Shown: positions 1-37,273 of the stretch, piece after piece | How the letters are laid out: each line of letters opens with the position of its first letter | Numbering within the stretch: position 1 is the stretch's first letter | Source: Methanotrichaceae archaeon | GTDB lineage: Archaea > Halobacteriota > Methanosarcinia > Methanotrichales > Methanotrichaceae | Assembly: GCA_016927425.1 (NCBI GenBank) | Contig: JAFGMR010000057.1 | Location: 1-37,273, forward strand | Direction of reading: 5' to 3' | Length of the DNA: 37,273 nt | The notes under the pieces: generated by a model | Told to the model about the DNA's origin: nothing | Databases searched by the model: none | Seen by the model: the letters and a program-made list of their open reading frames with translations, nothing else | Translations under genes and position numbers: made by a program

Positions 1-487
1 CCTCGGCACGAAGCTTTCCTGTAATATTAGCCATGAACCAGGAAAACCCGGTCCCAAGCTCTCCCCCCATCCCCCTTTCCTTTATATCCTCGACAATCCG
101 CTCGGTCCAGCGATCCAATAACCCTTCCAGATCCTTACTAAAGAGAACTCCGGCATCGTGGGCAGTTTTAAATATCTCCGCAGCTATGACGAGTAGTATG
201 TCGGTGTACTCCACATCATAGAGGTTCAGCTTCTCTTTGATAGAGAAAGGCACGACGAGAAGATCCCCCTCCAAAGATACGGCCAGTCGGTTTAACTCGG
301 TGCTCTTGCCGTTTCCCCTGCTTCCAACCAAGAGGTACTTCAGAGGCTTCTTGCTTTTCCGAAGAGCATTTCCGATCCTATCGATGGGACTCTCCCTCTT
401 CACATAATACTCATTCAGCTTCTCCCCCTTTAGCGCCTCCTGGGGATCGAAGATATCATAGACGTCAGATAGCTCCCTTGCCTTCAC
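1..487 (-). CDS. P-loop ATPase, C-terminus cut off by window edge
   Basis: Reading leftward from a GTG at 487 there is an open frame to the window edge, 162 codons with no stop. It carries a Walker A motif (GSRGNGKST) near residue 50, preceded by a YYVKR-like segment and followed by STELNRL. That arrangement is typical of stand-alone AAA-type ATPases of the 'RGxGKSTELNRL' kind found in archaea and bacteria. The GTG is preceded by a G-rich ribosome-binding stretch, and the start lies inside the last codons of the upstream dehydrogenase gene, so the two are probably translationally coupled. Walker B and any C-terminal domain lie outside the window, so the cellular role cannot be named. Confidence 0.7.
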   Translation of the reverse strand, partial: MKARELSDVYDIFDPQEALKGEKLNEYYVKRESPIDRIGNALRKSKKPLKYLLVGSRGNGKSTELNRLAVSLEGDLLVVPFSIKEKLNLYDVEYTDILLVIAAEIFKTAHDAGVLFSKDLEGLLDRWTERIVEDIKERGMGGELGTGFSWFMANITGKLRAE

Positions 488-1481
488 TCCCCCCCCCTCC
501 AGATGCTAGCTCCTCCACCCTCCCGGCCACCGCAGCCGCAACATCCGCGGTCCCACACCGCCCGCCGAGATCCGGTGTCCGATACCCGCGCCGAAGTGCC
601 CAGATGACGGCTTCATCGATCGTCCTCGCCCTCTCATCATCGCCGAGCCAGTCGAGCATCATCGCCGCGCTTCGTATGGCGCCAACCGGATTTGCGATGC
701 CGCGGCCTGCGATGTCGGGCGCGCTTCCGTGGATCGGCTCGAAGAGGGCGTGGGAGTCGCCGAAGTTAGCGCTTGCGCAAAGCCCCAGGCTTCCAGAAAC
801 CCCTGCAGCTAGATCGCTCAATATGTCCCCAAAGAGGTTCGTTGCAACCATGATCTTGAAGCGGCGGGGATCTTTCACCATGTTGTATGCGGCAGCATCG
901 ACGAGCATATCCTCGTGTTCAACGCCTGCAGCCCCCGCAACCTCGCGGCAGGTTCGAAGGAAGAGAATGTCGCTTTTAAGGACGTTTGACTTATGCACGA
1001 TCGTGAGCTTGCGGCCCTTGGCAAGCCTGCAGGCAGCCTCTGCTATCCGCTTTGACCCCATTCGTGTGATCACGCGCAGCGTCGTCGACCTGTCCGCCCC
1101 TATCTCCTCGACTCCAGAGTAGAGCCCCTCGGTGTTCTCCCTGACGATTAAAAGGTCCATTCCGGCGTCCTGGAAGGGCCTTATGTTGGCATAGAGGTCG
1201 AGGCCCTTTCGGATGGCCAAGAGCACGCTTCTGTAGCTGGGATCAGACGGCGTTGTAATCGCACCGAAGAGGACTCCTCGGCACTCCCCCATCGCCTCCA
1301 GATCCTCCGGTGCCATGGCTAATCCCGTCCTCTTCCAGCGGCCGTATCCGACCTCGACAGGAACGAGGTCGAGCTCTGCCCCGGCTGCCTCCAGGACGGC
1401 AAGAGCGCTCTCGATTACCTCCGGGCCAATGCCATCTCCCTTCACGAGGGCAATTCGCGGTCTAGCTCCCCCTTCAGACAT
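465..1481 (-). CDS. aksF: isocitrate/isopropylmalate dehydrogenase family; probable homoisocitrate dehydrogenase (AksF) or LeuB
   Basis: 338 residues with the full beta-decarboxylating dehydrogenase signature. GDGIGPEV (15-22) is at the N-terminus, and substrate-binding arginines lie in IRK..LDLYANIRP (90-102) and VRENTEG (113-119). The catalytic Lys is in HKSNVLK (163-169), metal-binding aspartates are in LFGDILSD (216-223), and the NAD-binding segment is HGSAPDIAG (251-259). The family oxidatively decarboxylates 3-isopropylmalate (leucine) or homoisocitrates (2-oxosuberate arm of coenzyme B). The neighbouring small isomerase subunit has the YLRT loop tied to homoaconitase, which makes AksF a reasonable reading, but sequence alone does not exclude LeuB. 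A GAGGCG element precedes ATG 1481. The gene overlaps the upstream reading frame by 40 bases. Confidence 0.85.
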   Translation of the reverse strand: MSEGGARPRIALVKGDGIGPEVIESALAVLEAAGAELDLVPVEVGYGRWKRTGLAMAPEDLEAMGECRGVLFGAITTPSDPSYRSVLLAIRKGLDLYANIRPFQDAGMDLLIVRENTEGLYSGVEEIGADRSTTLRVITRMGSKRIAEAACRLAKGRKLTIVHKSNVLKSDILFLRTCREVAGAAGVEHEDMLVDAAAYNMVKDPRRFKIMVATNLFGDILSDLAAGVSGSLGLCASANFGDSHALFEPIHGSAPDIAGRGIANPVGAIRSAAMMLDWLGDDERARTIDEAVIWALRRGYRTPDLGGRCGTADVAAAVAGRVEELASGGGGSEGKGAI

Positions 1482-2278
1482 CTTATCGCCTCATATATCT
1501 GAGGGGCTCCGTCCCCCCAATGAACGAGAACGCCTGTATGACCGTCGATCCTCGTCAATCCGCGGCGCTCTGAGCGACAACAGCGGGTGACAAACGGCCC
1601 CTTAGGCCGGAGATCGGGGTGCGAGACTGGGCAGGTGTTGATGAACCTATGATTCTTACCCGGATAGGCGGCCCGAAAGACCTCCCTCGATATCTCGCAG
1701 CCCACTATCAGGGGGTCTTCTACATCCACCCTATCCGAGTCCAATGACTTGCCAAGCCCGGATGCCGTGCAGGGATAGTAGACATCATCGCCCCAGTACT
1801 GGCTCAAGTCCAGTACGCGGCTTGAGAAACGCATGGCAAGGTCCCCTATCATGCCGGATGCCTTCAGGCCATCGATCGTCTGGACGAGCCAGGAGGGCTC
1901 GGGCGGGACGACGTCGAGTATCTCGACATCGGTTATCGCCTTTAGATCCGGCTCGTATACGAATGTCAGGTGCTCATCCACTCCCCGAAAGACGACGGCC
2001 TTCACTTCATCGCCGCAGAACCTGGAGGCCCACTCGATCAGCGCTGCCCTGTCCCTTGTGTCCACGGGAAATGGATTGTATAACACCTCGCCAGGCGCGG
2101 CAAGGAGCTCGTTGGAGCGCGAAGCACGCAGAAAGCCCGCCTCCTTCGCAGGCTCGACCGCGTAGATGGAAGGCTCCTCCTCTAGCACTATGATGTAGCG
2201 GGTGGAAAAGTAGATGGGGTCATCGCGTCTGACCTCCCTGGTCGTTCCTACCTCCCTGTAATCCAAGGGAAAGATCAA
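1442..2278 (-). CDS. conserved protein of unknown function in the AksE/AksF-like cluster
   Basis: 278 residues without a family I can name with confidence. It has no signal peptide or membrane segment, so it should be cytoplasmic. There are several cysteines in suggestive settings: [29 protein letters not shown] and [10 protein letters not shown], the last two within about 25 residues. These could bind a metal or an Fe-S cluster, but that is inference. Its start overlaps the stop of the isomerase subunit by 4 bases and its end overlaps the dehydrogenase start by 40 bases, so the three are almost certainly one transcript. A role linked to the isomerase-dehydrogenase pathway, for instance chaperoning or sensing, is plausible but unproven. 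Confidence 0.75.
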
Positions 2279-2832
2279 GGCGATCTCCCCATGCCGTCCT
2301 CGTCTCCGTGAGAGGCCGCAGCCTCTAGCCTCCTGTGAGCGACGAGCCCCCCGTGCTGAAGGATATCGAGGAGGAAAGCAGGAATTTTCGTCCCCTGGAA
2401 GGATCTCTCGCCCACGTTCACAAGCCCCCGGGAGAGGTCCACCTCAACGATATCTCCCTCCTTGCAGTCCACATCCGCCTCGACAACGGCGAGGCCGACG
2501 TTGATCGCGTTTCTAAAGAATATGCGGGCAAATGACCGGGCAACGATGCATGAGATGCCTGCCTCCCGCAAGGCAAGCGGCGCCTGCTCTCGCGAGGATC
2601 CGCAGCCGAAGTTCCTTCCTGCCACTATCAGATCGCCTCGACCAACCTTTGAAGCGAACTCGGAATCCAGCCCCTCCATGACATGGTCCGCCAGAAGGCG
2701 TAAGTCCTTCGTTCTCAGGTACTTCCCAGGTATTATCACGTCCGTATCCACATCGTCGCCGAACAACCACGCCCTGCCCCTTATCATGGATCCAGGTAGG
2801 AATCCATCGATAATATCCTTTTCCAGCGACAA
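2275..2832 (-). CDS. aksE: 3-isopropylmalate dehydratase/homoaconitase small subunit, probable AksE (HacB) type
   Basis: 185 residues from a TTG at 2832. Family alignments usually begin at M16 (ATG at 2787, [12 protein letters not shown]), so the true start may be 2787. Motifs of the aconitase swivel-domain small subunit are clear: [17 protein letters not shown] (25-41) and [11 protein letters not shown] (75-85). The subunit pairs with an Fe-S large subunit (not in the window) to isomerise hydroxy-tricarboxylates. In Methanocaldococcus the loop after IIPG is YLRT in the homoaconitase subunit and differs in the leucine isomerase. This protein has YLRT, which favours the 2-oxosuberate/coenzyme B pathway. 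The C-terminal tail after about residue 165 is longer than usual and polar. Confidence 0.85.
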
Positions 2833-2849
2833 GGCCTTTTCGGCGACAA

Positions 2850-2861
2850 AAGGGTTTATAG
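2850..2861. promoter_or_regulatory. shared TATA region between the aksE-like and sufC genes
   Basis: GGGTTTATAGCAC lies in the only gap between the two divergent genes. Read rightward it predicts transcription from about 2881, just ahead of the sufC ribosome-binding site. Read leftward (CTATAAACCC) it predicts a start near 2832. No other TATA-like stretch is present in these bases. Confidence 0.45.
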
Positions 2862-2900
2862 CACCGGGGCCAGAGGTAAAATGGCTTGGAGGTGATCTGG

Positions 2901-3629
2901 CTGCTTGAGATCGATGGACTTTGGGTCAGCATAGGGGGCAAGAGGGTCTTGAAAGACGTCAACCTGAAGGTGGGGCAGGGGGAGACCCATGCCCTCTTCG
3001 GGCCAAACGGCTGCGGGAAGACGACGCTTCTAAACACCATCGCCGGAATCCCGCGCTACGTTGTGGAGGACGGCCAAATACGGTTCAAAGGGCAGGATAT
3101 TACAGAGATGCCCATGAACGAGAGGGCCCAGCTGGGCTTAGGAATTGCCTTCCAGCACCCGCCCACCATCAGGGGGCTCAAGGTGCGGGACCTGATTAAG
3201 CTCTGTAATCCAAAGGCCGATGCCGCATGGATTCTCAACGAGCTCGACTTCGCGGAGTTCGCCGATCGAGAGGTGAACAAGGGATTCTCGGGCGGCGAGG
3301 TGAAGAGGTCTGAGATGGTCCAGCTCATGGCGCAGGGGCCGGACTTCGTCATGCTCGACGAACCGGACTCGGGCGTCGACCTGGAGAACATCAAGGTGAT
3401 CGGCAAAGCGATAAATATGCTGACCCAGAAGGACCAGCGTCCCAGCACGAGGACCAAGTCGGGGATCATCATCACCCACTTCGGCCATATCCTGGACTAT
3501 ATATCGACTGACAAGGCCCATGTGATGATAGAAGGGACCGTGGTATGCTCCGGTGGCCCCATGGAGATCCTAGAGCAGATAAAGGCTAACGGCTACGAGG
3601 GGTGTGTGGAGTGTCTATGTCCGGCCTAG
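2901..3629 (+). CDS. sufC: SufC, Fe-S cluster assembly ATPase
   Basis: About 243 residues, an ABC-type ATPase with Walker [10 protein letters not shown], signature [10 protein letters not shown], Walker [12 protein letters not shown] and the H-loop IITH. The D-x-x-SGVD form and KRSE segment are characteristic of SufC rather than transport ATPases. It forms a complex with SufB and drives scaffold rearrangement during Fe-S cluster assembly in the cytoplasm. Start choice: an open frame runs from TTG 2886 through GTG 2892, but a perfect ribosome-binding site GGAGGTGA occupies 2888-2895. The codon correctly spaced from it is CTG 2901, giving the canonical SufC start (M)LEIDGL. The gene overlaps sufB by 13 bases. 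Confidence 0.93.
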
Positions 3630-4828
3630 AGAAGAGGGCCGAGAAGGCCAGGGATAAGAGGGCGGCTCTCGGAACCGATATCGACCTCGAGAGCTACGAG
3701 TCGGAGGCGAAATCACACGGCGAGATGGACTCGCTTGAAGGCCTCCCAAGCGAGGTCGAGCAGGCAGCACTTGCAGCCGGCGTGAGCCTAGGCGGCGAGA
3801 CCTCGGGCGACTACCTCCAGATGGACCAGTCGCCGGTCCTCCAGTCGGCCGCGATGGAGGGAATCGAGCTTCTCGACATTGCATCCGCCCTTGAGAAGCA
3901 CAGCTACCTCAAGGACTACTACTGGAAGCTCGTCCCAATCGACATGGACAAGTTCACGGCCGACGTGGGCCTCCACCCTCCCGCGGGATACTTCATCAGG
4001 GCAAAGCCGAACACAACGACGGTCTTTCCCCTCAAGGCCTGCCTCTACATGGGAGGCGGCGGAAGCCGGCAGAGGGTGCATAACGTAGTCATTGCCGAGG
4101 AGAACAGCAGCCTCCATATCATAACAGGCTGCACAACGCCGGCTCATGCAGGCCGGGGGCTTCACCTCGGCGTATCCGAGGTCTACGTCAAGAGAGGGGC
4201 TCATGTGAGCTTTACCATGGTCCACAACTGGGGCGAGGAGGTGGAGGTGAGGCCTCGCGGCGCAAGTTACGTCGAGGCTGGCGGATCGATCTCCGAGAAC
4301 TACATCACGCTCAGCCCCGTAAAGAGCCTTCAGGCCTTCCCGACAGCAACCCTTGCAGGCGAGGGGGCAAAGGCGAGCTTCAACACCATCATGTACTCCA
4401 GCCGGGGAAAGATCGATATCGGCAACCAGACCCTGCTCGAGGCCCCAAAGGCAAGCGCTGAATCGATATCGCGAGTCGTCTCGACCGGCGGCGAGATAAT
4501 CAACCGCGGTCGGATGGTTGGAAAGGTGCCGGATATCAAGGCCCACCTGGAGTGCGTAGGCCTGATCCTGACCGATAAAGGGCGGATCTACTCGATCCCT
4601 GAGCTTGACGGCTGGTGCGGCGGGCTCGACATGTCCCACGAGGCAGCTGTCGGCAAGATCTCCCAGGAGGAGCTTGAGTACCTCATGGCCCGGGGGCTTC
4701 CGGTCGACGAGGCCACGCGCGTTATCGTGCGCGGCTTCCTCGACGTGGAGATCAAGGGGCTTCCTCCGGCGCTTAAGGAGGAGATGCAGAAGATCACCAA
4801 GCTCGAGGAGATCCACGGGGGGAGCTGA
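3617..4828 (+). CDS. sufB: SufB/SufD family Fe-S scaffold protein
   Basis: 403 residues from ATG 3617; the frame is open from GTG 3602, but GGAG at 3608-3611 fits the ATG. The protein is the beta-helical SufBD core: it contains GCTTPAHAGRGLH, SFTMVHNWGEEVEVRPR and, near the C-terminus, LDMSHEAAVGKIS, whose His matches the conserved SufD/SufB cluster-site histidine. It is the scaffold that binds the nascent Fe-S cluster with SufC. Only one SufB-type subunit is present, with no SufD, SufS, SufU or SufE in the neighbourhood. This is the minimal two-gene SUF form common in methanogens, which may take sulfide rather than cysteine as sulfur source. Confidence 0.93.
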   Translation: MSGLEKRAEKARDKRAALGTDIDLESYESEAKSHGEMDSLEGLPSEVEQAALAAGVSLGGETSGDYLQMDQSPVLQSAAMEGIELLDIASALEKHSYLKDYYWKLVPIDMDKFTADVGLHPPAGYFIRAKPNTTTVFPLKACLYMGGGGSRQRVHNVVIAEENSSLHIITGCTTPAHAGRGLHLGVSEVYVKRGAHVSFTMVHNWGEEVEVRPRGASYVEAGGSISENYITLSPVKSLQAFPTATLAGEGAKASFNTIMYSSRGKIDIGNQTLLEAPKASAESISRVVSTGGEIINRGRMVGKVPDIKAHLECVGLILTDKGRIYSIPELDGWCGGLDMSHEAAVGKISQEELEYLMARGLPVDEATRVIVRGFLDVEIKGLPPALKEEMQKITKLEEIHGGS

Positions 4829-4985
4829 AGGCTCCCTTCACCGCTATTTTAACGGGGGATCGAGCCGCGGGTGCCGGGAGGCCATCGCATCGGGATGAAC
4901 TTTGAGATGAACCGGCGTCTATTTATATGTTGGTTCGGATTTTTATCGATTAAAACACCTGGGACCTTATCTTGAAGGCAAGGAA

Positions 4986-5005
4986 CTGTAGAGTCCTGTA
5001 GAGTC
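4986..5005. repeat. 10-bp perfect tandem repeat (CTGTAGAGTC x2)
   Basis: CTGTAGAGTC occurs twice back to back, ending 11 bases before the TATA-like TTTATACT at 5017-5024. It may be a binding site for a regulator of the transcript that starts near 5046, or simple replication slippage. Confidence 0.6.
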
Positions 5006-5045
5006 CCGAAAGCTATTTATACTATTAATGACTACATATATGTTT

Positions 5046-5450
5046 GCCGCGTCTTGTGTTGATGGCGTGGGCTGGCGCTTCGATGAAGGCCTTTGGCAAC
5101 TGGGAGGTGCGCGCCCTTAGGTGGGCGGCGTATTCGCGTTTGGCTCCTAGACCAGAAGGAATCGATTGCGCCCGGCGTAGCTTGGATGGATAGGCCTGTA
5201 AGATGCACGCCCTGATAGGCGTAGCACGCCGACCATCGGCTGATAAGCCCGGGGGAAGGCCCACAGGATCCAGGGACGCGGCACCACCAGGTCGTGTGGC
5301 CGAGGAGCAAAGTCCACCGCATATCGGCGGTCGGCTCTCGTTTGTGAGGCGCTGTGCGGAACTCCGGCGCAAAACTCTCGGCCCCCTCCTGATAAGGGTG
5401 CAGGGTGGGATTGGACGTCTAGTTACGGTCGCATCCCCATAAAAAGGGGC
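5046..5450 (+). ncRNA. candidate structured RNA in the sufB-glyS gap
   Basis: Between sufB and glyS there is about 1.1 kb without a convincing gene. The part from about 5046 is GC-rich, follows a good TATA box (TTTATACT, 5017-5024) at the expected distance, and has several possible helices. One is a perfect long-range pair GGCCGAG (5298-5304) with CTCGGCC (5378-5384). Others are ACCGC/GCGGT with a six-base loop (5315-5330) and a CCCC/GGGG hairpin at 5435-5449. GAGGAGCAAAGTCC vaguely resembles the RNase P CR-I segment, but the CR-V element (ACAGAACCCGG-like) is absent, so I do not call it RNase P. A minus-strand 160-codon frame across it looks non-coding. Boundaries are guesses. Confidence 0.35.
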
Positions 5451-5640
5451 TCTGTGGTATAGCGTCTTCTCACCTTCTGCATATCCTGCAGCTCTTTTGA
5501 TCTTCACTATTCATATCACGCTATATCTATTAGGCTTCCGGAGCTCGCCGGTCGTGGTTCTGAAATAGGTTGCAGTTTCTATATCCCCGTCTATAGCTCG
5601 TGATCTCAAGTAAAATTTCATATTAGTAGGACCCAACCCC

Positions 5641-5726
5641 TAAGGCACAAAGCCACAAAGGACGCACAAAGAGCAGATATAACGTATTAGTCTTTGTGAA
5701 TTTGTGTCTTTGTGGTGAACGTCCTT
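5641..5726. repeat. imperfect inverted repeat built of CACAAAG units
   Basis: The left arm holds three CACAAAG heptamers (5645-5671) and the right arm their complement (CTTTGTG at 5692-5698 and 5708-5714). The outer ends pair as TAAGG and CCTTA. The arms enclose about 20 AT-rich bases. The layout is that of a small miniature inverted-repeat element or dispersed palindrome. The rest of the gap (5727-5949) shows only the direct repeat ATCGTTATC and the upstream region of glyS. Confidence 0.55.
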
Positions 5727-5949
5727 AAGCCCTGGTATTAATTGTCACTTGGAGCCAAGTTTTGACCTGAGATCCTATTCAGGAGATCCATCTGTTGCTG
5801 ATCGTTATCCCACTTGGGTGGCAATCGTTATCACTCTCATCAATACCGGAGAAATTCCAACCAACTCCGAGTTCACGACCAGCTCGCCTCAGGCGGACGA
5901 TAAAGGTTAAATGACCTATCTCCATCTACGATCTTCGAGAGGATTGGCT

Positions 5950-7686
5950 ATGGATAGGTACGAACAGGTGACCGAGCTTGCGCGAAGGAGGGGCATTATG
6001 TGGCCGGCCTTCGAGCTGTACGGCGGCGCTGCGGGCTTCTACGACTACGGCCCCCTCGGAGCGCTGCTCAAGAGGAAGATCGAGGATACCTGGAGGCGGT
6101 TCTTCGTCATCGGAGAGGGCTTCGCCGAGATCGAGGCCCCGACCATCGGTGTTGAGGGAATCTTCGCAGCATCTGGCCACCTGAGCGGATTCTCCGATCC
6201 TTTGACCGAGTGCCAGGAGTGCAAAGAGGTCTACAGGGCAGACCACCTGATAAAGCATATCGTGGAGGTGCCAGACGCCCTCTCCAACGAGGAGATAGGC
6301 AGAATCATCCATGAGAACGATATCTTCTGCCCCGAGTGCGGAGGAGAACTCTCCGAGATCTACGAGTTCAACCTCATGTTCAAGACGACCATAGGCCCTG
6401 GGTCGACCCATCCCGGGTACCTGCGCCCGGAGACGGCACAGGGCATGTTCATCAACTTCCCGAGGCTTCTTCGCTACTTCAGGGATGCGCTTCCCTTCGG
6501 CGCGGTACAGATCGGAAAGTCGTACAGAAACGAGATCTCGCCGCGACAAGGTGTGATCCGCCTGCGCGAGTTCACCCAGGCCGAGGCCGAGGTCTTCATC
6601 GATCCTCGCGATAAGACGCACCCGCGCTTTCCCGAGGTAAGCGACCTTACGCTTAGGCTCTACTCCCAGGAGGCGCAGGAGAGGGGCGTAATCGATGAGA
6701 TGACGCTAGAAGACGCGGTGAAGCGCGGTATAATCGCCCATCAGATGCTCGCCTACTACGTTGCTCGCACCTACCAGTTCCTCATGGCCGTGGGCGTTGC
6801 GCCGGAGAGGATGCGATTTCGGCAGCACAAGGCGGACGAGATGGCACATTACGCGGCAGACTGCTGGGACGCCGAGGTCCTCCTCGAGCGGCTGGGCTGG
6901 ATCGAGATAGTTGGAATTGCTGACCGAACCGATTACGATCTGAAGTCTCACATGACCCATAGCCAGGCCAAGCTCACGGTCTTCGTACCCTATGCCGAGC
7001 CCAAGCTTCGCCAGAGGCTGGTTGTCAAGCCCGATATGAAGGCGCTCGGCCCCCGGTTCAAGGGGAAGGCCAAGGCCGTCGCCGAAGCCCTCAAGTCGCT
7101 CGATGAAGAGGGGCTGAAGGGCGACGTGATATGCGTCGTCGTGGAGGGCGAGACCGTGACGATCGAGAGGGATCTCGTATCCTTCGAGGTGGTGGAAGAG
7201 GCGATCCGCGGCGAGGAGGTGATCCCCCACGTCATAGAGCCGTCCTTTGGGATCGACCGGATCATCTACACCGTGCTCGACCACTCGTACAGCCAGGAGG
7301 AGGTCGATGGGGAGAGCCGGGCCGTTTTGCGGTTCATACCGGCCATGGCACCGCTGCAGGTGGCAGTCTTGCCCCTCATGGACCGGCCAGAGCTCGCTCA
7401 GCCGGCCGAGGCCTTGTTGCAGGCCTTCCGGCGGGAGGGCATCATGGCCGAGTACGACACCTCAGGGAGCATTGGGAGGAGGTACAGGCGAAACGATGAG
7501 GTCGGAACCCCCTTCTGCGTCACAATCGATTACGAGACGATCGAGGAGGCGACGGTCACCATCAGAGACCGCGACTCCATGGGCCAGGTGAGGGTTCCCA
7601 AGGAGTCAGTCGTCGAGATCGTTTCAGCCCTCGTCAAGGGAGAGGTCGAGTTCCTGGATGCCGGCAGGCCCGAGGAATCGACCTAG
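5950..7686 (+). CDS. glyS: glycyl-tRNA synthetase, archaeal homodimeric class II type
   Basis: 578 residues from ATG 5950. An upstream ATG at 5911 is in frame, but family members begin MDRYE-like and GAGAGGAT lies at the right distance from 5950. The N-terminal RRGIMWPAFELYGGAAGFYDYGPLG segment, RPETAQGMF (motif 2 region), YRNEISPRQG, and GIDRIIYTVLDHSY (motif 3) identify a class II GlyRS of the archaeal/eukaryal alpha2 type. A zinc-binding cysteine set is visible (CQEC, about 90 residues in, and CPEC further on). The C-terminal anticodon-binding domain (VAVLPLM...SIGRRYRRNDEVGTPFCVTID) is complete. The enzyme charges tRNA-Gly with glycine in the cytoplasm. Confidence 0.97.
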   Translation: MDRYEQVTELARRRGIMWPAFELYGGAAGFYDYGPLGALLKRKIEDTWRRFFVIGEGFAEIEAPTIGVEGIFAASGHLSGFSDPLTECQECKEVYRADHLIKHIVEVPDALSNEEIGRIIHENDIFCPECGGELSEIYEFNLMFKTTIGPGSTHPGYLRPETAQGMFINFPRLLRYFRDALPFGAVQIGKSYRNEISPRQGVIRLREFTQAEAEVFIDPRDKTHPRFPEVSDLTLRLYSQEAQERGVIDEMTLEDAVKRGIIAHQMLAYYVARTYQFLMAVGVAPERMRFRQHKADEMAHYAADCWDAEVLLERLGWIEIVGIADRTDYDLKSHMTHSQAKLTVFVPYAEPKLRQRLVVKPDMKALGPRFKGKAKAVAEALKSLDEEGLKGDVICVVVEGETVTIERDLVSFEVVEEAIRGEEVIPHVIEPSFGIDRIIYTVLDHSYSQEEVDGESRAVLRFIPAMAPLQVAVLPLMDRPELAQPAEALLQAFRREGIMAEYDTSGSIGRRYRRNDEVGTPFCVTIDYETIEEATVTIRDRDSMGQVRVPKESVVEIVSALVKGEVEFLDAGRPEEST

Positions 7687-7707
7687 GACCTCAGACATGC
7701 GCTAGAG

Positions 7708-8337
7708 GTGGGCGTAGTGATCGCCTGGAACGCCGGCTGGAAGCTCTCCCTTCGCCAGGAGATCCGCAGGAAGTCGATACACCTAACCGGCCTTTCCGTC
7801 CCCGCTGGCATCGTCCTCTTCGGCGAGGCCGCAACCGCCGCCCTGATAGCGCTAGCCCTCGTCGTTGCCCTCATCCTCGAGGCCCTGAGGCTGAGAGGGC
7901 GTATCCGCCTCCCGGAGGTGAGGGCCCGGGAGAAGGATCGGGTTGCGGGCTACTTTTACTACATCCTGGGAAGCCTCGTCACCGTTATCGCCTTTCCAGC
8001 GACGGTTGCAATATGCGCCATGCTCATGCTCTCCCTGGGAGATGCCGCAAGCGGCCTTTTAGGCTCAGTCCTTCGAGGAAGCGACGTTAGAGGTGGGGGG
8101 CCTTGGCGGATCAAGCCCTTTCCGATCGTCGCCGGGATGTTCCTCGCATGCTTTGCAATAGGCGCCCTCTCCTCCAGATATACCATGATCCCATGGCCGA
8201 TATATGCGGCAGGAGCTGCGGGAGCGACGATTGCTGACTCCGTCCCACTCTTCCTCGGGAGATTGCCGATTGACGACAACCTGACCATACCCATCTATGC
8301 CGGGACGGCGATGGCTCTCGCCGCGATGGTCATCTGA
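7708..8337 (+). CDS. CTP-dependent polyprenol/lipid kinase homologue (SEC59/DGK1/VTE5 family)
   Basis: 209 residues from GTG 7708; GAGGTG at 7705-7710 better fits the in-frame GTG at 7717. A basic N-terminus (RQEIRRKSIHLTG) is followed by five to seven hydrophobic segments. The family hallmarks are present: LGDAASGLLG near residue 112, the conserved basic patch before IKPFPIVAGM, and PIDDNLTIPI near the C-terminus. Members use CTP to phosphorylate dolichol, phytol or diacylglycerol, or resemble CDP-diglyceride synthases. In archaea the substrate is likely a polyprenol or archaeal lipid. It starts 21 bases after glyS, so the two are probably co-transcribed, although no functional tie is obvious. 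Confidence 0.72.
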   Translation: MGVVIAWNAGWKLSLRQEIRRKSIHLTGLSVPAGIVLFGEAATAALIALALVVALILEALRLRGRIRLPEVRAREKDRVAGYFYYILGSLVTVIAFPATVAICAMLMLSLGDAASGLLGSVLRGSDVRGGGPWRIKPFPIVAGMFLACFAIGALSSRYTMIPWPIYAAGAAGATIADSVPLFLGRLPIDDNLTIPIYAGTAMALAAMVI

Positions 8338-8378
8338 TTGGAAAGGTTTTTTAACGAAGGACTCGTAGACGCGAGCGG

Positions 8379-8386
8379 AAAGGAGG
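8379..8386 (+). promoter_or_regulatory. strong ribosome-binding site of adk
   Basis: AAAGGAGGT a few bases before ATG 8393 is a near-perfect match to the 16S tail. The T-rich TTTTTTAAC stretch at 8346-8354 is a plausible TATA box for the same gene. Confidence 0.55.
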
Positions 8387-8392
8387 TATGGT

Positions 8393-9037
8393 ATGAATAT
8401 TATTCTGCTAGGTCCGCCCGGATCGGGCAAGGGTACTCAAGCCAAGATGATCGCCGACAAGTACAGCGTCCGCCACATCTCTACAGGGGATATCCTTCGT
8501 GAGAACGTCCGGAACAACACACCCTTGGGAGTGGAGGCAAAGAAGTTCATGGACGCCGGCCAATTGGTTCCCGACAGCCTGCTCATAGACATCGTCAAGG
8601 ACCGTCTGGCCAAGCCAGACGTGCAGGGCGGCTACATGCTCGACGGATACCCGCGGACCATACCCCAGGCAGAGGCCCTGGACAAGATTCTGCCTTCCTT
8701 GAAGCAGAAGATCGACGTGGTCCTGAATATCGACGTCCCCGACAATGAGCTCGTGCGGCGCCTAAGCGGCCGAAGGATGTGCAAGTGCGGCCGCAGCTAC
8801 CACGTCGCGTTCAACCCCCCAAAGGTGGAGGGCAAGTGCGACGAATGCGGCGGGGATCTCTACCACAGGGACGACGATAAGGAGGCGGCCATCCTCAACC
8901 GGCTCGAGGTCTACAAGCAACAGACCCAGCCTTTGATCGACTACTTCAACAAGCAGGGCATAATCGCCAACATCAATGGCGCAGCCGAGATCCCCAAGAT
9001 CTTCGAGGAGATCTCTGCAACCCTGAACAAGTTCTAA
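8393..9037 (+). CDS. adk: adenylate kinase, bacterial-type with zinc LID
   Basis: 214 residues. P-loop GPPGSGKGTQ (7-16), AMP-binding STGDILRE, DGYPRT, and a LID domain with MCKCGRSYH...GKCDECGG. It converts ATP plus AMP to two ADP. The long-LID form is the bacterial type, also found in Methanosarcinales, unlike the trimeric archaeal AdkA. The first Cys pair in the LID is spaced C-x-C rather than the usual C-x2-C, a small deviation that may still bind zinc. AMP recycling matters in organisms activating acetate with AMP-forming acetyl-CoA synthetase, which fits a Methanothrix-like host (inference). Confidence 0.97.
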   Translation: MNIILLGPPGSGKGTQAKMIADKYSVRHISTGDILRENVRNNTPLGVEAKKFMDAGQLVPDSLLIDIVKDRLAKPDVQGGYMLDGYPRTIPQAEALDKILPSLKQKIDVVLNIDVPDNELVRRLSGRRMCKCGRSYHVAFNPPKVEGKCDECGGDLYHRDDDKEAAILNRLEVYKQQTQPLIDYFNKQGIIANINGAAEIPKIFEEISATLNKF

Positions 9038-9038
9038 G

Positions 9039-9066
9039 CCCCCCATCAAGGGGGATCTCTTTTTAT
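9039..9066 (+). terminator. adk terminator; T-run may double as pyrH TATA box
   Basis: CCCCC-ATCAA-GGGGG hairpin immediately after the adk stop, followed by ATCTCTTTTTATCC. The T-rich tail ends about 25 bases before the pyrH ATG at 9089, the spacing of a TATA box to a leaderless start, and pyrH has no ribosome-binding site. Confidence 0.65.
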
Positions 9067-9088
9067 CCATGAGGGCATTTCGCGGCCC

Positions 9089-9760
9089 ATGATAATCGTC
9101 TACTCATTAGGTGGCTCAATCCTAGCAGGCCAAGACCCAGAGAGCTTGCGAGGCTATGGAAAAGTTCTATTGGAGATCGCTAAAGAGCATCAGGTCTACG
9201 TCGTTGTCGGCGGCGGAAGGATCGCCCGGGAGTACATCGAGAAGGCTCGCGCGCTCGGCGCAAGCGAGGCCTTCTGCGACAGCATTGGAATAGAGGCAAC
9301 GAGGCTCAATGCCCTCCTGCTAGTCGCAGCCTTGGAGGGCAAGGCGCCCCTGGAGATCCCCTGCTCCTATCAGAAGGCCCTTCTGGCAGCCAGGCTACAT
9401 CGCTTGGTCGTGATGGGCGGGCTCTATCCTGGGCAGACTACCGATGCCGTCTCCGCGATGCTTGCGGAGTACGCTTCTGCGGACCGCCTGATCATAGCAA
9501 CATCCGTAGACGGCGTATACACATCAGATCCCGAGACCGACCCGTCCGCGAAGAGGATCGAGAGGATGACGCCAGCCGAGCTCGTGCTAATAACCAACAG
9601 GACTGAGCTGAAGGCCGGATCGCGCTCCCCAGTCGATCCCCTGGCGGCAAAGATCATAGAGAGGAGCGTAATACCGACAGCGATAGTGCTTGGAAAGGAG
9701 ATAGCGAACCTGAAAAAGGCGATCTCATCTTCCCATACGGGAACTGAGATCGGGATCTAG
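9089..9760 (+). CDS. pyrH: UMP kinase, archaeal type
   Basis: 223 residues of the amino-acid kinase fold. It opens with VYSLGGSIL, followed by VVVGGGRIAREYI, the DSIGIEATRLNA segment, GGLYPGQTTDAVSAMLAEY and ATSVDGVYTSDP. These features match archaeal PyrH, which phosphorylates UMP to UDP in pyrimidine synthesis. The archaeal form is shorter than the bacterial one, and this length fits. The ATG lies about 25 bases after the T-rich tail of the adk terminator and lacks an upstream ribosome-binding site, suggesting leaderless translation. Confidence 0.95.
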   Translation: MIIVYSLGGSILAGQDPESLRGYGKVLLEIAKEHQVYVVVGGGRIAREYIEKARALGASEAFCDSIGIEATRLNALLLVAALEGKAPLEIPCSYQKALLAARLHRLVVMGGLYPGQTTDAVSAMLAEYASADRLIIATSVDGVYTSDPETDPSAKRIERMTPAELVLITNRTELKAGSRSPVDPLAAKIIERSVIPTAIVLGKEIANLKKAISSSHTGTEIGI

Positions 9761-9835
9761 CCGTCCCTCCAATCGAGCTGTCAATAAGAGAACGACACTC
9801 GGAGTCGACATTCTTTGAGTGATCAGCCGAGCGAT

Positions 9836-9866
9836 GGAGGCAAAGGGGAGATCCCCTCCCGCCTCC
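9836..9866. terminator. bidirectional hairpin between convergent pyrH and HTH-CBS genes
   Basis: Two nested perfect stems: GGAGGC/GCCTCC outside and GGGG-AGAT-CCCC inside. It sits midway between two converging genes. The inner loop AGAT is the same as in the hairpin after tiaS. Confidence 0.6.
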
Positions 9867-9928
9867 AGTGCCGGTGAAGGTCGCAAGTCCAATCGAACGA
9901 AGCTGGAAGACGACCTTAATCCAGGACA

Positions 9929-10795
9929 CTAGTCCGGCGTCAGCGACTTCATCAGGTCCTCTGGTGAGATTATCCCCCATGGCACCCCATTTTCGGTGAC
10001 AACGACCTGGTTTATCCCGGCCCTAGCCAGGATATTTATGGCCTCGTATATCAGCTCCTCGGACTCCATGGAGAGGTAGCTCCGATTCATGATCTCCTTT
10101 ACGCCCACGTCAATCCTGCCATCGGCCACAGCCCTTGCGATATCCGTTAGGTTAACGAGGCCCGGGGGATTCCCCTCCACGAGGGCATCCATCACGCCAT
10201 TGTGCACCAAGATTCGTGATGCCTCCCTCAGGCTTGTTTCGAGAGGTATGCGAACAGCCCTTCTGGCTACATCCTTGACAGGGATGCGGGGGACGGAGAT
10301 CATCTCATCCACATGGAAGATGAGCTGGCTCATGGTGTCGTCCCTGCCTGTGACACTGCCCCTGATGTAGAGCCTGTTGACCGGGGTGGGCCCAACCTCG
10401 ATCACGTCGCCTATGTTGAACTCCCTGATGTTGCCCGTTATGCGCACGACACCACCACAGGCGTCCTGCTGCATGACCTTGTTGAAGATGATCTCATTCG
10501 CCGAGGTCCCCTCAACCATGACACCGTTTCGTACCACCGCCACCTCGACGGTCTTGCCGCTGGTATCCAGGTTCATGGCCTCATAGGCTCCCCCGGTGGC
10601 CTTGTATCCGCCCTTGGGCCCGGGGACTCCTTCTACTAGGTTGAGGGCCTTGAGGGATTGCATCTGGTTCCTAATCGTTCCTGGATTGCGATCGATCAGC
10701 TCGGCGATCTCCTCGCCCTTGACCGCTCGCCCATCCTTGCGATGAATATTGATCAACGCAGTCAGTATGTCCCTTTGTACAGATGTGAGCTCCAT
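9929..10795 (-). CDS. HTH transcriptional regulator with C-terminal CBS domain pair
   Basis: 288 residues from ATG 10795 (MELTSVQRDIL). The frame also opens at ATG 10819, but the TATA box CTATATAG sits only about 10 bases before it. A start near 10804 predicted from that box favours the 10795 ATG. An N-terminal winged helix (GEEIAELIDRNPGTIRNQMQSLKALNLVEG) is followed by a small beta domain and two CBS motifs (SLREASRILVHNGVMDALVEG; EAINILARAGINQVVVTENG). CBS pairs often bind adenosyl nucleotides, so a nucleotide-sensing repressor or activator is likely. Its regulon is unknown, but palindromic sites in its own promoter suggest autoregulation. Confidence 0.85.
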   Translation of the reverse strand: MELTSVQRDILTALINIHRKDGRAVKGEEIAELIDRNPGTIRNQMQSLKALNLVEGVPGPKGGYKATGGAYEAMNLDTSGKTVEVAVVRNGVMVEGTSANEIIFNKVMQQDACGGVVRITGNIREFNIGDVIEVGPTPVNRLYIRGSVTGRDDTMSQLIFHVDEMISVPRIPVKDVARRAVRIPLETSLREASRILVHNGVMDALVEGNPPGLVNLTDIARAVADGRIDVGVKEIMNRSYLSMESEELIYEAINILARAGINQVVVTENGVPWGIISPEDLMKSLTPD

Positions 10796-10823
10796 GTAGA
10801 TTCGGCTATTCGTCACCATAATT

Positions 10824-10884
10824 TCCTATATAGACTTGTTCCTCACAAGATGGAGCAGATCGGCCATATAGTCCAATATAGGAC
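10824..10884 (-). promoter_or_regulatory. TATA box and repeated TCCNATATAG sites upstream of the HTH-CBS gene
   Basis: TCCTATATAG (10824-10833) is the probable TATA box. A second copy, TCCAATATAG (10872-10881), lies 48 bases upstream inside GTCC-AATATA-GGAC (10871-10884), a perfect four-base inverted repeat. Two near-identical palindromic elements at a regulator's own promoter suggest an operator pair. The protein bound is not known. Confidence 0.4.
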
Positions 10885-10953
10885 GTCATTGACCATAAAA
10901 GCCAGGCTTTGACACTCTTTAGCACACAATCAAGATCGACGAGGGCTCAACGC

Positions 10954-12045
10954 TTAGATAGGCCCCCTCATAGGGCACGCCCTCTTTCCCCCATAGGGCA
11001 GACGCCCCATACGCCTCCATATATCCTTGAGGGGCTCGTCCAGGGCGTTGCCCTCCGACCTTGGAAGGCAAGCGCAGGGGTAGACCTCACCCGTTGGGGT
11101 GATATGCATCCAGCTTCTTCCCGCAAAGCAGCCCATGCGGTCGAACGCCTCGGGGACGGAGAATATGCGCGGCGGCGGAGCCCCATCCAAGAATCTCCGG
11201 AGAGCCGCGTGATCGGCCCTCGTGAGAGCGACATCCTCTCGCCCGGCCCACCGCCCTGTTGGCACAACCTCGAAGAGGGTAAGCTCGTGAGCGCCGACCT
11301 TCCGGCAGAGCTCGTGGAGCTCCCGGAGGAGATCCATGTTCTCCCTCCTGAGAACGACGTAGAGGTCGACCAGAAGCCCAGCCCGAAGCGAGCTCTCAAC
11401 GGCAGCCATGGCGTCGTCGTATGCGCCCGCCCTCCCGCGCATGGCGTCGTGCTCGCAAGGTCGGGGGCTGTCTAGGCTCACGTTCACCGCATAGAGCCCG
11501 GCCCCCTTCAGCTCGCGGGCAAGGGCGAAGGAGAACCCAGCCCCGGAGGTGAAGAGCGTGGCGCAAGCCCTCGAGTCAACCGCGGACACTAGCTTGGGAA
11601 GCTCCTTATACAGGGCAGGCTCGCCCCCATCGAAGATCACGAGCGTCGTCCCCAGGTCAAGGGCTTGATCGATGAGCCCTGTAACCTGGGGCACTGTGAG
11701 CTTCATTCGTCTGCCGCTGTCTGGAAGGGCGCAGTGCTGGCAGCGATTGGGACACTCCTCGGTAATCGAGATCGTGATCTGGTCAGGGGTCCTGATCCCG
11801 AACGCCGCCTTCAGCTGGCTCTTGACAAAACGGCTGAATGCCCGGCTCGGGATGGGCGGAAACCAGGTCGAAAGGCAGAGCTCTTCCCCTGCCAAGGCAG
11901 GGATCTGCCCATCCACCATATCGAGTGAGGACCGGACCTTTGGGAGGAAGGAGAAGGGCCCGCGCGCCTTCGTCTTGATCCTTCCGCCCTCCAGGCGGGC
12001 CGAGACATCGAGCAGCGAATGGCTGAAGAGGGGATATGTGGTCAT
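10954..12045 (-). CDS. radical SAM protein with SPASM-like C-terminal cysteines, function unknown
   Basis: 363 residues. The radical SAM cluster motif CPNRCQHC lies about 115 residues in, followed by the GGEP equivalent [11 protein letters not shown]-terminal set of cysteines (GCFAG, YPCACLP, ACPM) resembles a SPASM or twitch auxiliary cluster. The roughly 90-residue N-terminal extension ahead of the radical SAM core is unusual and includes [12 protein letters not shown]. Related archaeal proteins modify peptides or enzymes, but the substrate here cannot be read from the sequence. The start overlaps the hisI stop by ATGA, so the two are co-transcribed. Confidence 0.85.
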
Positions 12046-12401
12046 GCTCGATAGACGAGATCCGGCTCGAATATCTTCTCCCCCACGAGAACGCCCTCGA
12101 GGTTTCTGTAGAAGCAGGAACGATATCCCATATGGCAGGCTCCACCCTTCTGCTCGACCTTGAGGAGGATCGCATCCTCGTCGCAGTCAATCCTGATCTC
12201 CTTTACCAGCTGCTCATGTCCTGAAGACTCGCCCTTCAGCCAAAGCCTGCCTCTCGAGCGCGACCAGTAGTGCGCCCTCCCGGTCTCTACCGTCCTCCTC
12301 AGGGCTTCCTCGTTCATATAGGCCAGCATGAGCACCTCGCCCGTCTCCCAGTCCTGGGCGACTGCAGGCACGAGCCCGCCCTCCTTTAGGCCTCGGATCA
12401 T
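12042..12401 (-). CDS. hisI: phosphoribosyl-AMP cyclohydrolase
   Basis: 119 residues, the standalone archaeal form. The hallmark [31 protein letters not shown] and [13 protein letters not shown]-x-GGACH segments are intact, including the Asp-x-Asp-x-Asp magnesium site and the zinc cysteines. It opens the purine ring of PR-AMP in histidine synthesis. ATG 12401 lies about 26 bases from the shared TATA region, implying a leaderless transcript. The downstream radical SAM gene overlaps by four bases. Confidence 0.96.
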
Positions 12402-12414
12402 GGGTGGATGATAG

Positions 12415-12432
12415 CCATATATCTTATAAAGG
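12415..12432. promoter_or_regulatory. shared bidirectional TATA region between hisI and nreA
   Basis: CATATATCTTATAAAGG lies in the 45 bases between the two starts. Read leftward (CTTTATAAG) it is about 26 bases from hisI ATG 12401. Read rightward the two AT blocks lie 20-28 bases before nreA ATG 12447. Both transcripts would be leaderless or nearly so. Confidence 0.55.
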
Positions 12433-12446
12433 CGATTGGGTTGGCG

Positions 12447-13631
12447 ATGAGCCGTTGCATTGACTGTAAGGGCAAAGGGCTCTGCGGACGCCCTATATGC
12501 CCCATATTGAGGCGCTCGCGAGAGATCTCATCGCTTCCCCCGCTGGGCACTAGCCTTGCTGGCGAAACGCCTCCCGAGGTCCTGGTCGGACATAGGGGCT
12601 ATCCCATGATCTGGGCAGGCCCCCTCATCCCTGCAACGGAAAGAGCGACTTTTGACCATTCGGCACTCGCAAAGATGGATGTGGGGGAGGTAGTAGCCCT
12701 TCGATCAGCGCTCGTGCGCTCCAACACCCGCCTCGGCGTCTCAGAGGCGAAGAACCCCGGAAGGCTTCTTTCCGAGGCCCAGGAGATCGCTATGTCGAGC
12801 CGTCCTGTATCGACAGAGGTCTTATTTCATAAACCGCCACGCGGCGTCCTCAGATTCGACGGCGTTTTAAGCCCCAGTGGGCCGAGCGGGACGATTCATG
12901 AGATGGAGATCACATCCAATCCGATCATCCCCAGGAAGGTGGATCAGGTGGTCGAAGAGGGTGCGAAGGCCTTCCAAGCGGCATCAGAGCTCTACTCGGC
13001 TAGAATCGACGTCGACCACATCTCTCGGCTGCTCTCCCTAGGCCTTCTAGGGGAGAAGAGGAAGCTCGTTCCCACCCGCTGGTCCATAACCGCCTCCGAT
13101 GACATGGTGGGAAGGACTCTCACCGAGAAGGTGCTCGATATGCCGCTTCTCTCCGACTGCCTCCTCTTCTCGGGCGAGAGGTTGGGAAATCATTTCGAGA
13201 TATTGCTCATGCCCCTGAATTATCGATTCGAGGTCGTGGAGATATGGATGCCTCATTCGGCCTGGTCCGAAGGGGAGGCATGGATCGGCTCGGACGGAGA
13301 GGGCCTGCGCGGCAAGCAGGGGTACAGCTCCCTTGCCGGAGGGTACTACGCAGCCCGCCTCGCCGCACTGGAAGGGCTCCTCCGTATGGGCCGCCAGGCG
13401 GCAGTCCTCGCGCTTCGGGAGATCGGGCCCTCCTACTGGGCCCCCCTTGGCGTATGGGTGGTCAGGGAAGCGGCCCGGGCGGCGATGGCGTCTCTGCCCC
13501 AGAGGTTCTCGACCATTGGAGAGGCGCTCAGCGCTGCTGCCGCGCGCATGCAAACTCCCATGAGGGACTGGCGTCCCTACGCCAAGAGCCTCTCGCAGCC
13601 TTCCCAGACAACCCTTGCGGGCTTTCTCTAA
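12447..13631 (+). CDS. nreA: DNA repair protein NreA
   Basis: 394 residues from ATG 12447; an earlier in-frame ATG at 12408 lies within the promoter. The N-terminus has a small zinc finger ([16 protein letters not shown]), then the two Nre domains with [12 protein letters not shown] and [13 protein letters not shown]. The last residues, QTTLAGFL, form a PCNA-interacting peptide (PIP box). Archaeal NreA proteins act with PCNA in repair of DNA damage such as that by mitomycin C. The gene is divergent from hisI across a 45-base promoter. Confidence 0.93.
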
Positions 13632-13650
13632 GGGAGGGGGCACCTCCCCC
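13632..13650 (+). terminator. nreA terminator hairpin
   Basis: GGGAGG-GGGCA-CCTCCC directly follows the nreA stop, with a weak downstream AT stretch. Confidence 0.5.
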
Positions 13651-13667
13651 AATATCGGCCACAGAAA

Positions 13668-13722
13668 GAGTTATATGTTTGCACGACTATAAGAACCATT
13701 CGTTAACCGAAACGGGGGTTAA
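13668..13722 (+). promoter_or_regulatory. hsp20 promoter with palindromic operator
   Basis: A TATA-like GTTATATG lies at 13670-13677. Downstream, TTAACC (13703-13708) and GGTTAA (13717-13722) form a perfect inverted repeat with an 8-base spacer. It lies at or just after the expected start point and ends seven bases before the hsp20 ATG. That position is classical for a repressor, as for Phr-like heat-shock repressors, but the regulator is not identified. Confidence 0.5.
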
Positions 13723-13728
13723 AGGCCT

Positions 13729-14316
13729 ATGTGGAGAAGAAAGTACCCATCGATATTCGATATATTCGAGAGCTTCAGCAAGGGATTTCCCTTCGATAAG
13801 ATGAACCGCTTGGAGGAGGACTGGTTCAAGGTTCCCTTTGAGGACCTCATAAATAAGTTTGAGGAGAGCATGCCGGAGGATATGAAGGAGCTCGTCAAAG
13901 AGGAGAAGACCCCCTACGGGGTTTCCCGCAGATACGGCCCCTTCGTCTATGGATTCAGCTACACCTCTGAACCTGGAAAGGAGCCGGTCTTCAGGGAGTT
14001 TGGAAACATCAAGCCCACCGTCCGGGGAATCGAGCCAAGCTCTGGGCGCGAGCCGATGGTCGATGTGATGGAGGAGAAGGACGGCTACAAGATCTTCGCC
14101 GAGCTTCCTGGAGTTGAGAAGGACGACATAAAGCTCGACGTGGCCGAAGACAGCATCGAGATCTCTACGAAGGACGATAAGAAGTTCTTCAAGATGATCC
14201 CCCTCGACTCCGCGGTGGATGCTGACAGCACAACGGCCTCCTACAAGAACGGGGTCCTCACCGTTGAGCTGAAGAAGGTGGAGAAGCGCAAGGGCAAAGA
14301 GGTCACGATCGAGTGA
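13729..14316 (+). CDS. Hsp20/alpha-crystallin family small heat-shock protein
   Basis: 195 residues. An acidic and aromatic N-terminal half of about 105 residues contains YGPFVYGFSY. The alpha-crystallin domain follows: PMVDVMEEKDGYKIFAELPGV, then DDIKLDVAEDSIEIS and ASYKNGVLTVELKK. It should hold unfolding proteins in an ATP-independent way as an oligomer. The long N-terminus is typical of archaeal variants, and the C-terminal IxI motif is not obvious (the chain ends EVTIE). Stress regulation is suggested by the palindrome upstream. Confidence 0.9.
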   Translation: MWRRKYPSIFDIFESFSKGFPFDKMNRLEEDWFKVPFEDLINKFEESMPEDMKELVKEEKTPYGVSRRYGPFVYGFSYTSEPGKEPVFREFGNIKPTVRGIEPSSGREPMVDVMEEKDGYKIFAELPGVEKDDIKLDVAEDSIEISTKDDKKFFKMIPLDSAVDADSTTASYKNGVLTVELKKVEKRKGKEVTIE

Positions 14317-14335
14317 TCTCAAAATTATTTTTTAA

Positions 14336-14467
14336 CTAAATTCCTTCTTTGCAGCAAAAATCATCGAAATCTATATACGAATCCCTCTCCTTAAGGAATC
14401 GCCTGTATTCAGCGTCGGCGTATTCTTCCTCATCGATTAGGACCTCTCTGGCAACTTCAGCAGCCAT
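14336..14467 (-). CDS. small protein downstream of the RelE-like toxin, probable antitoxin
   Basis: A 43-residue frame with ATG at 14467 and AGAGGT at a good distance upstream. It is acidic and contains DEEEYADAEYRRFLKERDSY followed by IDFDDFCCKEGI. The helical, charged, short form fits the C-terminal toxin-wrapping part of a RelB-type antitoxin. It starts 43 bases after the stop of the RelE-like frame on the same strand. The toxin-first order is the reverse of most relBE loci, though like higBA. No DNA-binding N-terminal domain is visible, so the assignment rests on context. Confidence 0.5.
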   Translation of the reverse strand: MAAEVAREVLIDEEEYADAEYRRFLKERDSYIDFDDFCCKEGI

Positions 14468-14510
14468 CTTTAGACCTCTTTATCTTGTCTCTTCCTCTAT
14501 AGATATAATT

Positions 14511-14783
14511 TTACCTATAGTCGGAATCGCCTGATCTAGGAAATATCTTGGAGATGAAGATCGTATCTCCTTCAATAAAATATTCCAAGCGATGCCTTCC
14601 AATTCTCATTCGATAGAGCGGCGGCCTCTTTCCCTTTTCCTTAATGATATCGCACTGCGCGCGTGGCGAAAATGGGTCTCTCTTCAGCTCATTGATATGA
14701 TCCTTGACGTTCCTTGCCTCGTTTTTATTTAGGCCAACCATGTACTTCTAAGCTCGATATGAGATCGCTATTTTGAAAGCCAC
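14511..14783 (-). pseudogene. RelE/ParE-family toxin frame interrupted by TAG at codon 12
   Basis: From GTG 14783 the frame reads (M)AFKIAISYRA, a TAG at 14750-14748, then KYMVGLNKNEARNV and on to a RelE-like core. That core contains INELKRDPF, KRPPLYRMRIGRHRLEYFIE and DTIFISKIF, and ends SGDSDYR. The residues before the TAG match the first beta strand of RelE toxins, so the ancestral gene ran through this point. Either the toxin is inactivated, or it restarts at ATG 14741 (76 residues, missing strand 1), or the TAG is decoded. A TATA box (AATTATAAA, 14798-14807) lies just upstream. RelE toxins cleave mRNA on the ribosome. Confidence 0.6.
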
Positions 14784-14927
14784 AGACCCGCCCCTTCTTT
14801 TATAATTCCAGCTCTCCAGGGCCTTCATCCTTAGATGTTATCATTTATCGTGGCCTGGTGGCACCCCCCCGCGATCGCAGCTTGGTTTCCCTTGCCTGAA
14901 GCCCAAACCCCTTTAAATTCATTAGAT

Positions 14928-15241
14928 GGCGGGCACGCCGACGGTTGCCATCAACGCTACAGCCCAGTTGATCCAACAGCCTTCTCATCCCCGCCTTCCT
15001 GTAAGCGACAGTTACCCACAGTAGGTCTGCTCCCTTCCGGGCCTGAACCGGTCCCTGCGGTTAAGGCACGCCGACCTGCCCTCCGGCAGGCCCGCGGGCC
15101 AATGATGGCCCTACAGGACGGAGAATCATTGTCAGCAGCTGGACTGAGCATTGCAGCGCATGTGTCGCCCGTCAGCTTCGTCCCCCGCGTATCGACGATT
15201 TCAGGTTATAGGTGACGCCGAACCACCCGGACTGACCCGCC
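14928..15241 (-). ncRNA. ffs: archaeal signal recognition particle (7S) RNA
   Basis: The minus strand carries the helix 8 signature CAGGCCCGGAAGGGAGCAG at about 15047-15027, the universally conserved SRP54-binding hairpin. About 314 bases separate the closing helix 1 strands GGCGGG (15241-15236) and CCCGCC (14933-14928). The segment near the 5' end, GGTTCGGCGTCACC, is typical of the archaeal Alu domain. The length matches archaeal SRP RNA. With SRP19 and SRP54 (not in the window) it targets secretory ribosomes to the membrane. A TATA-like GGTTTATTG lies about 27 bases upstream. Confidence 0.9.
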
Positions 15242-15298
15242 GACACCTATTAACCCCCAGAGGGCAATAAACCTAACGCAAAGGAGAGGAGGATTGGA

Positions 15299-15541
15299 AT
15301 GAACGAGTTGATAGGCTACGTGTTGGGAAACCGGCAACGAGAAAGGATTATGGGGATCTTGGTATCGCGAGGTGCAATCACCCAGGAGAAGATCGCAAAG
15401 CTCGAGCGGCTTCCGGCGCCGGCAGTCTCTCGGGTGCTCCAGGAGCTGGAGGAAAAAGATCTCGTCACCCGCGATGGCGAGGCCTGGAAGCTGACCGAAA
15501 CCGGCTCCCAGGTGGAGAAGGAGATGAAGAAGCGGACCTGA
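15299..15541 (+). CDS. small winged-helix DNA-binding protein
   Basis: 80 residues, almost entirely a winged helix: ERIMGILVSRGAITQEKIAKLERLPAPAVSRVLQELEEKDLVTRDGEAWKL as separate helices and wing. The layout is MarR/ArsR-like without an effector domain. GGAGGAT lies just upstream of ATG 15299. Its stop is six bases before the nitroreductase start, so it probably regulates or accompanies that enzyme. Similar short archaeal regulators exist, but the ligand is unknown. Confidence 0.8.
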   Translation: MNELIGYVLGNRQRERIMGILVSRGAITQEKIAKLERLPAPAVSRVLQELEEKDLVTRDGEAWKLTETGSQVEKEMKKRT

Positions 15542-15547
15542 GGAGGG

Positions 15548-16063
15548 ATGGAGATGGATGTGATGGAAGCGCTCCGCCAACGCCGGAGCATCAGGAGCTT
15601 CCAGAGCCGCCCGGTGGAGGACGAGGTCCTCGCGAAGGTGCTGGAGGCTGGACGCCTTGCGCCATCTGCCCGAAACCTGCAGAACTGGCGCTTCATAGTC
15701 GTCAGGGCAGAGGAGACGCGCCGCCTCCTGGCATCGGCTGCAAAGGGCCAGACCTTCGTTGGCGAGGCGCCCGTGGTGATCGCTGCCTGCGGAACGGAGA
15801 CCGAGTACGTGATGACCTGCGGCCAGCCGGCATATGCCATCAACGTGGCCATAGCAGTCGACCATATGACGCTTGCAGCAGCAGCTCTTGGGCTTGGAAG
15901 CTGCTGGATAGGGGCCTTCTACGAGGACAGGGCAAAAGAGATCCTGGGCGTGCCGCCGGAAGCGAGGATCGTATGCATTCTGGCCCTCGGGTACCCCGGG
16001 GCTACGCCTCCTCCCACGCGCCGAAAGGGCCTCGATGAGCTCGTCGCCTGGGAGTCGTGGTAG
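15548..16063 (+). CDS. nitroreductase family flavoprotein
   Basis: 171 residues. MEALRQRRSIRSFQSRPVE opens the FMN-binding motif, followed by APSARNLQNWRFIVV, and the C-terminal part has GLGSCWIGAF and ALGYPG. The family binds FMN and reduces nitro, quinone or other acceptors with NAD(P)H or F420-type donors. The chain is short, as in the compact methanogen members, and the substrate cannot be inferred. It is co-transcribed with the preceding winged-helix gene. Confidence 0.88.
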   Translation: MEMDVMEALRQRRSIRSFQSRPVEDEVLAKVLEAGRLAPSARNLQNWRFIVVRAEETRRLLASAAKGQTFVGEAPVVIAACGTETEYVMTCGQPAYAINVAIAVDHMTLAAAALGLGSCWIGAFYEDRAKEILGVPPEARIVCILALGYPGATPPPTRRKGLDELVAWESW

Positions 16064-16104
16064 GGCAAGGGCGGCGACCGATCTGGAGCAAAGCCAAGGA
16101 AACG

Positions 16105-16349
16105 ATGAACGAAATGCCCTTTGACAGTTGCCCGGTCTGCGGAAGTGATCTGATTCGGAAGACCGTTGAGAAGATCCTCTCCGGAGACGTCAATACTGCA
16201 GTTCTGTTGGTCTCTGCCGAGGTATGCCAACGTTGTGGAGGGGATGCGCAAGAGAGCGTGAGATTAGGTTCGAGCTGATCAAGTCCAAGCTGAAGCGACC
16301 GGAGACAGGTGAGTTCCAGGCCATTGGCATCTCATATCAGGTGGCGTAA
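16105..16349 (+). pseudogene. frameshifted YgiT/MqsA-type zinc-finger antitoxin
   Basis: From ATG 16105 (AAGGA upstream) the frame reads CPVCGSDLIRKTVEKIL, TAVLLVSAEVCQRCG, the two-CxxC finger of YgiT-type proteins, and then loses sense. In another frame from about 16244 it resumes as EIRFELIKSK, LKRPETGEFQ, and IGISYQVA to TAA 16347, the usual C-terminal end of the family. At least one frameshift therefore separates finger and tail. Such proteins normally follow a DUF4258-type toxin gene. None is present here, where the upstream neighbour is a nitroreductase, so this is a decayed orphan. Confidence 0.65.
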
Positions 16350-16369
16350 GTTCAAGGACCCGGCGCATC

Positions 16370-17347
16370 TCATGCGGAGATGAAGTACTCCAGCTTCTCT
16401 AGGAAGCGCCAGGCAAGCATGAGCTGTGCTATGCCTGTCGCGTCAACATAAGGCTCTGACCCCACCACCACAACCGGGCGAGATACTCCGAGCATGCTGC
16501 AGAGCCTCTCCTCAAGGTCTTCGACCATATCGCAATGGAGCTCTCCGTCAATGGTAATGACTCCAACCCGCTTGCCGTAGTAATCATCCCTCTGGAACTC
16601 GATCGAGAAATCCCGCTCTGATAGCCTGAGGATCTTGCTCAAGTCGATCGCAAGCTCCACAGCCTCCACGGGCTCGATGATCTGCTGGATCAAGCGGACT
16701 GAGTAGAGCTCCTTGGATGGACCATCCAGGCCGGCCATGGGGGCAGTCGGAAACCTCGACTCCTGGATCTTGATTGCCATCTCTGCATAGACCTTCTGCA
16801 CATCGACGTACAGCTTGTAATCGGGCTCTCGATCGAGGATCTCCTTCATGACGTCCTCTGCACGATAGCCCCGATCGCGAATGTCGCGCCTCAGCTTCCA
16901 TCGGCGCTTGACCGTTCGTGAGGGATCGACAAATACCTTGAAGTCGGTCAGACGGCGAAGCTCCTCTGTGTAGAATGGGTGAAGCCCTTCGACGATGACC
17001 ACCGGCCTCGGCTCGAAGGGGACCGTTCCCGAGAACGTGCCGGTTGAGTGATCGTAGACTGGCTTGTCCACCGTCTCCCCCAGGCGGAGCCTCTCCAGGT
17101 GCTCTGCCAGGAGGTCGAGCCGATTGGCCTCGAGATGAAGGGGGGTGATCCCCCGGTCCAGCCTCTGCTTGCGATCGAGCGAGTGGTAGTCGTCCATGGA
17201 GAAGGTCGAGACCATCTCCTCTCCAAGAATTCGGCGAACTCCCTTTGTGAATGTGCTCTTGCCCGATCCGCTGTCGCCAGCCACTGCCAGGACGAAGATC
17301 CTTCCTGAGGCCTCGATTCCTTGGAGCAGGCCAGCTGCTCCACTCAT
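16370..17347 (-). CDS. prk: phosphoribulokinase, archaeal type
   Basis: 325 residues. Walker A GDSGSGKS (24-31), then the PRK-specific SMDDYHSLDRKQR and GITPLHLEANRLDLL, PVYDHSTGTF, and VVIVEGLHPFY. The FKVFVDPSRTVKRRWKLRRDIRDRG and ILDREPDYKLYVDVQK blocks follow. These distinguish it from uridine kinase. It phosphorylates ribulose 5-phosphate to RuBP, which in methanogens feeds form III RuBisCO in the reductive hexulose-phosphate pathway. No RuBisCO gene is in the window. The ATG overlaps the stop of the upstream regulator by ATGA, so the enzyme is translationally coupled to it. The tail beyond about residue 210 is the archaeal extension. Confidence 0.92.
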   Translation of the reverse strand: MSGAAGLLQGIEASGRIFVLAVAGDSGSGKSTFTKGVRRILGEEMVSTFSMDDYHSLDRKQRLDRGITPLHLEANRLDLLAEHLERLRLGETVDKPVYDHSTGTFSGTVPFEPRPVVIVEGLHPFYTEELRRLTDFKVFVDPSRTVKRRWKLRRDIRDRGYRAEDVMKEILDREPDYKLYVDVQKVYAEMAIKIQESRFPTAPMAGLDGPSKELYSVRLIQQIIEPVEAVELAIDLSKILRLSERDFSIEFQRDDYYGKRVGVITIDGELHCDMVEDLEERLCSMLGVSRPVVVVGSEPYVDATGIAQLMLAWRFLEKLEYFISA

Positions 17348-18267
17348 TCCTTCTTCTCCATGACGAGGTCCGCGAACTCGTTTGCCGTATCCATCGTCTC
17401 GATCTCCCGTCTCTTGATGATGACGGTCTCCTCGATTCGCTCAACCTTGACCTCCCCATCGACTATAACCGCCGAATGGGTCATCGTCACCTCGGAGAGG
17501 CTGGACATGAGACGGGCCTTCTTGACCATGGCGGAGGAGAACTTGCTCACTCCAGTCAGGACTACCATTCTATCATCCTGGGTGATGGCGTTGAACGGAG
17601 CCTGCTCAGTCGGGAAGACCTTGAAGCCGATCCCCTCCAGGTGCTGAAGGATGTTGTCCCTGATCAGACCAGGATCGACCTCAGCTGCGGGCGGCATGAA
17701 AAGGTCCACTGGCTGTAGAAGCCCCTGATCGAAGATCTCCTCCAGCCTCAGGGCGACATCGACTGATGTATCCATGCTCTCGGTCTCGTACTTGCTCACA
17801 GTTCGCCTGGATACGCCAAGATCCGATGCGAGCGCCCCTAAGGAGATGCCCCTCTTCAGCCGCAGTTCGCGCAACTGCTTGCCGTCGATGCGTACATAGA
17901 GCCCGCCATGAGCGGCATAGACTAGTGGCGGGGCGCCTGCGAGGAGATAGTCCTCCAGCGTCCGAAGGCTCAATGTGGGGACGCCATAGCGAAAGTAAAC
18001 CGCTCCGCGTTCGAGTGGTTGGTCGCGGGTCTTCTCCCCAACCAGGAGGGGGCACCCCATGAGATGCCTGGACAGGAAACGAACCCCTCGTGCCGTCCTC
18101 TCGTTCAGCCCGTCGATATTGGAGAGCATCTTTAGAAGCAGGAGCAGATCATCCCGCCGGGCGATCAAATCGAAGCTTCGCGGACGGATGTAGCACCGCT
18201 CGGAGATGTCGAACCCCGCCCTGTCGAGTATCTCGATCGCCTGGGTGATGAGGATCTCCTTATCCAT
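17344..18267 (-). CDS. archaeal HTH-type regulator (COG1395-like) co-transcribed with prk
   Basis: 307 residues. The N-terminal part, RSFDLIARRDDLLLLLKML followed by ISRH-like segments, resembles a nuclease-fold scaffold. A Cro/XRE-type helix-turn-helix follows (LRELRLKRGISLGALASDLGVSRRTVSKYE, about 130-160). The C-terminal half contains GFKVFPTEQAPFNAI and a repeat of the N-terminal type. This is the widespread archaeal putative HTH regulator family; its targets are not established. Four-base overlap with prk suggests that it sets, or is sensed with, phosphoribulokinase. ATG 18267 is about 27 bases from TTTAAATA on the minus strand, so it should be leaderless. Confidence 0.85.
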   Translation of the reverse strand: MDKEILITQAIEILDRAGFDISERCYIRPRSFDLIARRDDLLLLLKMLSNIDGLNERTARGVRFLSRHLMGCPLLVGEKTRDQPLERGAVYFRYGVPTLSLRTLEDYLLAGAPPLVYAAHGGLYVRIDGKQLRELRLKRGISLGALASDLGVSRRTVSKYETESMDTSVDVALRLEEIFDQGLLQPVDLFMPPAAEVDPGLIRDNILQHLEGIGFKVFPTEQAPFNAITQDDRMVVLTGVSKFSSAMVKKARLMSSLSEVTMTHSAVIVDGEVKVERIEETVIIKRREIETMDTANEFADLVMEKKE

Positions 18268-18300
18268 CGTTATATATGGGAGTTCGGCCGATATTTAAAG
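18268..18300. promoter_or_regulatory. interleaved divergent promoters
   Basis: The 40 bases between divergent starts 18267 and 18308 contain two TATA boxes. TTATATATG (18270-18278) is correctly placed for the rightward tiaS gene. TTTAAATATC (18299-18290 on the minus strand) is correctly placed for the leftward regulator. Each box lies beside the other gene's start, so the two pre-initiation complexes would overlap. Confidence 0.5.
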
Positions 18301-18307
18301 GTTCACC

Positions 18308-19555
18308 ATGCTTACGATTGGAATCGACGACACCGACTCGGAGAGGAGTCTCTGCACAACATATCTGGCGGCGGTGCTTATGGAGAGGCTGGGCGCAGTG
18401 GGGGAGGTTGAGGACCTGCCAAGGCTTGTCCGGCTGAATCCCTGCGCCCCATTCAAGACGAGGGGAAACGCAGCAGTCGCGTTCGCCCTTCGGTCGGACC
18501 GAACCGAGGAGGTCGAGGAGATCGCCCTCCAAACCTTAATCGAGCTCTCCGATCTCGCCGGAGAGAACACCAATCCAGGCCTGGTCGTGGCAGAGACGGT
18601 CACCCCTGAGATGAGGGGATTTTACCGGCGGGCTGTAACGGAGATCCTGGAGATCGATGAAGCGCGCAAGATGCTACAAGAGCACGGGATATGGCACAGG
18701 GGGTTCAAGAAGGGGCGGGGATTGATCGGTGCGCTCGCAGCCGTTGGATCTGCTTTCGAGGACCACACATTTGAGCTCATCCATTACCGTTATCGGGATC
18801 GCTGGGGCACTCCTCGCTCCATCGACGAGCCCTCGGTCTGGAGGGCGGACAGCCAGACCTACCCCGGAACCTGGGATACCGTCGATATGGGCTCTCGCCG
18901 AGTCGTCTTCTCCCCCCACTCGCCAGACCCCATACTATTCGGCATCAGGGGAGAGGATATCGGGGCAATCGAGATGGCGGCCTCGATCATCGAGAGCGAG
19001 CCTGCCGAGAGAAGGGTTCTTTACATCACCAACCAAGGAACCGATTCCCAAATGCTCCCCGGAGAGATGGGCGATCTCTGCGACGACAGGAGCTACCGCC
19101 TTAGGGGCACAGTGGCCTCGAATCCTTGCGCCATAGCCGGAGGCCATCTATTCTTCGACCTTGCAAGCAACGGCGCGAGGTTGGAGTGCGCAGCGTTCGA
19201 GCCCACCAAGGGCTTTCGCGATATCGTAAAGAGGCTGATGCCCGGGGATCTCCTGGAGGTATACGGCGCCGTTCGAGGGGGAGCGCTCAACCTGGAGAAG
19301 ATGGAGGTGATCGCCCTTGCCGAGAGACTGGAATGGAATGCCCCCGTCTGCCCGACTTGCAAAAGAAGGATGAAGTCGGCCGGCAAAGAGCAGGGCTATC
19401 GATGCCGCCGCTGTCGCACTAGCGGGGAGAGAGAATCGCGCGCCCTTCCCAGGGAGATCGAGACCGGGCTCTACGAGGTTCCCCCCTCGGCGAGGAGGCA
19501 TCTGACGAAACCCCTGATCCGCTACGAGGGGGAATGCGTCCACCCCTCCAGGTGA
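18308..19555 (+). CDS. tiaS: tRNA(Ile2) 2-agmatinylcytidine synthetase TiaS
   Basis: 415 residues. The opening GIDDTDSE, RLNPCAPFKTRGNAAVA, HGIWHRGFKKGRGLIGALAAVG and FDTVDM-like motifs are the TiaS catalytic domain. An OB-fold follows (YRLRGTVASNPCAIAGGHLFFDL), then a zinc ribbon with CPTCKRRM and CRRCR. The enzyme attaches agmatine to C34 of tRNA-Ile(CAU) so that it reads AUA, an essential archaeal step. The start is a few bases downstream of a predicted transcription start, giving a very short leader. Confidence 0.96.
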   Translation: MLTIGIDDTDSERSLCTTYLAAVLMERLGAVGEVEDLPRLVRLNPCAPFKTRGNAAVAFALRSDRTEEVEEIALQTLIELSDLAGENTNPGLVVAETVTPEMRGFYRRAVTEILEIDEARKMLQEHGIWHRGFKKGRGLIGALAAVGSAFEDHTFELIHYRYRDRWGTPRSIDEPSVWRADSQTYPGTWDTVDMGSRRVVFSPHSPDPILFGIRGEDIGAIEMAASIIESEPAERRVLYITNQGTDSQMLPGEMGDLCDDRSYRLRGTVASNPCAIAGGHLFFDLASNGARLECAAFEPTKGFRDIVKRLMPGDLLEVYGAVRGGALNLEKMEVIALAERLEWNAPVCPTCKRRMKSAGKEQGYRCRRCRTSGERESRALPREIETGLYEVPPSARRHLTKPLIRYEGECVHPSR

Positions 19556-19577
19556 TGGGGGCATTCGAAGAATAAGC

Positions 19578-19597
19578 GGGGTGGGAGATCCCACCCC
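19578..19597. terminator. bidirectional hairpin between convergent tiaS and ppaC
   Basis: Perfect 8-bp stem GGGGTGGG/CCCACCCC closing an AGAT loop. It lies between two converging stops and has an identical loop to the hairpin after pyrH. Confidence 0.65.
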
Positions 19598-19605
19598 AAA
19601 GGACA

Positions 19606-20541
19606 TCAGTTCTTGAAGGCGGACTCGAGCGGCGGGATTACCTGCTTCTTCCTGGAGAGGCACTTCTCCTTGTAGATGGAGTTGTTGGCAATCTTGCCTC
19701 CAAAGGCCTTCTCGAAGCCGAGAGCGGCCTTATCGTTGCCGTAGAAGAGGAGATCGCTTGCTTCCTTCATGACGTCGGTTAGCATGAGGACGATCATATC
19801 CAGATTCTCGGCCTCTACCTTCTTCTTCATCTCGGCAAGGATTGCCCCCCTCTTGGATTCGAGGTCCGAGAGGTCCATGACCTCTATCTGGCCGACCCCT
19901 GCCTTCACTCCCGCGAAGTCGAACTTCTTGAAGTCGCCCATCAATATATCCTCGGCCGACTTGGATCCCATATCGCTCTTTGCCTTGAGCATATCCATTC
20001 CGAACTTCATGGGATCCTCGCCGCAGATCTGGGAGAGCATGGCCACCATCTCCTTGTCCTTCTCCGTGCAGGTCGGGGACTTGAAGAGGACGGTGTCGCT
20101 CAGAATCGCTGCCATCATAAGGCCTGCGATCTCCTTTGGGATAGGGATGTTGTTCTGCTGGTACATGCTGGCTATGATCGTCCCGGTCGCTCCCACCGGC
20201 TCGTTATGGAAGAAGATCGGCTTTCCGGTCTGGATGTCGCCGATCTTGTGGTGGTCGACGACCTCGACGATATCAGCCTTCATGATGTTGTCCACGGCCT
20301 GGCCGACCTCGTTGTGGTCCACGAGGATGATCTTTTGGCCTGCAGCATCTGTGCAGACCATGGGGGCCTGTAGATTGAAGTGGTCCAGAATGAACTTGGT
20401 CTCGTTGTTGACGGGGCCTGCCGCCGCTGGGATCACGCCGGCTGCGCCCATCTGCATCTTCAGGTTCGCGTAGGCGATTGCGGAGGTCACTGAGTCGGTA
20501 TCTGGGCTCTTATGCCCAACAACGTAGATGTTCTCGGTCAA
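19606..20541 (-). CDS. ppaC: manganese-dependent inorganic pyrophosphatase (family II)
   Basis: 311 residues from TTG 20541, the codon correctly spaced from GAGGTG; the frame is open to GTG 20550, which overlaps that site. DHH-type motifs are clear: VVGHKSPDTDSVTSAIAY, LVDHNEVGQ, VEVVDHHKIGD, GATGTIIASM and ILSDTVLFKSPT, with the C-terminal SRKKQVIPPLE substrate-binding loop. It hydrolyses pyrophosphate in the cytoplasm. That is a central task in acetate-using methanogens whose acetyl-CoA synthetase releases AMP and pyrophosphate. A TATA box (GATATAAGG, 20618-20610) lies upstream. Confidence 0.96.
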   Translation of the reverse strand: MTENIYVVGHKSPDTDSVTSAIAYANLKMQMGAAGVIPAAAGPVNNETKFILDHFNLQAPMVCTDAAGQKIILVDHNEVGQAVDNIMKADIVEVVDHHKIGDIQTGKPIFFHNEPVGATGTIIASMYQQNNIPIPKEIAGLMMAAILSDTVLFKSPTCTEKDKEMVAMLSQICGEDPMKFGMDMLKAKSDMGSKSAEDILMGDFKKFDFAGVKAGVGQIEVMDLSDLESKRGAILAEMKKKVEAENLDMIVLMLTDVMKEASDLLFYGNDKAALGFEKAFGGKIANNSIYKEKCLSRKKQVIPPLESAFKN

Positions 20542-20756
20542 ATGTAGCACCTCAGCGTTATTAGTGTGGATCTGCTAGATAAGACTGCCGTCCGGCATCT
20601 AGGCCATCGATATCCTTATATCACCTCGAGCCCGGTTCATAAGCTGTCTCCCTTTGAGGGCTGGCATGAGCTGGGCAGTCCTGCCGCGTTGATTGCCGGA
20701 GCAAGTGGGGGACGACAAGCCGCGTTGATAGGTCCTTGGGGGAGATAATGACTAAT

Positions 20757-20876
20757 GTCTACCTATGACCTCAAGACAACCCAGATGTGGTACAAGCGCC
20801 CGTTGCGAGGGTTACCGGGTAGACCGCGGATTCCCAGAGGATGATACGCCGGAGTTAGCATCGGGCCACAGCTAAC
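20757..20876 (+). other. possible structured element upstream of tmk
   Basis: The 360-base gap between ppaC and tmk holds no convincing gene. Within it GTCTACC (20757-20763) can pair with GGTAGAC (20818-20824). CCC-GTTGCGA-GGG forms an inner hairpin, and GTTAGC/GCTAAC (20854-20875) forms another with an 11-base loop. This could be a leader element of tmk or a small RNA; no known family is recognised. Bases 20605-20620 hold the ppaC TATA box. Confidence 0.25.
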
Positions 20877-20903
20877 AAATACTAACACCTCCTAGCCTCG
20901 CCC

Positions 20904-21530
20904 ATGGTGGGCATCCTGGTGACATTGGAGGGGATCGATGGGAGCGGCAAGACGACCGCAGCCAGGATACTGGAGGGAAGGCTCCGGGACCGCGACGTCC
21001 TATTCACGGCAGAGCCAACACCGGGGGAGATCGGCCGGCTGATCAGGAAGGAGCACCTCGCCCAGGATCGAGGGCCGAGCCGGAGGATGGAGGAGCTCTT
21101 CCTATTTGTGGCCGACCACGCCCAGCACTTATACCAGAGGATCATACCTGCGCTCGATAGGGGAGCGCTCGTCATCTCCGACCGCTACACCGACTCCAGG
21201 GTGGCCTATCAAGGGGTGACGCTGCAAGATATCCTGCCAGAGCCAATTCAATGGATCCGTGAGCTCCACCGCCCTTGGAGCGTGGATCCCCATCTGACAA
21301 TCCTATTTCGCCTGGACCCCGCCCTTGCAGTGGAGAGGTGCAGGACACGTCCACGGGAGAGGTTCGAGCACGAGGCCATCCTCACCCAGGTGGCGAGGAT
21401 CTTCGACCGGCTCGCCCAGGAGGAGCCCCGCCGTTTTCTCGTAATCGACGCCGAGGCAGAGGGGGAAGAGGTGGCAGAGCGCGCCCTCTCGGCGATCCTC
21501 GAACTGGCTGCGAGCCGGATAAGCCTTTGA
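20904..21530 (+). CDS. tmk: thymidylate kinase
   Basis: 208 residues. P-loop GIDGSGKTT (10-18), the DRYTDSRVAYQG substrate segment, and AEPTP after strand 2 identify dTMP kinase. It makes dTDP for DNA synthesis. No ribosome-binding site precedes ATG 20904; CACCTCCT just upstream resembles the 16S tail itself, probably by chance. The last 14 codons, LSAILELAASRISL, are echoed twice downstream in a diverged tandem repeat. Confidence 0.95.
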   Translation: MVGILVTLEGIDGSGKTTAARILEGRLRDRDVLFTAEPTPGEIGRLIRKEHLAQDRGPSRRMEELFLFVADHAQHLYQRIIPALDRGALVISDRYTDSRVAYQGVTLQDILPEPIQWIRELHRPWSVDPHLTILFRLDPALAVERCRTRPRERFEHEAILTQVARIFDRLAQEEPRRFLVIDAEAEGEEVAERALSAILELAASRISL

Positions 21531-21672
21531 GCTGCCCCCTCGCCATTTCGGAATATGGCTCTCTCGGCCGTCTGCGACCTGCTGCGAGCCGGATAGCCTT
21601 TGAGCTGAGCTTTCGCTATCTTGGAAGCAGTCTCTCCCGGCAATCCTAGACCTACAACGACCCCGATAAGGC
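21486..21672 (+). repeat. three diverged tandem copies of the tmk 3' end
   Basis: Units begin CTCTCGGCG at 21486, CTCTCGGCC at 21561 and CTCTCCCGG at 21632, spaced 75 and 71 bases. The first two share GCGAGCCGGATA(A)GCCTTTGAGCTG. Conceptual translation gives LSAILELAASRISL-stop, LSAVCDLLRAG-stop and LPAILDLQRPR-stop. The third copy runs into the 3' end of the oppositely oriented mptE gene. Confidence 0.7.
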
Positions 21673-22296
21673 GATTTCGATAAGCCTCTTTGCCCATCGG
21701 AGCTTCTTCGCCTTACGCGGAGTGACCGATGGATCGTCGAACTCGAATCCGGCGAGGGCGATCTCGGATGCCCGAAAGTGCACGGCGAGGAATACAGAGC
21801 GATCACCATCGGTGAATCCACCCATGTTGAGGAGACCTTGGGGCGGCCTGCACTGGCACGTGCCGGCGACCGCCCGCAGCCGGGGCAGGTACTCGCGAAC
21901 CTTGTCGATGTTGTCCCCATGCGCGTGGACGACCACGATCGATCCTCGCTTGCTCGCATCGATTATATCCTCAATCGTCCCGTCGAGGTCGGTTACTATC
22001 ACATCCGGAGATATCCCAGCCCTCAGAAGGACCGAGGTTGCGCCGTCCGCGGCAATGATTGCGCGGTCCAGAAGTGCCCCATCTGCTTCGAGATCCGCGA
22101 TCTCGGACGAGAGGCCCGGCCCGTTTCCGCATACGAGCACCTTCTTAGCGGAGATGAGCTCTTCGAGCCTTGTGAGTGGCGGCGGAGATATGAGTTGCTC
22201 TGATAGAAGGACTGCAGCCTCGAGGTCTCGCTTCATGGAGAATCCGAAGTCGTCGAGGATCTCCCTGTATATCGGCTCCCAAGCCTCATAATCCAT
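21652..22296 (-). CDS. mptE: 6-hydroxymethyl-7,8-dihydropterin pyrophosphokinase MptE
   Basis: 214 residues of the DUF115/MptE family. VLVCGNGPGLSSEI (nucleotide-binding), IIAADGATSVLLRAGISPDVIVTDLDG, VVVHAHGDNID and GFTDGDRS are diagnostic. The enzyme pyrophosphorylates 6-hydroxymethyl-dihydropterin on the way to tetrahydromethanopterin or tetrahydrosarcinapterin, the C1 carrier of methanogenesis. It replaces the unrelated bacterial FolK. The last codons overlap the third unit of the tmk tail repeat. Confidence 0.93.
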   Translation of the reverse strand: MDYEAWEPIYREILDDFGFSMKRDLEAAVLLSEQLISPPPLTRLEELISAKKVLVCGNGPGLSSEIADLEADGALLDRAIIAADGATSVLLRAGISPDVIVTDLDGTIEDIIDASKRGSIVVVHAHGDNIDKVREYLPRLRAVAGTCQCRPPQGLLNMGGFTDGDRSVFLAVHFRASEIALAGFEFDDPSVTPRKAKKLRWAKRLIEIALSGSL

Positions 22297-22357
22297 GGGG
22301 ACGACTTGGCAGATGACGTTAACTGCCTTTCGGCGAAATTAAAAAAGAAGAGGGTTA

Positions 22358-22377
22358 GATAGGGAATGCTCCCTATC
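22358..22377 (-). terminator. terminator of the exported-protein gene
   Basis: Perfect 8-bp stem GATAGGGA/TCCCTATC with a four-base loop one base past the stop. On the minus strand it is followed by a T-rich run (CTTCTTTTTTAATTT). Confidence 0.7.
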
Positions 22378-22378
22378 T

Positions 22379-23314
22379 TCAGGCCCAGGGCTTGAATGGC
22401 TCGTCGCCAACGGGCAGGCCGTACATGCCGGCGCGAGAGGTCTTCAGACAGGTGCAGTCGAAGATGCCACCAGCAGACCAATACTTCGTCTCTGTTGGGT
22501 TCATGTCGGCCCATCCACCTGAGCAGCAGGGCAGCCAGTCACTGACCGTCTTCTTCCAAGAGTATGGGACCTCCAGGGTCATGTTCTTCTCGATGTGATA
22601 GGTTCCGAAGTAGTCCTCATCGATCTCGATTGCCGGGTCTCTCCATGCGGTCTGAAGGGCAAAGGAGTCGGGGTAAGCGGGAACAACCCAGTCCTCATAG
22701 GCTTTGCTGAAGTCTGCCTGGAGAACGCCGAAGTGAATCTTACCGTCGGTGACGTCCTCGGTGACCTTGAGCTGCGTCACTCCCACACCCTGCTGTTCTG
22801 GGTCGTAATTCTCGTACCACTTCTCCTTGGCCAGCACGTCCAGCTCCTTGTCAATTGCATGGGCGTACTCGACCTCATGATGCATGGAGGTGACGGCACG
22901 ATAGTTCTTGACCCAGGTCTTCTCCTTTAGCAAGGAGTCGAAGACGAGAGGCCTCCTAGCATAGTAGCCGGTGCCGATCGCCATGGTCATCGGAGAGTAG
23001 ACCATGATATTGTCCTCCTTCATGGAGAGGCAAGAGACGTGCTCATCGGTATCGTCCGCACTGCCGGACCGGAACCACTTATAGTAGTCCTGCGCATAGA
23101 TCTGGGAAGACGAGTCGATAGAGCCGCTCCCATGCACGTAGTCCTTCATGGCCAAAGCACCCATCTTGGCGTACTTATAAGTCATGAAGTAACCATTCCC
23201 GTTGACGTCCTGCTCGAAGTTGAACGTCACATTGTACTCCGTAGTGTTAGCAGCTAAGGCCGGCCCACACACAACCGCGACCACTGCGAGCACTGCCAAT
23301 AGAATTTTCCTCAA
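22379..23314 (-). CDS. exported protein of unknown function
   Basis: 311 residues from TTG 23314 with GGAGGG seven bases upstream. A clear signal peptide (KILLAVLAVVAVVCGPALA) is followed by a mature chain beginning NTTEYNVTFNF, which offers N-glycosylation sequons. There is no transmembrane anchor. Acidic and aromatic residues are abundant. Cysteines cluster near the C-terminus (PCCSGGW and DCTCLKT), perhaps forming disulfides or a metal site. I recognise no domain. The strong hairpin downstream and long leader suggest a well-expressed single gene. A surface, sheath or matrix component of the envelope is one possibility, not shown by the sequence. Confidence 0.75.
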   Translation of the reverse strand: MRKILLAVLAVVAVVCGPALAANTTEYNVTFNFEQDVNGNGYFMTYKYAKMGALAMKDYVHGSGSIDSSSQIYAQDYYKWFRSGSADDTDEHVSCLSMKEDNIMVYSPMTMAIGTGYYARRPLVFDSLLKEKTWVKNYRAVTSMHHEVEYAHAIDKELDVLAKEKWYENYDPEQQGVGVTQLKVTEDVTDGKIHFGVLQADFSKAYEDWVVPAYPDSFALQTAWRDPAIEIDEDYFGTYHIEKNMTLEVPYSWKKTVSDWLPCCSGGWADMNPTETKYWSAGGIFDCTCLKTSRAGMYGLPVGDEPFKPWA

Positions 23315-23895
23315 ATCGTTCCCTCCATCTGGTGCTAAATATGAACCATCAATCCATGATCCTATCCTCTTTTGAGCAAACCACCTATTTTAATCTGTTG
23401 ATTGCGGTTTATATATGGGATGATAGCCAAGCGATGGACGAGAAGGCATCGATCCAAGGTAGCATCCGCCCTCGATACGCCGCGATATTACCATGGGGAA
23501 CCATCCGGCATGACATAGGGATAAGATTTATAATATATTAGATGAAGTGAATCCCAATCCAAGGCTTCCGCCCCTGCCCGGCAAGCGGCTAACCAAAAGG
23601 TTAATACGTTAGAGGCTGAGAGAATCCCGCGACATGTCCGCTCACGTCGATCCTTAGGAGGTCTGCCTTTTGGTATCTTTGATCTCAATTAGGACTTGGA
23701 CTGGCAGGCGCATGACCGCCGTCCAAGCAATTGATGCATTATGGCCAAGCGCAGCTTCTGGAAGTCGGCATGTGGACATGGAAGACCCCAATCACGTATA
23801 GTGCCTGAAAGTTTTTCACCCAAGGGTGATTCGGTCCCGTTCAGGGGCCTGAGGTACCCCCAGCCAGATGGCTGGAAAAGGAGGACAAAAGGGGG
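23315..23895. other. 580-base intergenic region
   Basis: No convincing gene is seen. AT-rich TATA-like stretches occur at 23407-23416 (usable leftward for the exported protein with a long leader) and at 23525-23540. Downstream of the second, TAACC-AAAA-GGTTA (23591-23604) forms a hairpin, so a small transcript is conceivable. The last 60 bases hold AAAGGAGGACAAAAGGGGG ahead of the coiled-coil gene. Confidence 0.4.
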
Positions 23896-24756
23896 ATGCT
23901 GGCAGAACTGGAAGAGAAGAAGGCCAAGCTTAAGCAGGAGTCTCTTGGGTTCAAGGAGAAGCGCAGCCAACTCAACGCCGAGGCGAGCAAGTGGGCAGCC
24001 AAGAGAAATGAACTCAACAAGGGGACCAAGGAGCTTATAGAGAAGGCCCAGGAACTCAAGCTGCTTCGTGATCAGTACAACAAGAACGTTGCTGAAGAGA
24101 AGCAGAAGAGGGACGAGTATAACGAGAAGACCAACGAGATCTACGCCAAGATCGACGAGATCCGCAAAAAATACAACCTCACCGGGGATCGATCGATAAA
24201 GGATCTGAGGAGAGAGATAGATCATCTCGAGTTCCGGCAACAGACCGAGGTCCTCAGCCCCGACAAGGAGAAGCAACTGGTCGATAAGATCTCATCCCTC
24301 CACTCGGAGTTTAAGGGCCGCAAGGAGCAGCTGGAGAAGAACGATGAGCTGCGCAAGCTGTTGGATGAAGCCCAAGCCCTGCGAGATAAGGCCTCCGAAT
24401 ATCACGAAGAGGTCACAAAGTATGCCGAGCTTGCCCAGGAGTATCACGATAAGATGATCTCCACATTCAAGGAGGCAGATCAAACTCGGGCGGAGGCCGA
24501 TGCGGCACACAAGGAGTTCGTGAAAGCTCAGGAGGCCGCAGACGAGCAGCACAAAGAGTTCATCAGGACGCAGAGGGAGATCCGCGACTTCGACAAGGTC
24601 ATCATCGGTCTTCGAAAGAAGAACCGAGATACACGGGAGGATCGAGCCAAAGAGGTGGCCAAGCGCGAGGCAGAGGAGATAATGGACCACTTCAGGAATG
24701 GAGAGAAGCTGGATACGGCAGACCTCCTCCGGCTGCAGCGAGCAGGCCTCGTCTGA
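23896..24756 (+). CDS. archaeal coiled-coil protein (COG1340-like)
   Basis: 286 residues, almost all heptad-type alpha helix rich in Lys, Glu and Arg, with few prolines (one in VLSPDKEKQL at about 125). Helical stretches 1-95 and 125-245 are separated by DRSIKDLRREIDHLEFRQQTEVLS, a conserved-looking hinge. The C-terminal KVAKREAEEIMDHFRNGEKLDTADLLRLQRAG is characteristic of an uncharacterised archaeal coiled-coil family. There is no signal peptide, so it is cytoplasmic. A structural or SMC-like scaffold role is possible but not supported further. A purine-rich GGAGGACAAAAGGGGG lies ahead of ATG. Confidence 0.75.
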   Translation: MLAELEEKKAKLKQESLGFKEKRSQLNAEASKWAAKRNELNKGTKELIEKAQELKLLRDQYNKNVAEEKQKRDEYNEKTNEIYAKIDEIRKKYNLTGDRSIKDLRREIDHLEFRQQTEVLSPDKEKQLVDKISSLHSEFKGRKEQLEKNDELRKLLDEAQALRDKASEYHEEVTKYAELAQEYHDKMISTFKEADQTRAEADAAHKEFVKAQEAADEQHKEFIRTQREIRDFDKVIIGLRKKNRDTREDRAKEVAKREAEEIMDHFRNGEKLDTADLLRLQRAGLV

Positions 24757-24837
24757 GATCCGGATCCGGGCAGATATATGCCCCCCCATTTCGTATTTTG
24801 GATCGAGATCCATCTACTGGTGATTAGAGCTGTGCCC

Positions 24838-24860
24838 TGGATGGCCCTCTTGGCCATCCA
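24838..24860 (+). terminator. hairpin after the coiled-coil gene
   Basis: TGGATGGCC-CTCTT-GGCCATCCA, a perfect 9-bp stem followed by TTAGCTTCT. It lies 80 bases past the upstream stop and 38 before the next ATG. Confidence 0.5.
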
Positions 24861-24897
24861 TTAGCTTCTAATAAAGGCCCTGCCAAACAAGGATCTC

Positions 24898-25578
24898 ATG
24901 AGGATCACCTGGCACGGCCATTCCTGTTTTGAGCTCATCGAGTCTCTGAACATCCTCGTGGACCCTTACATCGAGAGGAATCCTGTAGCCAAGTGCAGCG
25001 TGGGCGACTTCAACCCCGATCTCATAGCGGTCACACATGCCCACGCCGACCATCTTGGAAACGCCGGCGATATAGCCAGGCGAACAGGCTGTCTGGTCAT
25101 ATCCAACCCCGAGGTAGCAAGGCACCTTGACAAAACGGGGGCTCGAGCTGAGGGAATGAATATCGGAGGTTCCTATTCGGTGAGCGATGTCCAGTTCCAC
25201 ATGACGCCTGCCCTCCACTCATCCGGGATGAACGAGATTGATCCGGGCATCTATGGAGGCGAGGCGGTGGGATTCGTGATAGATGACATAATTCGCATCT
25301 ACCATGCTGGAGATACCGGTCTCTTTTCCGACATGCACTTGATTGGAGAGCTACTTCGCCCCCAGGTCGCCATGTTGCCCATAGGAGGCCGATTCACGAT
25401 GGGCCCAAGGGAAGCAGCGATAGCGACGAGCTGGATTCGGCCTGAGATCGCCATTCCCATGCACTACAACACCTACAAGGCCATCGAGCAAGATCCAGCC
25501 GAATACCAGGAACTGGTGGAGACCCTTTGCGACACCGAGGTGCTTGTGCTGGATGTCGGCGAGAGCATAGAGTACTGA
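24898..25578 (+). CDS. metallo-beta-lactamase-fold hydrolase, UPF0173 family
   Basis: 226 residues. WHGHSCFEL opens the chain, the zinc-ligand motif THAHADHLG lies at about 47-55, and further ligands fall in TPALHSSG, YHAGDTGLFSD and PMHYNTY. This is the short UPF0173 type related to L-ascorbate-6-phosphate lactonase-like UlaG proteins. It is a cytoplasmic metal-dependent hydrolase whose substrate is not known. Confidence 0.9.
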   Translation: MRITWHGHSCFELIESLNILVDPYIERNPVAKCSVGDFNPDLIAVTHAHADHLGNAGDIARRTGCLVISNPEVARHLDKTGARAEGMNIGGSYSVSDVQFHMTPALHSSGMNEIDPGIYGGEAVGFVIDDIIRIYHAGDTGLFSDMHLIGELLRPQVAMLPIGGRFTMGPREAAIATSWIRPEIAIPMHYNTYKAIEQDPAEYQELVETLCDTEVLVLDVGESIEY

Positions 25579-25597
25579 AAGCCCTCTTGCGACCGCA

Positions 25598-25608
25598 ATC
25601 TTTTAAGC
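25598..25608 (+). promoter_or_regulatory. TATA box of cgi121
   Basis: AATCTTTTAAGC lies about 27 bases before ATG 25633, which suggests a leaderless start. Confidence 0.45.
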
Positions 25609-25632
25609 TCCTGGTCCCTGGAAAGCCAAGGG

Positions 25633-26127
25633 ATGAAGCGGATTCGCCTTTACTGGGGACGACCGATCGTGAGGGGAAAGGCGGAGTTCATCTCTGCGAT
25701 CAAGGACCTCTCGAATAGCGAGGGGTGCACCATCCAAGCATTGGACGCAGATATGGTGGCAAGCGAAAGACATGCCTACTTCGCCGCGGAGAAGGCGGAG
25801 AAGGCCTTCCATGATGGAAGGAACGTGGCAAAAGACCTTGGAATGGAGATCCTCCGCTATGCCTCAGGGGAGCGACAGATCGGCAAGGCCCTATGGATGG
25901 GCGTATCCGATGAGACTGTGAGGGTCGCCATCATCACTGTGAGCTCGAAGGAGAAGGGGCCGAACCTTGAGGGCCTGATAGAGGAAGATGCGATTGGTCC
26001 AAGGCCGCGGATGGACCTGATCAGGGAAGCCTTCAAGATATCAGAAGAGGAGATATCCGCGGTGGGCGAGGCCAAAATACCGGATCTAGTGCTGGAGAGG
26101 GTGGCTCTGGTCGAAGCATATCGCTGA
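25633..26127 (+). CDS. cgi121: KEOPS complex subunit Cgi121
   Basis: 164 residues matching the Cgi121/TPRKB family: an N-terminal LYWGRPIVRG strand, then ALDADMVASERHAYFAAEKAEKAF and LGMEILRYASGERQIGKALWMGV. The latter, with QI preceding the small helix, is the Bud32-binding and tRNA-binding region. KEOPS installs t6A on ANN-decoding tRNAs; Cgi121 recruits tRNA and stimulates Bud32. The other subunits are not in the window. The downstream gene begins 9 bases later. Confidence 0.9.
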   Translation: MKRIRLYWGRPIVRGKAEFISAIKDLSNSEGCTIQALDADMVASERHAYFAAEKAEKAFHDGRNVAKDLGMEILRYASGERQIGKALWMGVSDETVRVAIITVSSKEKGPNLEGLIEEDAIGPRPRMDLIREAFKISEEEISAVGEAKIPDLVLERVALVEAYR

Positions 26128-26136
26128 GAGGATTGC

Positions 26137-26733
26137 ATGAACGAGGAGTTCTATACGAAGAAGCGTTGGTTGAACTGGATCAACAAAGTCAAGGAGAGCA
26201 ACTTTAAACTGCCCGATATCGAGGAAGGGGATGTGGGAGCTGTATTCGTCTACATAATGGACGATGTGGTGCTCGCTTGCCTCAAGGTCCTCGCGAGATA
26301 TAATAGGGGCATAATTGCGGCGGACGAGGCGACCTCCACCATCGACGATATCAGAGATATCGTGTTCGAGGACCACGACTCGCTTGGAGAGGATGCCGAC
26401 ATGATGCTGGATTCTCTGAAGACATCCCTTGCCGCGGTATTTCACTCCTGCCAGAGGAGCATCGACGGCGACTTCGATAAGGAGACCCCTATCGGAGATC
26501 TTTTGAGAGAAGCCCTGGATGCCGAGGCCGAAGAGGAGTTCGACCGAGCCCTCGATATAGTCAGCGTGGTCGGCGCGAGGGTGATCGGCGGCGAGGCCAT
26601 GCTCGATCTCAGCGATATCCCTTACTGCATGGTGGCCGAGCTTCTCGACGGAGTCGATGCGATCTCCGCCGCGATGATAGGCGACGACTCATATAAGGAA
26701 GACGACGGCGACGATGGCGATGAGGAGGCCTGA
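26137..26733 (+). CDS. DUF2150-like archaeal protein
   Basis: 198 residues, strongly acidic, with a C-terminal run of Asp, Gly and Glu. YTKKRWLNWINKVKES, AVFVYIMDDVVLACLKVLARY and EDADMMLDSLKTSLAAVFHSC match my memory of the DUF2150 family of methanogens and haloarchaea. No catalytic motif is visible, so a structural or adaptor role is likely. It follows cgi121 by nine bases, so it is probably in the same transcript, and its stop lies one base from the converging map gene, leaving no room for a terminator. Confidence 0.65.
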   Translation: MNEEFYTKKRWLNWINKVKESNFKLPDIEEGDVGAVFVYIMDDVVLACLKVLARYNRGIIAADEATSTIDDIRDIVFEDHDSLGEDADMMLDSLKTSLAAVFHSCQRSIDGDFDKETPIGDLLREALDAEAEEEFDRALDIVSVVGARVIGGEAMLDLSDIPYCMVAELLDGVDAISAAMIGDDSYKEDDGDDGDEEA

Positions 26734-26734
26734 C

Positions 26735-27610
26735 TCAGCGGGTGATCACCTCAAAGCCCCCCTCCATCACGACCAAGGTATGCTCGGCCTGGGATACGAG
26801 GGCGCCTTCCGCCTCCCAGAGGATTGGATATCCATGTATCACGCCGCTTCTGAGCAGCTGGTTTAAGGCGTAATCGACCCTCTCCACGGTAAGCCATCGG
26901 CGGGCGAAGGGCAGTGTGCTGTACTTATCCTGAATCTCCTTCATCAACTTACGAGGGATTGCCGCCCTTATGGGACGGCGAACAGAAAATCCAAATATCT
27001 CGGTCGTCGGCCCCTCGGTTATCCTCCCTGCGCCGTCCGTTGCGAATGGCTCTATCGCGATTACGTCACCAACTCCAAGCTCCACCCCCTTATCCACGGC
27101 GACGTTATGGATGCTGGGGTTGGCATGAGCCAGGTACCTCTCCAATCCGTGGCCTGTAAGGTTGGCAACCGGCCTGTAGCCGTATCCGGTGATGACCTCC
27201 TCGATCGCCCTGCCGAGATCTGCGGTGTTTGCCCCTGGCGCGACGAGCTCGATTGCTGCATCCAAGGCGGCCTTGGAGGCCTCAACCAATCGATCGTGGC
27301 CGCTCAGGTCGACCGTTATCGCCGAGTCTGCGATATACCCGTCCATATGCACCCCGACGTCGATCTTGATCATCTGCTCGGAAAAGCAGCTCTCGTCTCC
27401 CGGGGAGGGCGTGTAGTGGGCAGCGATCCTGTCTAGTGAGATGTTACAGGGAAAGGCAGGCTTGCCCCCCAATCGATAGATCGAGGCCTCCACCGCCTCG
27501 GCCACCTCGAGAAGTGAGACTCCCACATCCACAATGGACCGCGCCTCCTCAAGGACCTGGGCCAGTATTCGTCCTGCTTGCCTATAATTCTCCAGAACAG
27601 CTTCATCCAT
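26735..27610 (-). CDS. map: methionine aminopeptidase, type II
   Basis: 291 residues of the pita-bread fold. The metal ligands are visible in KIDVGVHMDGYIADSAITVDL (two Asp), TGHGLERY (His), IEPFA (Glu) and AEHTLVV (Glu). The helical insertion after NPSIHNVAVDKG marks type II, the archaeal/eukaryal form. It removes initiator methionine from nascent proteins. It lies downstream of pepQ, separated by 53 bases containing a 13-bp tandem duplication. Confidence 0.95.
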   Translation of the reverse strand: MDEAVLENYRQAGRILAQVLEEARSIVDVGVSLLEVAEAVEASIYRLGGKPAFPCNISLDRIAAHYTPSPGDESCFSEQMIKIDVGVHMDGYIADSAITVDLSGHDRLVEASKAALDAAIELVAPGANTADLGRAIEEVITGYGYRPVANLTGHGLERYLAHANPSIHNVAVDKGVELGVGDVIAIEPFATDGAGRITEGPTTEIFGFSVRRPIRAAIPRKLMKEIQDKYSTLPFARRWLTVERVDYALNQLLRSGVIHGYPILWEAEGALVSQAEHTLVVMEGGFEVITR

Positions 27611-27648
27611 CGAACCGGAACCTCCTATGAACTAGTTACCTTCGGCGT

Positions 27649-27674
27649 TATCAGACGGCAATATCAGACGGCAA
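27649..27674. repeat. 13-bp perfect tandem duplication at the pepQ stop
   Basis: TATCAGACGGCAA occurs twice in direct succession. One copy spans the pepQ stop codon (27664-27666), so the last codons LAV-stop are duplicated just downstream. Confidence 0.75.
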
Positions 27675-28803
27675 GCCTCCGCTCGTAGACTGTGAGGTCT
27701 CGACATCCGCCATCCTCGACGACCACCAGATCTTCGAGCCTGATGCCGCCAACCGAAGGATAGTAGAGGCCGGGCTCGACCGTCACAACGTTTCCGGCGA
27801 GGAGCATATCCCCTGCCTCGGAGATGGAGGGCATCTCGTGGACCTCAAGGCCGACGCCGTGGCCGGTGGAGTGGATATAGCCCACTTTCTCCCTCTCGGG
27901 ATATCCCATATCTCGAAAAGACTGGCAAACGATCTCATGGACCTCGCTGCCGTCGATTCCGGACCGCAAAGCCCCAAGTCCCGCCGCCTGGGCCAGGAGA
28001 ACTGCCTCGTACATCTCCTCTACCTCCAAGGAAGCCTCGCCCTTTAGCATCGTCCGCGTCATATCGGCATAGTATCGCGTCTTGCCGGATCGTGGAAAGA
28101 TATCGATCACTATGGGCGAGTTGGCAGGCAATGGTCCGCTCCCTTGAGCGTGGGGATCGGCGGCCTTTTGCCCTCCGGCAACGATCGTGCCATCTGCCTG
28201 GAAGCCTCGCGAAAGAAGGGAGACCTCAATTGCCCCCCTAACCCTCTCGGAGGTCAGGGGGCCCCTGTCATCCACGAGGATCTCGCCGCAAGGCATTGAT
28301 CGCGCAATTAGCATCTCCGCGGCCCTCATGGCGTCCTCGCACGCCCTTTGGGCTTCAGTTATCGCCTCTATCTCCCCTGGTGACTTGATCGACCTCATCT
28401 CCCGAATTGGGCTCTTCACGATGGAGACCTCGAACCTCTCCTCCAGGACGCGACAGATGCCCACGGGAAAGCCCTCAGGAACGGCCAGAATGGACATGCC
28501 TTGATCCTTCAAAAACTCCGTCAGAACCTCCCCATACGCCCTCCTGGGGTCGGATTTCAGACGCTCCATGATGCCGTATTCCGACGTGCTGAAGGCGGCG
28601 GAGGCAGTGGACTCTTTCCTCGCCCTCGATAGCTCCATCGACGAGACGAGGATGGACACACTCTCGCAAGCGAGGAGCGCAAAACGGTCGTGGGACAAGA
28701 ATCTAGATAGGTAGTAGATATCAGGATGGCAGACGCTGTCTCCAACGAGGAGCAGGCCGTCGAGCTCCCTCTCCTTTAGGAAGCTCATTAAGGATGTTGA
28801 CAT
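27664..28803 (-). CDS. pepQ: Xaa-Pro dipeptidase/aminopeptidase family (M24)
   Basis: 379 residues with an N-terminal creatinase-like domain and a C-terminal pita-bread domain. Metal ligands lie in VIDIFPRSGKTRYYADMTRT (two Asp), STGHGVGLEVHE (His), VEPGLYYP (Glu) and IRLEDLV (Glu). It should hydrolyse peptides with proline at position 2 in the cytoplasm. The gene starts 7 bases after the GGGP synthase stop, so they are co-transcribed. Confidence 0.93.
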   Translation of the reverse strand: MSTSLMSFLKERELDGLLLVGDSVCHPDIYYLSRFLSHDRFALLACESVSILVSSMELSRARKESTASAAFSTSEYGIMERLKSDPRRAYGEVLTEFLKDQGMSILAVPEGFPVGICRVLEERFEVSIVKSPIREMRSIKSPGEIEAITEAQRACEDAMRAAEMLIARSMPCGEILVDDRGPLTSERVRGAIEVSLLSRGFQADGTIVAGGQKAADPHAQGSGPLPANSPIVIDIFPRSGKTRYYADMTRTMLKGEASLEVEEMYEAVLLAQAAGLGALRSGIDGSEVHEIVCQSFRDMGYPEREKVGYIHSTGHGVGLEVHEMPSISEAGDMLLAGNVVTVEPGLYYPSVGGIRLEDLVVVEDGGCRDLTVYERRLAV

Positions 28804-28810
28804 GGGCGCC

Positions 28811-29593
28811 TTACTTGATGCCCTTGATCGCCCCGGAGAGCTCCCTTACAAAGGCGGTAACGTCAGAACAGCGCTCGACCGCGGTTCCGGTGACTATTAT
28901 GTCCGCCCCGGCCCGGGCAAGATCTGCTGCCCTATTGCCAGCGCTGATCCCGCCCCCGACCACGACCATGACGTCGCCCATGGCACCCTTGACCGCGCGG
29001 ACCATCTCCGTCGGGACAGGCTCAATCGCCCCCGACCCCGCCTCCAGGTAGACGAGCCTCATTCCCATGTACTTGCCTGCGAGAGCATATGCCACCGCAA
29101 GCTCAGGCTTTCCCCGGGGGATCATCTTAGCATCGCCCACCCAGCCGACCGTTCCCCCAGGCTCTACTACGATATAGGCCATGGGGATGGGCTCGAGGCC
29201 GTACCTGTGGACCAAAGGGGCTCCAAGCGCTTGGTTCTCGATCAGGTAGCTGGAGGAGCGCGAGTTGAGAAGGCTCATGAAGAATACCGCATCCGCACCG
29301 GGACAGAGCCCGGCTGTGCCGCTTGGAAACAGGACCACGGGGAGGTCGACTTCCTCCTTGATGGCATGAACTGTCTTCTCCAAGCAGGATCCGCTCGCCC
29401 CGATCGATCCCCCGACCATGATGCCATCTGTCCCACCCTCGAGAGCCGCATGTGCCATCGCCGCCGCCTCTCGGGGCTCTTGCGAGTCAGGATCGATCAA
29501 TGTAAGATGAGCGGAACCTGTTACCTCCACCGCTCTCTTGATGCGCTCCTCCGTTCGGCCGATTCTTGCGATCATGGGAATAATCGTGGACAA
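28811..29593 (-). CDS. geranylgeranylglyceryl phosphate synthase
   Basis: 254-260 residues. HLTLIDPDSQEP, GIMVGGSIGASG, LPVVLFPSGTAGLCPGADAVFFMS, AYIVVEPGG, VYLEAGSGA and VVVGGGISAGNRAADLARAGADIIVTG trace a TIM barrel with a phosphate-binding C-terminus. The enzyme makes the first ether bond of archaeal membrane lipids from GGPP and sn-glycerol 1-phosphate. Start is unsettled: TTG 29593 lies in the T-run of the rpl40e terminator, so ATG 29575 (MIARIGRTEE) is more likely. Confidence 0.93.
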   Translation of the reverse strand: MSTIIPMIARIGRTEERIKRAVEVTGSAHLTLIDPDSQEPREAAAMAHAALEGGTDGIMVGGSIGASGSCLEKTVHAIKEEVDLPVVLFPSGTAGLCPGADAVFFMSLLNSRSSSYLIENQALGAPLVHRYGLEPIPMAYIVVEPGGTVGWVGDAKMIPRGKPELAVAYALAGKYMGMRLVYLEAGSGAIEPVPTEMVRAVKGAMGDVMVVVGGGISAGNRAADLARAGADIIVTGTAVERCSDVTAFVRELSGAIKGIK

Positions 29594-29613
29594 AAGCCCC
29601 GTTGAGGGGGGCT
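29592..29613 (-). terminator. rpl40e terminator
   Basis: On the minus strand AGCCCC pairs with GGGGCT across a seven-base loop and is followed by TTTT. It lies directly after the rpl40e stop. Confidence 0.65.
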
Positions 29614-29621
29614 ATTCTAGT

Positions 29622-29768
29622 CTATCCTCTGCTCTCCTTGGACTTCATCCTCAGCCCCTCGTAGCCGCACTTGCGACAGCGAGTGGACTTAACTGGGTTG
29701 CGTGCATTGCATCGCATACAGATCTTCATGTTTAATATGCGATTTTCAGCCTCGGGAAACCTGGCCAT
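29622..29768 (-). CDS. rpl40e: large-subunit ribosomal protein L40e
   Basis: 48 residues, [35 protein letters not shown], then KSKESRG. The two CxxC pairs bind zinc, and the length and sequence are typical of archaeal L40e (eL40). It is encoded on the minus strand. GGAGAGGAAA lies a few bases before ATG 29768. It lies between the tRNA-Ser gene and GGGP synthase on the same strand. Confidence 0.95.
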
Positions 29769-29861
29769 AATATTTTCCTCTCCTAACCCCCGCCCTCGAG
29801 ATTGCCGGAATCCTTTGATATCGGCTTGCCGGCAGCGGAGGTGATGGCGCCGGGGTTGGGA

Positions 29862-29893
29862 TTTTCATGGAGGAACTATGGCGTTGCCCCCAA
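29862..29893 (-). other. tRNA-Ser intron 2, T-loop (position 59/60)
   Basis: 32 nt. UUCA (29899-29896) pairs with UGAA (29867-29864), giving a 4-bp central helix. 3-base bulges AAU flank it on each strand, with T-stem UUGGG/CCCAA outside and UGGGGG/CCUCCA (29892-29887 with 29873-29868) inside. This is a complete bulge-helix-bulge. Cutting after the second bulge base yields TTCAAA+T, the expected T-loop. Confidence 0.85.
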
Positions 29894-29943
29894 TTTGAAC
29901 CCAAGCGTCCCAGAAGGGACAACAGGTCTCGAGCCTGCCGCGT

Positions 29944-29976
29944 ATGAACTCTCAATCGCCCGCTGGCGAGGAAGAA
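29944..29976 (-). other. tRNA-Ser intron 1, D-loop
   Basis: 33 nt by the best fold. GGAC (29982-29979) pairs with GUUC (29949-29946) between bulges AAU and AUA. The inner stem is UCUU/GAGA plus UCGCC/GGCGA with an AGCG loop. The outer exon helix is missing, so the bulge-helix-bulge is of the relaxed type and boundaries are less certain than for intron 2. Confidence 0.65.
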
Positions 29977-30019
29977 TTGTCCGCTCTGCCACCCCGGCCC
30001 GAGGTTCCCTCATGCATCA

Positions 30020-30032
30020 CCTGATTTAAAAC
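30020..30032. promoter_or_regulatory. TATA region between tRNA-Ser and malic enzyme
   Basis: TGATTTAAAACTG reads as TTTTAAATC about 28 bases ahead of tRNA-Ser G1 on the minus strand. Rightward, the same element or GGTTTATC at 30049 could serve malic enzyme. Confidence 0.45.
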
Positions 30033-30081
30033 TGTTTCTGCTGGGCAAGGTTTATCTGGGCTCGAATCGTCGACCTCGTCG

Positions 30082-31308
30082 ATGTCTCTTCCAGAGGATG
30101 CACTCGAGTTTCATCGGGCGGCAAGGGGCAAGATCGCCATCCATAGCAAGGTACCTTGCAGCACCCAGAGGGATCTCGCCCTCGCCTATACGCCAGGGGT
30201 GGCCGAGCCCTGCCGCAAGATCGAGAGGGAGCCGGATCTCGTTTATCAGTATACCTCCAAGGGCAATATGGTGGCCGTGATCACAGACGGAACGGCGGTG
30301 CTCGGCCTAGGCGATATCGGACCCCTCGCAGCAATTCCCGTCATGGAGGGAAAGGCCATCCTCTTCAAGGAGTTCGCAGGAATCGACGCATTCCCGATCT
30401 CGATCGACTCGCGCGACCCAGAGGAGATCGAAGAGACGGTAACGAGGATTGCGCCTTCCTTTGGCGGGATCAACCTGGAGGATATCAGCGCACCTCGTTG
30501 CTTTCAGATCGAGGAGAAGCTCAAGCGGACGCTGGATATCCCCGTCTTTCACGACGATCAGCACGGAACCGCAGTCGTCACTCTAGCTGCACTCATCAAC
30601 GCCCTCGACCTCGTGGGAAAAGACTGGAGCGAGATCAAGGTGGCCGTATCAGGCGCTGGGGCTGCGGGCGTGGCCGTAAGCAAGTTCCTGATGAGCTTCG
30701 GGACGAAGGACGTGAGGCTGTGCGATCGCCGCGGCATACTGAGCCGGAATAGGGATCTCGAAGGGATCAAGGCCGAGATGGCGAAGATCACAAATCCCGC
30801 CGGGATCACTGGAACCCTCGCCGATGCGATGGAGGGAGCCGATGTCTTCATCGGAGTCTCCGCACCCGGAATCGTGACCGAGGAGATGGTGGGATCGATG
30901 GCGAAAGGTCCGATCGTGATGGCGATGGCAAATCCTGTGCCGGAGATCATGCCCGAGCTTGCGCTTCGCGCCGGCGCCCGCGTCATTACCACAGGCCGGT
31001 CCGACTTTCCAAACCAGGTGAACAACGTCCTCGGCTTCCCTGGGATTTTCCGAGGCGCCCTCGACGTCCGGGCCTCGGATATCAACGAGGAGATGAAGGT
31101 TGCTGCAGCCAGGGCGATCGCCTCCCTCGTCGACCCGGTGACGCCTGATTACATCATACCCTCCCCCTTCGACCGCCGCGTGGTCCCGGCTGTCGCAGAG
31201 GCGGTGGCAGAGGCAGCCATTCGCTCAGGTGTTGCCCGCGTCAAGGCGGATCCGGCCGAGGTAGGCCGCAGGGCGAAGGAGCTGGTTGGGGGGTCCAACA
31301 GCCCCTGA
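30082..31308 (+). CDS. malic enzyme (NAD-type)
   Basis: 408 residues. Tyr in AYTPGVAEPC and Lys in SKGNMVAVITDGTAVLG begin the catalytic site. Metal ligands and lysine follow in FPISIDSRDPEEIEETV, NLEDISAPRCF and FHDDQHGTAVVTLAALINAL. GAGAAGVAVSKFL is the dinucleotide-binding loop and ANPVPEI closes the pocket. It is the short form lacking a phosphotransacetylase-like domain. It decarboxylates malate to pyruvate, linking C4 acids and pyruvate. Cofactor (NAD or NADP) is not certain. ATG 30082 lies about 25-50 bases after TATA-like elements. Confidence 0.94.
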   Translation: MSLPEDALEFHRAARGKIAIHSKVPCSTQRDLALAYTPGVAEPCRKIEREPDLVYQYTSKGNMVAVITDGTAVLGLGDIGPLAAIPVMEGKAILFKEFAGIDAFPISIDSRDPEEIEETVTRIAPSFGGINLEDISAPRCFQIEEKLKRTLDIPVFHDDQHGTAVVTLAALINALDLVGKDWSEIKVAVSGAGAAGVAVSKFLMSFGTKDVRLCDRRGILSRNRDLEGIKAEMAKITNPAGITGTLADAMEGADVFIGVSAPGIVTEEMVGSMAKGPIVMAMANPVPEIMPELALRAGARVITTGRSDFPNQVNNVLGFPGIFRGALDVRASDINEEMKVAAARAIASLVDPVTPDYIIPSPFDRRVVPAVAEAVAEAAIRSGVARVKADPAEVGRRAKELVGGSNSP

Positions 31309-31380
31309 CATTTCCCGAAGGGCCACATACCCCTAATTGCGATCTCCATATCGGGGACACCAATCCAACCGATGTGCGAC

Positions 31381-34014
31381 TCACCCGGCCGCTGCTGCCA
31401 GCCCCGCGCCTGCCCCGGCCATAATTCTCTGCATCTCCTCGTCGACGATGGCCCCCTCCAGATTGGCCTGGGCCATCGACTCGAGCGTCCCTCGATCGAA
31501 AGTGATGTTCATCAGGTTCGAGTAGCTCAAATCCACGTTCTTGCCGGTAAATGAGGTGAAGCTCGATCCATTCAAGTCGCTGCCGGAGAGGTTTACGTTC
31601 TCTGAGTATACATTGCTGAACTCCGCATTGCAGAAATCGGCTCCCTTGAGGTCCACATCCTTCATATTTATATGGGTCACCTTCGATCCGCTGATGTTGG
31701 CATTTCGCATATTCGCGCCGATAATGTTGATCCAGCTGAACTCCGAGTCCGCAAAGTTTGCATAAGAGAGGTTGGCACCGTTTAAGATGGAGTTGTCCAG
31801 ATTGCAATCCCTGAAGTCGCTGAAGGATAGGTTGGCATTGGTCAGATCGGAGTAGGAGAAGTCGGCCCCCCTTAGATCGCTGCCCGATAGGTTGCATCGG
31901 ACCATATAGGCCCTGCTGAAGTCCGATCCGCTCAGGTCGGATACGCTCAGGTCAGCAAGCATGAACTCGGCCCTTGCGAAATGGCCGTTTTTAAGGATGC
32001 TTCTTCGAAGATCGGCCCAGCTGGCCCTTGCGCCTATCATATTTGCCCCCGCCTGATCAGTCCCCCTCATCGCGGCCTGGAGCAGGCTCGTCGCAACGAG
32101 CCTGGCGCCGGCCATGCAGGCTCCTGTGAGGTTTGCCGAGTCCAAACGGGCATCGGAGAGGTCCGAGCGACGGAGGTCTGCACCGCTCATATCGGCTCCG
32201 GGAAGATAAGCGCTGTTTAAAGAAGACTCCACAAGGGTGGCTCCAGCAAGCCTTGCACCGGCCAAGCGAGTTCCGGTGAGAACAGCACCTGAGAGGTTGG
32301 CTCCTCGAAGGTCGCAATCCTCGAGCCCCGATGCGATAACAACGGATCCCGATAGATCGGCCTCGCTCAGGTTTGCCCTTGTGAGGTTGGTAAAAACAAG
32401 CCTTGCTCCGACAAGAAGGGATTGGCTGAGGTCGGCCCCTGATATGCGAGCCTCGGAGAGATCAGCGCCCGTGAGGTTCGCCCCTCTAATCTTGCAGCCG
32501 ATCAGGTTTGCACCGACGAAGTCAGCACCGCTCAGGTTCGCACCCGTCAGGTTGGCACCATAGAGCATGGCCCTCCTGATGAAGACTCCGGATAGATCCA
32601 CGCCCGCGAGATCTGCCCCGTTGAGATCGGCTGCCATGAGGTTTGCTCGATAGAGCCTTGATCCCCTCAGCATTGCCCCGGCAAGTAGCGCAAGCTCCAA
32701 CCTCGATCCGGAGAGGTCGGCCTCGGTGAGGTTGCTGCATGTGAGGTTGGCCCTATTGAGGTTGGATTCGACCATCGATGCTCCGGATAGGTTGGAGCAG
32801 CTGAGATTTGCCTCCTTCAACGTGGCTCCGGAGAGATCGGCAAAGGCGAGGTTGGACCTATCGATCATGGCATTTTCGAGGGAGGCCCCTCGTAAGGAAG
32901 AATGGCTAAGATCAGATCCCTGCAGGTTGCACTGGTTTAAACTTGAACCGTTCAGGTTGAGGTAGCTCAGATTCATATGGCAAAGATCGCAGCGATCGCT
33001 TAAGGGATGGTTGAAGATGATGCTTCCCGGTGGAAGGGCCGACGGCAAGATCCCCCACCGATTGAGCTCCAGCATATCGAACATATAGTAGTTGGGGCTC
33101 TCCTTCACAACAGGAATATCAGAAGGACTCTTCCCCGCGAGGATCTGCAGGGCTATATCGGCAGCCAGGTGTGCCTGGGCATTGTAGCAGGAGAGCTTTC
33201 CCCCCACAATGCCATGGCCAAGGACGAAGTCCCCTATTCCGTAGATGGGAACTGAGCTTGCCGACCTGACAAACTCTGCGCTCTCCTCGTACGTGAAGAT
33301 ATGGCCCTCTCGATCTCGTGTGAACGTCATCAGGAGGACCAGATATTCTTCCGTTAGGCCTCTGAGCGTCCGTTGCAGCTCCCGGGAGGTCAGGTTGTCT
33401 ATCAACTGAACGTCTGCTCTTTGGCTGGAGTTTGCAGCCACCCGTTCGATCAACCTCCGATTGGAAAGACCAGTTGCCGTCTGGTCGTTCACTACCAGGA
33501 TATGCCGGGCTTGGGGGTGTAGCTCAAGCATGATGTCCATCGTGGCCTCGACATCCATATCCTGAACGACTCCTGTGAAGCTCGCCTTTCCCTCCAGAAG
33601 ATCGTCGCTGTAGTAGTTGGCGCCACAGAAGACCACAGGAGATCCAGGAAATATCTCGTCCCTGTTCTCCAAGAGGAACCGGAAGGCATCGTCGTCGGAT
33701 GCGATGATCACATCGAAGCTCTTATTCCTATACTCGTCCCGGTAGAGGTCTCGAAGCTGGGCAAGGCGGGTTTGATTGGGATCCTGCCTATCTGCGTCCA
33801 TGTACTCGACGGTAAGGGATGCGGATGGCATCCTCATCAAGAGGGCCTTTCGAACCCCCGTTGTGATGGCATCACCCCAGGCCATGCCAGGATGGTAGGA
33901 GTTCAGCAGCAGGACCTCTGGGGCCTCTTCCCCTAGGGAGGATGCCGCGCCGGATATGGATGAGAGCGTCAGCGTTATGATGATGATGAAGCGGATCCCG
34001 CGAGATCGGAGCAT
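31381..34014 (-). CDS. exported ABC-substrate-binding-like receptor fused to a giant pentapeptide-repeat helix
   Basis: 877 residues. A signal peptide (IIIITLTLSSISGAASS) precedes a two-lobed domain (about 33-330) with VLLLNSYHPGMAWGD, FDVIIASDDDAFRFLLENRD, FPGSPVVFCGANYY and HILVVNDQTATG, as in the ABC_sub_bind sensor family often fused to histidine kinases. From about 343 to 860 it is pentapeptide repeats (A/S/N-x-L-x-x; for example NLSGADL, ANLTGAN), about 100 units, which would form a right-handed quadrilateral beta-helix of some 25 coils. The end is Ala/Gly-rich. There is no kinase or anchor. An envelope ligand sensor is possible; the partner is unknown. The receptor-plus-helix fusion is not one I know. 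Confidence 0.85.
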   Translation of the reverse strand: MLRSRGIRFIIIITLTLSSISGAASSLGEEAPEVLLLNSYHPGMAWGDAITTGVRKALLMRMPSASLTVEYMDADRQDPNQTRLAQLRDLYRDEYRNKSFDVIIASDDDAFRFLLENRDEIFPGSPVVFCGANYYSDDLLEGKASFTGVVQDMDVEATMDIMLELHPQARHILVVNDQTATGLSNRRLIERVAANSSQRADVQLIDNLTSRELQRTLRGLTEEYLVLLMTFTRDREGHIFTYEESAEFVRSASSVPIYGIGDFVLGHGIVGGKLSCYNAQAHLAADIALQILAGKSPSDIPVVKESPNYYMFDMLELNRWGILPSALPPGSIIFNHPLSDRCDLCHMNLSYLNLNGSSLNQCNLQGSDLSHSSLRGASLENAMIDRSNLAFADLSGATLKEANLSCSNLSGASMVESNLNRANLTCSNLTEADLSGSRLELALLAGAMLRGSRLYRANLMAADLNGADLAGVDLSGVFIRRAMLYGANLTGANLSGADFVGANLIGCKIRGANLTGADLSEARISGADLSQSLLVGARLVFTNLTRANLSEADLSGSVVIASGLEDCDLRGANLSGAVLTGTRLAGARLAGATLVESSLNSAYLPGADMSGADLRRSDLSDARLDSANLTGACMAGARLVATSLLQAAMRGTDQAGANMIGARASWADLRRSILKNGHFARAEFMLADLSVSDLSGSDFSRAYMVRCNLSGSDLRGADFSYSDLTNANLSFSDFRDCNLDNSILNGANLSYANFADSEFSWINIIGANMRNANISGSKVTHINMKDVDLKGADFCNAEFSNVYSENVNLSGSDLNGSSFTSFTGKNVDLSYSNLMNITFDRGTLESMAQANLEGAIVDEEMQRIMAGAGAGLAAAAG

Positions 34015-34083
34015 ACTTAAGCAGTTATCTTGGATTGTATACGATCCTTTCGGTTTGTGATGGACCCAATCATTGGATCTCCC

Positions 34084-34563
34084 CTAGCTCGCCCTGTGCA
34101 GCTCGGCAGAGAGGGCAACAAGGGAGATGCTGATGAGGTTGAGCGTGGTTGCCGCATACCAAAGAATGGACTCGTTGGGGCGAAGATTCGCGATCCAGCC
34201 CGACCAGAGGACTGCGCAGATGATGCTAAAGGAGACAAGGGTGTCGATTGCAAGAAAGACCCTCGGCCTTCCGATGAGGCGCCCCACTTGGGCGATCGTG
34301 CAGAACTCAACAGGCGACATCCTTCCGGCGAGGTCGAACGCGGCCCGAAGGACGTTCATCGCGAGGTCTGCAGATGCCCAGATGATTACAAGCGCCCCAA
34401 ATACGACAAGCACCGAATCTGCCCCCATTCGAATGCAAAGGACTCCGAAGAGCAGCTTGAATAAAGAGAAGGGGATTCCGATCGTCAGGGCTTGGAACGC
34501 CGGGGCCTGAAGGGGGCTCGTCTCGATCGATCCGCGGGATCGCTTGGCTTGCTCGTCCTTCAT
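34084..34563 (-). CDS. multi-pass membrane protein, function unknown
   Basis: 159 residues with four hydrophobic segments: PFSLFKLLFGVLCI, VLVVFGALVIIWASADLAM, VFLAIDTLVSFSIICAVLW and LWYAATTLNLISISLVALSA. A polar N-terminus of about 25 residues precedes them. No motif identifies a family. GGTGGAGA precedes ATG 34563. It is followed, 70 bases later on the same strand, by the receptor-pentapeptide gene, so it may belong to the same transcript. Confidence 0.65.
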   Translation of the reverse strand: MKDEQAKRSRGSIETSPLQAPAFQALTIGIPFSLFKLLFGVLCIRMGADSVLVVFGALVIIWASADLAMNVLRAAFDLAGRMSPVEFCTIAQVGRLIGRPRVFLAIDTLVSFSIICAVLWSGWIANLRPNESILWYAATTLNLISISLVALSAELHRAS

Positions 34564-34868
34564 TCTCCACCTACCTTGGCCTTTGCAGAGGTCAGGCTAA
34601 AGTCGATCATATTTCTATCTTGGCACAATCGAAGCCCCTCTGACTCCTCGCGATACGGGGGAACGGATGTGAAAGGCAGGGCCCTTCCAAACGTTCCCCA
34701 TGGCCGATTCGACGAGACTCTTGGTTATCGCCATTTTCTCACCCTCCGACTGCCTTCACCCGGACAAAGGGGTTGCGATTATGCTAGCGTTTTCCAAAAT
34801 GCTTATGATGGATAACATACTTAACAAGAGATTGATAATATTAGATATGCTAATTGAGGTGCAATGAT
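34564..34868. other. 305-base gap between divergent genes
   Basis: It holds upstream regions of the membrane protein and of the binding protein (AT-rich GATAATATTAG near 34835). A 39-codon minus-strand frame (34734-34615) starting MAITKSLVES has GGTGA in a good position, but no homology that I recognise. Confidence 0.35.
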
Positions 34869-35933
34869 ATGATGAAAACGCTTTGGGCATTGGCCCTTGT
34901 GCTGCTGATCCTACCGGCCTCTGGATTCGAGTATCCCTTGGCGATAACCGATTCAGCCGGCAGGGAGGTAACCATAGATGCGCCCGTCGGGGGGATTATC
35001 GTCCTCAACTCCGACGCCGCAGAGGCAGTCGCAGTCCTCGGCGCAGTCAACCAGGTGGTGGGCATATCGAACTCGGTAAAGGATAAGGCCATCAGCAGCT
35101 ACTTTCCCGAGCTCGACGATCTTTCAACCGTCGGCAAGTGGAACGATCCGGACTTCGAGGCCATAGGAGAGCTCTCCAGGGATGATTCGATGGGGGATCT
35201 CGTCGTCATCAGCTACAGCTATCCAGACAAGCCCTACGGTATCTTCTCTGTGGAAGAGGGGCTTTCCCCCTTCGAGAACATCATCGTTCTCGCGCTTGAC
35301 TTCTTCAGGCCGGAGACCATGGCAGATGAGATCACATTGCTCGGGGCCGTGCTGAACAAGGAGGATAGGGCAGAGGAGTACGTCCAATGGATCGAGTCCA
35401 AACGATTCCAGGTGGAGATGGCGGTCGAGGGCAAAACCAAGCCCAGGGCTTATGTGGAGTGGAGCTCTTCCGGGGGACTGGGATCCCTCTCGACCATGGG
35501 GCCGGGATCGGGCTTTGGCGTGCTGCTCGATATGGCCGGAGGGGAGAACATCGCAGAGGGATTGGAGGGCGACTACCCAAAGGTGGACTGGGAGTGGGTG
35601 GTAAGCGAGGATCCCCAGGTGATGATCAAGAGGGTCGCCCCAACTGATGAGACGCGCTTTGGCTGGACCGAGGATAGCCTGCCGTTCGATGAGAGTGAGG
35701 AGATCCAAAGCCGCCCTGGCGCCGAGAGCATATCCGCGGAGAGAGACGGCCGGGTCTATCTCTGCCACTGGGATATGGTGGCTGGGCTGGACCACCCAGT
35801 AGGGCTCACCTACCTCGCGAAGATGCTCTATCCTGAGGTGGATCTCGATCCCCAGGAGGCCCGCCGGGAATACATAGAGCTCCTTGGAAAAACGCCCACA
35901 ATGGATACGACCTTAGTCTACCCCCGGGTATAG
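34869..35933 (+). CDS. periplasmic metal-chelate (Fe3+-siderophore/cobalamin-type) binding protein
   Basis: 354 residues from ATG 34869, with GAGGTG seven bases upstream (the frame opens at TTG 34854 inside that site). A signal peptide (TLWALALVLLILPASG) with no lipobox Cys is followed by PLAITDSAGREVTIDAPVGGIIVLNSDAAEAVAVLGAV, as in BtuF/FepB-like class III binding proteins. The C-terminal FDESEEIQSRPGAESISAERDGRVYLCHWDMVAGLDHPVGLTYLAKMLYPE region is typical of the fold. No permease or ATPase genes are adjacent, so any transporter partner is elsewhere. Its ligand is unknown. Confidence 0.88.
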   Translation: MMKTLWALALVLLILPASGFEYPLAITDSAGREVTIDAPVGGIIVLNSDAAEAVAVLGAVNQVVGISNSVKDKAISSYFPELDDLSTVGKWNDPDFEAIGELSRDDSMGDLVVISYSYPDKPYGIFSVEEGLSPFENIIVLALDFFRPETMADEITLLGAVLNKEDRAEEYVQWIESKRFQVEMAVEGKTKPRAYVEWSSSGGLGSLSTMGPGSGFGVLLDMAGGENIAEGLEGDYPKVDWEWVVSEDPQVMIKRVAPTDETRFGWTEDSLPFDESEEIQSRPGAESISAERDGRVYLCHWDMVAGLDHPVGLTYLAKMLYPEVDLDPQEARREYIELLGKTPTMDTTLVYPRV

Positions 35934-35941
35934 AAGTTTGA

Positions 35942-35960
35942 GAGGGGCTCTTAGCCCCTC
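35942..35960. terminator. bidirectional terminator between the binding-protein gene and rnhA
   Basis: GAGGGGCT-CTT-AGCCCCTC, an 8-bp perfect stem. It overlaps the stop codon of the converging RNase HI gene. Confidence 0.65.
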
Positions 35961-36376
35961 ATCTTCTTGATATATCTCTCATAGGCCACCCGCGAGAGCA
36001 AGTCGGCCTCCTCATTCTCCTCCCTTGGCACCCACTCCAAGCGAGCTTCTCTTCCGGATAGCAGCCGCCTGATCTGTGGCACATAGTGGCGAGAGGTTGC
36101 AGAGCGAACCTGCCACTCGCCCTTCATCTGGCGGATCACGAGCTCGGAGTCTCCCCTTACCGTCAGCTCCTCGTCAATCCCCTCGCTTGCCAACCATTCC
36201 ATGGCAGCAAGGAGGCCGGCGTACTCGGCGACGTTGTTGGTCATACCCCGACCCTGGCCGACAGCGCCGCAGCCACGGTGGATCACATCTCCGTCCCTCC
36301 GGACTATGTAGCCATAGGCAGCAACCCCACCAGGATTCTTGGGGTAGCATAGCCCATCGAAGTTGACGGTTATCAA
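35951..36376 (-). CDS. rnhA: ribonuclease HI family
   Basis: 141 residues. The catalytic acids are in place: D7 (NFDG), E51 (NNVAEYAGL), D76 (RGDSELV) and D125 (ENEEADLLS). WLASEGI and VRQMKGEWQV match the short archaeal and bacterial HI-like form. It degrades RNA in RNA/DNA hybrids. Its stop lies within a hairpin that also serves the converging gene. Confidence 0.94.
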   Translation of the reverse strand: MITVNFDGLCYPKNPGGVAAYGYIVRRDGDVIHRGCGAVGQGRGMTNNVAEYAGLLAAMEWLASEGIDEELTVRGDSELVIRQMKGEWQVRSATSRHYVPQIRRLLSGREARLEWVPREENEEADLLSRVAYERYIKKMRG

Positions 36377-36406
36377 TGCCTCACCTCACTCGAAACGAAA
36401 TGGGCA

Positions 36407-37273
36407 CTAATACGTCCAGTACCTCCACAGACCCCAGTCGTATCCGATGCCAGCAACGTCGATCTGGTTCTCAGGAAAGTCGTCCCACATGGCCCCTGGA
36501 TTGGACATGAGTTTTCCACCTAGCGGATACCAGGTGTAGCCTCCAAGCCCCGCGGTCGAGCGGCAATCCCAGAGGGAATCGTCGCTTCCCCGGACGAATG
36601 TGTGGATGAAGTCGGATGTGGTGCTGCCATCAGCAATCGCGAAGGGCTGACCGTTGATCAATCCGCCCCTTGGAAGCCAGACGCCGCTATGGGTGTCTGT
36701 GCGGTAGTCGTTGACCCAGAGAGCCCCATCGCCCCCCTTGGTGAAGACCGCGATGTAATTAGAGTATCCCGGCTCATTGATCGCAACAGGACTTCCAAGT
36801 ATGTATCCGCCAAGGGGGTACCACGTGCTAGAGCCGCCGACCGGCGTGCACTCGTTGACCCAGACGGAGTAGTCAGAGCCATATCCCCAGACGAAGGTGT
36901 AGTACTTGCTTCCCTTGGCCACGACGTAGGGTGTGCCTGCATAGCGCCCGCCCAATGGGTGCCAGGCCGCATTGAGGGTGTTCAGGTTCAGGTCGGCCAG
37001 CCAGAGGCCATCGTCGCTCCCATGGACCATGATCCCTGCATAGCCGGGGTTGGTTGGGTCTATTACTGCAGTTGGGCTTGCGGATATGATTCCCCCGAGG
37101 CCGTTCCAGGCATGGCCCATCCCGACTGGATCGAGGAAGAGGTCCCAGAGGCCAGAGTCCGATCCACGCACGAAGACATGGATATTGCCGGAGCCGTCCC
37201 TGATCGCCCATGGATCGCCATTGAAGGCGCCTCCCAGGTTGTACCATGTGCCTCCCCGGTTGTCGAAAAGGGC
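36407..37273 (-). CDS. beta-propeller lectin-like protein (PLL/DUF346-type repeats), N-terminus beyond window
   Basis: The frame is open from the right window edge to 36407, 288 codons, so the annotated-looking GTG at 37171 is internal. At least six repeats of about 47 residues have the pattern W-x-x-LGG ... P-x-A ... F-V-R-G-x-D-x-x-LW, for example TWYPLGGYILGSP and HTFVRGSDDSLW. They resemble the blades of PLL and tectonin-type lectins that bind fucose or other glycans. A signal peptide would be upstream and unseen. Aromatic-rich short repeats and the lack of other domains suggest an exported glycan-binding protein. Confidence 0.78.
   Translation of the reverse strand, partial: ALFDNRGGTWYNLGGAFNGDPWAIRDGSGNIHVFVRGSDSGLWDLFLDPVGMGHAWNGLGGIISASPTAVIDPTNPGYAGIMVHGSDDGLWLADLNLNTLNAAWHPLGGRYAGTPYVVAKGSKYYTFVWGYGSDYSVWVNECTPVGGSSTWYPLGGYILGSPVAINEPGYSNYIAVFTKGGDGALWVNDYRTDTHSGVWLPRGGLINGQPFAIADGSTTSDFIHTFVRGSDDSLWDCRSTAGLGGYTWYPLGGKLMSNPGAMWDDFPENQIDVAGIGYDWGLWRYWTY

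Follow-up and report, generated by a model that had tools for sequence, protein, structure and literature searches.

The tRNA-Ser(CGA) locus

The window (the whole 37,273-nucleotide stretch of a Methanotrichaceae archaeon contig analysed here) carries at 29998..29845, on the minus strand, a locus whose best reading from the sequence, and a supported one, is a tRNA-Ser(CGA) gene with two non-canonical bulge-helix-bulge (BHB) introns. Its parts and immediate neighbours are:

30024..30031, minus strand: TATA-box-like element TTTTAAAT, 26-33 nt upstream of the tRNA
29977..29998, minus strand: exon 1, acceptor 5' strand and 5' part of the D-arm, GCCGGGGTGGCAGAGCGGACAA
29944..29976, minus strand: D-arm intron, 33 nt, position 21/22 (numbering of this analysis), placed by BHB core and intronless orthologues
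29894..29943, minus strand: exon 2, D-stem 3' strand, anticodon arm (CGA), variable arm, T-stem 5' strand and UUCAAA
29862..29893, minus strand: T-loop intron, 32 nt, position 59/60, an hBHBh' motif
29845..29861, minus strand: exon 3, U60, T-stem 3' strand, acceptor 3' strand, G73 and encoded CCA
29622..29768, minus strand: rpl40e (ribosomal protein L40e, Pfam PF01020), 79 nt after G73

Removal of both introns (33 + 32 nt) leaves 89 nt, which form a complete class II tRNA and receive the ARAGORN call tRNA-Ser(cga). An earlier note on this DNA had described a class II frame with encoded CCA on the minus strand, and re-reading of all the arms confirms it: the acceptor arm is GCCGGGG/CCCCGGC, plus G73 and CCA, the anticodon arm GCAGG-CUCGAGA-CCUGU with anticodon CGA, the variable arm GUCCC-UUCU-GGGAC and the T-stem UUGGG/CCCAA. 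The 86-nt spliced product given there is the mature length without CCA (89 nt with it). The extra bases it placed in the D-loop and T-loop are equally real. ARAGORN recognises a canonical tRNA after both removals; the program makes no call on the unspliced precursor or on either form with a single intron removed. That tRNA finders might miss the locus also proved correct: ARAGORN, run both with its intron search and without it, calls no tRNA anywhere in the window, nor does Rfam at the gathering threshold, where the sole report is an archaeal SRP RNA (14927-15242, minus strand, 204 bits). Folding of the full-length precursor is 3.5 SD better than that of shuffled sequences.

The surroundings of the gene are conserved as well. 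CAACAG(A/T)TATAAA stands at about the same place in the family relatives, in most of them as CAACAGATATAAA, and rpl40e lies about 35-98 nt downstream in nearly all family loci with a long enough stretch. It is followed by a PcrB/GGGP-synthase-family gene and then by two M24 peptidases, while a divergent malic enzyme gene lies upstream of the tRNA. A scan for contigs with the neighbouring peptidase returned distant loci only. Window positions 31381-34014 (minus strand) encode an 877-aa protein whose N-terminal part resembles an ABC-type substrate-binding domain and is followed by a very long pentapeptide repeat run (A(N/D)LSGA-like).

The source assembly (2.32 Mb, 94 contigs) is rated 99% complete and contains 40 other tRNA matches, the serine anticodons GCT, TGA and GGA among them. 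An intact second tRNA-Ser(CGA), the finding that the earlier note had named as speaking against its reading, was found in this genome neither by tRNA listing nor by a BLAST-type search with the spliced gene, which returned this locus only. We put the probability at roughly 0.93 that this is a functional, single-copy tRNA-Ser(CGA) gene whose precursor would carry two BHB introns, in the D-arm and T-loop, removed by the splicing endonuclease EndA.

Intron motifs and cut sites

One splice rule was applied to both introns, a cut after the second base of each 3-nt bulge. The T-loop intron has the core UUCA:UGAA, the bulges AAU/AAU, an inner helix UGGGGG:CCUCCA (6 bp) and, as its exonic helix, the T-stem UUGGG/CCCAA (5 bp). 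It is a strict hBHBh' motif, defined as exonic and intronic helices, each of at least 2 pairs, closing the 3-nt bulges; in this genome there are 5 bp outside and 6 bp inside. Cutting by the rule yields the normal T-loop UUCAAAU, and both the UUCA/UGAA core with AAU bulges and the restored TTCAAAT stand exactly as the earlier note had them. Only 10 of 300,000 shuffles of the T insert matched its core and inner helix quality in the exact register.

For the D-arm intron the core is GGAC:GUUC, the 5' bulge AAU, the 3' bulge AUA and the inner helix UCUU:GAGA (4 bp); 224 of 300,000 shuffles reached the same quality in register. This motif is not strict hBHBh', as no exonic helix directly closes its 3-nt 3' bulge, beside which stand either C16-G24 and G15-C25 with a 4-nt bulge, or the D-stem interrupted by an internal loop. 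Cutting at AA^U and AU^A gives the spliced D-arm GCAG-AGCGGACAA^ACGC-G.

Orthologues lacking this intron in other families of the class provide an independent view of the spliced product. In families f6 and f7 the intronless genes have the D-arm GGACUA^ACGCGG, that is GGACTAACGCGGCAGG (also GGACTAACGCGG), which is the exact predicted spliced form of those C23 genes that have a UAA 5' bulge; the AAU bulge of the present genome leads to GGACAAACGCGG, one base off GGACTAACGCGGCAGG. In family f2 the intronless D-arm GGACTAATGCGG is the exact predicted spliced form of f5, of the U23 type, which is carried by f5 and genus g38. These matches support the cut sites, and the boundary of this intron, previously left unsure, is placed at 21/22 by the BHB rule with the support of the intronless orthologues. 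The A-C mismatch reported in the D-stem is real: A12.C23 is native to tRNA-Ser(CGA), since the intronless f6 and f7 genes have it too, and it alternates with A-U in f2, f5 and genus g38. C-to-U editing at C23 was rejected as a necessity on the same ground, that intronless genes carry A12.C23.

The alternative that survives best, though improbable, keeps the gene and both introns and moves the D-arm cut by 1-2 bases (e.g. to 22/23 or 23/24), giving A12-U23 in some species. Bases are repeated at the ends of the intron, so that one-base-shifted cuts could yield the same or a similar product, the BHB rule being what selects the given cut, and A12-U23 is indeed found in f2. However, the BHB rule reproduces both the intronless C23 form of f6/f7 and the U23 type of f5/g38, and genus g6 has the bulge AAG, with which a cut at 23/24 would restore no pair.

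Distribution and selection among relatives

The comparison covered a family of 50 genomes (taken as Methanotrichaceae) within a class of 238 (taken as Methanosarcinia). The D-arm intron is present in 44 of the 50, 43 found by pattern and one, G010, by reading its sequence, its intron being longer than the pattern allowed; the remaining six gave no match with either search pattern. The T-loop intron is present in all 33 family genomes whose gene was read through the T-arm. Elsewhere in the class, the D-arm intron occurs in families f3 (nine genera), f4 and f5, and altogether it is conserved in more than 100 genomes. The search of related genomes for an intron-free tRNA-Ser(CGA) that had been proposed earlier does find D-arm-intronless orthologues, in f6 and f7; the D-arm of f2 is likewise uninterrupted, its insert lying instead at the canonical anticodon site. 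The genes read from f2-f7 showed no intron in the T-loop; in one copy (L101), close to the end of a contig, the T-arm is scrambled. Among 296 phylum genomes at least 90% complete, the sole D-arm intron outside the class is L201 (G238:C12:6086-6136), of 17 nt at the same site, with core GGAC:GUCC, bulges UAA/CAA, inner helix UCG:CGA and a GUAA loop. Judged by these counts, neither intron is a one-off, the D-arm intron being widespread in the class and the T-loop intron family-wide.

Two further kinds of copy were met with in these searches. L077 and L078, of family f2, are tRNA-Ser(CGA) genes without the D-arm intron whose insert follows the anticodon loop (~37/38), which means that the site of interruption in this tRNA differs between families. 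L095 (G033:C36) is a decayed second tRNA-Ser(CGA) near a contig end; the 5' part of its D-arm is missing and its anticodon loop (CUCUAGA) and T-loop are altered, with the T-loop intron retained. Insertion of a mobile element was rejected as the origin of the inserts, which are about 30 nt long and at the same place across genera, as was a single-genome assembly error, the same structure being found in dozens of genomes.

The exons are near-invariant over at least 10 genera (in exon 1 the first 20 of 22 nt, through GGAC, are identical across most relatives), whereas the inserts diverge yet keep their helices. All 44 distinct D-inserts have four standard core pairs, and over the core and six inner pairs 86% of cells pair, versus 30-49% in registers slid by 1-3. 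Column shuffles average 78% with a maximum of 81%, and 0 of 500 reach 86%. For 29 distinct T-inserts the corresponding figures are 86% versus 39-60% in slid registers, with shuffles averaging 80% (maximum 83%; 0 of 500 at 86%). Each set has six pairs with changes on both sides. Since the shuffles leave relatedness in place, the slid registers make the fairer comparison. The fourth pair of the T-intron core is A.G in 20 of the 29 T-inserts, and A-U in the source genome.

These patterns bear on whether the gene is alive. It might be a pseudogene, disrupted by two insertions and fallen into disuse, with UCG read by tRNA-Ser(UGA); standard finders do miss the locus, and a tRNA-Ser(UGA) that might read UCG by wobble is present. 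We regard this as very unlikely, given exons held near-invariant while diverging inserts keep their helices, a conserved promoter and synteny, and the contrasting appearance of a real pseudogene in a relative, namely L095. Still less credible is a tRNA that works unspliced, or with one insert removed only, with an enlarged D- or T-loop. Nothing favours it directly, its one oblique point being that the D-arm motif is not strict hBHBh', and against it the intronless orthologues have the exact spliced form, the T-loop insert stands between the invariant UUC and the 3' strand of the T-stem, and the cores and inner helices co-vary.

EndA and comparison with known systems

A single EndA is encoded in the source genome; it is 352 aa long and contains two N domains and two of catalytic type. 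Its best match is the A. fulgidus alpha'2 EndA, and its residues align with the FRVY...HSEYLV...VRK motifs. The crenarchaeal specificity loop (CSL) is absent from it and from 18 other aligned EndA of the class (19 of 19 short; FYGKPVGGRLQLS in the source genome versus a 23-letter stretch in A. pernix), the comparison being of the CSL. A crenarchaeal-type broad system, (alpha beta)2 with CSL or epsilon2 with ASL, was looked for and a single two-domain protein found instead. The EndA tree is poorly resolved.

Transcription, cleavage and ligation might then run as follows. The gene would be transcribed, probably from its own TATA promoter and possibly together with rpl40e, and the precursor would fold into two BHB motifs, in the D-arm and the T-loop. 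The two-domain alpha'2-type EndA would cut each bulge according to the splice rule above, and the exons would then be joined by a ligase (RtcB, presumably) into the 89-nt tRNA reading UCG. As to order, our guess is that the T-loop intron goes first, since it is a strict, self-contained motif whose removal restores the T-arm.

What sits least easily with splicing by this enzyme is the non-strict D-arm intron, the A.G in most T-cores of the family and the narrow alpha2-type EndA of the reviews, points that would have to be set against our preferred explanation. Only (alpha beta)2 and epsilon2 EndA are described as efficiently removing relaxed introns, the alpha2 type being narrow (PMC6379350); the alpha2 EndA of H. 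volcanii requires hBHBh' (PMC7714728); and in euryarchaea with alpha4/alpha2 EndA each interrupted gene is said to carry a single canonical intron (PMC4090602). A. fulgidus EndA, on the other hand, removes a BHL intron at 37/38 from full-length pre-tRNA (PMC6379350), which makes tolerance plausible when the tRNA body is present.

Two other tRNA genes were noted. In the same genome, tRNA-Arg(CCU) (G000:C74:10205-10301, minus strand; L044, L166) has a 62-nt D-loop insert that appears to be two introns at one site, removed successively, first with the core CUAG:CUAG and then with CUAG:CUGG; both steps yield GCCU-AGCCAGGACA-UGGC, the second step in this genome having been read by eye and having failed the filter of the script used. 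Among relatives (L167-L171) the same two-step pattern occurs in genus g6, G007 has a single 40-nt intron, and in a Methanosarcina-type genome the gene has no intron. G055, taken as a Methanosarcina-type genome since it carries tRNA-Pyl, has an unrelated-looking intronless tRNA-Ser(CGA) (L146) with a Ser(GGA)-like D-arm, suggesting that the intron-bearing gene was replaced there.

The D-arm intron may go back to an early stage of the class and have been lost exactly in f2, f6 and f7, or it may have been gained repeatedly at one site. We lean, by a modest degree, towards a broader interpretation in which loop-less alpha'2-type EndA routinely splices non-strict D-arm introns in the class, even two successive ones at one site as in tRNA-Arg(CCU), so that the link between broad splicing and loop-bearing EndA would fail; the D-arm intron would be old, with precise losses in some families, and Methanosarcina would have escaped it by replacing the gene. 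The range from intron-bearing through exactly intronless to replaced genes would make a natural series for the study of tRNA intron gain and loss. On the practical side, a tRNA gene can be overlooked when the tRNAs of these methanogens are simply counted.

Non-canonical introns in methanogens are known from Methanopyrus kandleri, Methanothermobacter and "three thermophilic euryarchaeal methanogens", reports from which Methanotrichaceae and Methanosarcinaceae are absent (PMC4033280, PMC3218864). Those intron-bearing methanogens are thermophiles, and M. kandleri EndA is (alpha beta)2. The third, unnamed thermophile of the three may be Methanothrix thermoacetophila. Korarchaeum cryptofilum, with a homodimeric alpha2 EndA and non-canonical introns, has been called the sole such archaeon (PMC4033280); the specific loop, said to be shared by the Korarchaeal EndA, is lacking in the class EndA examined here. 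In reviews, tRNA introns that are non-canonical or multiple are linked with EndA of the (alpha beta)2 or loop-bearing kind (PMC4090602, PMC4033280, PMC6379350), and a D-arm intron in more than 100 genomes with loop-less alpha'2-type EndA would be a clear counter-example.

The closest parallel is with the Thermoproteales and other Crenarchaeota, whose non-canonical introns have the same BHB at the D- and T-arm, position 59/60 being listed there (PMC4090602), and where, as here, several introns occur per gene and plain tRNA finders miss them. Unlike in that group, the host here is euryarchaeal and its EndA is a two-domain alpha'2-type without the crenarchaeal loop, not (alpha beta)2; and unlike crenarchaeal introns recently spread by transposition, the D-arm intron is conserved through much of a class. 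By its sequence features the intron is of a known kind, and it is the euryarchaeal lineage, the enzyme type and the conservation that are unexpected.
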